NCBI RefSeq assembly: GCF_002968295.1
Contig: NZ_CP134399.1
Location: 2,790,001-2,854,000 of the forward strand
DNA length: 64,000 bases
Direction of reading: 5' to 3'
Source: Mycobacterium sp. ITM-2016-00317
GTDB taxonomy: Bacteria > Actinomycetota > Actinomycetes > Mycobacteriales > Mycobacteriaceae
Below the pieces are notes generated by a model that was not told the DNA's origin, searched no databases, and was given only the letters and a program-made list of their open reading frames with translations. A program made the position numbers and the translations under genes. Of this stretch, positions 1-64,000 are shown in pieces; the first letter of the stretch is position 1, and every line of letters starts with the position of its first letter.

Positions 1-375
1 GTCGACCAGGCACGAAAGGACGGCTACACCTCGACGGTGTTCGGTCGGCGGCGGTATCTGCCTGAGCTCGACAGTAGTAACCGGCAGGTCCGTGAGGCTG
101 CCGAGCGGGCCGCGTTGAACGCGCCGATCCAGGGCAGTGCCGCCGACATCATCAAGGTCGCGATGATCAACGTCGACCAGGCCATCAAGGACGCCGGGTT
201 GTCGTCGCGGATGCTGCTGCAGGTTCACGACGAGTTGCTGTTCGAGGTGGCCGAGGGCGAGCACGACCGGCTCGACGCGCTGGTGCGGGAGCACATGGGT
301 AACGCCTATCCGCTCGACGTACCGCTGGAGGTCTCGGTCGGCTACGGGCGCAGCTGGGACTCAGCGGCTCACTGA
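1..375 (+). CDS. polA: DNA polymerase I, C-terminal end (partial)
   Basis: The gene enters from the left edge already in frame, so only the last 124 codons are present. The start, the 5'-3' exonuclease domain and most of the polymerase domain lie outside. Two family A polymerase blocks are visible: the helix NAPIQGSAAD near residue 40 and motif C, LQVHDELLFEV, which holds the His-Asp-Glu of the palm active site. The protein ends in the usual short tail after VGYGRSWDSA. DNA polymerase I fills gaps in nucleotide excision repair and removes Okazaki primers. Its position before rpsA and coaE matches M. tuberculosis Rv1629. Identification is secure; nothing can be said about its promoter. Confidence 0.97.
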   Translation, partial: VDQARKDGYTSTVFGRRRYLPELDSSNRQVREAAERAALNAPIQGSAADIIKVAMINVDQAIKDAGLSSRMLLQVHDELLFEVAEGEHDRLDALVREHMGNAYPLDVPLEVSVGYGRSWDSAAH

Positions 376-392
376 GCAGGGCCCGGAGCGAT

Positions 393-412
393 TATGTAGG
401 GTTGCATACATA
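393..412. promoter_or_regulatory. Inverted repeat before the thioesterase gene
   Basis: TATGTA and TACATA form a perfect inverted repeat with an 8-base spacer in the 56-base gap between polA and the GTG at 432. The right arm could double as a -10 element, and GAAAGGA at about 419-425 is a plausible ribosome binding site. This suggests a separately regulated promoter, but no regulator can be named. Confidence 0.35.
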
Positions 413-431
413 GTCGGCGAAAGGACTGCCC

Positions 432-1241
432 GTGCCCGGACATACGTTCGACACAGCGATCGCACTCGACACCACGGAAGTCAAGGGCGTGCTGCGTGGC
501 CACACCTGCCCCGAATGGGCGAACATGGTCGGCCCGTTCGGCGGGGTGACCGCGGCCGCGCTGCTGCGCGCCGTGCAACTTCAGCCCGAGCGGATCGGTG
601 ACCCGGTCGCGTTGACGGTGAACTTCACCGCGCCCGTCCTCGACGGTGCCTTCGACATCGTCGCCAAGGCCGTGCGTACCAATCGCACCAATCAGCACTG
701 GGTGGTCGAGCTGTGGCAGGAAGGCTCGGTCCGGACCAACGCCACCGCGGTGTTCGGCACCCGCCGCGACACCTGGTCGGAGACCGAACGGTCCCGACCG
801 TCGGTGCCCGGCCCCGAGGACATCGCGCCGACCGGCCTGCCCGAGATCGTGGTGTGGGCGGGCAACTACGACATGCGCTACGTCGAGGGTGCCGTGCCCG
901 ATCAGGACAGCGGCCCGACGGAGTCCTCGACCACCACCCTGTGGGCGCGGGACAAGCGGGGCCGCGCACTCGACTTCCCGGCCCTGACCGCGCTCAGCGA
1001 CATCTTCTACCCCCGCGTGTATCTCCGCCGCGGCGGGATGTCACCGGCCGGAACCATCTCGCTGACCACGTATTTCCACGCCGACGGCGACGAACTCGCG
1101 GCCGCAGGCGACGACTTCGCGCTGTGCCGGGCCCGGGCGAACCGGTTCTCGCGCGGCTACTTCGACCAGTCAGCGGAGATCTGGAGTCGGTCGGGCGAGC
1201 TGCTGGCCACCACGCATCAGCTGGTCTATTTCAAGGCCTGA
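432..1241 (+). CDS. Acyl-CoA thioesterase-like double-hotdog protein
   Basis: A 269-residue protein starting at GTG 432, preceded by GAAAGGA. The N-terminal half contains GPFGGVTAAALLRA, the central-helix block of TesB/4HBT-type hotdog enzymes, followed by a strand-rich segment with NFTAPV. The second half (about 150-269) repeats a hotdog-like layout, with TTYFHADGDEL and a C-terminal TTHQLVYFKA that is typical of the last strand. Family members hydrolyse acyl-CoA thioesters in the cytoplasm; the chain-length preference cannot be read here. It follows polA by 56 bases, has its own palindromic promoter candidate and converges on the PrsW-like gene. The family is assigned from pattern, not from a search. 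Confidence 0.8.
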   Translation: MPGHTFDTAIALDTTEVKGVLRGHTCPEWANMVGPFGGVTAAALLRAVQLQPERIGDPVALTVNFTAPVLDGAFDIVAKAVRTNRTNQHWVVELWQEGSVRTNATAVFGTRRDTWSETERSRPSVPGPEDIAPTGLPEIVVWAGNYDMRYVEGAVPDQDSGPTESSTTTLWARDKRGRALDFPALTALSDIFYPRVYLRRGGMSPAGTISLTTYFHADGDELAAAGDDFALCRARANRFSRGYFDQSAEIWSRSGELLATTHQLVYFKA

Positions 1242-1276
1242 GCGTCGGAGCGGCCTCAGGTCCGCGCCGCCGGTCA

Positions 1277-2467
1277 TCAGCGGATCGGTGCCGGTGCGCG
1301 GTAGTGCGCCATCTGCTGAAGCGCGGGTGAACCGGCGCGCGCCGCATGCACGGCGTAGGTGTCCTCGTAGAGCAGCGCCACCGTCCGCTGGTCGGCGAAA
1401 CCGCGGTCGATCCGGTCCCGGACGAACGCCAGCTCCACGACCTGCTGGGCGAACCGCTTGACCGACCGGCCTGCCAAGGGCCCACCGAACCGCGTGGCGG
1501 TCGCCACCGCCTGCTTGCGGGTCCGCATCGAACCCAGCCAGGTCGCCTCGTTCGGGGTGATGACCCCCGCGGCCACCATGCCGGGCAGCTTCTCGGCCAC
1601 GATGCGCTGCTCCCGGCGCCGGCTGCTGACCGCCAGCAGGATCGCCGACCCGAACACCGGCATCATCCAGAACACATAAGTGCCGAAGTACGCGCCGGCG
1701 CCGAGGAGCGAGGAGCCGTTCCACATCGCGTGCAGCACCACCGCCGCGAGATAGCCCAGCAGGATGCACCCGGCCTTGGCAAGCGCGCTGCGCTTCTGCA
1801 GGGCGAACCACACGCCGAGGGCGAACATGGTGGTGAACAGCGAATGCGCGAACGGTCCCATCACCAGTCGAAGCGCGGCGGTGACCAGCGAATCGGCCAG
1901 CGATTCGCCGTTGGCGATGTAGAGGATGTCCTCCAGCCACGCGAAGCCGGCGCTGGCCAGGCCGGCGTAGACCAGGCAGTCGGTCAGCGAGTTCATCTCG
2001 TTGCGGCGCGCCCCGGTCATCATGATCAGCAGAAACACGCCCTTGGCCGCCTCCTCCGTCACCGGCGCGCCGATGACCAGCGTGAACGGGTTGACCCCGG
2101 ATGCGGCCGGGTCGACCGACGGGTTGAGCCACACGTCGAGGAAGATCTGCAGGATCGCGGAGAGGATCACCGCGACCGACGTGCCCCAGATGAACGCGAA
2201 GAGCAGCAACCGCGGCGGTTCGGGCTCCCACCGGTCCAGCCACAGATAGGCCAGCACCACCACGGCCATGGCCATGCTGGACAGCACGAGCCCGATACCG
2301 GTGCCGACCGGGTTGGCCAGGGTCAGCAGGATCACGAGCAACCCGGCCAACGTGCCCAGGGCGATGAGCAGGCCCAACGGCGCCCCGACGGTGCGCACGC
2401 GCCGCGCGAAGGGCGCTCCGAACTGATGGAATCGGTGGGGCCCCCCAGGAGCGCCGGTGTACGACAC
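1277..2467 (-). CDS. PrsW-family intramembrane metalloprotease
   Basis: A 396-residue polytopic protein read from GTG at 2467. Hydrophobic segments at about residues 28-90 and 95-125 are followed by the family motifs in order: APVTEEAAKG (the EExxK motif), GFAWLEDILY (FxxxE), GPFAHSLFT and HAMWNGS. These motifs supply the metal-binding and catalytic residues of PrsW proteases, which cut substrates inside the membrane; in Bacillus the substrate is an anti-sigma factor. About eight membrane segments precede a cytoplasmic C-terminal tail of about 110 residues. No sigma or anti-sigma gene is adjacent, so the substrate is unknown. It diverges from rpsA. Confidence 0.88.
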   Translation of the reverse strand: MSYTGAPGGPHRFHQFGAPFARRVRTVGAPLGLLIALGTLAGLLVILLTLANPVGTGIGLVLSSMAMAVVVLAYLWLDRWEPEPPRLLLFAFIWGTSVAVILSAILQIFLDVWLNPSVDPAASGVNPFTLVIGAPVTEEAAKGVFLLIMMTGARRNEMNSLTDCLVYAGLASAGFAWLEDILYIANGESLADSLVTAALRLVMGPFAHSLFTTMFALGVWFALQKRSALAKAGCILLGYLAAVVLHAMWNGSSLLGAGAYFGTYVFWMMPVFGSAILLAVSSRRREQRIVAEKLPGMVAAGVITPNEATWLGSMRTRKQAVATATRFGGPLAGRSVKRFAQQVVELAFVRDRIDRGFADQRTVALLYEDTYAVHAARAGSPALQQMAHYRAPAPIR

Positions 2468-2618
2468 GTCAGCAGGGTAGCGGGTCGGGGAAGGGGGGTT
2501 TGTCCTGCGTGGACTCAGTCGAGTAGCCTCGACACGTACCTGTGTGTTCGATTCGCGGGTGCCGCCAACAAAACATCACATGTCCCTACGATTAAACCTG
2601 TCCGGAGCAACCCACCAC

Positions 2619-4061
2619 ATGCCAAGTCCCTCCATCACCTCGCCGCAAGTAGCCATCAACGACATTGGCTCGGCCGAGGACTTTCTCGCCGCGATCGACA
2701 AGACCATCAAGTACTTCAACGATGGCGACATCGTCGAAGGCACCATCGTCAAGGTCGACCGTGACGAGGTTCTGCTCGATATCGGTTACAAGACCGAAGG
2801 CGTCATCCCCTCCCGCGAACTCTCCATCAAGCACGACGTCGACCCCAACGAGGTCGTTTCCGTGGGCGATGAGGTGGAGGCCCTTGTCCTCACCAAGGAG
2901 GACAAGGAAGGCCGTCTGATCCTGTCCAAGAAGCGCGCTCAGTACGAGCGTGCCTGGGGCACCATCGAAGAACTCAAGGAGAAGGACGAGGCCGTCAAGG
3001 GCACCGTCATCGAGGTCGTCAAGGGCGGCCTGATCCTCGACATCGGCCTGCGCGGCTTCCTGCCGGCATCGCTGGTGGAGATGCGTCGCGTCCGCGATCT
3101 GCAGCCGTACATCGGCAAGGAGATCGAGGCCAAGATCATCGAGCTCGACAAGAACCGCAACAACGTGGTGCTCTCGCGCCGCGCCTGGCTGGAGCAGACC
3201 CAGTCCGAGGTGCGCAGCGAGTTCCTCAATCAGCTCACCAAGGGCGCCATCCGCAAGGGTGTGGTCTCCTCGATCGTCAACTTCGGCGCCTTCGTCGATC
3301 TCGGCGGCGTCGACGGCCTGGTGCACGTCTCCGAGCTGTCCTGGAAGCACATCGATCACCCGTCCGAGGTGGTTCAGGTGGGCGACGAGGTCACCGTCGA
3401 GGTGCTCGACGTCGACATGGATCGCGAGCGGGTTTCGTTGTCGCTCAAGGCGACTCAGGAAGACCCGTGGCGCCACTTCGCCCGCACCCACGCGATCGGC
3501 CAGATCGTGCCGGGCAAGGTCACCAAGCTGGTTCCGTTCGGCGCGTTCGTCCGCGTCGAGGAGGGCATCGAGGGCCTGGTGCACATCTCGGAGCTCTCCG
3601 AGCGCCACGTCGAGGTTCCGGACCAGGTCGTCCAGGTCGGCGACGACGCGATGGTCAAGGTCATCGACATCGACCTGGAGCGTCGCCGTATCTCGCTGAG
3701 CCTCAAGCAGGCCAACGAGGATTACTCCGACGAGTTCGAGGCCTGGAAGTACGGCATGGCCGACAGCTACGACGACCAGGGCAACTACATCTTCCCCGAG
3801 GGCTTCGACGCCGACACCAACGAGTGGCTCGAAGGCTTCGAGAAGCAGCGTGACGAGTGGGAGGCGCGGTACGCCGAGGCCGAGCGCCGCCACAAGATGC
3901 ACACTGCGCAGATGGAGAAGTTCGCCGCTGCCGAGGCTGCCGAGGCCGCCAAGCCGGTCTCCAACGGATCGTCGCGGTCCGAGGAGTCCAGTGGCGGCGG
4001 ATCGCTGGCCAGCGATGCGCAGCTCGCCGCTCTGCGGGAGAAGCTCGCAGGCAACGCCTGA
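2619..4061 (+). CDS. rpsA: 30S ribosomal protein S1
   Basis: A 480-residue bS1 protein with four S1 RNA-binding domains at about 35-105, 120-190, 205-275 and 290-360. It captures structured mRNA on the 30S subunit. ATG 2619 (MPSPSITSPQ) was chosen because it matches the N-terminus of mycobacterial RpsA; the open frame runs upstream to 2544 but adds 25 residues without family resemblance. The C-terminal 110 residues are charged and low in complexity, ending LAALREKLAGNA as in other mycobacteria. In M. tuberculosis this C-terminus was proposed as a pyrazinoic acid target, a claim that is disputed. A strong terminator hairpin follows. Confidence 0.97.
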   Translation: MPSPSITSPQVAINDIGSAEDFLAAIDKTIKYFNDGDIVEGTIVKVDRDEVLLDIGYKTEGVIPSRELSIKHDVDPNEVVSVGDEVEALVLTKEDKEGRLILSKKRAQYERAWGTIEELKEKDEAVKGTVIEVVKGGLILDIGLRGFLPASLVEMRRVRDLQPYIGKEIEAKIIELDKNRNNVVLSRRAWLEQTQSEVRSEFLNQLTKGAIRKGVVSSIVNFGAFVDLGGVDGLVHVSELSWKHIDHPSEVVQVGDEVTVEVLDVDMDRERVSLSLKATQEDPWRHFARTHAIGQIVPGKVTKLVPFGAFVRVEEGIEGLVHISELSERHVEVPDQVVQVGDDAMVKVIDIDLERRRISLSLKQANEDYSDEFEAWKYGMADSYDDQGNYIFPEGFDADTNEWLEGFEKQRDEWEARYAEAERRHKMHTAQMEKFAAAEAAEAAKPVSNGSSRSEESSGGGSLASDAQLAALREKLAGNA

Positions 4062-4072
4062 CAGTTCTGATC

Positions 4073-4106
4073 GAAGGCCCCGGCTCCCTGTGGAGTCGGG
4101 GCCTTC
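4073..4106 (+). terminator. rpsA terminator hairpin
   Basis: A 15-base-pair stem with a 4-base loop: GAAGGCCCCGGCTCC pairs with GGAGTCGGGGCCTTC, with one G-U pair. It begins 11 bases after the rpsA stop. No U-tract follows, which is common for mycobacterial terminators. Confidence 0.85.
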
Positions 4107-4141
4107 GTCATCTCCGGGGGACACGTGCACATATCGCTTTT

Positions 4142-4156
4142 TGACAATGATTTTCA
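4142..4156. promoter_or_regulatory. Zur-type (Fur-family) operator
   Basis: TGACAATGATTTTCA is a 7-1-7 inverted repeat with one mismatch, the form of Fur-family boxes and close to the AT-rich palindrome recognised by Zur. It overlaps a consensus -35 (TTGACA, 4141-4146). TTGGAT at 4165-4170 would be the -10 with an 18-base spacer, placing transcription start at about the ATG 4178. Zinc-bound Zur here would block polymerase. Zur rather than Fur is inferred from the AztD-like gene downstream. Confidence 0.72.
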
Positions 4157-4177
4157 TTAACGGGTTGGATCGTCGCC

Positions 4178-5404
4178 ATGACGACAACCCGACTGCTTCC
4201 TCTCCTGTCCGTGGCACTGCTCGGCGCGGGATGCGCCACCCCCGCCGGCGCGCCGTCCGCCGACCCGACCGCCGCCGACACCGTCCGGGCGGCACCGACC
4301 GAGCGGGCCACGGCGACGCCGCGACTGGCGCTCAGCTACGACGGCGGAGTCCTTGTCGTCGACGCCGACACCCTGGACCAGGTCGCCGACATCCCGGTGG
4401 AGGGCTTCGTCCGGCTCAACCCCGCAGCCAACGGGCGGCACGTATTCGTCTCGCAGACCGATGGATTCGCCGTGCTCGACATGGGGACCTGGACCGACGC
4501 ACACGGCGACCATGGTCACCACTACACCGCGGAACCGGTGATGACCGACCTCCGCTTCGGAGGTGACCAACCTGGCCACGTCGTCGCCCACGACGGCAAG
4601 GTGACCCTGTTCAGCGACGGCACCGGCGCTGCCGAGGTGGTCGACCCGCACGCACTGCTCGACGGCGTCGCCGTCGCCGAGACCCGGGTCACCACAACAC
4701 CGCACCACGGGGTCGCGGTGGCCCGGGAAGACGGCACCGTCGTGGTGAGCGTCGGCGACGACGACGGCCGGACCGGCCTCCAGATCCTCGACGCCACCGA
4801 CAGCGTGATCGCCGCCGACGACCGGTGCCCCGGACTGCACGGGGAAGCCGCGGCCGCCGCCGGAGTGCTGACCTTCGGCTGCGAGGACGGGCTGCTCATC
4901 GTGCGCGGCAACGACATTCAGAAGGTTGCCAGCCCAGATCCCTACGGGCGCATCGGGAACCAGGCCGGAAGCGATGCCTCGACTGGGGTTCTCGGCGATT
5001 ACAAGACCGATCCCGACGCCGAAATCGAACGGCCACAACGGTTCACCCTCACCGACACGGCGACCGGCACGCTGCGCGTGGTGCCGCTGGGCACCAGTTA
5101 CAGCTTCCGATCGCTGGACCGCGGCGCCGACGGCGAAGCGGTGATCCTGGGCACCGACGGGGCGCTGCACGTCTTCGACCCGGTCAGTGCGCAGCGGATC
5201 GGCCACTTCGGCGCCGTGCCGGCATGGACCGAACCCGACGAATGGCAGTCCCCGATGCCCGATCTGCACGTGCAGGACGACGTGGCCTACGTCAGTGACC
5301 CACGCGCCCGGCGTCTGCTGGCGATCGACCTCGCCGACGGCGCCGTCCTTGCCGAGACCACGCTGGCTCACCCGGCGATCGAGATGACTGGTGTCGAAGG
5401 CTGA
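4178..5404 (+). CDS. aztD: AztD-like zinc metallochaperone lipoprotein
   Basis: A 408-residue exported protein. The N-terminus is a lipoprotein signal ending LLGAGC (lipidated Cys at 19). The rest is a repeated beta-blade pattern typical of a propeller, with cysteines around residues 218 and 234. A His/Asp-rich loop at about 108-117 (DAHGDHGHHY) fits the flexible zinc-capturing loop of AztD, the extracytoplasmic chaperone that hands zinc to the AztC receptor of the AztABC importer. No aztABC genes are nearby, so its partner must lie elsewhere. The gene appears leaderless and sits behind a Zur-type box. The name rests on the fold pattern, the histidine loop and the operator together. Confidence 0.78.
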   Translation: MTTTRLLPLLSVALLGAGCATPAGAPSADPTAADTVRAAPTERATATPRLALSYDGGVLVVDADTLDQVADIPVEGFVRLNPAANGRHVFVSQTDGFAVLDMGTWTDAHGDHGHHYTAEPVMTDLRFGGDQPGHVVAHDGKVTLFSDGTGAAEVVDPHALLDGVAVAETRVTTTPHHGVAVAREDGTVVVSVGDDDGRTGLQILDATDSVIAADDRCPGLHGEAAAAAGVLTFGCEDGLLIVRGNDIQKVASPDPYGRIGNQAGSDASTGVLGDYKTDPDAEIERPQRFTLTDTATGTLRVVPLGTSYSFRSLDRGADGEAVILGTDGALHVFDPVSAQRIGHFGAVPAWTEPDEWQSPMPDLHVQDDVAYVSDPRARRLLAIDLADGAVLAETTLAHPAIEMTGVEG

Positions 5405-5429
5405 GCCTGCGGCCTGACACACTGGGGCG

Positions 5430-6650
5430 GTGCTGCGCATTGGGTTGACCGGAGGAATCGGGGCAGGCAAATCGACGGTGTCGTCGACGTTCAGTGAACT
5501 CGGCGGCATCGTCGTCGACGGCGACGTGATCGCCCGCGAGGTCGTCGAGCCGGGCACGCCAGGCCTGGCCGCCCTCGTCGAGGCCTTCGGCGAGGAGATC
5601 CTGCTGCCCGACGGCGCTTTGAACCGGCCCGCTCTGGCCGCGATCGCGTTCAGTGACGAGGCGAAGCGGGCCACACTCAACGGCATCGTGCATCCGCTTG
5701 TGGGGCAACGGCGTTCGGAACTGATCGAGAGCGCCAAGGAGGCCGGGGGAAATCCCGTCGTCATCGAGGACATCCCGCTGCTCGTCGAATCGCAGATGGC
5801 GCCGATGTTCCCGCTGGTGATCATCGTGCACGCCGACGAGGACCTGCGGGTGCGGCGGCTCATCGAGTACCGCAGTTTCTCCGAGGAGGATGCCAGGGCC
5901 CGCATCGCGGCCCAGGCGAGCGAGGCGCAGCGCCGCGCCGTGGCCGACGTGTGGCTGGACAACTCGGGCAGCGCGGGGGAGCTCGTGGAGAAGGCCCGCG
6001 CGCTGTGGCACGAGCGCATCCAGCCGTTCGCCCACAACCTCGCGGCGGGCTCCCCGGCATCGGCGGCACCCCAACTGGTTCCGGCCGATCCGCAGTGGCC
6101 GGCGCAGGCGGAGCGGATCCTGGCCCGGCTGCGGACCGCCTGCGGGCACCGGGCGGTGCGGGTCGACCACATCGGTTCGACCGCGGTGCCGGGACTGGAC
6201 GCCAAGGACGTCATCGACGTCCAGGTCACCGTCCCGTCGCTGGAGGTCGCCGACGAACTCGCCGACGCGTTGCACGGGGCCGGCTACGTGCGCACCGCGG
6301 TCACCTCCGACGTCGGTAAGCCCGACGGACGCAGCACCGTGGCCGAGTTCGACCACTCCGGCAGCGCCGACCTGTGGCACAAGAGGCTGTACTGCTCGGC
6401 GGACCCGGGACGTCCCACCAACGTGCACGTGCGGGTGCAGGGCTGGCCCAATCAGCAGTTCGCGCTGCTGTTCGTGGACTGGGTGACCGCCAACCCCGCC
6501 GTGCAGGCCGAGTACCTGGCGCTCAAGCGCCACGTCGCCGCGCAACAGCCGGCAACGACGGGCGCCTACGCCGAGGCCAAGGAGCCGTGGTTCCTCGACA
6601 ACTACCGCCGGGCCTGGGAGTGGGCGGACGCGACGGGCTGGCGACCCTAG
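5430..6650 (+). CDS. coaE: Dephospho-CoA kinase with C-terminal GrpB/UPF0157 domain
   Basis: A 406-residue fusion starting at GTG 5430. Residues 1-200 are dephospho-CoA kinase, the last step of coenzyme A synthesis: P-loop GLTGGIGAGKST at 4-15, DGDVIARE, and the lid region HPLVGQRR. Residues 215-406 form a GrpB/UPF0157 domain of nucleotidyltransferase fold, with VDHIGSTAVPGLDAKDVIDVQV as its core. Mycobacterial CoaE (Rv1631) has the same two-domain form, and its C-terminal domain has been reported to help folding of the kinase. The stop codon overlaps the stop of the convergent secreted-protein gene. Confidence 0.96.
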   Translation: MLRIGLTGGIGAGKSTVSSTFSELGGIVVDGDVIAREVVEPGTPGLAALVEAFGEEILLPDGALNRPALAAIAFSDEAKRATLNGIVHPLVGQRRSELIESAKEAGGNPVVIEDIPLLVESQMAPMFPLVIIVHADEDLRVRRLIEYRSFSEEDARARIAAQASEAQRRAVADVWLDNSGSAGELVEKARALWHERIQPFAHNLAAGSPASAAPQLVPADPQWPAQAERILARLRTACGHRAVRVDHIGSTAVPGLDAKDVIDVQVTVPSLEVADELADALHGAGYVRTAVTSDVGKPDGRSTVAEFDHSGSADLWHKRLYCSADPGRPTNVHVRVQGWPNQQFALLFVDWVTANPAVQAEYLALKRHVAAQQPATTGAYAEAKEPWFLDNYRRAWEWADATGWRP

Positions 6651-7171
6651 GGCGCGTCCGACTCCGGCTGCGGCACCGCCGGTGCCGCGGTGTCGATCGG
6701 CAGGTTCAGCGGGGCCCCGCACTGCAGCACGCCGTAGAGCGGGTCGTCCTTGGGCCGGAACAACCGCGGGGCGATGAACTGGTCGGCCTTCGCGACGATC
6801 TGGTCGTCGACCAGGATCTCGCAGTGCAGGTTCGACCCGTACGGCCATTCGATGGAAAGCTCCATGCCGGCCTGCGCGGGGTCGGCGAGCACCGCGTTGA
6901 TCTCGAAGGTCTGACCCGGCAGCAGCGTGGGCTGCGCGCTGTTGACGTTCTCGTCGTCCATCCGGTAGGCCACCACCGCTCCCCGTGAGGTGCCGTCGGC
7001 ACGCGCACGGTAGAGCACGTTGTGCAGGATCTCGGGCTCAGCGGGCGCCGGCGCGACCTCGGTACCGGGACCGGGCGGCTGAGCCGAGGCGACCGGGGCG
7101 GCCAGCAGGGCGACCGACAGCGTGGCTGCGGCGGCCGTCGCAGCGGTCCGCATGCGCTTGGCGGGAACCAT
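6647..7171 (-). CDS. Secreted protein of unknown function
   Basis: I do not recognise a named family. From ATG 7171 the protein has 174 residues: a signal peptide (KRMRTAATA, then a hydrophobic core, cleavage near ASAQPP), a Pro-rich linker, and a domain of about 120 residues with one visible Cys pair (LHCEIL and VLQCGAP). Start 7171 is preferred over an upstream in-frame ATG at 7234 because it yields a clean signal peptide. On the coding strand TAGTCT lies 8 bases before it, a leaderless-type -10 (complement of 7180-7185). The gene ends tail to tail with coaE, sharing four bases. Its place in the cell envelope is inferred from the signal peptide. Confidence 0.75.
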   Translation of the reverse strand: MVPAKRMRTAATAAAATLSVALLAAPVASAQPPGPGTEVAPAPAEPEILHNVLYRARADGTSRGAVVAYRMDDENVNSAQPTLLPGQTFEINAVLADPAQAGMELSIEWPYGSNLHCEILVDDQIVAKADQFIAPRLFRPKDDPLYGVLQCGAPLNLPIDTAAPAVPQPESDAP

Positions 7172-7257
7172 GGATCCAGAGACTACCGTCCGCCGTTGAC
7201 CGGACACGTGCACAGTCGTTGCCATCAGGATCAAGATCGCCGGTCTGCAGCAAACCG

Positions 7258-7776
7258 TTACACGCCGCGCCAGGTGAGCGGCATCCCAGCCTCCGACAGC
7301 CAGGCGCCCAGGTCATAGCCGTGCCGGGCGAGCGCTTCGACGGTGGTCAGCGCGGTGCACACGGCGCGCTCGGCCGCTTCCGGGGTCAGTAGTCCCTCGC
7401 CGAGGGCGGCGACCAGTTCGTCGACATCGGTCACCTGCACGTCGCGGCCGGTGCGCAGGACGAGATCGACGTAGTGGTCCGTGCCCTCCCAGCGGGTGCT
7501 GCCCGCCCGGTACTCGCCGATGTCGAGGTAGAAGTCCTGGTCACGCTCGTAGCCGGGGTTGAAGTGGAACACCGTCGCCCGCAGGTTCAGTGCGGGCAGC
7601 AGCCACGACTCCAGGTAGTGGAACTGCGCCCGCCCGGGCGCGGGCCGGGCCATGTACAGACCCCACGGCCGGACGGTGTACACGTCGACGGCCCGGACGA
7701 TGCCCTTGGGATCGGTGTTGGTGCCGGCGTTCGAGGTCGAAGATCTCGTACTTGGGAGGATGGATGCAACCAGCAT
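7258..7776 (-). CDS. DUF402-family protein, N-terminus apparently frameshifted
   Basis: The open frame from ATG 7776 gives 172 residues. From TNTDPKG onward it is a DUF402 protein ([34 protein letters not shown]), the family of Rv1632c. Some characterised DUF402 enzymes are nucleoside phosphatases. The first 18 residues of this frame do not look like the family. The neighbouring frame instead reads [13 protein letters not shown] just before TNTD, which looks like the true N-terminus, so one extra base probably lies near 7723-7734. The restored frame has only ATC available just before HPPK (7763-7765), so the true start is unresolved. The gene diverges from uvrB. Confidence 0.82.
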
Positions 7777-7817
7777 AAATGCAGGCCGGCGGCGGTGCCG
7801 CGCTGTGGGAACAGAAC

Positions 7818-7840
7818 CTGTCGGTGTCAGGTTCTACCCT
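7818..7840 (+). promoter_or_regulatory. PafBC-type (RecA-independent DNA damage) promoter of uvrB
   Basis: CTGTCGGTG (7818-7826), exactly 8 bases, then TACCCT (7835-7840). This fits the mycobacterial RecA-NDp consensus TTGTCRGTG-N8-TANNNT bound by PafBC. The -10 ends 6 bases before ATG 7847, so the transcript would be leaderless. No LexA palindrome is visible here. Confidence 0.8.
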
Positions 7841-7846
7841 GGTGAG

Positions 7847-10006
7847 ATGGCTTTTGCGACCGAACACCCAGTGCTTGCGCACTCGGAGTACCGCCCCGTG
7901 GACGACGTCGTCCGCTCCGGCCGGCGTTTCGAGGTGGTCAGTGAATACGAGCCCGCCGGAGACCAGCCCGCCGCGATCGACGAACTGGAACGCCGGATCC
8001 GCGCGGGGGAGAAGGACGTCGTGCTGCTGGGTGCGACCGGCACCGGTAAGTCGGCCACCACGGCCTGGCTGATCGAACGTCTGCAGCGCCCCACCCTGGT
8101 GATGGCGCCGAACAAGACACTGGCCGCGCAGCTCGCCAACGAGCTGCGGGAGATGTTGCCCAACAACGCCGTCGAGTACTTCGTGTCCTACTACGACTAC
8201 TACCAACCCGAGGCGTACATCGCCCAGACCGACACCTACATCGAGAAGGACAGCTCGATCAACGACGACGTCGAGCGGCTCCGCCACTCGGCGACCTCGA
8301 ACCTGCTGTCGCGCCGCGACGTGGTCGTGGTCGCGTCGGTGTCGTGCATCTACGGCCTGGGCACCCCGCAGTCATACCTGGACCGCTCCGTCGAGCTCAA
8401 GGTCGGCGACGAGGTGCCCCGCGACGCGCTGCTGCGGTTGCTCGTCGACGTGCAGTACACCCGCAACGACATGTCGTTCACGCGCGGCTCGTTCCGGGTC
8501 CGCGGAGACACCGTCGAGATCATCCCGTCCTATGAAGAGCTGGCCGTGCGCATCGAGTTCTTCGGCGACGAGATCGAAGAGCTGTACTACCTGCATCCGC
8601 TGACCGGCGACATCGTGCGCAAGGTCGACTCGCTGCGGATCTTCCCGGCCACCCACTACGTCGCCGGGCCGGAACGGATGGCGCAGGCGATCACCAGCAT
8701 CGAGGCCGAGCTGGAGGCGCGCCTGGCCGAGTTGGAGGGGCAGGGCAAGCTGCTGGAAGCTCAGCGCCTGCGGATGCGCACCAACTACGACATCGAGATG
8801 ATGCGCCAGGTCGGCTTCTGCTCCGGCATCGAGAACTACTCGCGGCACATCGACGGCCGAGGCCCCGGCACCGCGCCGGCGACGCTGATCGACTACTTCC
8901 CCGAGGACTTCCTGCTCGTCATCGACGAGTCGCACGTCACCGTGCCGCAGATCGGCGGCATGTACGAGGGCGACATGTCCCGTAAGCGCAACCTCGTGGA
9001 CTTCGGCTTCCGGCTGCCCTCGGCGGTGGACAACCGCCCGTTGACCTGGGAGGAGTTCGCCGACCGGATCGGCCAGACGGTCTACCTGTCGGCGACACCG
9101 GGCGCCTTCGAGCTGAGTCAGGCAGGCGGCGAGTTCGTCGAGCAGGTCATCCGCCCGACCGGCCTCGTGGATCCGCAGGTGATCGTCAAACCGACCAAGG
9201 GCCAGATCGACGACCTGATCGGCGAGATCCGCAAGCGCACCGAACGCGACGAGCGGGTGCTGGTCACGACACTGACCAAGAAGATGGCCGAGGACCTGAC
9301 CGACTACCTGCTGGAGATGGGGATCCGGGTCCGCTATCTGCACTCCGAAGTCGACACCCTGCGCCGGGTGGAGTTGCTCAGGCAGCTGCGGCTGGGGGAG
9401 TACGACGTCCTGATCGGCATCAACCTGTTGCGTGAGGGCCTGGACCTGCCCGAGGTGTCGTTGGTGGCGATCCTCGACGCCGACAAGGAAGGCTTCCTGC
9501 GTTCGCCGCGCAGCCTGATCCAGACCATCGGGCGCGCCGCGCGAAACGTCTCCGGCGAGGTGCACATGTACGCCGACAAGATGACGGATTCGATGAAGCA
9601 GGCGATCGACGAGACCGAGCGTCGCCGCGCCAAGCAGATCGCCTACAACAAAGAGCACGGCATCGACCCGAAGCCGTTGCGCAAGAAGATCGCCGACATT
9701 CTCGATCAGGTGTACCGGGAGGCCGACGACACCGAAGCGGTCGAGGTCGGGGGCTCCGGTCGCAACGCGTCGCGCGGCAGGCGGGCGCAGGGCGAGCCAG
9801 GCCGCGCGGTCAGTGCGGGCGTGTTCGAGGGCAGGGACACCTCCAACATGCCGCGTGCCGAATTGGCCGACCTGATCAAGGATCTGACCGCGCAGATGAT
9901 GACCGCGGCACGCGACCTGCAGTTCGAGCTCGCGGCGCGGATCCGCGACGAGATCGCCGACCTGAAGAAGGAACTGCGCGGCATGGATGCCGCGGGCCTG
10001 AAATGA
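7847..10006 (+). CDS. uvrB: UvrABC excinuclease subunit B
   Basis: A 719-residue helicase-like damage-verifying subunit of nucleotide excision repair. Motifs in order: Walker [12 protein letters not shown] near 53-63; the beta-hairpin region [11 protein letters not shown] that clamps DNA; Walker B-type [15 protein letters not shown]; the HIN motif [16 protein letters not shown]; and [14 protein letters not shown] domain that contacts UvrA/UvrC lies at the C-terminus (LIKDLTAQM to [11 protein letters not shown]). ATG 7847 (MAFATEHPV) matches the mycobacterial start; the longer open frame upstream is not coding-like. A PafBC-type promoter abuts it, so DNA damage should induce it without RecA. 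Confidence 0.98.
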
Positions 10007-10012
10007 CTTGAG

Positions 10013-10028
10013 CTCAACCGCTGTTGAG
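10013..10028 (+). terminator. Short hairpin after uvrB
   Basis: CTCAAC-CGCT-GTTGAG, a 6-base-pair stem followed by GTTTTAGG, lies just after the uvrB stop. It may be a weak terminator. The T-rich tail also supplies TAGGTT (10033-10038), a -10 element exactly placed for a leaderless start at GTG 10045. Confidence 0.45.
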
Positions 10029-10044
10029 GTTTTAGGTTCAGGTC

Positions 10045-11454
10045 GTGACCGAAGTCGAAAGTGAGACCGTCGCCGCCGGCGGCTGGCGTGAACTCCTCGG
10101 CCCGCGCAATCTCGGCGCGGCGACCGTGCTCGCCGGCGGCGTCGCGCTGTACGCCACCAACGAGTTCCTGACGATCAGCCTGATGCCGAGCGCTGTCGGC
10201 GACATCGGCGGCCAGCGTTTCTACGCGTGGGTGACGACGGTGTACCTGGTCGGGTCGGTGGTGGCCGCCACCCTCGTGCATCCGGTGCTGCTGCGCCTGG
10301 GCCCGCGGTTGGCGTACCTGTCGGGCCTGACGGTGTTCGGGCTCGGCAGCCTCGGATGTGCTGCCGCGCCCAGCATGGAGCTGCTGCTCGTCGGGCGCAC
10401 CGCGCAGGGCGCCGCCGGCGGCTTACTGGCCGGCCTCGGCTACGCGGTGATCAACACCGCGCTGCCCAGCCGGCTGTGGACCAAAGCGTCCGCGCTGGTG
10501 TCGGCGATGTGGGGCGTCGGCACCCTGCTCGGCCCGGCCGCGGGTGGCTTGTTCGCCCAATACGGTTCGTGGCGTTGGGCGTTCGTGGTGCTGGTGGGGA
10601 TGGCCGCGGCCATGTCAGTGCTGGTGCCGATCGCACTGCCCGCGCGGTCCGATGCCCCCGCCGGGTCGGCGCAGCGTTTCCGGGTGCCGGTCTGCTCGCT
10701 GCTGTTGCTGGGCGCCGCCGCTTTGCTGGTCAGTGTCGCCGGCGTGGCCGACGACGGCCGGGTCACCGGCGCCCTGGTGGCGGCCGGCTTCGGGCTGGTG
10801 GGTCTGTTCGTGGTCGTGGACCGCCGGGTGCGCTCTTCGGTGTTGCCGCCCAGCGCATTCGGGCGCGGACCGCTGAAGTGGATCTACCTGACGCTGGGCG
10901 TGCTGATGGCCGCGACGATGGTGGACCTCTACGTACCGCTGTTCGGTCAACGGCTGGCACACCTGACGCCGGTGGCGGCCGGCTTCCTCGGTGCGGGACT
11001 CGCGATCGGCTGGACCGTGAGCGAGATCAGCAGCGCGTCTCTCGCCCGGCAGACGGCGATCGTGCGGACGGTGGCGATCGCACCGTTGGTGATGGCCACG
11101 GGTTTCGCCATCGGCGCGCTGGCGCAGCGCGACGGTGCCGGCCCGGTGTTCGTGACGCTGTGGGCGGCGGGTCTGGTGGTCAGCGGTGCCGGGATCGGCA
11201 TGGCCTGGCCCCATCTGTCGGCGTGGGCGATGAGCAAGGTGGACGACCCGGCCGAGGGGCCCGCGGCGGCGGCCGCGATCAACACGGTGCAGGTGATCGC
11301 AGCGGCCTTCGGCGCCGCCCTGGCCGGGGTGGTCGTCAACGTCGCCGGCGACGGGGACGTGATCGCGGCGCGCTGGCTGTTCGGATCATTCGCGGTGCTC
11401 GCCGCGCTCGCGGCGGTGGCATCGACCAGAAGCGGCCGATCGCGATCACGCTGA
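10045..11454 (+). CDS. MFS drug-efflux-type transporter (Rv1634-like)
   Basis: A 469-residue integral membrane protein with about 14 hydrophobic segments. Near the start ATNEFLTISLMPSAVGDIG matches the D1-type signature of 14-segment (DHA2-like) exporters. RTAQGAAGGLLAGLGYAVI is the glycine-rich antiporter region, and MWGVGTLLGPAAGG is the motif C antiporter signature. It is expected to sit in the inner membrane and export small molecules using the proton gradient; substrates cannot be read from sequence. Position after uvrB matches Rv1634. GTG 10045 is chosen because TAGGTT lies 6 bases upstream, giving a leaderless transcript. Confidence 0.88.
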   Translation: MTEVESETVAAGGWRELLGPRNLGAATVLAGGVALYATNEFLTISLMPSAVGDIGGQRFYAWVTTVYLVGSVVAATLVHPVLLRLGPRLAYLSGLTVFGLGSLGCAAAPSMELLLVGRTAQGAAGGLLAGLGYAVINTALPSRLWTKASALVSAMWGVGTLLGPAAGGLFAQYGSWRWAFVVLVGMAAAMSVLVPIALPARSDAPAGSAQRFRVPVCSLLLLGAAALLVSVAGVADDGRVTGALVAAGFGLVGLFVVVDRRVRSSVLPPSAFGRGPLKWIYLTLGVLMAATMVDLYVPLFGQRLAHLTPVAAGFLGAGLAIGWTVSEISSASLARQTAIVRTVAIAPLVMATGFAIGALAQRDGAGPVFVTLWAAGLVVSGAGIGMAWPHLSAWAMSKVDDPAEGPAAAAAINTVQVIAAAFGAALAGVVVNVAGDGDVIAARWLFGSFAVLAALAAVASTRSGRSRSR

Positions 11455-11502
11455 TCCGAACTCTTCACCCGGTCGCGGAGAGCTGGCACTCTCGTTGTCA
11501 GT

Positions 11503-11573
11503 GCGGGTGTGGCCGAGTGGCTAGGCACCGGCCTGCAAAGCCGTTTACACGGGTTCGAATCCCGTCACTCGCT
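11503..11573 (+). tRNA. tRNA-Cys (anticodon GCA)
   Basis: The 71-base cloverleaf has acceptor arm GCGGGTG/CACTCGC with one G-U pair, D-arm GCC/GGC, anticodon loop CTGCAAA (GCA, cysteine), T-arm ACGGG-TTCGAAT-CCCGT and discriminator base T. CCA is not encoded. It stands alone between the MFS gene and the convergent MarR gene. Confidence 0.95.
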
Positions 11574-11626
11574 CGCACGAGGCTCGCCGAAAGGCGTGCG
11601 CGCCGTTGACCTACCGCGGTGATCGT

Positions 11627-12088
11627 TCAGTTCTGTGGTGGGCCGTTCACTGCGTCGGCGAGCCGGTTCAACACGTCGGTAAGGGCGCGCTGTTCGGCGG
11701 GAGCGAGGCTGCTGAAGAGTTCTTCGGCGATGCGCAGATAATCGCTGAACCAGGCTTTCGCCTGCGCGGCTCCTTCCGGTGTGGTGGTCAACCGGACCGC
11801 CCGGCGATCAACGCTGTCTGCGGTGCGGACGACGAGACCGTCGCGGACGAGGGCTTCCACCAGCGTCGACGCGGTGCCCTGGCTGATTCCCACCGCCCGG
11901 GCCACATCTGCCAACCGAACCGGCTGTAGCCGGTCCACCTCGGCGAGCAACTTCGACCTCGGAGTCGACACGCCGTGTTCGCCCAACCGGTCATCGAACG
12001 CGCGTCCCACCGACTTGGCGGCGCGGCCGAATGCGTCGGCAAGTGTTCCCGCCTGAGACACCGAGTTCAAGTCCTCTGATCCGCCCAT
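11627..12088 (-). CDS. MarR-family transcriptional regulator
   Basis: A 153-residue winged-helix regulator. The DNA-binding segment at about 45-100 contains QPVRLADVARAVGISQGTAS (helix-turn-helix), then LVEALVRDGLV and the wing VDRRAVRLTTTPEG, which is the MarR hallmark with the conserved Asp-Arg-Arg. Flanking helices form the dimer. It diverges from the epimerase-like gene across 62 bases holding a TTTGA-CA-TCAAA palindrome, so it very likely represses that gene and itself, with a small-molecule ligand relieving repression. The ligand is unknown. Confidence 0.9.
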   Translation of the reverse strand: MGGSEDLNSVSQAGTLADAFGRAAKSVGRAFDDRLGEHGVSTPRSKLLAEVDRLQPVRLADVARAVGISQGTASTLVEALVRDGLVVRTADSVDRRAVRLTTTPEGAAQAKAWFSDYLRIAEELFSSLAPAEQRALTDVLNRLADAVNGPPQN

Positions 12089-12114
12089 TGACGCACACTA
12101 TCGGGTACATATAG

Positions 12115-12126
12115 TTTGACATCAAA
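12115..12126. promoter_or_regulatory. Putative MarR operator
   Basis: TTTGACATCAAA is a 5-2-5 inverted repeat in the divergent MarR/epimerase gap, followed by a second half site TTTGAC at 12130-12135. It overlaps the space where both promoters must lie. AGGAGG at 12138-12143 is an unusually strong ribosome binding site for the epimerase ATG 12151. Confidence 0.55.
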
Positions 12127-12150
12127 TTATTTGACCCAGGAGGAGTTCCG

Positions 12151-13155
12151 ATGAAGATTCTTGTGACAGGCGGCAGTGGGTTCGTGGGGCAGCGCGTCGT
12201 GAGACGGCTCGTCGACGAGGGGCATCAGGTGAGCGCTCTGGCTCGCAGCGACCGGACCGAGCTACTCGTGGCCGAAGCCGGTGCGACGCCGGTGCGGGGC
12301 GGCCTGGTCGACCTGTCTGGCGACGCGCGTCCGCGGTGGACCCGAGTGCTCGGCGATGTCGAATCCGTGGTCCACAGTGCGGCATTCATGGAGTTCTGGG
12401 GTCCCGATGAGTTGTTCAGGCAGCGCAACCATGAGCCGACCGTCGCTTTGCACGCCGCAGCTGCGCACGCCGGGGTACGCAAGTTCGTTCTGATCAGCGC
12501 GGCCAGCGTCTCTACCGGAAGCCAGCGCGCGGCGATGGTCAACGAGGACACCGACGACGGCCGGCCCAACATCGCCTACAGCCGCGTCAAACTGGCGACC
12601 GAACGTGCACTGCTGCAGGCTGTCACCCCGACGATGAGCACGATCGCGCTGCGCCCTCCTTTCATCTGGGGCGCCGGGATGGCCACCCTCTCCCAGTTCG
12701 TCGCCGCGGTCGGCGCGGGCCGGTTCGCGTGGATCGACCAGGGCCGCCACCTCATGGATTTCGTTCATGTCGACAATCTCGCCGAGGCCGCCTACCTGGC
12801 GTTGGAGCATGGGCGTGCGAGTGCCAAGTACTACGTCACCGATGGCACACCCATGCCGATTCGCGATTTCATGACCCCACTGCTGGCCACCCAGGGTGTC
12901 GACGTGAGCGGGGTGCGCAGCTTTCCGCTGGCCGTCGCCCGCCCCATGGGGGCGATGCTCGACGCAGGCGCCCGCCTGCTGCGGCGCCCGCATCCGCCGG
13001 CGTTGACCAATTGGACGACCTCTTTCATGGGCCGGGGCCGGACCTACGACATCACCGCTGCCCGTCGCGAACTCGGATACCGGCCGTTGGTCTCGGTCGC
13101 CGACGGGCTTGCCGAGATGGCCACCGTGCACGATGCGAGGCAGGGACGTCGATGA
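12151..13155 (+). CDS. NAD(P)-dependent epimerase/dehydratase, extended SDR
   Basis: A 334-residue extended short-chain dehydrogenase. The Rossmann motif TGGSGFVGQRVV (TGxxGxxG) lies at residues 6-17, VVHSAAF near 72 is the adenine-side strand, and YSRVKLATE near 146 carries the catalytic Tyr-x-x-x-Lys. LRPPFIWG and FVHVDNLAEAAYLALE are typical of the 3-beta-HSD/epimerase group, which acts on sterols or nucleotide sugars. The substrate cannot be read. A strong AGGAGG site precedes the ATG. The divergent MarR gene and palindrome imply induction by a ligand. Confidence 0.88.
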   Translation: MKILVTGGSGFVGQRVVRRLVDEGHQVSALARSDRTELLVAEAGATPVRGGLVDLSGDARPRWTRVLGDVESVVHSAAFMEFWGPDELFRQRNHEPTVALHAAAAHAGVRKFVLISAASVSTGSQRAAMVNEDTDDGRPNIAYSRVKLATERALLQAVTPTMSTIALRPPFIWGAGMATLSQFVAAVGAGRFAWIDQGRHLMDFVHVDNLAEAAYLALEHGRASAKYYVTDGTPMPIRDFMTPLLATQGVDVSGVRSFPLAVARPMGAMLDAGARLLRRPHPPALTNWTTSFMGRGRTYDITAARRELGYRPLVSVADGLAEMATVHDARQGRR

Positions 13156-13221
13156 ACCGTGACTGTCAAACCTATTGGCCCGTAACGGGTTCAGGGCACT
13201 GAGGGCGGTGCCGTTCGTTTT

Positions 13222-13243
13222 CTTTACCAACCGGAAGGTAAAG
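13222..13243. promoter_or_regulatory. TetR operator over the efflux-operon promoter
   Basis: CTTTACC and GGTAAAG are perfect inverted 7-base arms around an 8-base spacer AACCGGAA. The right arm merges with TAAAGT (13239-13244), a -10 element 6 bases before GTG 13251. Binding here would block transcription of the TetR gene and the two SMR genes behind it. Confidence 0.7.
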
Positions 13244-13250
13244 TAACCCG

Positions 13251-13811
13251 GTGACTTCGACCTTTCCGGTGCGCGGGCGCCCGTCGTCGATGACGAGCAT
13301 CCTCGACGCCGCCCTGCGCCTGCTCGACGCGGGCATCCCGGTCTCCTTCGACTCGGTGGCCCAACAGTGCGGGCTGACCAAGCCTGGACTGATGTACCAC
13401 TTTCCGACCAAGACGGCGCTGATGGAGGCGTTGGTCGATCACATCGTGGACGCGCAGGAACAGGGAATGTCCCGTGAACTCGGCATCCCCCTGGAAGTGG
13501 CCTCGCCGAGGCAGCGGCTCGGCGCCTATGTGCGGTGGGCCCTGCAGACTCGTCATCGGCCGTCGGATCTGGTGATGCTGAGCGATCCCAGGACCGCAGA
13601 ATGCACGGTCGCGCGGTGGACCGAACGCTTCCAACCCTGGGTCGAGGTTCCCGCCGACCTCCCGCCGGCCGAACGGGCCCGGCTGCAGGCCGCCCGATTG
13701 CTCGCCGACGGCGTGTGGCTGGCGGATTCGTCGACGACCTTCCCCCTCGATGACGACGAACGGCCGCAGGTGCTCGCGGTGGCGCTCGAGCTGCTGGGGG
13801 AGCAGTCGTGA
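13251..13811 (+). CDS. TetR-family regulator of the adjacent SMR efflux pair
   Basis: A 186-residue regulator. The N-terminal helix-turn-helix at about 14-60 includes VSFDSVAQQCGLTKPGLMYHF, whose LTKPxxxYHF is the TetR recognition-helix signature with the Tyr-His pair. The rest is the helical ligand-binding and dimer domain. GTG 13251 is chosen because TAAAGT lies 6 bases upstream and the homologous N-terminus fits. Its stop codon overlaps the start of the first SMR gene (TGATG), so the three genes form one translationally coupled operon. The self-overlapping palindrome implies autorepression, relieved by a toxic efflux substrate. Confidence 0.9.
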   Translation: MTSTFPVRGRPSSMTSILDAALRLLDAGIPVSFDSVAQQCGLTKPGLMYHFPTKTALMEALVDHIVDAQEQGMSRELGIPLEVASPRQRLGAYVRWALQTRHRPSDLVMLSDPRTAECTVARWTERFQPWVEVPADLPPAERARLQAARLLADGVWLADSSTTFPLDDDERPQVLAVALELLGEQS

Positions 13812-14137
13812 TGGCGTGGGTGTATCTGCTGCTGGCCATCGTGTGCGAGGTGTCGGCGACATTGTCGCTCAAGGGATCTGCGACGACGCCGGCGCTGTAC
13901 GTCGTCGTCGTGCTCGGTTACCTGGTGTCCTTCGTGCTACTGGCCCTGGTCCTCAAACGGGGGATGGGGCTGGGAGTGGCGTATGCGATCTGGGGCGCGA
14001 CCGGGGTGGCGGCGACCGCGGTGCTGTCGGCGGTGATCTTCGGTGAGACGCTGACCGCCGTGATGGGCGTCGGCCTGCTCTGCATCATCGGCGGCGTGGT
14101 GCTCGTCGAGAGTGGCTCCCGCGCGGGCGCCGAATGA
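13811..14137 (+). CDS. SMR-family multidrug efflux subunit 1
   Basis: A 108-residue small multidrug resistance protein with four membrane helices. LLLAIVCEVSATLSLK carries the essential membrane-embedded Glu that exchanges protons for cationic drugs. GVAYAIWGATGVA is the conserved third-helix dimer motif. ATG 13811 overlaps the TetR stop; a GTG one codon earlier (13808) is possible. It overlaps the start of a second, different SMR gene by 4 bases, so the working unit is probably a heterodimer, as in EbrAB or MdtIJ. It acts in the inner membrane. Confidence 0.9.
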   Translation: MAWVYLLLAIVCEVSATLSLKGSATTPALYVVVVLGYLVSFVLLALVLKRGMGLGVAYAIWGATGVAATAVLSAVIFGETLTAVMGVGLLCIIGGVVLVESGSRAGAE

Positions 14138-14457
14138 TGCAGTACCTGTTGCTGGTCGTCGCGATCGGATGTGAGGTCACGGGCACGCTCGCGCTGCGGG
14201 CCGCGGCCAGAGGGCGGCCGGCGTTCTACGGCGTCGTCGTCGTCGGTTACCTGCTGGCGTTCACGCTGCTGTGGTGGTCGCTGCGGTTCGGGATGCCGCT
14301 CGGCGTCGCGTACGGCATCTGGGCAGCGGCCGGCGTCGCACTGACGGCCCTGGCGTCGCGGTGGCTGTTCGGCGAACCGCTGACGTGCAGAATGCTCGCC
14401 GGCATCGCGCTGATCGCGGTCGGCGTGATGGTGGTGGAGATCGGTGCCGGTCACTGA
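14134..14457 (+). CDS. SMR-family multidrug efflux subunit 2
   Basis: A 107-residue partner of the preceding SMR protein, with four helices and the conserved Glu in VAIGCEVTGTLALR. GVAYGIWAAAGVALT repeats the third-helix motif. The start ATGATG overlaps the previous stop (ATGA). The pair are clearly paralogous but differ in loop charge, as expected if they insert in opposite orientations. No other gene follows in the operon. Confidence 0.9.
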   Translation: MMQYLLLVVAIGCEVTGTLALRAAARGRPAFYGVVVVGYLLAFTLLWWSLRFGMPLGVAYGIWAAAGVALTALASRWLFGEPLTCRMLAGIALIAVGVMVVEIGAGH

Positions 14458-14586
14458 CAGGGCGAAGCAGGTTATCCGGGTGACGACCCGATTACACTTT
14501 TTGTCGCGACACAGAATGGCAACCATTCGATCACCGTTGCGTCGCAGCATGGTTCATATTTGCTAGAACTGTGTCAGCGTTGTGGC

Positions 14587-15264
14587 GTGCTCGCACGCCA
14601 GGTGGTCCGTTCGCTCTGTGCTGCGGTGGTGACGGCCCTGGCTGTGTCGTTGTCCATCGCCGCTGCTCCCGTTGCTGGGGCGGTGTCATGCCCGGATGTC
14701 GAGGTGATATTCGCCCGCGGCACGAGCGACAAGCAAGGGTTCGGGCCGGTCGGCAGAGCGTTCGTCGACGCGGTCAAGAAGAAGCTGTCCGGTAAGAAGG
14801 TCTCGGCGTACGCGGTCAACTATCCGGCGAGCTGGAACTTCCCGAAGTCCACGTCTGCGGGTGCGGTGGACGCCAACAAACACGTGCAGTACATCGCGGG
14901 GATGTGCCCCAGGACCAAGATCGTGCTCGGCGGCATGTCCCAGGGCGCAGGCGTAATCGACCTGATCACCATCGGCAATCGCCGGATCTGGTTCTTCACC
15001 CCCGCCCCGCTGCCCGATGCGATGGTCAACCACGTCGCCGCGGTCGCGGTGTTCGCCAATCCGTCGCGCGACCAGCCGTCGCTCGGGCCGCTGACCAAGA
15101 TCAGCCCGCTGTACGGGCACAAGACCATCGACCTCTGCGCCGACGGAGACCCGTACTGCTCGCGCGGAATGAACTATTTTGCCCACTGGTCCTACCCGTG
15201 GAACGGGATGGTCGACGAGGCGGCCACTTTCGTGGCGAACCGCGTGCTCGGCCGCCAACCGTGA
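14587..15264 (+). CDS. Cutinase-family secreted hydrolase
   Basis: A protein of about 225 residues from GTG 14587. A signal peptide (hydrophobic run, cleavage near VAGAVS) is followed by the cutinase fold: CPDVEVIFARGTSD at the N-terminus, nucleophile elbow GGMSQGAG (catalytic Ser), then the CADGDPYC disulfide loop and the His in YFAHWSY. These complete the Ser-Asp-His triad. Mycobacterial cutinase-like proteins (Culp, CFP21) hydrolyse medium-chain esters, lipids or phospholipids outside the cell rather than plant cutin. The start is uncertain: an upstream TTG at 14560 is in frame, but TAGAAC at 14564-14569 looks like the -10, which favours 14587. Confidence 0.88.
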   Translation: MLARQVVRSLCAAVVTALAVSLSIAAAPVAGAVSCPDVEVIFARGTSDKQGFGPVGRAFVDAVKKKLSGKKVSAYAVNYPASWNFPKSTSAGAVDANKHVQYIAGMCPRTKIVLGGMSQGAGVIDLITIGNRRIWFFTPAPLPDAMVNHVAAVAVFANPSRDQPSLGPLTKISPLYGHKTIDLCADGDPYCSRGMNYFAHWSYPWNGMVDEAATFVANRVLGRQP

Positions 15265-15401
15265 GTGAATTTGCCCTGTCCGCAATGATTCTGGAGAGAA
15301 TCGAAGAGAAGTCACCGCCGGACGTCCGCCCGGTATCGGTTCGGTAACCGCCTCGTCGTCAGACCCCGCCACCGGCTAGGTTTTCCCGCCAGGGGGCACC
15401 G

Positions 15402-15413
15402 TTGAAATTTCAA
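15402..15413. promoter_or_regulatory. Short palindrome before the Pro/Ala-rich gene
   Basis: TTGAAATTTCAA is a perfect 12-base palindrome 25 bases before ATG 15439, downstream of TAGGTT (15377-15382), a candidate -10. It would lie in the untranslated leader. No regulator is known to me for it. Confidence 0.3.
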
Positions 15414-15438
15414 GGACAAAGACATTTCACCCAAGACG

Positions 15439-16479
15439 ATGTCACCCAGCATCAACCGAATCGGTGTCGCCGTGCTGACCGTGGGCGTGGCGTGGCCGCT
15501 CGCGACCTACAGCGCACCTGCCGCCGCCGAACCGAGTCCCGGTGTGCCGTGTCTGGAGATGGTGCAGCAGCTGGCCGCCGAACCGCCGAATGTCCTCGAG
15601 ACGCTCGACACCGCGACCGGCGCGTTGTCCAACATGGTGGCCGAGGAACCGCCGCTTCCGGCGATTCCGGTCGCCGACGTGATGCACGGTGTCTCGGCGC
15701 TGGCGGCACCCGGTCCGACGCCGCCCCCTGTCGAAACCGCGCCGCTGGTTCATGCCGCCGCCCCCGTTCCTGCCGCGCCCGCGGGTCCCGTTGTCGCGCC
15801 GGTGATTCCGGCTGCACTGCCGCCCATGCCAGCGGTGCCGGTCGTCCCGGTGGCCTCAGAGGCGCCTGCGGTCCCGCTGCCGGCGCCGCCGGTCGACGCC
15901 GTCCCGGCGGCCGCCTCCGCGCCGGTGCCGCCGCCGACGACGGAGGCGCCTGTCGAGCTGGCAGCCGCGGCGCCGCCGGCTGAAGCGCCACCCCCGCCGC
16001 CTGCCGAACCTGTGCCTGTCGCCGCCGAGCCGGTCGTCGCAGAACCTGTTGCGCCAGAACCGGTCGTCGCAGAACCTGTTGCCGTTGAGGAAGTCTCGGC
16101 GTTCCAGGATGCTCCGCCGGCCCTCGCGGACCCGCCGCTCGCGGGATCCGATCTGCCCGCGGAGTCGGCGCCGATCCTGCACGCCGCGGCGGTGCCCGTG
16201 GCCGCACCCGGTCCGGTCGTCCCGGTCGTCCCGGTGCCGCCGCTGCCCCTGGGCGCACCAGTGCCGGTGGTGGCGATGAGCGCACCGGCACCGGCACTGT
16301 CGCTGCCGGCGCTGCCGCTCGGTGACGCGTTGCCTGCATTCCCGCTGCTTCCCGCGACCCTTCCCGTTCCCCGGGACCTCATCTGCGAGGGGACCGCATG
16401 GTCTGCGGGTCCCGCCGCGGCGACCGACAGCGCCGCACCCGCAGACGTGACGGGGAACCGGGACCGTGAGGACTGGTGA
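15439..16479 (+). CDS. Secreted Pro/Ala/Val-rich low-complexity protein
   Basis: I do not recognise a family. The 346-residue frame begins with a signal peptide (IGVAVLTVGVAWPLATYS, cleavage near APAAAEP). One Cys at about residue 35 precedes a region of about 60 residues that could fold (PCLEMVQQLAAEPPNVLET). From about 95 to 310 it is almost only Pro, Ala and Val with scattered Glu, including repeated PVVAEPV units. A second Cys (LICEGTAW) lies near the end. Such composition suggests an extended wall-spanning or surface rod. Low-complexity GC-rich DNA can stay open by chance, but the signal peptide and codon pattern support a real gene. Confidence 0.62.
   Translation: MSPSINRIGVAVLTVGVAWPLATYSAPAAAEPSPGVPCLEMVQQLAAEPPNVLETLDTATGALSNMVAEEPPLPAIPVADVMHGVSALAAPGPTPPPVETAPLVHAAAPVPAAPAGPVVAPVIPAALPPMPAVPVVPVASEAPAVPLPAPPVDAVPAAASAPVPPPTTEAPVELAAAAPPAEAPPPPPAEPVPVAAEPVVAEPVAPEPVVAEPVAVEEVSAFQDAPPALADPPLAGSDLPAESAPILHAAAVPVAAPGPVVPVVPVPPLPLGAPVPVVAMSAPAPALSLPALPLGDALPAFPLLPATLPVPRDLICEGTAWSAGPAAATDSAAPADVTGNRDREDW
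16031..16081 (+). repeat. 30-base direct repeat inside the Pro/Ala-rich gene
   Basis: CGGTCGTCGCAGAACCTGTT is present at 16031-16050 and again at 16061-16080, an exact 30-base period. It encodes two copies of PVVAEPVA-type units. Recent slippage or expansion is the simplest cause. Confidence 0.85.
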
Positions 16480-16601
16480 GTCGCGGCCAGAGTCGCGTTG
16501 GCGCACTGCGCGATAGCCCCGGTGTACTCCGCATCACGTCACGGCCGTCGAGTGACGTTGCGGGGGTTCGCTGGAGCCGAAACATCGCGGATGGCATTGT
16601 T

Positions 16602-16617
16602 GTGCGGTGATTCGCAC
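16602..16617. promoter_or_regulatory. Inverted repeat upstream of the USP gene
   Basis: GTGCG-GTGATT-CGCAC is a perfect 5-6-5 inverted repeat 66 bases before the USP start. The spacing resembles cAMP-receptor-protein sites (TGTGA-N6-TCACA), but the arms differ from that consensus. It is noted because the downstream family binds cAMP. Confidence 0.3.
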
Positions 16618-16682
16618 CCATGTTCGCCCGTAGGCACGTTACTGTCTCGGGTGGCATTGCAACTGACGCTGGGAGGATATGG

Positions 16683-17126
16683 ATGAGCGCCTATCAAACG
16701 GTGGTGGTTGGTACGGACGGATCAGATTCGTCGCTGCGTGCCGTCGACCGCGCCGGTCAGATCGCTGCCGGGGCGAACGCGAAGCTCATCGTCGCGACCG
16801 CCTACTTCCCTCAGCACGAGGACGCCCGCGCCGCGGACGTGCTCAAGGACGAGGGTTACAAGATGTCCGGCAACGCTCCGATCTACGCGATCCTTCGTGA
16901 GGCACGCGACCGCGCCAAGGCTGCTGGAGCGCAGAATATCGAGGAGAAGGCCATCGTCGGCGCGCCGGTGGATGCTCTCGTCGAACTTGCCGAGGAGGTC
17001 AGCGCTGATTTGCTGGTCGTCGGCAATGTCGGCCTGAGCACGATCGCCGGCCGCCTGCTGGGATCGGTTCCCGCCAATGTGGCGCGGCGGTCCAAGAGCG
17101 ATGTGCTGATCGTGCACACCTCCTGA
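16683..17126 (+). CDS. Universal stress protein, cAMP-binding Rv1636 type
   Basis: A 147-residue single USP domain. VVVGTDGSDSSLRAVD at the N-terminus and the nucleotide-binding end VVGNVGLSTIAGRLLGSVPANV (the G-x2-G-x9-G-S pattern) are both present. The M. tuberculosis orthologue Rv1636 (TB15.3) binds cAMP more tightly than ATP and is thought to buffer the nucleotide. ATG 16683 is fixed by GGGAGGA at 16671-16677. It is cytoplasmic and monocistronic, and converges on the aldolase gene across a bidirectional hairpin. Two cyclase genes elsewhere in the window could supply its ligand, an inference only. Confidence 0.93.
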   Translation: MSAYQTVVVGTDGSDSSLRAVDRAGQIAAGANAKLIVATAYFPQHEDARAADVLKDEGYKMSGNAPIYAILREARDRAKAAGAQNIEEKAIVGAPVDALVELAEEVSADLLVVGNVGLSTIAGRLLGSVPANVARRSKSDVLIVHTS

Positions 17127-17142
17127 CCCGGAGCGAACACGA

Positions 17143-17176
17143 AGAACCCTGGGCCGGCTAGCCGACCCAGGGTTCT
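17143..17176. terminator. Bidirectional terminator between USP and aldolase
   Basis: AGAACCCTGGG...CCCAGGGTTCT form a long near-perfect stem with one mismatch around a CGGCTAGCCG centre. It lies between two convergent genes and can serve both. Confidence 0.85.
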
Positions 17177-17182
17177 CTCATG

Positions 17183-18067
17183 TCAGGTGTTCGACGCCTT
17201 GGCGATCGCGGTGATGGCCGCGTCGAGCGCCGAGTTGAACTCCTCGTCGCTCTGCTGGGCGGTCAGACCTTCGGTCAGGGCACGCGAGAAGCTCGCGATC
17301 ACGCCCTGGTTGGCTGCCAGCTTGTCGCAGGCCTGCTCCCGGTTGTAGCCGCCCGAGAGCGCCACCACCCGCAGCACCTTCGGGTGCTCGACGAGCTCAC
17401 GGTAGAGGTTGTCGACATCGGGCAGGGTCAGCTTCAGCATCACGGCCTGGTCGTCGCCCAGGCTTTCGAGGGCCTTGAGGATCGACGCCTTGAGCTGCTC
17501 CTCGGCCTTGCCCTTCTCCGGGCTGTGGATGTCGACCTCGGGCTCGATGATCGGCACCAGGCCGGCGGCCAGGATCTGCCTGCCGACCTCGAACTGCTGC
17601 TCGACGACCGCGTCCAGGCCGGCGCCGGGCAGCTTGATCACCGAGCGCATCTTGGTGCCGAAGACGCCCTTGTCGCGGGCGCGGGCGAGAAGCTCGTCGA
17701 GGCCCGGGATCGGCTTCATCACCTGGGCGCCGTCTTTCTCCTCGGCCAGGCCCTTGTCGACCTTCAGGAACGGCACGATCTGCTTGACGTTCCACAGGTA
17801 GTCGGCGGTGTCGCGGCCCTCGATCTGCCGGTCCATCGTGTCCTCGAACAGGATCGCGCCGACGATCCGCTCGCCGTCGAAGCTCGGGCTGGTGATGATG
17901 CGGGTCCGCATCTCGTGCACCAGATCGAACATCTCGGCGTCGCTGGAGTACGCGTCCTCCGCGATGCCGTACAGCTTCAGCGCCTTGGGCGTGCTGCCAC
18001 CGCTCTGGTCGAGCGCCGCAATGAAGCCGGCTCCCTGCTGGGCCTTGTTGAACTGGTCGCTGCTCAT
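17183..18067 (-). CDS. fda: Class I fructose-bisphosphate aldolase
   Basis: A 294-residue aldolase of the single-domain FdaB type that cleaves fructose 1,6-bisphosphate through a Schiff base, without metal. Family blocks: [16 protein letters not shown] at 16-31, [53 protein letters not shown] (expected Schiff-base region) and [12 protein letters not shown]. Mycobacteria also have an unrelated class II enzyme, so this is a second glycolytic route. ATG 18067 follows a purine-rich leader. The MBL hydrolase gene lies upstream on the same strand; because that gene carries a frameshift, the two merge into one long false open frame. Confidence 0.95.
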
Positions 18068-18101
18068 GATCCCTTTCTGAACCTTCTCTCCGGTACCGCG
18101 G

Positions 18102-18778
18102 TCACCAACCGCGCTCGCGCCATTCGTCCAGATGCGGACGTTCGGTCCCGAGCGTGGTGTCGTCGCCGTGTCCTGGATACACGGCGGTCTGATCGGGGAA
18201 GACGTCGAACACGCGCTCGGTGACATCGCCGAGCAACTGTTCGAAGTCGCCTTCCTTCCAGGTCTTGCCGACCCCGCCGGGGAACAGGCAGTCACCCGTG
18301 AACAGGTGGACCCTGCCGTCGGTGGCGGCCCGCTCAGCGCCAGCGCCACCGAACCGGGCGTGTGGCCGCGGAGGTGGATCACGTCGAAGTGCAACTCGCC
18401 GACGGTCAGCGTGTCGCCGCCGGACAGCAGGCGGTCCGGGGCGACGGGCAGTGGTCCGGCGTCCAGACTGTGCGCCGCCGTCGGTGCATCGGTGCTGTCC
18501 ACGATGTCCTTGAGGGCCAGCCAATGGTCCTGATGCTGATGGCTGGTGACGATCAGCGACAGCGTCGGCGCGTGCCGGTCGATCAGTTCGAGCAGGATCT
18601 CCGCGTCGTTGGCGGCGTCTATGAGTAACGTCTCACCAGTCTGGGAACAGGTGACCAGGTAGGCATTGTTGTCCATGGGGCCCACCGACACCTTGATGAT
18701 CGACGCGCCCGGAAGTGTGCGTCGCGCCGCCCGCTGGGGCTCGACGTGGCCCGTGTAGTTGTCGTCGACGACTGTCAT
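18102..18778 (-). CDS. MBL-fold hydrolase (Rv1637c-like), one-base frameshift
   Basis: A metallo-beta-lactamase-fold, glyoxalase II-like hydrolase. From ATG 18778 the first frame contains [13 protein letters not shown] (HxHxDH zinc motif), [13 protein letters not shown] (second zinc His) and DNNAYLV. After about 18330 this frame degenerates, and the family sequence continues in the next frame: [19 protein letters not shown], then [16 protein letters not shown] (last metal ligands), ending DEWRERGW. The span is 677 bases; adding one base gives a normal 225-residue protein. The missing base is near 18323-18333, in GGGCCGCC on the coding strand. It is cytoplasmic, diverges from uvrA, and the substrate is unknown. 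Confidence 0.88.
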
Positions 18779-18832
18779 GGGCAACCACGTTACTTCGTGG
18801 GTTCCGGGCGGCGTCGACACCGTCGGAGAAAC

Positions 18833-18855
18833 ATGTCGGTGGTCAGACCTAGCAT
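18833..18855 (+). promoter_or_regulatory. PafBC-type DNA damage promoter of uvrA
   Basis: ATGTCGGTG (18833-18841), exactly 8 bases, then TAGCAT (18850-18855). It matches the RecA-NDp pattern TTGTCRGTG-N8-TANNNT at all but the first base, as does the uvrB promoter. Transcription would start near 18862, leaving a leader of about 57 bases with GAAGGGG before GTG 18919. Confidence 0.78.
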
Positions 18856-18918
18856 GGGTCTGTACTGCGCCCACCCAACGAACAGGGCCGAGACATTTGA
18901 GTATCAGAAGGGGCATCG

Positions 18919-21821
<2,903 letters not shown>

Positions 21822-21823
21822 CG

Positions 21824-22339
21824 GTGTCCATCGCGGTGACCGTGCGTCCTGCGGAGCCGGAGGACGTGGACGCCATCGGCGCGATCTACACCCACTACGT
21901 GCGCACCGGTGTGGCGACGTTCGAACTCGAACCGCCGGGGCGCGACGAGTTGTTGCGCCGGATGGCCGCGGTCACCGGCGCCGGCCTGCCGTATCTGGTG
22001 GCCGTCGCGGACGGTGGAGTAGCCGGATACGCGTACTGCGCGCCGTGGAAGTCCCGGCGGGCGTACCGATTCACGGTCGAGGACTCCGTTTACGTCGCGC
22101 CGCACGCGGCCGGGCGCGGTGTCGGGGGTGTCCTGTTGGACGCTCTGCTCGACGAATGCGCACAGGCGGGGATCCGGCAGGTGATTGCGGTCATTGTGGA
22201 CGCCGACGCGGCCGCATCGCTGAGCCTGCACCGCCGGCGCGGCTTCGCCGACGCGGGCCGGTTGTCGGCGGTCGGTTTCAAACACGACCGCTGGCTGGAC
22301 ACGGTCCTTCTGCAGAAGACCCTCCCTCACCCCGGTTGA
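21824..22339 (+). CDS. GNAT acetyltransferase, phosphinothricin acetyltransferase-like
   Basis: A 171-residue GNAT protein from GTG 21824, two bases after the uvrA stop. VTVRPAEPEDVDAIGAIYTHYV and FELEPPGRDELLRRM are typical of the Pat/Bar/YncA group. VEDSVYVAPHAAGRGVGGVLL is the acetyl-CoA-binding motif (V-x-P-x2-R/G-x-G-x-G/A), and SLHRRRGFADAGRLSAVGFK closes the domain. Such enzymes acetylate phosphinothricin, methionine sulfone or similar amino acids; which applies here is unknown. It is probably co-transcribed with uvrA. Its last 13 bases overlap the convergent winged-helix gene. Confidence 0.85.
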   Translation: MSIAVTVRPAEPEDVDAIGAIYTHYVRTGVATFELEPPGRDELLRRMAAVTGAGLPYLVAVADGGVAGYAYCAPWKSRRAYRFTVEDSVYVAPHAAGRGVGGVLLDALLDECAQAGIRQVIAVIVDADAAASLSLHRRRGFADAGRLSAVGFKHDRWLDTVLLQKTLPHPG

Positions 22340-23502
22340 GGCTTGCATGCGGGGGACGGGAAGCGCGGGTTCACCCGCACCCCGTCCAGCCAATCCGTCA
22401 GCGCGTCGGCCCGCTCCGAGAGTGCCTTGCGCCCAACGCGTCCCACGTCCTCGAGCATCACCAATTCCACCCGGCCTGCGGAGTCCTGCCGCCACGCACC
22501 GACGATGCGCCCGTCCACCCAGACCGTCGGGCCGGCGTTACCGTTGCGGTCGAACACAGCGTCGCGGTGCGGTCCCAGGTACCAGTCCCGCCCGGCCCAC
22601 CCCATCGTCGTGACGTCCAGCCCGGGCAGCAGCGCGCACCAGGGTTCGACGTCGGGCACACGCTCTTCGTCGCCGGGCAGCACATAACCGGGCACGCCGT
22701 CCAGGTCGACCTCGACGGCGTCGACGTCGTTCAGCGCCTGCCGGGCCCAGCCGAGCGTGCTGCCGAACCACCACTTCACGTCGGTCACCGTGGCGGGGCC
22801 GAAGGCGTACAGCCAGCGCCGGACCAGATCGGCGCGGGCCTGCTCCGGCGGCATGGGCTCGGCGGGCGTCAGCCACTGGCCGGCCGCGACCCACCGGGGC
22901 CGCGACGTGGTCCAGCCGCCGTCGTTGGGGCCGCGGACGATGTGACCGCGAGCGGCCAGCACGGTGAGCACCCGCGGCGCCAGATGCGCTTGCCCGCCGT
23001 ACGGCTTGCCGGGGGCGGGGTCGTGGGTTCCGGTCAGCTCCGGGAGCGCTTCACGCACCTGCGTGGCCGTCCGCGGCCCCGCATCCTGCAGATGCCGGAG
23101 CACCGCCGCACCGGCGGTGTCCAGCCAGGTGAGCCCGTCGGCGGCCACCCCGGCCTTCTCGACATCGGCGGCCAGCCGGCGGGTTTCGTTGGCTGCCACC
23201 CGGTCACTGGCCGCCGACTGCACCGCCGGCAGATGTTCGGCGTGGACCACCCACAGCGTGCGCCGCATCGCGAGATGCTTGACCAGTGAACGCCGTTCGT
23301 AGAGCGCTGCGTTCAGGTCGGCGACGGTGTATCCGGACAGCCTGGCCCACAGCGACAGGTGAGGGGTGGCCGGGTCGGTCGCGTGCAGACCGACCAGCCG
23401 ACCGGTCACCGCTTCCGCCGTCGCGGGACCGTCCCGCCCGGGGACCAGCAGGTGACGGACGGCCAGTCTGGCGCGCCGCTCGGGGAGGGTGATAGTCCGC
23501 AT
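22327..23502 (-). CDS. Winged-helix DNA-binding (AlkZ/YcaQ-like) protein
   Basis: A 391-residue protein of the winged helix DNA-binding family that includes DNA glycosylases acting on interstrand crosslinks (YcaQ/AlkZ). Visible marks are the N-terminal HATDPATPHLSLWAR block, LVKHLAMRRTLWVVH, a central helix-turn-helix tract (ATQVREAL, RVLTVLAARGHIVRG) and ARADLVRRWLYAFGPATVTDVKWWFG. The QxQ/QxD catalytic motif of true YcaQ enzymes is not obvious, so glycosylase activity is uncertain. It stands between the uvrA operon and the 84-residue gene, tail to tail with the GNAT gene. Confidence 0.78.
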   Translation of the reverse strand: MRTITLPERRARLAVRHLLVPGRDGPATAEAVTGRLVGLHATDPATPHLSLWARLSGYTVADLNAALYERRSLVKHLAMRRTLWVVHAEHLPAVQSAASDRVAANETRRLAADVEKAGVAADGLTWLDTAGAAVLRHLQDAGPRTATQVREALPELTGTHDPAPGKPYGGQAHLAPRVLTVLAARGHIVRGPNDGGWTTSRPRWVAAGQWLTPAEPMPPEQARADLVRRWLYAFGPATVTDVKWWFGSTLGWARQALNDVDAVEVDLDGVPGYVLPGDEERVPDVEPWCALLPGLDVTTMGWAGRDWYLGPHRDAVFDRNGNAGPTVWVDGRIVGAWRQDSAGRVELVMLEDVGRVGRKALSERADALTDWLDGVRVNPRFPSPACKPQPG

Positions 23503-23542
23503 CGAGGTCGAACCGTACCGCCGGGGCCCGACACCGGTCCGG

Positions 23543-23797
23543 CTATTGGTCCTCGGCAGCCTTCGGGGTCATCGATTCGCGGATCCGGGCGAGCCGTTCG
23601 GCCGCGGCGCGCTGCCGCATGTCGTACTGCTGCTCGACCCCGTGGCCCTCCGGTGTCTCCGAGGCGAGTTCCGCCGAACCGACCGACGTCGCATAGCGCG
23701 TCTCGATCTTCTCGCGAACAGAATCGAACGTCGGCACCCCGTCGGAGGTGTAACCGGGTTCGGACTCGGTGGGGGGAACGTCCGGCATATGGGCCAC
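23543..23797 (-). CDS. Small conserved-position protein of unknown function
   Basis: An 84-residue hydrophilic protein (start ATG 23797, or ATG 23788 giving MPDVPP). It has an acidic Pro-rich N-terminus and a helical C-terminus (EQQYDMRQRAAAERLARIRESM) that may form a short coiled coil. There is no signal peptide, Cys or membrane segment. It occupies the place of a small hypothetical gene near uvrA in M. tuberculosis (Rv1638A), but equivalence is inferred from position only. It begins one base from the stop of the esterase-like gene, so the esterase is upstream on the same strand and they may be co-transcribed. Confidence 0.65.
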   Translation of the reverse strand: MAHMPDVPPTESEPGYTSDGVPTFDSVREKIETRYATSVGSAELASETPEGHGVEQQYDMRQRAAAERLARIRESMTPKAAEDQ

Positions 23798-23798
23798 G

Positions 23799-25118
23799 CT
23801 ACCCGCGGATCGTTCCGGGCAGGCCGACTTGCGCTGCCGCCGGGGTACCGATCTTGCCCGCGAGCCAGGGCAGTGCTGCGGTGAACGCCGTCGACGCGAA
23901 GGGCCAGTCGTGATTGCCCGGTTGGCTCACCACCGCGCAGTCGATGCCCGCCGTGCGGCCCAGCGCGCACAAGGTCTGCGCGGCGGCGGCCTGGTCGTTG
24001 GGTTTGGGGTCCAGGGCCACCGAGACGGCGTCGTTGACGTCGAACCACCCCGCCATGCCGCGGTACGGGCCGTGCCGGGTGATCACCGCCGCCGGATCGA
24101 ACGAGGTGTACGCGGCGCTGTCGCCGCCGAAGAGGCGCTCGACCGTCTCGTCCCGGGTGCCGGCGTTCGGCGCGGCGTCACCGGCGATGTCGACGAAAGC
24201 ACTGAACACATCCGGGTGCATCACGGTCAGGTCGACTGCACAGGTGCCGCCCATCGACCAGCCGACCACCCCCCAGTTCGCGGGGGCGGCACTCACCCCG
24301 AACTTCGCCTTCACGTAGGGCACCACGTCGCCGACGAGGTGTTCGGCGGAGTTGCCGCGGGGTCCGTCGACACACTCGGTGTCGTTGTTGAACGTGCCGC
24401 CGGGGTCGACGAACACGAACACCGGGGCGTACCCGGCGTGGGCCGCGGCGAAGTCGTCGAGCGTCTTGACCGCCCCGCCGGCGCGCAGCCAGTCCGCCGG
24501 GGTGTTGAACTCACCGCCGATCATCATCACCGCAGGCAGGGCGGGGGGAGGGTCACTCGCGAACCACGCCGGCGGCAGATAGACCCACTCCTGGCGGTGC
24601 TTGAAACCCGATGCGCTGTCGGGAATGTCGACGGCGACCAGGCTGCCCTTGATCGGGATCTTGTGCCCCCTCTGCATCGCCGCGATGGTGACCTGGTCGG
24701 TCTGGTCGGGCAGCGGTCCCGCGGTCAGCTGACCCCAGGCGTTCTGCACGGTGGGGAAATAGCCGACCCAGAGGTTCAGCACGAGTGCCGTGGACAGCGC
24801 GCACAACGGCACCGCCAGCACGGCAACCACCCGGCGCCACCACGGCGCTTTCCACCAGCCGGCCACCAGCACCCCGAAAGCGAACCCGGACAATGCGATC
24901 CACGCCCAGAACGTGACCGGTGCCGGGTTCGTGTCGTCGGCCACCCCGGCCGAGCGGATGTAGCAGTACGCGGCGACTGCGAGCACCCCGCCGATCAGCG
25001 CCGACCAGGGCAGCCACACCAGCCGCCACCGCCGGGTCCGCCAGCCGGTCGCCGCGGCCACGGCGACCACTGCCAGGATCTGCACCGAAACCGGCAACCA
25101 ACCGTGCATCAATGTCAC
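23799..25118 (-). CDS. Membrane-anchored esterase-fold protein (Rv1639c-like)
   Basis: A 439-residue protein. Four hydrophobic helices lie in the first 125 residues (VQILAVVAVAAAT, WSALIGGVLAVAAYCYI, FWAWIALSGFAFGVLVAG, VVAVLAVPLCALSTALVLNLWVG). An external alpha/beta-hydrolase domain of the esterase D / mycolyltransferase group follows: YLPPAWF, VMMIGGEF, FVFVDPGG, the nucleophile elbow VVGWSMGGTCAV, DIAGDAAPN, and GNHDWPFAS with the catalytic His. This layout suits an envelope enzyme acting on lipids or trehalose esters, but the substrate is not known. It lies just downstream of lysX on the same strand, with a 75-base gap. Confidence 0.82.
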   Translation of the reverse strand: MTLMHGWLPVSVQILAVVAVAAATGWRTRRWRLVWLPWSALIGGVLAVAAYCYIRSAGVADDTNPAPVTFWAWIALSGFAFGVLVAGWWKAPWWRRVVAVLAVPLCALSTALVLNLWVGYFPTVQNAWGQLTAGPLPDQTDQVTIAAMQRGHKIPIKGSLVAVDIPDSASGFKHRQEWVYLPPAWFASDPPPALPAVMMIGGEFNTPADWLRAGGAVKTLDDFAAAHAGYAPVFVFVDPGGTFNNDTECVDGPRGNSAEHLVGDVVPYVKAKFGVSAAPANWGVVGWSMGGTCAVDLTVMHPDVFSAFVDIAGDAAPNAGTRDETVERLFGGDSAAYTSFDPAAVITRHGPYRGMAGWFDVNDAVSVALDPKPNDQAAAAQTLCALGRTAGIDCAVVSQPGNHDWPFASTAFTAALPWLAGKIGTPAAAQVGLPGTIRG

Positions 25119-25193
25119 AGCACCCAGCTTGACCGGCGTGGCTGGAGACCAGCTGTGATCCTCCTGCGAACGCGGTTCGGCCCGGCGTCCGGG

Positions 25194-28100
25194 CTATCGG
25201 GGCTTGGCCAGCGGGAACGGCAGGGTCTCGCGGATGCTGCGCCCGGTGATCAGCATGACCACCCGGTCCACCCCCATGCCGAGTCCACCCGTCGGGGGCA
25301 TCGCGTACTCCATCGCCTGCAGGAAGTCCTCGTCGAGTTCCATTGCCTCCGGATCGCCGCCGGCGGCCAGCAGCGACTGTTCCTGCAACCGGCGGCGCTG
25401 TTCGACCGGATCGGTGAGCTCGCTGTAGGCGGTGCCGAGTTCGACGCCCCACGCGACGAGATCCCACCGCTCGGCCACCCCGGGGATGCTGCGATGCGGC
25501 CGGGTCAACGGCGAGACCGAGGTGGGGAAGTCCTTGTAGAAGGTCGGTTCCCGGGTCTGATCCTCGACCAGGTGCTCGTACAACTCGAGGACCACCGCGC
25601 CGGCATCCCAGTGCGTCAGGTACGGAATGCCCGCGCGGTCGCACAGCTTCCGCAGCGTCGCCACGTCGGTGTCCGGGCCGATGTGCTCGCCGAGCGCCTC
25701 GGACACCGCGCCGTGCACGGTCTTGACCGCCCACTGACCGGAGATGTCGACGGGCTCGAGAACCCCGTCGGCGCGCGGCCGCATGAACACGTGCGCACCG
25801 TTGGCCGCCTGCGCGGCGTTCTGGATCAACTCCCGGCAGCCGTCGATCCACACGTTGTAGTCGGCGTGTGCCTGGTAGGCCTCCAGCAGCGTGAACTCGG
25901 GGTTGTGGCTGAAGTCGACACCCTCGTTGCGGAACGCGCGCCCGAGCTCGAAGACCCGCTCGACGCCGCCGACGCACAGCCGCTTCAGGTACAGCTCCGG
26001 GGCGATCCTCAAGTACAGATCGAGGTCGTAGGCGTTGATGTGGGTCAGGAACGGCCGGGCGTTCGCGCCGCCGTGGATCTGTTGCAGGATCGGCGTCTCC
26101 ACCTCCAGAAAGCCTTTGCCGACCAGGGTTTCGCGGATCGCGTGCAGCACCCCGCTGCGGGCCCGGATCAGCTCGCGGGCGTCGGTGTTGACCGCGAGGT
26201 CGACGTAACGGGCGCGGACGCGCGCCTCCTGGTCGGTCAGGCCCTTCCACTTGTCCGGCAGTGGACGCAGGCATTTGCCGATCAGTCGCCAGTCGGTCGC
26301 CAGCAGTGACCACTTGCCCGACCGGCTGTGGCCCATCGTCCCGGTCACCTCGATCAGGTCGCCGAGATCGATGGCCCGGGTGAAGTCGGCGGTGTCCCCG
26401 CCGGCCAGCAGCGAATTGTCCAGCACCACTTGGGTTTCCCCGGACCAGTCGCGTAGCTGGGCGAACAGCACACCGCCGTAGTCCCGCAGTCGCAGCACCC
26501 GCCCGGCGACGGTGACCTCGGTGCCGTCCGCGCCGGCCGAGGCCTGCGCGACGGTGTGACTGGGTGGGCTACCGACCGGGTACGCGTCGATGCCCTGCGC
26601 CTGCAGCGCCTTGAGTTTGGCCATCCGGACCCGGACCTGCTCGGGCAGCCTCGGCTGGTCGTCCTCGGCAGCATCGGCCGCCTGCGCGATCCTGTCGGGT
26701 GCGGTGCCGTCGCTGTGTAACAGGCCGGTGGCCACCAGCGTGCCGGGCGCGGCGATGTGCTGGCCCGTGTGTGGCTGTGCGTTGCGACGCGAGAACGGAA
26801 GCACCAGAAAGCCTTCGGCGATGACCGAGGCGACGCCGACGCGGGGCACCAGCCGGGCGTCCTCGTAGCAGGCGTACCGCGGCACCCACTCGGGCTGGTA
26901 CTTCATGTTCGACCGGTAGAGGGTCTCCAACTGCCACCACCGGGAGAAGAACACCAGCAGCCAACGCCACAGCCGCGCCACCGGGCCCGCGCCCAATTGG
27001 GCGCCCTGCTCGAATGCCGAGCGGAACATCGCGAAGTTCAACGAGATCCGGGTGACACCGATGTCCTCGGCTTGCATGCACAGCTCGCTGACCATCAGCT
27101 CGACGGTGCCGTTGGGGGAGTGCGGGGAGCGGCGCATCAGGTCCAGCGACACGCCGTTGCTGCCCCACGGCACCAGGGACAGCAACGCGACCACGTCGTC
27201 CGTCCCCGAGTCGGTGTCCTGCACCGCCTCCACCAGCAGGCAGTCGCCGTCGGCGGGGTCGCCGAGCCGGCCCAGCGCCATCGAGAACCCGCGTTCGTCC
27301 TCAGTGTCGCGCCAGGCGTCCGCCCGCCGGACGACCTCGGTCATCTCGTCCGCGGACAGCTCCCGGTGCCTGCGGATGCGCACCGTGGCACCGGCGCGGC
27401 GGGCGCGCGTCACCGCCTGCCGGACCGCCCGCATCTCGGGCCCGGACAGCCGGAAGTTCTCGGGATGCAGGATCGCCTCGTCGCCGAGCTGGAGTGCGCT
27501 GAGCCCGGCCTCACGGAACGTCTGGGCGGCCGTGGAGCTGGCCCCCATCACCCCCGGCGCCCACCCGTAGGTCTCGCACAGCTTCAGCCACGCCTGGATG
27601 GCCTGCGGCCAGGCTTTCGGGTCGCCGACCGGATCGCCGCTGGCCAGGCACACGCCGACCTCAACGCGGTAGGTGATCGCGGCGCGGCCGTCCGGTGCGA
27701 ACACCACCGCCTTGTCCCGGCGGGTGGCGAAGTAGCCCAACGAGTCGTTCTTGCCGTAGACCTCCAGCAGCCCCCGGATCGCCGACTCGTCCTCACCGGT
27801 GAGGGCGTTGTCCGCGCGCTGCGACTGGAACAGCACGATCGCGGCGACCATCAGCGCGACCGCCCCGAACAAGCCGAGCAGCGCGTTGACGAACACGTGC
27901 GGGTGACCGCTGAACTGGTCGGCGTCGGCGCCGGCGAACGCGCTCACCCGGTTCAGCGCGTACCAGAAGCGATACGGACGGGCGAGGCTGCCGGGGAACA
28001 GCTCCAGCAGGCCCCAGCCGACGAGCGTGCCGACGGCCATCCCCGCCACCAGGGTCGCGGCGGACTTGACCAGCGCCCCGCGGCGAACCCGGGCCCAGAA

Positions 28101-28511
28101 CTGGTTGCGGGCCAGGAGCAGGAACGCGACCGCCGCGACATGGAAGACCAGCCCGATGATCTCGCCGACTTCCTGGTACCAGCGTTGCTCGCCGTCGACC
28201 AGGGCGGCGACGTTCCACCCCGCCGCCGCCACCAGGTAGCCGACCAGGATCCACCACGCGAGGCGTTTGCGGGCGGCGAGTGCCGCCGCCAGCAACGCCA
28301 GCACGAAGGCCCACGCGAAACTCGTGTCCGGGAAGTTGAAGATGTAGTCGTCGACCCACTCCCGCGGAACCCGGATCACCGAGCGGACCAGGGGCGACAC
28401 ACTCGCCAGCAGGGACAGCGTGGCGATGACGCCCACCACCCAGCCGGCGGCCGCCGGGACCCACCGATAGGTGGACGACGGATGTGCCCGGACGAGGCGG
28501 GTAGCGGTCAT
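25194..28511 (-). CDS. lysX: Bifunctional lysyl-tRNA synthetase / phosphatidylglycerol lysyltransferase
   Basis: A 1105-residue fusion. Residues 1-230 contain about six membrane helices. Residues 250-600 are an MprF-like DUF2156 aminoacyl-transferase domain ([45 protein letters not shown]) that moves lysine from Lys-tRNA to phosphatidylglycerol. Residues 620-740 are an OB anticodon domain, and 770-1105 the class II LysRS core with motif 2 [20 protein letters not shown] and motif 3 [15 protein letters not shown]. In M. tuberculosis LysX protects against cationic antimicrobial peptides. It acts at the inner membrane. A DUF1844 gene ends 38 bases upstream and probably shares the transcript. Confidence 0.96.
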
Positions 28512-28549
28512 AGGCCGGGAGGATATTCGCTCCGGCCGGGAATTCCCTG

Positions 28550-28921
28550 CTACCAGACCGGCCCGGTGTATTTCTCTCCCGGACCGTGACCGGGCTCGTC
28601 CGGAGCCGCGCTGGCCTCGCGGAACGCCAGCTGCAGGGTTTTGAGACCGTCACGGACCGGGCCCGCGTGCGGGCCCAGGTACTCGACCGACGCGGTGACG
28701 AGGCCGGCGAGTGCGGTGATCAGGCGCCGGGCCTCGTCGAGGTCCAGGTGCGGGCTGTCTTCGGGGTCGGCGTCGGACAGGCCGAGCTTCTCTGCGGCCG
28801 CACTCATCAGCATCACGGCCGACCTGGTGATCACCTCGACCGCGGGTATCGTCGCCAGTTCGCGAACGTTCGGGCCGTCGGCGGCGGCGCCGGATTCGGG
28901 GATGTCGGAGGTATCGGTCAT
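28550..28921 (-). CDS. DUF1844 family protein
   Basis: A 123-residue cytoplasmic helical protein. The central block [13 protein letters not shown], then [18 protein letters not shown] and [12 protein letters not shown], is the DUF1844 pattern; no biochemical function is known for the family. The N-terminal 20 residues are acidic and disordered. It diverges from the infC operon, and the TAGACT promoter of infC lies just beyond its start. Placement ahead of lysX on the same strand suggests a shared operon, though no functional link is established. Confidence 0.82.
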
Positions 28922-28927
28922 GGCTGC

Positions 28928-28933
28928 TAGACT
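28928..28933 (+). promoter_or_regulatory. -10 element of the infC ribosomal operon
   Basis: TAGACT matches the best mycobacterial SigA -10 form, also used by rRNA promoters. Transcription from about 28940 would leave a leader of about 215 bases before infC, which holds two stable hairpins. I see no convincing -35. Confidence 0.55.
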
Positions 28934-29032
28934 GGCATGCGCGACCGTCCCGGCTCACGCCAGGGACAGCAAGTGGAGTCCCAAACTCCCACCGCCGGCC
29001 ACCGGATCACCGAAGGCTACGCGGTCCGGTCA

Positions 29033-29051
29033 CAGACATCGTCGATGTCTG
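29033..29051 (+). promoter_or_regulatory. infC leader hairpin 1
   Basis: CAGACATC-GTC-GATGTCTG, a perfect 8-base-pair stem with a 3-base loop, in the infC untranslated leader. Confidence 0.6.
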
Positions 29052-29067
29052 TCCTGGTCGGCATTGG

Positions 29068-29086
29068 GCCCTGCTCTGAGCAGGGC
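29068..29086 (+). promoter_or_regulatory. infC leader hairpin 2, possible attenuator
   Basis: GCCCTGCTC-T-GAGCAGGGC forms a GC-rich stem followed by TTACGCGTTTCTTC, a T-rich run. It looks like an intrinsic terminator about 68 bases before infC. Together with hairpin 1 it suggests attenuation or binding of a ribosomal protein such as L20, as known for other infC-rpmI-rplT operons. Confidence 0.55.
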
Positions 29087-29154
29087 TTACGCGTTTCTTC
29101 GGAAGCAGCGTGCCGGCGGATCGAGGGACTCCTGAGGACAACATAGGAGGCCCC

Positions 29155-29817
<663 letters not shown>

Positions 29818-29823
29818 GGAAAA

Positions 29824-30018
29824 ATGCCCAAGGCGAAGACCCACAGCGGCGCTTCGAAGCGGTTCCGTCGCACCGGAACCGGCAAGATCGTCCGTCAGAA
29901 GGCCAACCGTAGGCACCTGCTCGAGCACAAGGCGTCCAAGCGCACCCGTCGGCTCGACGGCCGCACCACGGTGTCGGCGAACGACTCCACGCGCGTCGCG
30001 AAGATGCTCAACGGCTAG
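29824..30018 (+). CDS. rpmI: 50S ribosomal protein L35
   Basis: A 64-residue basic bL35 protein ([20 protein letters not shown], then [13 protein letters not shown]). It is buried in the 50S subunit near 23S rRNA. ATG 29824 is preceded by GAGGAAAA and lies 6 bases after the infC stop, as usual for this operon. Confidence 0.97.
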
Positions 30019-30063
30019 AGCGCGACAGCCCCGAACCTGACCCGACCGAGATAGGAAAACCCC

Positions 30064-30453
30064 ATGGCACGCGTGAAGCGCGCACTCAACGCGCAGAAGA
30101 AGCGGCGCACTGTACTGAAGGCCTCGAAGGGCTACCGCGGCCAGCGGTCCCGGCTGTACCGCAAGGCCAAAGAGCAGCAGCTGCATTCGCTGACCTACGC
30201 CTACCGTGACCGCAAGGCACGCAAGGGTGACTTCCGCAAGTTGTGGATCACCCGCATCAATGCCGCCGCCCGCGCCAACGGCATCACGTACAACCGGCTG
30301 ATCCAGGGCCTCAAGGCCGCCGGCGTGGAGGTCGATCGCAAGAACCTCGCCGAGATCGCCGTCAGCGACCCGGCCGCCTTCACCGCGCTGGTCGAGATCG
30401 CCAGGGCCGCGCTGCCCGAGGATGTCAACGCTCCCTCGGGCGAGGCTGCCTGA
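30064..30453 (+). CDS. rplT: 50S ribosomal protein L20
   Basis: A 129-residue bL20 protein, needed early in 50S assembly. The N-terminal extended basic tail ([19 protein letters not shown]) and globular C-domain ([20 protein letters not shown]) are both present. In several bacteria L20 represses this operon by binding its leader RNA, which would fit the structured infC leader here. ATG 30064 follows GATAGGAAAA. The stop overlaps the putative tsnR start. Confidence 0.97.
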
Positions 30454-31214
30454 CCCTCACCGAGCGTTCTGCCCGGGTGGCGGCGGCAGTCAAACTGCAC
30501 CGCCACACCGGGCGCCGCCGCGCCGCACGCTTCCTCGCCGAAGGTCCCAACCTGGTCGAGGCCGCGTTGCGGCGCGGTCTCGTTCACGAGGTCTTCGCCA
30601 CCGAGAGCGCCGCAGAGAGATTCGCCGCGCTGCTCGAGGCGGCCCCGGTGCATCTGGTGTCGGACAAGGCGGCAAAAGCGTTGTCCGACACCGTGACGCC
30701 GGTCGGCTTGGTCGCCGTGTGTGCGATGCCCGAGATCGGGCTCGACGACATTCTCTCGCGAAACCCGACGTTGGTCGCGGTGCCGGTGGGTATCTCCGAA
30801 CCGGGCAACGCCGGCACGATCATCCGGGTGGCCGACGCGATGGGCGCCGACGCCGTGGTGCTCGCCGGTGACAGCGTCGACCCGTACAACGGGAAATGCC
30901 TGCGCGCGTCGGCGGGCAGCATCTTCAACATCCCGGTGCTCAGCGCACCCGATGCCGTGGCTGCCGTCTCCGCGATCAGAGACGCGGGGCTGCAGGTGTT
31001 GGCGACCACGCTCGACGCCGCTGTCAGCCTCGAGGACGTCGCCCTGGATACGCCGACCGCGTGGCTGTTCGGGCCGGAGGCGCACGGACTGCCGAGCGAG
31101 GTGGTGGACATGGCCACCACACGGGTGCGGATCCCGATGGCCGGAGGGGCCGAAAGCCTCAACGTCGCGACGGCAGCGGCGATCTGCCTCTATCAGAGCT
31201 TCCGTAGCAAGTAA
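30450..31214 (+). CDS. tsnR: SpoU-family RNA 2'-O-methyltransferase
   Basis: A TrmH/SpoU-type methyltransferase of about 254 residues. The N-terminal substrate-binding domain contains [19 protein letters not shown], and the SPOUT knot shows [33 protein letters not shown] and [19 protein letters not shown]. Such enzymes methylate 23S rRNA or tRNA ribose; the tsnR name comes from thiostrepton resistance but the target in mycobacteria is not settled. The start is unclear. Family similarity reaches back to LTERSARVA, and the only candidate codon is CTG 30450, which overlaps the rplT stop (CTGA). The first ordinary start, GTG 30477, would remove nine conserved residues. Confidence 0.9.
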
Positions 31215-31237
31215 CTCAGCAGTTGCTGACCTTGTTG

Positions 31238-31265
31238 GTTCGGGGTTTTCCAAACCCCGCCGAAC
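31238..31265 (+). terminator. Terminator hairpin after tsnR
   Basis: GTTC-GGGGTTT-TCC-AAACCCC-(GCC)-GAAC: a 7-base-pair inner stem extended by a 4-base-pair outer stem across a 3-base bulge. It lies 24 bases past the tsnR stop and probably ends the infC operon. Confidence 0.7.
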
Positions 31266-31458
31266 TACACCGAGGGGTGCCGGGACCGATAGTTCGTTTC
31301 CCTTTGCAACATCTTGAACTGCGCATTTGTCGGTTTTCGACGAAGGATCTAGACCGGATCCACCTCACAAATAGTTCCCTGGATCTATTGCCGAGTGGCG
31401 GACCCATTCGTAACCTGATCTACTAGGGGCAACTTCACGCGGGGGGCGGGTGGGGACC

Positions 31459-32754
31459 ATGAATCGTTGGGTCACTTTGATCGGGGTCGTCGCGGTGGCG
31501 TTCACGCCTGCCGTGGCCAACGGGGCGACGGCACTTCTGGTCGGCGGCAAAGGCGGCTACGCCGAGCTGACCGACGAACAGATGTCGACGGCCTTCGGCG
31601 GCTTCTTCGGCGACTACCACCGGGTCAGCGTGCCGTTTCCCGGCGCGGACGATTTCCAATACTCGGTCGAGGTCGGTACGAACAACCTCTACGACTCGAT
31701 ATTCCAGACGCTCGAGGCCAAGCCGGACGAGCTGATCACGATCGGGGGTGTCTCGGAAGGCGCTCCCGCGGTCGACAGGGTGCTGCGCAGGCTGATGGAA
31801 CTTCCGGCGGAGGACCGGCCCAACCCGCAGCGCCTCAACGCGATGATCTACGGCGCACCCAGCAAGCTGCTGATGACGGTCGGGGGTGTCCCGTACCGGC
31901 CGCTGCCGGACACGCCGTACAACGTGATGATCGTGATGGCCGAGTACGACGGCGTGACGGACTTCCCGGACAACCCGTTCAACCTGCTCGCCCTCCTGAA
32001 CGCGGTGATGGGTGGTGTCGACCTGCACGTCGACGCAGCATGGACCGATCTGTACACGGTGCCGACGAAGTACCACATCGTCGAAGGCAAGGCGGGCGGC
32101 AAGACGACCCTCGTGCTGATCCAGACGCCGTTGCTCCCGATGCTGCGCCCGCTCAAGGACGCGGGTTTCGCGCCGGAGTTCGTCGCGTTCCTCGACAAGT
32201 TGTTGCGGCCGATCGTCGACTCCGCCTACAACCGTCCGAAGTGGGAGGTCGGCATTCCACCCACGCTCGCCGAGATGGACCTGTCCGCGCAGCAGGCACC
32301 GATGTTGAACCCGCCGCCCGCCGCACCCGAGCTCACCTCGGGGTCGGCCCCGGAGGCCCGGCGGCAGCTGACCGCCCACCCCCAGACGCTGCCACCGGCC
32401 GAGCCGGCACCGACGAAGCAGCCCGAGGTGCTGAACCCGGTCGCACCGGCGGCCGACGGGGAGCACGGCGGAGGCCCGTCACTGGATACGCAGGGACCGG
32501 CAGTCGGTCCGGATGTGGGCGCCGAGGAGATCGGGCAGCCCGATCCCGAGGATGGCACGCCGATCGACGACAACGACCTGGGCCGTGACGATTCCGAGGG
32601 CGACGACTCGGACCCCGGCGAGTCCGGCAACCAGGACTCGGGCAACGACGCCGGCAACGACGACGCCGGCAACAGCACCGCCAACGGACCGGCCGGCGGC
32701 ACCACGGACAACGGCAACAACAACAACAACGACAACGACAGCGGCGCGGAGTAG
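31459..32754 (+). CDS. Secreted PE-PPE-domain serine hydrolase with acidic Asn-rich tail
   Basis: A protein of about 431 residues from ATG 31459 (GTG 31450 is also in frame). After a signal peptide (VTLIGVVAVAFTPAVANG) comes a PE-PPE alpha/beta hydrolase domain to about residue 265. GGKGGYAELTDEQM opens it, LITIGGVSEGA carries the nucleophile Ser (GxSxG), VMIVMAEYDGVTDFP the Asp, and the His is likely YHIVEG. There is no PE or PPE N-terminal module. The last 150 residues are disordered: Pro-rich, then Asp/Glu-rich, ending in an Asn run. PE-PPE hydrolases act on acyl esters such as trehalose lipids. M. tuberculosis has PE17 near this site, after tsnR. Confidence 0.83.
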   Translation: MNRWVTLIGVVAVAFTPAVANGATALLVGGKGGYAELTDEQMSTAFGGFFGDYHRVSVPFPGADDFQYSVEVGTNNLYDSIFQTLEAKPDELITIGGVSEGAPAVDRVLRRLMELPAEDRPNPQRLNAMIYGAPSKLLMTVGGVPYRPLPDTPYNVMIVMAEYDGVTDFPDNPFNLLALLNAVMGGVDLHVDAAWTDLYTVPTKYHIVEGKAGGKTTLVLIQTPLLPMLRPLKDAGFAPEFVAFLDKLLRPIVDSAYNRPKWEVGIPPTLAEMDLSAQQAPMLNPPPAAPELTSGSAPEARRQLTAHPQTLPPAEPAPTKQPEVLNPVAPAADGEHGGGPSLDTQGPAVGPDVGAEEIGQPDPEDGTPIDDNDLGRDDSEGDDSDPGESGNQDSGNDAGNDDAGNSTANGPAGGTTDNGNNNNNDNDSGAE

Positions 32755-32813
32755 CGCGAAGTCGGACAGTAATTCGAATGCGCGCGGTGTGGCCTGAAGC
32801 TACGGTGACGGCC

Positions 32814-33185
32814 GTGACCGAACACCGTCCTGCCGCCGAGCGTTGGCGCGCCGAACTACGTCACCGCCTGATCACGGCACGCAAAGAACGCGACGCCACG
32901 TCGACGTCGGCGCTTCGCTCGACGATGAGCGCGATCGACAACGCGGAGACCCCCGACGGGCCTGTGCCGGCAGCGGGTGCGATCGCCGACAGCGCAGTCG
33001 GCGTCGGTGCGACCGAGGTGCCCAGAAGGGAGCTCCGCGATGCCGAGGTGCTAGGCCTCATCCACGCCGAGATCGGCGAACGACGAAGCGCGGCCGACCA
33101 ATTCACCCTTACCGGGCACCATGACCGGGCAGCGGTGCTGCACGCCGAGGCCGACGTGCTCGCCCGACTGCTCGACGAGGTCTGA
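32814..33185 (+). CDS. GatB/YqeY domain protein
   Basis: A 123-residue YqeY-like helical protein. The N-terminus ERWRAELRHRLITARKERDATSTSALRSTMSAIDNAE is the family's opening helix pair, and EVLGLIHAEIGERRSAADQFTLTG the second block. YqeY resembles the tRNA-binding tail domain of the GatB amidotransferase subunit, but its stand-alone role is unknown. GTG 32814 is chosen because TACGGT lies at 32801-32806, giving a leaderless message; a GTG at 32805 is the alternative. It converges on the acyl-CoA dehydrogenase gene. Confidence 0.8.
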   Translation: MTEHRPAAERWRAELRHRLITARKERDATSTSALRSTMSAIDNAETPDGPVPAAGAIADSAVGVGATEVPRRELRDAEVLGLIHAEIGERRSAADQFTLTGHHDRAAVLHAEADVLARLLDEV

Positions 33186-33194
33186 GCCAGCCCG

Positions 33195-34439
33195 CTAGCC
33201 CTTGAGCAGACCCTTTGCCACGTGGGTGATCTGGACCTCGTTGCTTCCTGCGTAGATCATCAGCGACTTCGCGTCGCGGGCCAGCTGCTCCACGCGGTAC
33301 TCGGTCATGTAACCGTTGCCGCCGAAGAGCTGCACCGCTTCCATCGCGACGTCGGTCGCGGCCTGCGAGCAGTAGTACTTGATCGCCGACGCCTCGGCCA
33401 ACGAGATCGGCGCGCCTTTCTCGGCGGCTTCGATGACGCGGAACAGCATGTTGCGCACGTTCATCCGGGCGACTTCCATGTTGGCCAGTTTCAGCTGGAT
33501 CAGCTGGAACTGCCCGATCTCCTTGCCCCACAGGGTGCGTGTCCTGGCGTAGTCCACCGAAAGCCGCAGACACTCCTCGATGACACCGAGCGCCATCGCC
33601 GCGACCCCGATCCGTTCGGCGGAGAAGCTCGACCGGGCGCTGTCGCGGCCGTCACCGGATTTGTTGTCCTCGGTCTCTCCGAGCAGGCGGTCTTTACCCA
33701 GCCGCACGTTGTTGAAGAACAGTTCGCCCGTGCGGGAGGAGTGGATCCCCATCTTGCGGAACGGTTTCGACTGGACGAAACCCTCCATGCCGCGGTCGAG
33801 GACGAAGGTGAGGACCTTGCGGTCGCGCTTGTCCACCGACGGATCGCCTTCGTCCAGCTTGGCGTACACGACGACGACGTCGGCGTCCGGGCCGTTGGTG
33901 ATGAACGTCTTCTGGCCGTTGAGGATGTAGTCGCCCGAGCCGTCCGCGGCACGGGTCACATAGGACTTCATGCCGCCGAAGGCATCTGATCCCGAGTCGG
34001 GTTCGGTGATGGCCCAGGCGCCGACCTTCTCGTAGGTCACCAGCTCCGGCAGCCACCGCTCCTGCTGGGCCAGGGTGCCCCGGCTCTGAATCGTCGGCAC
34101 CGTGAGACCGAGGCTCACGCCCATGCCCGTCACCACGCCCATCGACACCCGGCACAGTTCGCTGACCACGACGAAACCCATACCGCCCTGGCCGCTGCCG
34201 AACATGCCGCCCCCGCCGCCTCCCGAGGACGACTCGCCGTTGCGGAGCCTGCTCAGTCGCTTCTGCAGCGCCTCACTGGCCATCGCATCGATGCCGAACG
34301 TGGTGAAGAGCTTGCGGATGATGGGGTAGGGCTCCATCTCACCGCTTTCCAGCGCATCGACGTGCGGACGGATTTCTTTATCGACGAACTCGCGGACGGC
34401 ATCGCGCACGGCAAGATCGACATCAGACCATTCCAGCAT
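33195..34439 (-). CDS. Acyl-CoA dehydrogenase
   Basis: A 414-residue FAD enzyme that would make an alpha-beta double bond in an acyl-CoA. Domains: helical N-domain (1-140, with an unusual Gly/Ser-rich insert at about 69-84), FAD-binding beta-domain (WAITEPDSGSDAFGGM, NGQKTFITNGPDADV) and C-terminal helical domain (SFSAERIGVAAMALGV, ARTRTLWGKEIGQFQ, QLFGGNGYMTEYRVEQLARDAK). At the usual catalytic Glu (IYEGT) it has IYAGSNEVQ, so the base is missing there; it may come from another helix, as in isovaleryl-CoA dehydrogenase. It lies 4 bases after the DUF2236 gene, in one operon. Confidence 0.92.
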   Translation of the reverse strand: MLEWSDVDLAVRDAVREFVDKEIRPHVDALESGEMEPYPIIRKLFTTFGIDAMASEALQKRLSRLRNGESSSGGGGGGMFGSGQGGMGFVVVSELCRVSMGVVTGMGVSLGLTVPTIQSRGTLAQQERWLPELVTYEKVGAWAITEPDSGSDAFGGMKSYVTRAADGSGDYILNGQKTFITNGPDADVVVVYAKLDEGDPSVDKRDRKVLTFVLDRGMEGFVQSKPFRKMGIHSSRTGELFFNNVRLGKDRLLGETEDNKSGDGRDSARSSFSAERIGVAAMALGVIEECLRLSVDYARTRTLWGKEIGQFQLIQLKLANMEVARMNVRNMLFRVIEAAEKGAPISLAEASAIKYYCSQAATDVAMEAVQLFGGNGYMTEYRVEQLARDAKSLMIYAGSNEVQITHVAKGLLKG

Positions 34440-34443
34440 GCGT

Positions 34444-35466
34444 TCAGGCTGCCTTATGGCGTCCGCGGGCCGGACGGCCCCCCGCCAAAGAGAACGTCGT
34501 GTGCACCAGCGAACCGACCCGGTCCAGCAGCGATCTCTGCGGAGGCAGGTAGTGCATGGGCATGTGCCGCCGGTCCCGCGGCGGAGCCATGAACGACGGC
34601 GCCTCCACCAACGGAGCGTCGGCGGGGACCCTGCCCTCGGCGCGGCGGTATGCGGCCACCGCGCGGGGATGCAGGCGGATCTCGTCGGGTACCGCGAGGA
34701 AGGCGAGTTCGACCAGCTTGCCGAACAGCCTCAGCACGATCTCGTCACCCGGTGTCCACCGCATGCCCGCCCGCTCGCGCACCACCGGATCGAAAACCCC
34801 TGCGGCGACCCAGCGTTGCGCGCCGATCATCGGTTTGAAGATCTGGTCCCACAACGGCGTGGGCAGTGCCACGAACCACGGCTTGGGGATCCGCATCGAA
34901 AAGATGTCCAGCGTCGCCTTGTTGATCTCCAGCTCCTCGCGGCACTTGCGATCCCAGTACTCGCAGAACGCCTCCCAGGATTGCGGGACCGGTTTCATGC
35001 TCATCCCGTACATCCGGTACCACTGCACGTGCTCGTCGAAGAGCTGTTGTTTCTCGGCTTCGGTCAGGCCGCCGCAGAAGTACTCGGCGGTCTTGATGAT
35101 CAGCATGAAGAACGTCGCATGCGCCCAGTAGAACGTCTCGGGGTCGAGGGCGTGATAGCGCCTGCCGTCGGCGTCGACGCCCTTGATCGTGTTGTGGAAC
35201 CCGCGGACCTGGGCGCCGGTCTGCGCGGCGCGATCACCGTCGTACACCACGCCCATGATCGGGTACACCGACCGCGCCACCCGCTGCAGCGGCTCGCGCA
35301 GCAGGATCGAATGGTCTTCGACACCGGCGCCCAGTTGTGGATACATGTTCTGGATGGCGCCGATCCAGACGCCGAGGATGCCGGTCCGCACGTCGCCGAA
35401 GTACTTCCACGTCAGGGAATCCGGGCCCAGAGGATGGGCGTCGGAGGCCCGGGCGGAGTCTGCCAT
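34444..35466 (-). CDS. MpaB/DUF2236-family oxygenase (Rv1645c-like)
   Basis: A 340-residue helical protein of the DUF2236 family, related to the latex-clearing oxygenase Lcp and fungal MpaB. Visible marks: LTWKYFGDVRTGILGVWIG, SVYPIMGVVYDG, ALDPETFYWAHATFFMLI (conserved His-Ala-Thr block) and VPDEIRLHPRAVAAYRRAEG. Some relatives bind heme and cleave double bonds; activity here is unproven. ATG 35466 (MADSARASD) is preferred to ATG 35508, which lies inside the upstream palindrome. It heads an operon with the acyl-CoA dehydrogenase, suggesting oxidative breakdown of a lipid or terpenoid. Confidence 0.83.
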   Translation of the reverse strand: MADSARASDAHPLGPDSLTWKYFGDVRTGILGVWIGAIQNMYPQLGAGVEDHSILLREPLQRVARSVYPIMGVVYDGDRAAQTGAQVRGFHNTIKGVDADGRRYHALDPETFYWAHATFFMLIIKTAEYFCGGLTEAEKQQLFDEHVQWYRMYGMSMKPVPQSWEAFCEYWDRKCREELEINKATLDIFSMRIPKPWFVALPTPLWDQIFKPMIGAQRWVAAGVFDPVVRERAGMRWTPGDEIVLRLFGKLVELAFLAVPDEIRLHPRAVAAYRRAEGRVPADAPLVEAPSFMAPPRDRRHMPMHYLPPQRSLLDRVGSLVHTTFSLAGGRPARGRHKAA

Positions 35467-35500
35467 CGCCGTTGATCGCACCCTTTCCACGATAGGCGCT

Positions 35501-35516
35501 GACAACAATCGTTGTC
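35501..35516. promoter_or_regulatory. Palindromic operator between oxygenase operon and cyclase
   Basis: GACAAC-AATC-GTTGTC is a perfect 6-4-6 inverted repeat in the 94-base divergent gap, 35 bases before the oxygenase ATG. It has the form of a TetR-family site. No regulator gene adjoins it. Confidence 0.6.
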
Positions 35517-35560
35517 TATGGATCGGAGGGCGTCCCGGACGGCTCGATTACGCTTGCGCC

Positions 35561-36430
35561 GTGGACGACGACCCGCCGGGCGAGCCAGCAGGCCGACGGT
35601 CTGCAGGACCCGTGGGCTGGTTGCAGGGCGTCAACCACCACGACGGCATCATCGAGTTTCTGCGCCGCACCCGGCGTGCGCTGCCCGGTGACCCCGAGTT
35701 CGGTGATCCGCTGTCGGTCAGCGGGGAGGGTGGCCCGCGTGCGGCGGCCCGCGCCGCCGACCGGATCCTGGAACGCGACGCGGTGACCCGAGAGGTCAGC
35801 CTGGGCGCACTCCAGGTCTGGCAGGCGCTGACCGAACGCGTCTCGGGGCGCCCCGCCAACGCCGAGGCCACCCTGGTGTTCACCGATCTGGTGGGGTTCT
35901 CGGCGTGGTCGCTCAAGGCCGGCGACGACGCCACCCTGCGCCTGCTGCGCCGCGTGGCGCAGGTCGTCGAACCCCCTTTACTGGAAGCCGGCGGGCACAT
36001 CGTCAAGCGCATGGGTGACGGGCTGATGGCCGTGTTCGCCGAACCCACCACCGCGGTGCGTGCCGTCATCGCGGCCCGGCAGGCCGTGAAAGCCCTTGAC
36101 GTCGACGGGTATACGCCGCGGATGCGGGTCGGCGTGCACACCGGCAGGCCGCAGCGGATCGGTTCGGACTGGCTGGGCATCGACGTAAATCTCGCTGCCC
36201 GCGTGATGGAACGCGCCACCCGCGGGGAACTCGTCGTCTCCGAGGCCACCCTGGAACGCATCCCAGACGAGGAGTTTCAGACCCTCGGTGTGACGGCCAA
36301 GAAACTGCGCAGGCTGGTGTTCGGGGCTCGGCAGGACGGCGTGCCCTCGGATTTCACCATGTACCGGCTCAAAACTCTCAGACAGTTGCCAGCGGCCGAG
36401 GACGGCGACGGGGTGCCTGCCGGCGGATAG
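35561..36430 (+). CDS. Class III adenylate cyclase (Rv1647-like)
   Basis: A 289-residue cytoplasmic cyclase. An N-terminal helical region (1-95, VNHHDGIIEFLRRTRRALPG) precedes the catalytic domain. All key residues are visible: first metal Asp in LVFTDLVGFSAW, adenine-specifying Lys and second metal Asp in HIVKRMGDGLMAVF, and the transition-state Asn and Arg in GIDVNLAARVME. It should therefore make cAMP from ATP as a homodimer. GTG 35561 is chosen because TACGCT sits 6 bases upstream, a leaderless start. Its stop overlaps the next gene's GTG (TAGTG), tying it to the rhomboid-like membrane protein, as Rv1647-Rv1648. Confidence 0.93.
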   Translation: MDDDPPGEPAGRRSAGPVGWLQGVNHHDGIIEFLRRTRRALPGDPEFGDPLSVSGEGGPRAAARAADRILERDAVTREVSLGALQVWQALTERVSGRPANAEATLVFTDLVGFSAWSLKAGDDATLRLLRRVAQVVEPPLLEAGGHIVKRMGDGLMAVFAEPTTAVRAVIAARQAVKALDVDGYTPRMRVGVHTGRPQRIGSDWLGIDVNLAARVMERATRGELVVSEATLERIPDEEFQTLGVTAKKLRRLVFGARQDGVPSDFTMYRLKTLRQLPAAEDGDGVPAGG

Positions 36431-37224
36431 TGGGCTCGGTGCGGGTCACACTGTGTTACACGACGCTCGTCGTCGGGGTCACGGCGGTCACCGTGCAGAT
36501 GGCGCCGGACCGGTACGCCGCCCTTGTCCGTCATGTCAGCACCAACTTGCACAATCTCGGTCACGGTCGGTTCGCGACGCTGATCGGCAGCGCGTTCGTG
36601 GTCGACGCGGGACCGGTCTACCAGTGGCTGCCCGGCCTGGTGTGCGTACTCGCTGCGGCCGAATTGCTCTGGGGCGCCTGGCGGTTGGTGCAGATAGTGG
36701 TGGCCGGCCATGTCGTCGCGTCGTTGGTCGTGGCTGCGGGCTTGGCCGTGGCGATGCGCGTGGGCTGGTTGCCCGCGGCGATCGCCCGGGCCTCCGACAC
36801 CGGGATCAGCTACGTCGCGATGGCCGCGCTGGGCGGGCTGACCGGGGCCATCCCGCCGCGGTGGCGCCCGGCGTGGACGGGGTGGTGGGGGTCGGTCGCG
36901 GTGACGGTGCTCGCGGGCGGCCCCGACTTCACCGATGTCGGACACGTGCTGGCGCTGGCGATCGGGAGCGCGCTGTCACTGCGTTTCGGTCCGCCATCGG
37001 GTTGGACCGGGCCGAGGCTCACGCTGTCGGCGGCCGGGGCGGTGTTCGGCTATCTCGTGCTGACCGGTGGTGCTCCATCGGTGGGCTACGGCGTCGCCTG
37101 GGGCGCTCTCGGCGCGCTGTGCGGTCTCGGTGTCGCACGACTGTGGCGCGGGCGAAATGAAGCGAGGCACCTCCCGATGGGAGGTGCCTCGCCTGCAGTG
37201 TCTGCTCAGCGCACGTCGACGTAG
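36430..37224 (+). CDS. Rhomboid-like integral membrane protein (Rv1648-like)
   Basis: A 264-residue protein with six or seven membrane helices. SDTGISYVAMAALGGLTGAI resembles the GxS helix of rhomboid proteases and DVGHVLALAIGSALS could supply the His, with HNLGHG in the first loop. The canonical GASG and HxxGH forms are not met, so it may be an inactive rhomboid-fold protein. Translation is coupled to the cyclase by a one-base overlap (TAGTG). The last 20 codons run through a strong hairpin (37162-37192) and overlap the convergent secreted-protein gene by 19 bases, so the C-terminus is unusual. Confidence 0.8.
   Translation: MGSVRVTLCYTTLVVGVTAVTVQMAPDRYAALVRHVSTNLHNLGHGRFATLIGSAFVVDAGPVYQWLPGLVCVLAAAELLWGAWRLVQIVVAGHVVASLVVAAGLAVAMRVGWLPAAIARASDTGISYVAMAALGGLTGAIPPRWRPAWTGWWGSVAVTVLAGGPDFTDVGHVLALAIGSALSLRFGPPSGWTGPRLTLSAAGAVFGYLVLTGGAPSVGYGVAWGALGALCGLGVARLWRGRNEARHLPMGGASPAVSAQRTST
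37162..37192. terminator. Strong hairpin at the end of the rhomboid-like gene
   Basis: GCGAGGCACCTCCC-GAT-GGGAGGTGCCTCGC is a perfect 14-base-pair stem with a 3-base loop. It lies between two convergent genes and fits a bidirectional terminator, although the rhomboid-like frame reads through it. Confidence 0.85.
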
Positions 37225-37505
37225 TAGATGCTGCCCGTCTTCGTCTGCTGGTAGGTCCGGTCGTTGAAGTAGTCGCGGACCGTGGAGCGCAGGTCGCCAC
37301 CCTTGTTGATACCGACCACGGTGGCCTGGCTCAACGGGGCGTCGGAGAGACGGTTGACCACGACCCGGTTGCCCTGGGCCTCCAGCCGGCTGATCGTCTG
37401 CTCGGCGCTGCCTCCGGTGGGGGCGGCAGGCGCGGGGGCGGCCAGGCCGACTGCGGCGGCGCTCAGACCGGCAGCGATGGTGGTGGCGATGGTGAGGTTC
37501 CTCAT
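37206..37505 (-). CDS. Small secreted protein of unknown function
   Basis: A 99-residue exported protein. The signal peptide (MRNLTIATTIAAGLSAAAVG) is cleaved near APAAPTG, leaving a mature domain of about 70 residues: SAEQTISRLEAQGNRVVVNR, then SQATVVGINKGGD and IYYVDVR. This strand-helix pattern recurs in small mycobacterial secreted proteins that I know only as hypothetical. There are no cysteines. It is convergent with the rhomboid-like gene and divergent from pheS. The conserved-looking mature part supports a real gene. Confidence 0.8.
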   Translation of the reverse strand: MRNLTIATTIAAGLSAAAVGLAAPAPAAPTGGSAEQTISRLEAQGNRVVVNRLSDAPLSQATVVGINKGGDLRSTVRDYFNDRTYQQTKTGSIYYVDVR

Positions 37506-37601
37506 GGTTCTGCTCTTCCCATTGTCTCGGGTCGGAGCCGTGGAGCGTGTCGCGCGGTTCGACTTCTGGTGGTGCTGGATCTTGATGATCTGAACCCTTA
37601 A

Positions 37602-38755
<1,154 letters not shown>

Positions 38756-38756
<1 letters not shown>

Positions 38757-41238
38757 TGCGCCTTCCGTACAGCTGGCTGCGCGAGGTCGTGCAGGCGGGC
38801 GCTCCGGGCTGGGACGTCTCCGCCGAGGACCTGGAGCAGACACTGATCCGCATCGGCCACGAGGTCGAGGAGATCATCCCCGTCGGGCCGGTGACCGGTC
38901 CGCTGACGATCGGCCGGGTCGCCGAGATCGAGGAACTCACCGAGTTCAAGAAGCCGATCCGCGCGTGCAAGGTTGACGTGGGAGAGTCGGAGCCGCGTGA
39001 CATCGTCTGCGGGGCAACGAACTTCGCGGTCGGGGCGCTGGTCGTGGTAGCGCTTCCCGGCACTGTGCTGCCTGGCGACTTCACCATCGCCACCCGCAAG
39101 ACCTACGGGCGCACCTCCGACGGCATGATCTGCTCGGTCTCCGAACTCAACCTCGGAACCGACCGTTCCGGCATCCTGGTGCTGCCGCCGGGCACCGCCG
39201 AGCCGGGCACCCCGGCGGCCGACATCCTCGGCCTCGACGACGTGGTCTTCCATCTGGCGGTCACCCCGGACCGGGGTTACTGCCTGTCGGTGCGCGGGAT
39301 GGCCCGCGAGATCGCCAATGCCTACGACCTCGAGTTCGTCGACCCCGCTGACGTCGCGCCGCTGCCCGTCGAGGGTGAGGCGCTGCCGGTGACCATCGAG
39401 CCCGGCACCGGGGTGCAACGGTTCGGTCTGCGCCCGGTCACCGGGATCGATCCGAAAGCGGTGTCCCCGTGGTGGGTTCAGCGCAGGTTGCTGCTCAGCG
39501 GCATCCGCGCGATCTCGCCTGCCGTCGACGTCACCAACTACGTCATGCTCGAGCTGGGCCACCCGATGCACGCCCATGACCGCAGCCTGATCACCGGCGG
39601 GTTCCGGGTCCGGTTCGCCGAGCCGGGGGAGAAGGTCGTCACGCTCGACGACGTCGAGCGCACCCTCGATCCGGTCGACGTGCTGATCGTCGACGACGTC
39701 GCCACCGCGGCGATCGGCGGGGTGATGGGCGCCGGCACCACCGAAGTGCGCGAGAACACCACCGACGTGCTGCTGGAGGCCGCCGTCTGGGATCCCGCGG
39801 CGGTGTCCCGCACCCAGCGCCGGCTGCGGCTGCACAGCGAGGCCAGGCGCTACGAGCGGACCGTCGATCCTGCCGTGTCGGTCGCCGCGCTGGACCGTTG
39901 TTCTGCGCTGCTGGCCGAGATCGCAGGCGGCACAGTCGAACCCAAGCTGACCGACTGGCGTGGCGACCCACCCCGCGAAGACTGGTCGCATCCGGCGGTC
40001 AGCATGCCCGTGGATCTGCCCGACCGTACCGCCGGTGTCGAGTACCCGCAGGACGCTGTGCGCAAGCGGCTGACTCAGATCGGTGCCACGGTCGTCGTCG
40101 ACGGAGACACGGTGACGGCGACGCCGCCGAGTTGGCGTCCCGACATCCGGCAGCCCGCCGACCTGGTCGAGGAGGTGATGCGCCTGGAGGGGCTCGACGC
40201 GATCCCCTCGGTGCTGCCCGCCGCCCCGGCCGCCGCGGCCTGACCGCCTCACAGAAGCGTCGGCGTGCAGTAGGAAAGTCGATGGCGCTCAACGGTTTCG
40301 TCGAGATCCTGCCCACCCCGTTCCTTCCGGCGGCGATCTTCGACCAGTGGGGACTGGCTGACGACGATGCCCGCCGCAACACCACCCAGGTGCTCAACCC
40401 GCTCGAATCCGACCGCCCGAACCTGGCCACCACGCTGTTGCCAGGACTGCTCGAAGCGTTGAGCCGCAACGTGTCCCGTGGAGCGGCCGACGTCGCGCTG
40501 TTCGCGATCGCGCAGGTGGTGGAGCCGACGCCCGACACCCGAGCCATCGAGCGCATCCCCAACGACCGGCGACCCACCGACGAGGAGATCGCGACGCTGG
40601 ACGCGTCGCTGCCCCGGCAGCCGCAGCACGTCGGCGCGGTGCTGGCGGGCCTGCGGGAACCTGCCGGGCCGTGGGGCCGGGGCCGTCCCGTCGAGGCCGC
40701 GGACGCATTCGAGGCCGTGCGGGTCATCGGCCGCGCAGTCGACGTCGAATTCACCTTCCGGGCCGCGCAGTACCTGCCGTGGCATCCGGGCCGGTGCGCG
40801 GAGATCCTGGTCGGCGACGTGGTCGTCGGTCACGCCGGGCAACTGCACCCCGCGGTGGTCGAACGTTCCGGTCTGCCCAAGGGCACCTGCGCGGTGGAGA
40901 TCGACCTCGACGCGGTGCCGCTGGTCGAGCGGCTGCCTGCGCCCGCGGTGTCGCCGTTCCCGGCTGTGCTGCAGGACGTCGCACTGATCGTGGACGAGGA
41001 TGTCGCGGCGCAGAGCGTCGTCGACGCGGTCCGCGAGGGTGCAGGCGCACTCCTCGAGGATGTCCGGATCTTCGACGTCTACACCGGCCCGCAGATCGGT
41101 GAGGGCCGCAAGTCGCTGGCCCTGGCGCTACGGTTCCGCGCGCCGGATCGCACGTTGACCGAGGACGAGGCCAGCGCCGCGCGTGAGTCCGCGGTGGCGG
41201 CCGCAGCGGCCAGTGTGGGCGCAGTTCAACGCCGTTGA
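38756..41238 (+). CDS. pheT: Phenylalanyl-tRNA synthetase beta subunit, one-base frameshift
   Basis: The editing and tRNA-binding partner of PheS. The first frame gives 495 residues: an N-terminal OB domain ([19 protein letters not shown]), the B3/B4 editing domain ([22 protein letters not shown]) and B5 ([28 protein letters not shown]). It then ends early at AAPAAAA. The family sequence resumes in the next frame with [19 protein letters not shown], the synthetase-like core ([20 protein letters not shown]) and the anticodon-binding FDX-ACB domain ([14 protein letters not shown]). The 2483-base span plus one base gives 827 residues, normal for mycobacteria. The missing base lies near 40226-40238. 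Confidence 0.95.
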
Positions 41239-41240
41239 TC

Positions 41241-44200
41241 TCAGTCGGCAGGTGGGTCGAACCCGGCTGCTGCGCATGCCGCCACGTGTTGTCGCTGTAG
41301 CGCGCAGAAAGCCGCTGTGTCGCCGTCGTATTTGGCGACAAGCGCGCGAAGGCGCAGCGTTGCAAGCCTGTTGAAGACGAAGCCGTCGTCCGTGGGGATC
41401 GCGGCGAGGCGTTCGATGGCAGCCAGCGCCGCGTCGCGATCGAGGGAAGTGCCACGACGGATCAGAGCCTCGGCGAGCACCGTCGTGGCGACTCCCAAGG
41501 ACAGCATCTCGCCACTGTCCGTCATCGCCGCGATCGCGGTGCGGGCGAGGTCGATCGCGCCGTCGAGGTCGCCGACCCGCGCCCGATGACGGGCCAGCGT
41601 CGGATTCACCAGACTGGCGGCGTTCATCGTGAATCTGCGCCTCGTTGCGAAGTCTTCGGCCAACCGGAGCAGCTCGATTCCTTGCTGTCCAGGGTCGCCG
41701 GCGTGGATGAGCGCGATGCCACGGACGATGCGGGCCAGCGTGAGGGTGTATCCGTCGCCTGCCTGCTGGGCCATCTCAAGTGCTTCGGCGGTCTCCCGGA
41801 GAGCTGTGGCGTCGACCCGGCGGGCACCGACCGGTACCGCGAGGATGTACTTGTAGACCACCGAGATGATGTGGTTCATCGGGTCCAGGCCCCTGGCCAT
41901 CAGGATCGCGGTGTCGCCGTCGGATCGCCACCCGTGCATCCCCAAACACAGCCGGTACAGCCCACGCATCCTGATCGCGGCAACGGTGGGGAGGCTGAAC
42001 AGGACGTCGCTTCGTGCCGCGGGCTCGGTAGCGATCGCGGAAGCGCGTTCGGCGAGGTGCAGCGCTTCGCGAAGCTCTCCGACCTCTGACTTCGCGTACC
42101 CCAACGCCAACAGGAGAGCCGGTGTCAACGCCGGATCGTCGATCGATCCGAGCAGGGATGTCAGTTCCACGATCAGCGGAATGGCCTCGTGGTGCCGATG
42201 TTGGCCGGCGAGGGCCAGAATCATCCCGGCAGTCCCGATGGCGAGGGATCGGTCGTCACCCGACGCCTTGCACAGGATCCGCAACTCGTTGAAGCCCGTT
42301 CCGTCGAGATCGCCGCCTGTCTTCCAGACTTCGGCACAGAGCTTTGTCAGCGCGGTGATCAACCGCGACACCCGTTCCGGGTCGGCCTCGGGCAGATCGG
42401 CTGCCGCACGGCGGGCGCGTTGCCAACTCGCTCGCGCGGCCGAGCGGTCCCTACTGTTGAGCCACGCACCAGCGCGCATATGCCAGTCGAATGCCTGTCG
42501 AAGATCACCGGCGGTGTGGAGATGGGCCGCGATCAGCGCGGCATTCGGGTGGGCCTTCGCCGGGTCCTCACCGGCCAGCTTCGCCGCAGCCCGTCGATGT
42601 AGTTCAGTCCTCGTTGCCCTCAACTGCGATTCATAGGCCACAGTCCGCACGACGGGGTGACAGAAGGCGAAGCCTGCCGCCGGAACCCCGGCCGCAGGCT
42701 CCACGAATTCTGCATCACAGAGCTCGGTGAGCGAGGGCGCCACCGGCACGCTTTCGTCCACCAGCGCCTCCAGAAGGCCTGTATCGAAATGCATCCCGAT
42801 CACGGCACCGGCGTAGAGCACCGATTTCGCCGCGGACCCGAGGCGGTCTATACGGGCGGCAACCGTGGCCTGCAGGGTGGGCGGCACCGGAATATCGGCA
42901 AGCGGGCGGGCACATCGGTATCGACCCCGCGTGCCCCGCAGGGCACCGCGCTCGGCCAGGTCTCTCACGATCTCCGTCACGAAAAAAGGGTTACCGGAGG
43001 AGTTCTCGACGATCTGGTGCGTCAGCGCACGTAGCGACGGATCGGTGCCGAGCAGCTCCGACAACAGGGCTGTGGTGTCCGCTTCCGCCAGAGGTGGCAG
43101 GACGATCGACATCGCGCCGCGCAGATCGGCGAGCGCACCCGAGTATTCCGGTCGGTGCGTGATCAGCAGTAGTGAGGCAGCAGTGCCCGGTGCGTCGGCC
43201 ATACCGGCGAACAGGGATTCACTTGCGGCGTCGATCCAGTGCGCATCCTCGATCACATAGAGAGTCGGCGTGGCTCGGTCGAGGAGGCATCGTCGCACCA
43301 GTGCAGCTACCCGTCGCTGGCGCGCTTCCGGACTGATGTCGGACAGCACCGACGTTGCGTCGGCGATCCCCAGCAGATCGTCGAGTAACAACAGGTCGTT
43401 TTCGTCGGCGCCGGCCAGTGCCTTGCGCACCTGGCGCCGTGCCGTTGCGTTGTCGCGGCCGGTGACGGTGAACACCGACCGCAGCAGGTTGGCGACGGCC
43501 CCGCCGGAGATACGCCGGGTATGTGACTCGCAATGCGTCGTGTGTACCTCGACGGAACGGGCGACAGCCATGCGGGTCACCTCGCGGCGGACGCGGGTCT
43601 TGCCGATTCCCGCGGGACCCGCGACACGGACTGCACCACCTTCACCGGCCACCGCACGGTCCAGAAGCGCCCCGATGGATGCGAGCACCTCGGCGCGCCC
43701 GACAAGCGCTGGTTCCCCGTGTGTCCGGGGTGTCAATGGATTGTCGAGAACGGCCAACAGGCGGCGTACCGGAACGGCGTGGGGCTGCCCCTTCACCGGC
43801 ACCGCCTGCGACGGCCCCAGAACTGCGGCGTGCTCCACCTGTGCGGCGGTGCTCTCACTGAGCATGACGCCGTCGGGCGGGGCGACGGACTCCATGCGCT
43901 GCGCCAGACCGACGTGCTCGCCAATCGTGGTGTATCCGAGCGCTCGCGTGCCGATCTCGCCGGCGATGACCTTCCCCGAATTCAGTCCCACCCGCAGATG
44001 CAGCGCGACACCGTCGCGTGCCTGAACCCCGACTGCAACCTCGCGCGCCTGCTCGCATACTCCGAGTGCGGCCCGGCACGCCAGCAGCGCATGATTCTCC
44101 AGTGCGAACGGAGCGCCGAAAACCGCCATCAGGCCGTCGCCGGTGAACTGGCTGACGACGCCTCCATGGAGTTCGACGACATCGGTCGCGCGGTCCACGA

Positions 44201-44399
44201 GTTCGGCCATGATCTCGCTGAGACGCTCGGGTCCGACGGTTCGCGCGATGTCCATCGATCTCACGACATCGGCGAACATGACCGTTACCTGCTTGTACTC
44301 GCCGCCGAGCGCACGGGGAGCGCGCGCGCCGCAGCGGTCACAGAAGCGGGCCCCGGAGCGTAGCTCCAAGCCACACGCTCGACAGGAATGTGGTTCCAT
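41241..44399 (-). CDS. Cyclase-homology / AAA-ATPase / TPR-like regulator
   Basis: A large multidomain protein (1052 residues from ATG 44399; TTG 44459 would add 20). In order: a zinc ribbon (CRACGLELRSGARFCDRCG); a class III cyclase domain (VTVMFADVVRSMDIA, FTGDGLMAVFGAP, YTTIGEHVGLAQRME); an AAA/NB-ARC-like ATPase (VGRAEVLASIG, Walker A AGPAGIGKTRVRRE, Walker B-like TLYVIEDAHWID); and about 550 residues of TPR-like helical repeats, with no LuxR DNA-binding end. In the cyclase domain the adenine Lys is Gln and the transition-state Asn is Gly, so cAMP synthesis is doubtful. It is convergent with pheT and divergent from argC; M. tuberculosis has a PE_PGRS gene here. Confidence 0.85.
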   Translation of the reverse strand: MEPHSCRACGLELRSGARFCDRCGARAPRALGGEYKQVTVMFADVVRSMDIARTVGPERLSEIMAELVDRATDVVELHGGVVSQFTGDGLMAVFGAPFALENHALLACRAALGVCEQAREVAVGVQARDGVALHLRVGLNSGKVIAGEIGTRALGYTTIGEHVGLAQRMESVAPPDGVMLSESTAAQVEHAAVLGPSQAVPVKGQPHAVPVRRLLAVLDNPLTPRTHGEPALVGRAEVLASIGALLDRAVAGEGGAVRVAGPAGIGKTRVRREVTRMAVARSVEVHTTHCESHTRRISGGAVANLLRSVFTVTGRDNATARRQVRKALAGADENDLLLLDDLLGIADATSVLSDISPEARQRRVAALVRRCLLDRATPTLYVIEDAHWIDAASESLFAGMADAPGTAASLLLITHRPEYSGALADLRGAMSIVLPPLAEADTTALLSELLGTDPSLRALTHQIVENSSGNPFFVTEIVRDLAERGALRGTRGRYRCARPLADIPVPPTLQATVAARIDRLGSAAKSVLYAGAVIGMHFDTGLLEALVDESVPVAPSLTELCDAEFVEPAAGVPAAGFAFCHPVVRTVAYESQLRATRTELHRRAAAKLAGEDPAKAHPNAALIAAHLHTAGDLRQAFDWHMRAGAWLNSRDRSAARASWQRARRAAADLPEADPERVSRLITALTKLCAEVWKTGGDLDGTGFNELRILCKASGDDRSLAIGTAGMILALAGQHRHHEAIPLIVELTSLLGSIDDPALTPALLLALGYAKSEVGELREALHLAERASAIATEPAARSDVLFSLPTVAAIRMRGLYRLCLGMHGWRSDGDTAILMARGLDPMNHIISVVYKYILAVPVGARRVDATALRETAEALEMAQQAGDGYTLTLARIVRGIALIHAGDPGQQGIELLRLAEDFATRRRFTMNAASLVNPTLARHRARVGDLDGAIDLARTAIAAMTDSGEMLSLGVATTVLAEALIRRGTSLDRDAALAAIERLAAIPTDDGFVFNRLATLRLRALVAKYDGDTAAFCALQRQHVAACAAAGFDPPAD

Positions 44400-44484
44400 C
44401 GGAACCCCCGCGAAGTGTCGAAACAGGTCGAAAACAGCGTATGCGGCGACTGCCGGCAATCCGCCCGAGGCCCGTGCCTAATGA

Positions 44485-50221
<5,737 letters not shown>

Positions 50222-50248
50222 AGTAGTTCAACAAGAAGGAGTTTCGTT

Positions 50249-52892
<2,644 letters not shown>

Positions 52893-52900
52893 CCGGGCGT

Positions 52901-52906
52901 TAGCAT
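52901..52906 (+). promoter_or_regulatory. -10 element of the membrane cassette
   Basis: TAGCAT ends 8 bases before ATG 52915 with no ribosome binding site between, again a leaderless layout. It implies that the cassette can be transcribed apart from the arginine operon, whose last stop is 22 bases upstream of this ATG. Confidence 0.5.
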
Positions 52907-52914
52907 CCATCGGC

Positions 52915-53505
52915 ATGGACACCCGTGCCGTGCGCCGGTGGCTGGCCTCGCGGAAGGTGAGCCAGTGGTGGAGAGCCGCACTGGTGGTGATCCTGGGCGT
53001 CGCGGCGCTGTTCGGCGGGCTCGACCCCGTCGACACCAAGGCCACACCGTTCACGCCGGGGGAGGAGTTCAGCGACGGCCAGTTCACCGTGACCGTCGAC
53101 CGGGCCCGCCTCGTCGACGAGATCCGAGGCGGGGGACGGGTCGTCGGTACGGCCAAGCCGGGCCGCCGGTATCTCGGGGTGGTCGCGACCCTGCGCAACG
53201 ATGCGACCGTGCCGGGCCGGTTGCGCAACGAGCTCGACGTCCGCGACGTGCCGGGCAAGGAGTTCCATGGCGTGTTCCGCTTCCGGGACGGTTCGCCGAT
53301 CCAGAACCTGGGGCCCGGGCTGACCGAGCAGCTGGTCTTCGCCTGGCTCGTCCCCGACGATGTGCTGGGTGCCGGAGACACGGTGACGATCCGGATCTGG
53401 AAGAAACACCGTCGCCAGCTGATGGTCACCTACGGCGGGGAGGAGTGGCTCGACAGCCTGACCGACTACGGCGTCACCGAACTCCCGGTGGGAACGCCGT
53501 CGTGA
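52915..53505 (+). CDS. Membrane cassette protein 1, single-pass, external domain
   Basis: I do not recognise a named family. The 196-residue protein has a short basic cytoplasmic end, one membrane helix at about 20-38 (WWRAALVVILGVAALFGG) and an external domain of about 155 residues rich in beta-strands (FTVTVDRARLVDE, RYLGVVATLRNDATVPGRL, DTVTIRIWKKHR). The strand pattern is reminiscent of Ig-like DUF4352 domains. It overlaps the next gene by 4 bases (GTGA); the two following proteins have the same architecture and similar length. Co-function of the three is inferred from architecture and coupling. Confidence 0.72.
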   Translation: MDTRAVRRWLASRKVSQWWRAALVVILGVAALFGGLDPVDTKATPFTPGEEFSDGQFTVTVDRARLVDEIRGGGRVVGTAKPGRRYLGVVATLRNDATVPGRLRNELDVRDVPGKEFHGVFRFRDGSPIQNLGPGLTEQLVFAWLVPDDVLGAGDTVTIRIWKKHRRQLMVTYGGEEWLDSLTDYGVTELPVGTPS

Positions 53506-54071
53506 CGTATCGCAGCGCGAACCTCGGGACGGTGTGGTCGGCGATCGCCGTCGTCGCCACCGTCTCGGCCGCCGCGGTGATCTGGCACCACCTCCCGGCG
53601 CCCACCGATCTGTACGGCCCCTTCGACGTCCGCGGCGCGGCGGGCGACCGTGTCCAGGGCCGCGCAGTCGCCGCCACGGTGACCTCGGTACGTGTTGCGC
53701 CGCAGGTCAACTCGGTCACGGCGGCCGGCGACTGGGTTGTCGTCGACACCACCGTGGAGGCGACGCGCACCACCGAGCTTCCCCGAGCAGATCTGATCGT
53801 CGGCCCGAACCGATACCTGCCGTCGGACCGGTTCTTCGGAAAAAGCCTGATGGCAAAGATCTCCCCGGGTATCACCCAGCGCGGCAGCTGGGTGTTCGAC
53901 GTCGCCTCGGAACTCGTCGCGCCGGACGCCACCGAACCCATCACCCTGCGGGTATGGGTGGGCAGCGACATCCTGGATTCCCGTCTGGTCATCGATGTTC
54001 CCGCAGGCGACCCGCGCATCGCCAGGGCAGGCGATGTGGAACTCACCCCTCCGGAACTGAGTGCAGAATGA
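53502..54071 (+). CDS. Membrane cassette protein 2, single-pass, external domain
   Basis: A 189-residue protein with a membrane helix at about 9-27 (TVWSAIAVVATVSAAAVIW) and an external strand-rich domain: GRAVAATVTSVRVAPQV, DWVVVDTTVEATRTTEL, ITQRGSWVFDVASEL, ITLRVWVGSDILDSRLVIDV. The layout parallels its neighbours (early strand pair, a loop on ligand or partner contact, then a late strand pair). No catalytic motif or Cys is visible. GTG 53502 overlaps the previous stop and its own stop overlaps the next ATG, so production is coupled. Function unknown. Confidence 0.72.
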   Translation: MTYRSANLGTVWSAIAVVATVSAAAVIWHHLPAPTDLYGPFDVRGAAGDRVQGRAVAATVTSVRVAPQVNSVTAAGDWVVVDTTVEATRTTELPRADLIVGPNRYLPSDRFFGKSLMAKISPGITQRGSWVFDVASELVAPDATEPITLRVWVGSDILDSRLVIDVPAGDPRIARAGDVELTPPELSAE

Positions 54072-54571
54072 GCCGCATGGCGGCGCTGTGGCAGCGCAAT
54101 CTCACCGGCGCCGTCGTGGTCGCCTGTGCGGTAAGCGCTTTCGTCGCGCTCGATTTCGGCCCGCCGTGGGCGGCCTACCGGAACACGGTGACGCCCGAGT
54201 TGGTCGTTCCCGACGGTCGCAGCGGTACCGCGGACGGCCAGACCTGGAGGGTGGACTCCATCCGGTACCTCAATCGCCCCCCGCTGAGCTTCGGTCCGCA
54301 GCTTCCGGAGGGCACGGTGCTCACCGTGATCGTCGTCGACTGGACCGGGACTGCGCGCCCGGGCTACTGCAAAGGCGTCCTCACGGACGGGCAGCGTCGG
54401 TGGGAGGCCGAAGGAGTCGGCGGGTTCAGCCCGATCCCACCGGAGGGGATCAAACCGCTGTGCGACAAGCCGGGCCGGATCCAGTTCGGCTTCGTGCTGC
54501 CGTCGGATGTGGTGCCCACCGCGCTGGATGTCACCCACGACGGCCAGATCACGGCGCGGATGCTGTTGTAG
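54068..54571 (+). CDS. Membrane cassette protein 3, single-pass, external domain
   Basis: A 167-residue protein, the shortest of the three. Membrane helix at about 11-30 (LTGAVVVACAVSAFVALDFG), then an external domain with WRVDSIRYLNRPP, TVLTVIVVDWTGTARPGYC and IQFGFVLPSDVVPTALDV. Unlike the others it has a possible disulfide (GYCKG and KPLCDKP). Its last 23 bases overlap the end of the convergent polytopic gene. Function unknown; grouping rests on gene coupling and shared layout. Confidence 0.72.
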   Translation: MSRMAALWQRNLTGAVVVACAVSAFVALDFGPPWAAYRNTVTPELVVPDGRSGTADGQTWRVDSIRYLNRPPLSFGPQLPEGTVLTVIVVDWTGTARPGYCKGVLTDGQRRWEAEGVGGFSPIPPEGIKPLCDKPGRIQFGFVLPSDVVPTALDVTHDGQITARMLL

Positions 54572-55835
54572 CGTCCTTCGGGCGGACGTGCTCCAGGCAG
54601 TACGCGACCGTGGAGGCGATCAAGCAGATCCGCAGCGGCTCGATGATCAGGTGCGAGACGAACACAAGCGCCGGTTGCGCCCAGTCCCAGAACGCCATCG
54701 GATGCGGGCCGACAGCCCAGGCCACGCTGCGGAACAGGTACCCGGCCCGCACCTCCGGCCGGTAGAAACTGCCTGCCATGTCCAGCCACGCCAAGCCGAC
54801 GTAGCCCAGCACATACAGCGACAACGCCAGCACACCGCCGTGCAGGATGAGCCGCGCCGAGTCGGCGATGGGCCGGTAATTGCCCAGCCGCGACAGCGCC
54901 CAGTCGCGTGCCTCGTCGCGGCGGACATCGGACAGGCGCGACCACCGGGTCCGCACCTGCTGCTCCCGGGCGGCCGCCACTTCGAACACCCGGTCGGCTC
55001 GTCGGCCGGCGACCCGGCGCGCAGCGCCCCGCCAGTCCTCGGGCATGGTGACGCCGTAGATGATCGCGCCGACCGCCAGCCACAGCAGCGGTATCGTCGC
55101 GCCGCCGAACACCGTGCCCACAGCCCAGGCCACGGTGTCCCAGACCAGCTCCAGAGGGCGCAGATGGGAGAACAGCTCGGCGCGGGTTTCGGTGAACCAC
55201 ACGACGATCCGCCGTTCCGCCAGCCAGCCGGCGGGATTGATGAAGAAGGTGAGGTCCTTGCTGGCAGCGAAACTCACACCGAGAAACACCCACAGGGCGT
55301 CCACGTAGACCCGGACCGTGATCATCCAGCCGGGCAGGTTGTCCTTGAAACGGCTGAGTACATACCGCAGCACGAGCGCGGCGAAGATCAGTACCCAGGT
55401 GAGCGTGCTGACCGGCAGGGTTTCCGGGTGCAGCTCGGTGACTCCCGGAGTCACCACGGCATCGTCGATCCGATAGTCGAGCGCACGCGCCTGGAATGCG
55501 ATCCAGTCCTCGGCGAACAGCTTCCACGCCAGGTAGATCGCGAAGAACGGCACGATGACCGTCGAGAACACGTCGATGCCGCGCGCCGACCGCCGCGGTA
55601 GCGCCGCCAGTGCCGGGATCGCAGGCCGCAGCACGAAGAACATCGCGACGTAGGAGCCCAGTCGGGCCAGCCCGGCCAGCGGCATGATGAGCGAGGCCCA
55701 GACGTCGTTGTCGTGGCCGGCCCACGCCGCCAGCTCGATGGCGCCGCGCCGCCCGAGCATCCCCAGCAGATAGCACGCCGCCAACTGCGGCCAGTAGCGC
55801 AAACAAAGCACCGATGGCCGCAGCAGTGACGTCAT
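54549..55835 (-). CDS. Membrane cassette protein 4, polytopic, unknown function
   Basis: A 428-residue protein with about eight hydrophobic segments (for example LIMPLAGLARLGSYVAMFFVL, STVIVPFFAIYLAWKLF, WVLIFAALVLRYVL, IPLLWLAVGAIIYGV, LHGGVLALSLYVLGYVGLAWL). A charged cytoplasmic-type region at about 275-335 contains EDWRGAARRVAGRRADRVFE. I recognise no transporter or enzyme motif. It converges on the three single-pass genes and its 3' end overlaps the last of them, so the four genes are physically locked together. The ABC-F gene ends immediately upstream on the same strand with no gap, so these two are probably co-transcribed. Confidence 0.75.
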   Translation of the reverse strand: MTSLLRPSVLCLRYWPQLAACYLLGMLGRRGAIELAAWAGHDNDVWASLIMPLAGLARLGSYVAMFFVLRPAIPALAALPRRSARGIDVFSTVIVPFFAIYLAWKLFAEDWIAFQARALDYRIDDAVVTPGVTELHPETLPVSTLTWVLIFAALVLRYVLSRFKDNLPGWMITVRVYVDALWVFLGVSFAASKDLTFFINPAGWLAERRIVVWFTETRAELFSHLRPLELVWDTVAWAVGTVFGGATIPLLWLAVGAIIYGVTMPEDWRGAARRVAGRRADRVFEVAAAREQQVRTRWSRLSDVRRDEARDWALSRLGNYRPIADSARLILHGGVLALSLYVLGYVGLAWLDMAGSFYRPEVRAGYLFRSVAWAVGPHPMAFWDWAQPALVFVSHLIIEPLRICLIASTVAYCLEHVRPKDATTASAP

Positions 55836-57656
55836 CTAACTCTCAAGCCGTTCCGAGAGCTCCATCCAGCGCGACTCCAGTTCGGCCACCTGCTTCTCCA
55901 GGTCCCGCACCTCGGCGGTGAGCCGGCCGAGGCCGACGTGGTCGGACTGGTCGTGCGCGGCCATCTCGCCGTGCTTGGCGGTGATGCGGTCGGCCAGCTT
56001 GGCCAGCGACCGGTCGATCGACGAGATCTCCTTCTCCACGTTGCGCAGTTCGGCGCCGGACAGCCCCTCGGCGACAGCTTCTTTCGCACGGGGTGCCGAG
56101 CTTTCCGGCTGTGCCGCCGCGAGCCGGAGGTACTCGTCGATGCCGCCGGGCAGATGCCGGAGCCGGCCGTCGAGGATCGCGTACTGCTGGTCGGTGATGC
56201 GCTCGAGCAGGTATCGGTCGTGGGAGACCACGATCAGTGTGCCCGGCCACGAGTCGAGCAGATCCTCGGTCGCCGTGAGCATGTCGGTGTCGACGTCGTT
56301 GGTCGGCTCGTCGAGCACCAGCACATTCGGCTCCGACAGCAGCACCAGCATCAACTGCAGCCGGCGGCGCTGACCGCCGGACAGTTCGCCGACCCGCGCG
56401 GACAGATGCTCTCGCGCGAAACCCAGCCGCTCGAGCAACTGCGCGGGCGTCACGTCCTTGCCGTCGATCTGGTAGGTCGTCTGCAGGCGGGCCAGCACTT
56501 CGCGCACCATGTCGCCGGCCAGGGGATCCAGCTCCCGGGATTCCTGGTCCAGCACAGCCAATTGCACCGTCTTGCCGCGCTTGACCCGGCCCGCGGTCGG
56601 CGTCACCGTGCCCGCGATCAGGCCGAGCAGCGTGGACTTCCCGGCGCCGTTGGCGCCCAGGATGCCGGTGCGTTCACCGGGGGCGATCCGCCACTCGACG
56701 TCGCGCAACACCTCCCGGTCCGCGGAGCCGTCGGCGCCTGCCGGGTAGCTCACCGACACGTCGAGCAGGTCGATGACGTCCTTGCCCAGCCGGGCCATCG
56801 CCGCGCGGGACAGCTCCACGCTGTTGCGCAGCGGCGGGACATCCGAGATCAGCGCGTTGGCGGCGTCGATCCGGAACTTGGGCTTCGACGTCCGCGCAGG
56901 CGGGCCGCGGCGCAGCCAGGCCAGCTCCTTGCGCATCAGGTTCTGTCGCTTGGCCTCCACGGCCGCGGCCTGGCGGTCACGTTCCACGCGCTGCAACACA
57001 TACGCGGCGTAACCGCCCTCGAACGGCTCCACGATGCTGCCCTGCCCGCGCCCGGAACCGGGGGGATGGACCTCCCACGTGGTGTTGGCCACCTCGTCGA
57101 GGAACCACCGGTCGTGGGTGACCACCAGCAGCCCGCCCGATCCGCGGGCCCACCGCTGCTTGAGATGCGCGGCCAGCCAGGTGATTCCCTGGATGTCGAG
57201 GTGGTTGGTGGGCTCGTCGAGTGCGATGACGTCCCAGTCGTCGATCAGCAGCGCAGCCAGCTGCACGCGGCGGCGCTGACCGCCCGACAAGGTTCCGACC
57301 ACGGCGTCGAACGGGATGTCGGCGACCAGACCGCCGATCACGTCACGGACCCTCGATACACCGGCCCACACGTGGTCGGGTTGGTCACCGACCAGCGACC
57401 AACCCACGGTGCGCTCGCGGTCCAGCGTGTCGGCCTGGTCCAGCGATCCGACCCGCAGACCGCCACGGCGCGTCACCCGCCCCCCGTGCGGTGCGACGCG
57501 TCCGGTCAGCAGGCCCAGCAGGGTGGATTTGCCGTCGCCGTTGCGGCCGACGATGCCGATGCGGTCGCCTTCGCTCACTCCGACGGTCACCGAATCGAAG
57601 ACCACCCCGGTGGGGTACTCCAGATGGAGGTTTTCGCCTCCGAGCAGGTGTGCCAT
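55836..57656 (-). CDS. ABC-F family ATPase (Uup-like)
   Basis: A 606-residue soluble protein with two ABC domains and no membrane part. Domain 1: Walker A GRNGDGKSTLLGL, signature LSGGQRRRVQLA, Walker B VIALDEPTNHLD. Domain 2: GANGAGKSTLLGL, LSGGQRRRLQLM, VLVLDEPTNDVD. A linker of about 80 residues between the domains (RVERDRQAAAVEAKRQ) and a C-terminal coiled coil (ELRNVEKEISSIDRSLAKL to VAELESRWMELSERL) match Uup, which binds branched DNA or ribosomes. ABC-F proteins rescue or protect ribosomes; antibiotic resistance cannot be inferred. It abuts the polytopic gene downstream. Confidence 0.92.
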   Translation of the reverse strand: MAHLLGGENLHLEYPTGVVFDSVTVGVSEGDRIGIVGRNGDGKSTLLGLLTGRVAPHGGRVTRRGGLRVGSLDQADTLDRERTVGWSLVGDQPDHVWAGVSRVRDVIGGLVADIPFDAVVGTLSGGQRRRVQLAALLIDDWDVIALDEPTNHLDIQGITWLAAHLKQRWARGSGGLLVVTHDRWFLDEVANTTWEVHPPGSGRGQGSIVEPFEGGYAAYVLQRVERDRQAAAVEAKRQNLMRKELAWLRRGPPARTSKPKFRIDAANALISDVPPLRNSVELSRAAMARLGKDVIDLLDVSVSYPAGADGSADREVLRDVEWRIAPGERTGILGANGAGKSTLLGLIAGTVTPTAGRVKRGKTVQLAVLDQESRELDPLAGDMVREVLARLQTTYQIDGKDVTPAQLLERLGFAREHLSARVGELSGGQRRRLQLMLVLLSEPNVLVLDEPTNDVDTDMLTATEDLLDSWPGTLIVVSHDRYLLERITDQQYAILDGRLRHLPGGIDEYLRLAAAQPESSAPRAKEAVAEGLSGAELRNVEKEISSIDRSLAKLADRITAKHGEMAAHDQSDHVGLGRLTAEVRDLEKQVAELESRWMELSERLES

Positions 57657-57794
57657 CGCCCGCCGACCTTAGTCGTTGGGCGACGGCGGCACCCAATCGG
57701 CGGGGCGCGCGATTAGCCGGGACCGGTCATCGGGGCTGTGCCATGATGTCGGCGGCAGTCGGGTTGAGCAGATACTCACAGTGGGGAGTGATAC

Positions 57795-60764
57795 GTGGTG
57801 GACCTCTCGGCGATCACCCGGCCGGTCGGACGGTTGGTCGCGACTGCCCAGAACGGGCTCGAGGTGTTGCGCTACGGCGGCTTGGAGACCGGCGCCGTGC
57901 CGTCGCCGTTCCAGGTCATCGAGAGCGTGCCGATGTACCGGCTGCGCCGCTACTTCCCGCCCGACAGCCGCCCGGGCAGCGCGCCCGTCGGACCTCCGGT
58001 GCTGATGGTCCATCCCATGATGATGTCGGCCGACATGTGGGACGTCACCCGCGACGAGGGCGCCGTCGGAATCCTGCACAAGGCCGGCATCGACCCGTGG
58101 GTCATCGACTTCGGCTCGCCCGACCAGGTCGAAGGCGGCATGCAGCGCAACCTCGCCGACCACGTGGTCGCGCTGAGCGAGGCCATCGACACCGTCAAGA
58201 CGGTGACCGGGCGCGACGTGCACCTGGCCGGCTACTCGCAGGGCGGGATGTTCGCGTATCAGACCGCGGCCTACCGCCGGGCGAAGGACCTGGCCAGCAT
58301 CGTGGCGTTCGGTTCGCCGGTCGACACGCTCGCGGCGCTGCCGATGAACCTGCCCGCCAGCCTGGCGCCCGTCGCCGCCGACTTCATGGCCGACCACGTG
58401 TTCAGCCGCATCGACATCCCGGGATGGCTGGCGCGCACCGGATTCCAGATGCTCGATCCGGTCAAGACGGCCCAGTCGCGACTGGACTTCCTGCGTCAGC
58501 TGCACGACCGCGAAGCGCTGCTGCCCCGTGAGCAGCAGCGGCGGTTCCTGGCCAACGACGGATGGATCGCGTGGTCGGGGCCGGCGATCTCCGAGCTGCT
58601 CAAGCAGTTCATCGCGCACAACCGGATGATGACCGGCGGCTTCTCCATCCACGGGGACCTGGTGACGCTGTCGGACATCGACTGCCCGGTGCTCGCCGTG
58701 ATCGGTGAGGTCGACGACATCGGCCAGCCCGCGTCCGTGCGAGGTATCAAGCGCGCCGCACCCCGGGCCGACGTGTACGAGTTCCTGATCCGGGCAGGCC
58801 ATTTCGGCCTGGTGGTGGGGTCGAAGGCCGCGACGCAGACCTGGCCTGCGGTGGCCGAGTGGGTGCGCTGGCTCGATGGCGGCGGCAGCATGCCCGAGGG
58901 CGTGACGCCGATGCCGGTGCAGCCGACCGAACCGAGCGAGCGCGGGGTGTCGCTGACCTCGAGGGTGACGCACAGCGCCACCGCGGCCACCGAGATGGCG
59001 TTCACCCTGGCCCGGTCCGCCGCCGACGCGTTCGTCGCGGCGAACAAGTCCGCGCGTGCCCTGGCCGTCGAAACCGCGCGCACGCTGCCGCGCCTGGCCC
59101 GTCTCGGCCAGGTCAACGACCACACCCGTATCTCGCTGGGCCGCATCATGACCGAGCAGGCACGGGACATGCCCCACGGTGAGGCGCTGCTGTTCGACGG
59201 CCGGGTGCACACCTACGAGGCCGTCGACCGGCGCATCAACAACGTGGTGCGCGGCCTGATCGGGGTCGGCGTGCGCCAGGGCGTGCGCGTCGCGGTCCTG
59301 ATGGAGACCCGGCCCAGCGCGCTGGTGGCGATCGCGGCACTGTCCCGGCTCGGCGCGGTGGCGGTGCTGATGCCGCCCGACGCGGACTTCGCCGAAGCCG
59401 CGCGGCTCGGCGCGGTGACCGAGATCATCGCCGATCCGACCAATCTCGAAGTGGCACGCAGACTCGGCATGCGGGTGCTGGTGCTCGGCGGCGGCGAGTC
59501 CCGAGACCTCGACCTGGCCGCCGACGACGACGTCGTCGACATGGAGAAGATCGACCCCGACCAGGTGAACCTGCCGGGCTGGTACCGGCCCAATCCCGGG
59601 CTGGCCCGCGACCTCGCCTTCATCGGCTTCAGCACCGTCAGCGGCAGCCTGGTGGCGCGTCAGATCACCAACTACCGCTGGGCGCTGTCGGCGTTCGGGA
59701 CGGCGTCGGCGGCCAACCTCAGCCGCAGCGACACCGTGTACTGCCTTACCCCGCTGCACCACCAGTCGGGGCTGCTGGTCAGCCTCGGCGGTGCGGTCGT
59801 CGGCGGTGCCCGCGTCGCGCTGTCGCGGGAGCTGCGTCCGGCCCGCTTCATGCAGGAGATCAGGCAGTACGGCGTGACGGTGGTCTCCTATACCTGGACG
59901 ATGCTGCGGGAGGTCATCGACGACCCCGCGTTCTCGCTGCACGGAAGCCATCCGGTCCGGCTGTTCATCGGCTCGGGTATGCCGGCCGGGCTGTGGACCC
60001 GGGTGGTCGAGGTGTTCGAGCCGGCCAACGTGGTGGAGTTCTTCGCCACCACCGACGGTCAGGCCGTGCTGGCCAACGTCAAGGGCGCCAAGATCGGCAG
60101 CAAGGGCAGGCCGCTGCCCGGTGGCGGCGAGATCGCGCTGGCCGCCTACGACCCCGTCGACGACGTGATCCTCGAAGACGAGCAGGGCTTCGTGCGCCGC
60201 GCCGAGGTCGGGGAGGTGGGCGTGCTGCTCGCCCACCCGCGCGGACCGGTGGACCCGCTGGCGTCGGTGAAGCGCGGTGTGTTCGCCCCCGCCGACACGT
60301 GGGTGTCCACCGAGTACCTCTTCCGCCGGGACGAGGACGGCGATTACTGGCTGGTCGACAACCGCGCCTCGGTGATCTGCACCCCCCGCGGGCCGGTGTT
60401 CGCGGCAACGGTCAACGACGCCGTCGGGCGGCTCGGCGCCGTCGACATGGCGGTCACCTACGGGGTGGAGGTGAACGGGCAGACGCGGGCGGTCACCGCG
60501 CTGGCGTTGTGTCCCGGCGGGAGCATCCCGTCGGCGGATCTCTCCGAAGCGCTGGGCGACCTGCCCGTCGGTCACGCGCCCGACATCGTGCACGTCGTCT
60601 CCGACATGACGTTGACCGCGACGTTCCGTCCGTTGGCCGGTCCGTGGGAGAAACAGGGGATTCCGAAGGCCTCCCGTAACGCCTGGTACCTGGACGCCGA
60701 TAGCAGTCGGTACAAGCGGTTGACCGCTGCCGTGCGCAGCGAGCTCGCGGGTGGTCAGCAGTGA
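57795..60764 (+). CDS. Fused alpha/beta-hydrolase / acyl-CoA synthetase-like protein (Rv1683 type)
   Basis: A 989-residue fusion. Residues 50-370 are an alpha/beta-hydrolase of the PHA-synthase/lipase group (LMVHPMMMSADMWD, nucleophile HLAGYSQGGMFAY, GEVDDIG, and IRAGHFGLVVG with the His). Residues 440-985 are an ANL adenylation domain (LLFDGRVHTYEAVDRRIN, FATTDGQAV, GSKGRPLPGGGEI, WLVDNRASVI). The usual TSGTTG-PKG loop is replaced by GFSTVSGSLVARQ, so ATP handling may be altered. The M. tuberculosis homologue was linked to triacylglycerol metabolism and lipid droplets. GTG 57795 follows GGGGAG. Confidence 0.93.
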   Translation: MVDLSAITRPVGRLVATAQNGLEVLRYGGLETGAVPSPFQVIESVPMYRLRRYFPPDSRPGSAPVGPPVLMVHPMMMSADMWDVTRDEGAVGILHKAGIDPWVIDFGSPDQVEGGMQRNLADHVVALSEAIDTVKTVTGRDVHLAGYSQGGMFAYQTAAYRRAKDLASIVAFGSPVDTLAALPMNLPASLAPVAADFMADHVFSRIDIPGWLARTGFQMLDPVKTAQSRLDFLRQLHDREALLPREQQRRFLANDGWIAWSGPAISELLKQFIAHNRMMTGGFSIHGDLVTLSDIDCPVLAVIGEVDDIGQPASVRGIKRAAPRADVYEFLIRAGHFGLVVGSKAATQTWPAVAEWVRWLDGGGSMPEGVTPMPVQPTEPSERGVSLTSRVTHSATAATEMAFTLARSAADAFVAANKSARALAVETARTLPRLARLGQVNDHTRISLGRIMTEQARDMPHGEALLFDGRVHTYEAVDRRINNVVRGLIGVGVRQGVRVAVLMETRPSALVAIAALSRLGAVAVLMPPDADFAEAARLGAVTEIIADPTNLEVARRLGMRVLVLGGGESRDLDLAADDDVVDMEKIDPDQVNLPGWYRPNPGLARDLAFIGFSTVSGSLVARQITNYRWALSAFGTASAANLSRSDTVYCLTPLHHQSGLLVSLGGAVVGGARVALSRELRPARFMQEIRQYGVTVVSYTWTMLREVIDDPAFSLHGSHPVRLFIGSGMPAGLWTRVVEVFEPANVVEFFATTDGQAVLANVKGAKIGSKGRPLPGGGEIALAAYDPVDDVILEDEQGFVRRAEVGEVGVLLAHPRGPVDPLASVKRGVFAPADTWVSTEYLFRRDEDGDYWLVDNRASVICTPRGPVFAATVNDAVGRLGAVDMAVTYGVEVNGQTRAVTALALCPGGSIPSADLSEALGDLPVGHAPDIVHVVSDMTLTATFRPLAGPWEKQGIPKASRNAWYLDADSSRYKRLTAAVRSELAGGQQ

Positions 60765-60817
60765 TGCCCGCTCCGGTACGCGCTGTTAGGCTCGCCGGGG
60801 CGACTACGGAGGTTGGG

Positions 60818-61345
60818 ATGACGCAGGACAAGATGACCAGATCGTCGCTGCACCGTGCGTTCACCGGTGCCTTCGTCGGGACCGCGCTGGCGTTCGGGCT
60901 GGTCATGGGTGTCGCTCCGGTCGCTTCGGCGCAGCCGACGACCAAAGCCGAAGAGCCGCCCGCGCCCCGGATCTCGCCCGACCAGGTGCTGATGATGATC
61001 TCGCAGGAGTATCAGACCGGCCGCGGTGGTGGCCAGGTGTCCAAGCTCATCGAACAGGTGATGACCCTGCGGTCCCGCGGTATCCGCCCGTCGATCGCCA
61101 ACACCCAGGCCCTGGCCGCCGGCCTCGACGCGCGGCCGAATCAGGGCCCGCTGATCGAAGCGCTGAAATCCACACTGACGTATCAGCGCAAGGCGCTCGC
61201 GCAGTCGCAGGGCGCCCAGCAGCAGGCGCCGGCCGCGCCGGGACCGCAGACCGGCATGGGCCCGAGCGGTCCGTCCTGGGCGCCCGGCCAGGGCAACCCG
61301 ATGCTGCAGGACGGCGACACGATCTTCCCGATGCCGGGTCGCTGA
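60818..61345 (+). CDS. Small secreted protein, Gln/Pro-rich tail
   Basis: A 175-residue exported protein from ATG 60818, fixed by GGAGG (60808-60812). TAGGCT at 60787-60792 may be its -10. The signal peptide (FTGAFVGTALAFGLVMGVAP) is cleaved near ASAQPTT. The mature part has a helical domain (ISPDQVLMMISQEYQTGRGG to LIEALKSTLTYQRKAL) and a Gln/Pro/Gly-rich end. I do not know its function. It directly follows the Rv1683-type gene and precedes the Trm112 gene by 4 bases. Confidence 0.8.
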   Translation: MTQDKMTRSSLHRAFTGAFVGTALAFGLVMGVAPVASAQPTTKAEEPPAPRISPDQVLMMISQEYQTGRGGGQVSKLIEQVMTLRSRGIRPSIANTQALAAGLDARPNQGPLIEALKSTLTYQRKALAQSQGAQQQAPAAPGPQTGMGPSGPSWAPGQGNPMLQDGDTIFPMPGR

Positions 61346-61349
61346 CCCG

Positions 61350-61556
61350 ATGGCTCTCGACGACACGCTCAAGGCGATCCTGGTCTGCCCGCAGGACCGC
61401 GGACCGCTGGTCTTCACCGCCGACGCGCTGTACAACCCCCGGTTGCGGCGCAAGTACCGCATCGACGACGGAATCCCGGTGCTGCTCGTCGACGAGGCCG
61501 TGACGGTCGACGACGACGAGCATCAGCGCTTGATGTCGGCCGCCGAACAGGCGTAG
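61350..61556 (+). CDS. Trm112-family small protein
   Basis: A 68-residue Trm112/UPF0434 protein (Rv1684 position). [16 protein letters not shown] and [19 protein letters not shown] are the family blocks. The first zinc knuckle keeps only one Cys (CPQDRGPL instead of CPxCxGPL), so zinc binding is unlikely. In eukaryotes and archaea Trm112 activates methyltransferases; bacterial roles are unclear. ATG 61350 lies 4 bases after the previous stop, and mpg follows after 17 bases. Confidence 0.88.
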
Positions 61557-61573
61557 GCCGGTCCTGGTCGTCG

Positions 61574-62185
61574 GTGCCCCGAGCTGATCTGGACGTCGAT
61601 CCCCTCACCGCCGCGCGGTTGCTGCTGGGTTCACGGCTCACCGGCCGTGGTGTCACCGCGACGATCGTCGAGGTGGAGGCGTACGGCGGACCCGCCGACG
61701 GGCCCTGGCCGGATCCCGCGGCGCACTCGTTCCGCGGGCCCGGACTGCGTAACTCGGTGATGTTCGGCCCGCCCGGCCGGCTCTACACCTACCGCAGCCA
61801 CGGCATCCACGTCTGTGCGAACGTCGTGTGCGCCGCCGACGGCGTCGCCGCCGCGGTGCTGCTGCGTGCGGCGGAGATCGACACCGGTCACGACCGGGCC
61901 TGGGCGCGTCGCGGCACGTCGGTGCGTGAGGTCGCACTCGCGCGGGGGCCCGGCAACCTGTGTTCGGCCCTCGGGATCACCATGGACGACAACGGGATCG
62001 ACCTGTTCGATCCGCACGCCCCGGTCCGGCTGGAGCTGAGTGAGCTGCGGGTCGGCCAGACCGGACCGCGGGTCGGGGTGAGCAAGGCGGCCGATCGGCC
62101 GTGGCGGATGTGGCTCCCGGACCACCCCGAGGTGTCGGCGTACCGGCGCAGTCCGCGGGCACCGGTGCCGGGCGGAAGCGACTAG
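61574..62185 (+). CDS. mpg: 3-methyladenine DNA glycosylase (AAG/MPG type)
   Basis: A 203-residue monofunctional glycosylase that removes alkylated purines. [24 protein letters not shown] contains the catalytic Glu (EVEAY) with the expected spacing; [16 protein letters not shown] is the intercalating-Tyr region, and [17 protein letters not shown] and [14 protein letters not shown] close the family. GTG 61574 gives a start like Rv1688. It sits 18 bases before tyrS and likely shares its transcript. No PafBC-type promoter is visible in front of it. Confidence 0.95.
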
Positions 62186-62203
62186 TACGGGAAGATCGAC
62201 CAG

Positions 62204-63489
62204 GTGAGCGTTACGAGCACCTCGAAGATCCTCGATGAGTTGGACTGGCGCGGACTGATCGCCCAGTCCACCGACCGCGAAGCCCTCGCCGAAGCCCTGG
62301 CCGAAGGGCCGGTCACGGTGTATTCCGGTTTCGACCCCACGGCGCCGAGCCTGCACGCCGGTCATCTGATCCCGCTGCTCACGCTGCGGCGCTTCCAGCA
62401 GGCCGGACATCGTCCGATCGTGCTCGCCGGCGGAGCGACCGGGATGATCGGCGACCCGCGGGAGGTGGGGGAGCGCACCCTGAACACCGCCGACACCGTC
62501 GCGGACTGGGCCGACCGGATCCGCGGTCAGCTCGAACGGTTCGTCGAGTTCGACGATTCCCCGACCGGCGCCGTCGTCGCGAACAACCTGTCCTGGACGA
62601 GCGAACTCTCGGCGATCGAGTTCCTGCGTGACGTCGGCAAATTCTTCTCGGTGAATGTGATGTTGGACCGGGATACCGTGCGCCGCAGGCTCGAAGGCGA
62701 GGGCATCTCCTACACCGAGTTCAGCTACATGCTGTTGCAGGCCAACGACTACGTGGAACTGCACCAGCGCTACGGCTGCACACTGCAGGTCGGTGGATCC
62801 GACCAGTGGGGCAACATCATCGCCGGCGTGCGGCTGGTCCGGCAGAAGGCGGGCGCCGCGGTCCATGCGCTGACCACGCCGCTGGTGACCGACTCCGAGG
62901 GCAAGAAGTTCGGCAAGTCCACCGGCGGGGGCAGTCTCTGGCTGGACCCGGAGATGACCAGCCCCTATGCCTGGTACCAGTACTTCGTCAACACCGCCGA
63001 CGCCGATGTCGTGTCCTACCTGCGGTGGTTCACCTTCCTCGACGCCGACGAACTGCGCGAGCTCGAGCAGGCGACCGAAGAACGCCCGCACGAAAGGGCC
63101 GCCCAGCGCCGGCTGGCCCGGGAACTCACCAATCTCGTGCACGGCGAGGCCGCCACGCTCGCGGTCGAGCACGCGAGCCAGGCGTTGTTCGGCCGCGCGG
63201 AACTGTCCGAACTCGACGAACCCACGCTGGCCGCGGCGTTGAGAGAGGCGTCGGTTGCCCCCTCGAGGCCGGCGGACCCGATGCGATCACGGATCTCCTT
63301 GTGGCGAGCGGACTCTGCGCGAGCAAGGGAGCCGCCCGCCGCACCATCGCCGAAGGCGGGGTGTCGGTCAACAACGTGAGGGTCACCACAGAGGACTGGT
63401 CGCCGCAGCCGTCGGACTTTCTGCACGGCAAGTGGCTGGTGCTGCGCCGCGGCAAGCGCAACATCGCCGGAATAGAGCGAATGGCGTGA
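62204..63489 (+). CDS. tyrS: Tyrosyl-tRNA synthetase, one-base frameshift
   Basis: A class I synthetase. The first frame (391 residues) has the HIGH loop in [29 protein letters not shown], the Tyr site [11 protein letters not shown] and [11 protein letters not shown], and the KMSKS loop KFGKS. At about 63258-63264 the frame shifts and runs into a false tail of about 32 residues. In the next frame the S4 tRNA-binding domain follows ([42 protein letters not shown]). The 1286-base span plus one base gives 428 residues, the normal size. The missing base is in a short C-run (GCCCCCTC). The gene is directly upstream of the rrnB operon. Confidence 0.95.
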
Positions 63490-63633
63490 ATGGCGCGGTG
63501 AATTCCCAGGTCAAGCTCATCGATGCGGCGGGAACACGTCGGGACTCTGCGTTGTTGAAGCTGATCGGGTCGCCCGGCAGCCACGCCGGCCGCAGTGGGA
63601 CGCGCACCTCGAAAACGCGCTCTACCAGCGGAT

Positions 63634-63663
63634 TTGACTCCTGAGTTATCCCTGACGTAACTT
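63634..63663 (+). promoter_or_regulatory. rrnB ribosomal RNA promoter
   Basis: TTGACT (63634-63639), 18-base spacer, TAACTT (63658-63663). This is the only convincing SigA promoter in the 480-base gap between tyrS and 16S rRNA, fitting reports that rrnB of fast growers has a single promoter. Transcription would start near 63670, about 300 bases before mature 16S. The first 140 bases of the gap (63490-63630) show no other feature. Confidence 0.7.
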
Positions 63664-63669
63664 ATCGAA

Positions 63670-63972
63670 GTCGCCGCGACACGGGCCAAAAACCCGGAGA
63701 GCGCGGCGCCACTCCAGAGGGAAGTCCGCTAACGCGGATGTCCTCTTCTGTCCGAACGAGGGTCACGGCTTTTAAGCCGGGGTTCTTGCGCGGCCGGTCT
63801 GGGGCGTGTTGTTTGAGAACTCAATAGTGTGTTTGGTGGTTTTTGTTTGTTGTTTTTGGTTCACCTCTTTTTCCCGTTTAGGGGTGGGCTGTTTTTTGAT
63901 GCCAGTTTTGGTGTCTTGTTTGATGATCGGATTTCTCTGATTGTGAATTCTGCCTTGCCTTTGGGTGAGGGG
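63670..63972 (+). ncRNA. rRNA operon leader with antitermination (boxA) region
   Basis: This is the transcribed leader of rrnB. TGTTGTTTGAGAACTCAATAG (63807-63827) is the hallmark mycobacterial leader element containing boxA, which recruits Nus factors to prevent early termination; GTGTGTTTGG directly after it corresponds to boxC. The rest is T-rich, unlike the surrounding GC-rich DNA. It includes TTCACCTCTTTTTCCC and GGGTGAGGGG, which probably take part in processing stems around 16S. No coding frame is credible here. Confidence 0.8.
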
Positions 63973-64000
63973 TTTTTGTTTGGAGAGTTTGATTCTGGCT
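63973..64000 (+). rRNA. rrs: 16S rRNA, first 28 bases (partial)
   Basis: TTTTTGTTTGGAGAGTTTGA is the 5' end of mycobacterial 16S rRNA, followed by TTCTGGCT before the window ends. The usual mycobacterial sequence continues TCCTGGCT, so one base (T at 63992 for C, E. coli position about 18) differs. The location after tyrS identifies the operon as rrnB. Confidence 0.95.

Follow-up and report, generated by a model that had tools for sequence, protein, structure and literature searches.

Four adjacent genes of Mycobacterium sp. ITM-2016-00317, here called A, B, C and D, appear to form one functional unit, and on balance we favor a cell-envelope complex in which D is the core and A, B and C are subunits on the outside. 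In this complex, D would be the integral core, and A, B and C would be single-pass subunits with the N end inside, whose outside domains (the beta-sandwiches of A and B and the two-cysteine domain of C) would lie over the outer face of D. These domains would recognize a ligand or hand it over; that ligand handling works by capping D is a tentative suggestion, tied to no specific substrate. The two halves would be made from convergent transcripts, of a leaderless type for A-B-C and often for D as well. The module matched no known system in the libraries compared, and no literature on it was found in open-access papers (most subscription journals lie outside this coverage). Four linked genes without a Pfam or NCBIfam match above cut-off, in a layout that is constant from mycobacteria to Sinorhizobium and Paracoccus, amount to a defined and testable envelope module, for which Sinorhizobium medicae WSM419, with the module on pSMED02, is a tractable host.

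The cassette lies in a 64,000-nucleotide stretch of DNA (“the window”) from a 6.06 Mb genome assembled as a single contig. Among the named loci found by a pattern search of a collection with one genome per species, Mycolicibacterium vaccae has the gene D closest to that of the window (92%). The preliminary description of this DNA held that A, B and C are translationally coupled through GTGA and ATGA motifs, and that C overlaps the convergent D by 23 bases. The coordinates of the open reading frames (Table 1) bear out both statements: A and B overlap by four bases (GTGA, 53502–53505), as do B and C (ATGA, 54068–54071), and C and D meet tail to tail. A start codon giving a four-base overlap is available in 41 of 42 named loci for A/B and in 39 of 42 for B/C; because starts were picked nearest the preceding stop, these counts speak for the existence of such a start rather than for its use. 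The tail overlap of C and D ranges from 0 to 99 bases in 42 named loci, with 23 or 44 bases being commonest. Further along the window (57795–60764, plus strand) is a 989-aa ORF that resembles, by eye, an alpha/beta-hydrolase part fused to an acyl-CoA-synthetase part.

Table 1. Features of the four-gene cassette and its flanks (positions in the window)
Feature	Position	Strand	Description
argH	51480–52892		upstream flank of gene A
−10-like TAGCAT (leaderless-type promoter)	52901–52906	+	8 bases ahead of the ATG of A
gene A	52915–53505	+	196 aa; one N-terminal helix, predicted outside DUF4352/MPT63-like beta-sandwich
gene B	53502–54071	+	189 aa, GTG start; layout as A, homologous to A
gene C	54068–54571	+	167 aa; one N-terminal helix, predicted outside domain, conserved cysteines C101 and C132
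C/D tail-to-tail overlap	54549–54571	.	23 bases
gene D	54549–55835	−	428 aa; proposed core, an integral membrane protein with ~8 TM segments
ABC-F gene	55836–57656	−	convergent with argH; far flank of cassette

The four genes are present or absent almost as a whole. When single sequences were used to search 148 genomes of the genus, the positive genomes numbered 33 for A, 32 for B, 30 for C and 34 for D. A profile search that covered the window and 40 fetched regions placed all four genes in 33 of these 34 D-positive genomes, nearly always adjacent, and independent distribution of the four was not seen. These co-occurrence counts rest on stop-to-stop searches; the first gene calls skipped many B and C genes. 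The C profile of that search extended into upstream sequence, and the boundaries of C were redrawn afterward. The one exception (genome G157, locus L109, 7150–9458) lies beside an arginase gene and has an open D, a damaged C, a remnant of B and no A. Since an intact copy (L110) is flanked by the same kind of arginase gene, the exception looks like decay. One genome (G020) has a weak A-like match and no D; three loci (L082, L084 and L085) have one ORF split or short; and one (L098, 8984–11746) has an ArsR-type regulator and a SulP-type sulfate permease between C and D. Among the named loci, 42 of 43 hold all four genes at least in part, and the remaining one (L173) stops at a contig edge. The incomplete members are C of L155 and A of L165, which are short, and A of L176, which runs off its contig.

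The argH site is one of many unrelated sites that show the order A>B>C> <D. Neighbors elsewhere include genes for a pyridine-nucleotide oxidoreductase, CinA, arginase, an endonuclease/exonuclease/phosphatase protein, ribosomal protein L13, delta-aminolevulinate dehydratase, a class-V aminotransferase, a SpoIIE-type protein and an MgtC-like protein (30 neighbors scanned). Within the order, the D profile matched 13 of 298 genomes, and within the phylum 7 of 296, counts that include mycobacteria; a 49-residue match in G703, among the seven, was left uncounted. Six other actinomycete loci (L127–L132), from other families, have A, B and at least a weak C convergent with D; C of L132 was matched only at E-values of 0.001 and 0.11.

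The module also occurs in another phylum. A tblastn search with D found four Agrobacterium and Rhizobium plasmid records (23–24% identity over 95%). There (loci L180–L182), the mycobacterial profiles matched D (E-values of 1e-31 to 3e-34) and A (4e-10 to 4e-16) in the expected places, as well as B (5e-13 to 1e-17) and, with a loose profile, C (6e-6 to 4e-11). Another query brought the number of plasmid records to 41, from Sinorhizobium, Ensifer, Rhizobium, Paracoccus, Shinella and Agrobacterium. Thirteen alphaproteobacterial loci were read (L180–L182 and L228–L237; L183 comes from the same strain as L182). In 12 of the 13, A and B are convergent with D; the Shinella sp. WSD5-1 plasmid (L228, 4962–7985) carries D-A-B-C in one direction as a single operon. 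In the profile test of these loci, it is the first pass that counts, the E-values of the last pass being circular. The first pass matched B in all 13 loci, A in 12 (with E-values below 0.001 in 10) and C in two; D was also matched in all 13, by a profile that already contained D of L180, L181 and L182. A of the Shinella locus was picked up only in later, circular passes. In most of these loci, C is recognized only by its position, the loose profile or the cysteine pair, and it was not detected in L237. With gene D alone compared, further relatives were found in Devosia, Labrys, Mesorhizobium, Achromobacter and Pigmentiphaga. Phage records gave no match to the module at an E-value of 0.001, and viral contigs, scanned twice, gave none that was confirmed; the query of one scan reaches close relatives only.

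The constant order, the near-whole presence or absence, the survival of the set through an inversion of A-B-C relative to D and the recurrence of the outside proteins across phyla argue for a shared function. We give scarcely any credence to the alternative that the four are unrelated genes made neighbors by chance, which is already contradicted by the recurrence of the four, in one order, across unrelated sites, other families and another phylum. One observation does suit mere linkage. The distance matrices of A–D agree well (r of 0.91–0.94, 53 loci). At the argH site, however, the agreement is just as good for the adjoining ABC-F gene (r up to 0.96), such that the mirror-tree measure fails to single out A–D and is weakened as evidence of contact. 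A general partnership between D and ABC-F was considered and rejected: the latter is a ribosome-type ATPase and is absent beside D at other sites. Linked function need not mean contact; physical contact between A–D, like their topology, is something that we infer.

The two halves of the cassette differ in their promoter-like elements. We defined the promoter motif as TANNNT, then 6–9 bases, then (A/G)TGG in frame with the gene. The motif precedes A in 37 of 41 named loci, compared to 4 of the 313 other genes in these loci, a frequency beyond chance. In Mycobacterium tuberculosis, TANNNT is described as the usual −10 element, and leaderless starts as common (PMC3898074). By this precedent, and given the motif at A, A-B-C are probably leaderless here too. 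The motif also precedes D in 25 of 42 named relatives, compared to 10 of 321 control genes. Among the 17 D genes lacking it, 12 are those of L137–L148, the group nearest the window. Indeed, no such motif is visible upstream of D in the window, and the D start directly adjoins the stop codon of the ABC-F gene (55835–55838), so D probably shares the ABC-F transcript here. In the clade of the window, D seems to have joined that transcript and lost a motif that 25 of 42 relatives kept. The earlier claim that the cassette has its own −10 element holds for A-B-C, with the TAGCAT listed in Table 1; D in the window probably depends on ABC-F.

Convergent halves with overlapping tails invite a different explanation, in which the A-B-C and D transcripts limit each other in the manner of an excludon and the proteins act at different times. 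Overlapping tails raise the prospect of antisense effects, and excludons and noncontiguous operons are presented as a known principle in PMC7154746. The retention of a 0–99-base tail overlap in 42 named loci would fit such antagonism, as would separate promoter-like elements at A and, in 25 of 42 loci, at D. We nevertheless regard it as quite improbable: the Shinella cassette has all four genes in one direction, and the overlap is a few bases or nil in several alphaproteobacterial and other loci, meaning that antisense overlap and its effects are not essential.

Each of A, B and C has one hydrophobic helix near its N end, and the ratio of Lys+Arg to Asp+Glu ahead of the helix is 6:1 in A, 1:0 in B and 2:0 in C. 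An N-in orientation is therefore likely for A and suggested for B and C. D was first described as an eight-helix protein, and about eight is what we find: 8 TM-like segments when the profile is averaged over the family, and 7 when the single sequence is taken at the threshold used. The most basic loop of D (residues 260–328) lies between the sixth and seventh segments. We count the positive-inside loops and the single N-terminal helices in favor of the one-complex reading.

None of the four proteins matches a Pfam or NCBIfam model above its cut-off. A and B are homologous and resemble the beta-sandwich of DUF4352/MPT63-like proteins (YjhA, 3cfu; 4les; 5bxg; YcdA, 4r4g; MPT63, 1lmi), and the predicted fold of A is an extracytoplasmic sandwich of the YjhA/MPT63 type. 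However, A, B and C fall below every Pfam cut-off and are single-pass proteins that form a trio with a polytopic partner. DUF4352 itself (PF11611) has no match in A, B or C; one B homologue (L131) scores 19.1 bits, below the cut-off of 25.9. No homology of C to A or B is detectable, and C has two cysteines that are kept. The preliminary description had grouped A, B and C as three similar single-pass proteins and had proposed that they are external accessory subunits of a polytopic core. The layout is indeed common to all three and the shared ancestry holds for A and B; it does not extend to C. The core-and-subunits proposal is partly supported and is still the best reading, with the co-occurrence strongly in its favor.

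In mycobacteria, MmpS/MmpL pairs likewise consist of a polytopic membrane protein and a small partner that crosses the membrane once and has an outside domain. Nevertheless, MmpS and MmpL/RND models from Pfam and NCBIfam did not match A–D. Compared with MmpS/MmpL, the module differs in having three small partners, a convergent gene and fewer TM segments, and in occurring also in Alphaproteobacteria.

D has no match by sequence among solved structures, and neither Foldseek against the PDB nor a search of a viral fold library found anything at an E-value of 0.001. Internal repeats in D were not found between non-adjacent windows with a probability >3%. Of 53 D relatives scanned, three gave weak matches to Abhydrolase_9_N (best E-value of 0.0017), and other families were matched singly. 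The middling model of D weakly resembles the fold of the orphan CTL/SLC44 family (human CTL1, yeast PNS1), a rotary bowl built around three amphipathic helices, with a Z score of a size that can arise by chance for helical models; the comparison bears on the families in its list, to which CysZ and SLC25, for example, do not belong. We have considered, as a long shot, that D is a bacterial counterpart of the CTL/SLC44 bowl and that A, B and C are three caps, one per pseudo-equivalent face, in a pseudo-threefold hetero-tetramer. One membrane bowl with three lids would then have spread across phyla as a four-gene unit. Neither PF04515 nor a solved CTL chain matches D or its relatives in sequence, and CTL1 is described as having 10 TM helices (PMC13160678), compared to about 8 in D. 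The same paper presents the function of the CTL family as debated, and D, if it did have this fold, would make the family approachable in bacteria.

The patchy distribution of the cassette, with D in 34 of 148 genomes, raises the question of whether it is a portable membrane system against phage or plasmid entry, in which A, B and C would sense from the outside and D would be the membrane effector. Some genomes have several copies: G171 has six copies of D, of which two belong to tandem cassettes, and tandem pairs of diverged cassettes occur in L102 (6873–13141, in G171) and L103 (7128–13373). The 41 plasmid records, and one cassette beside traA/traD/traG of a conjugative plasmid, point the same way. 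We nonetheless consider such a defense or exclusion role unlikely. The component profiles of PADLOC-DB 2.0.0 did not match A–D of the window. Among relatives, in a scan that covered A and C relatives up to L180, 1 of 32 B members gave a weak local match to PDC-M32B, a PADLOC candidate defense protein (E-value of 0.0023, residues 34–75), with no system partner recognized, and 1 of 18 D members matched a 2TM effector (E-value of 0.027). No enzymatic effector domain was recognized, the scanned neighbors are mostly ordinary metabolic genes, and the argH-site cassette is mostly stably inherited.

This stability is seen in a tree of 53 D sequences, on which the argH label requires 3 changes, compared to 13.9 for shuffled labels, although branches are long and the deep part of the tree is unsure; the cassette at this site has thus mostly been inherited stably, with few moves. 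We also read 19 argH loci that lack the cassette. The ABC-F gene is in view in 11 of them, at 2–480 bases from argH in eight (with a small called ORF between in two) and at 889, 1264 and 4748 bases in the other three; we count the eight closely spaced empty sites in favor of one functional unit. It is out of view in eight, and in five of these argH is followed by an ORF of 287–353 aa and one of >2,000 aa. Four of the 19 genomes with an empty argH site (G011, G012, G028 and G157) have the cassette elsewhere. A typical mycobacterial argH-site cassette also occurs on a contig titled as an Acidobacteria MAG (L168), which is probably mis-binned.
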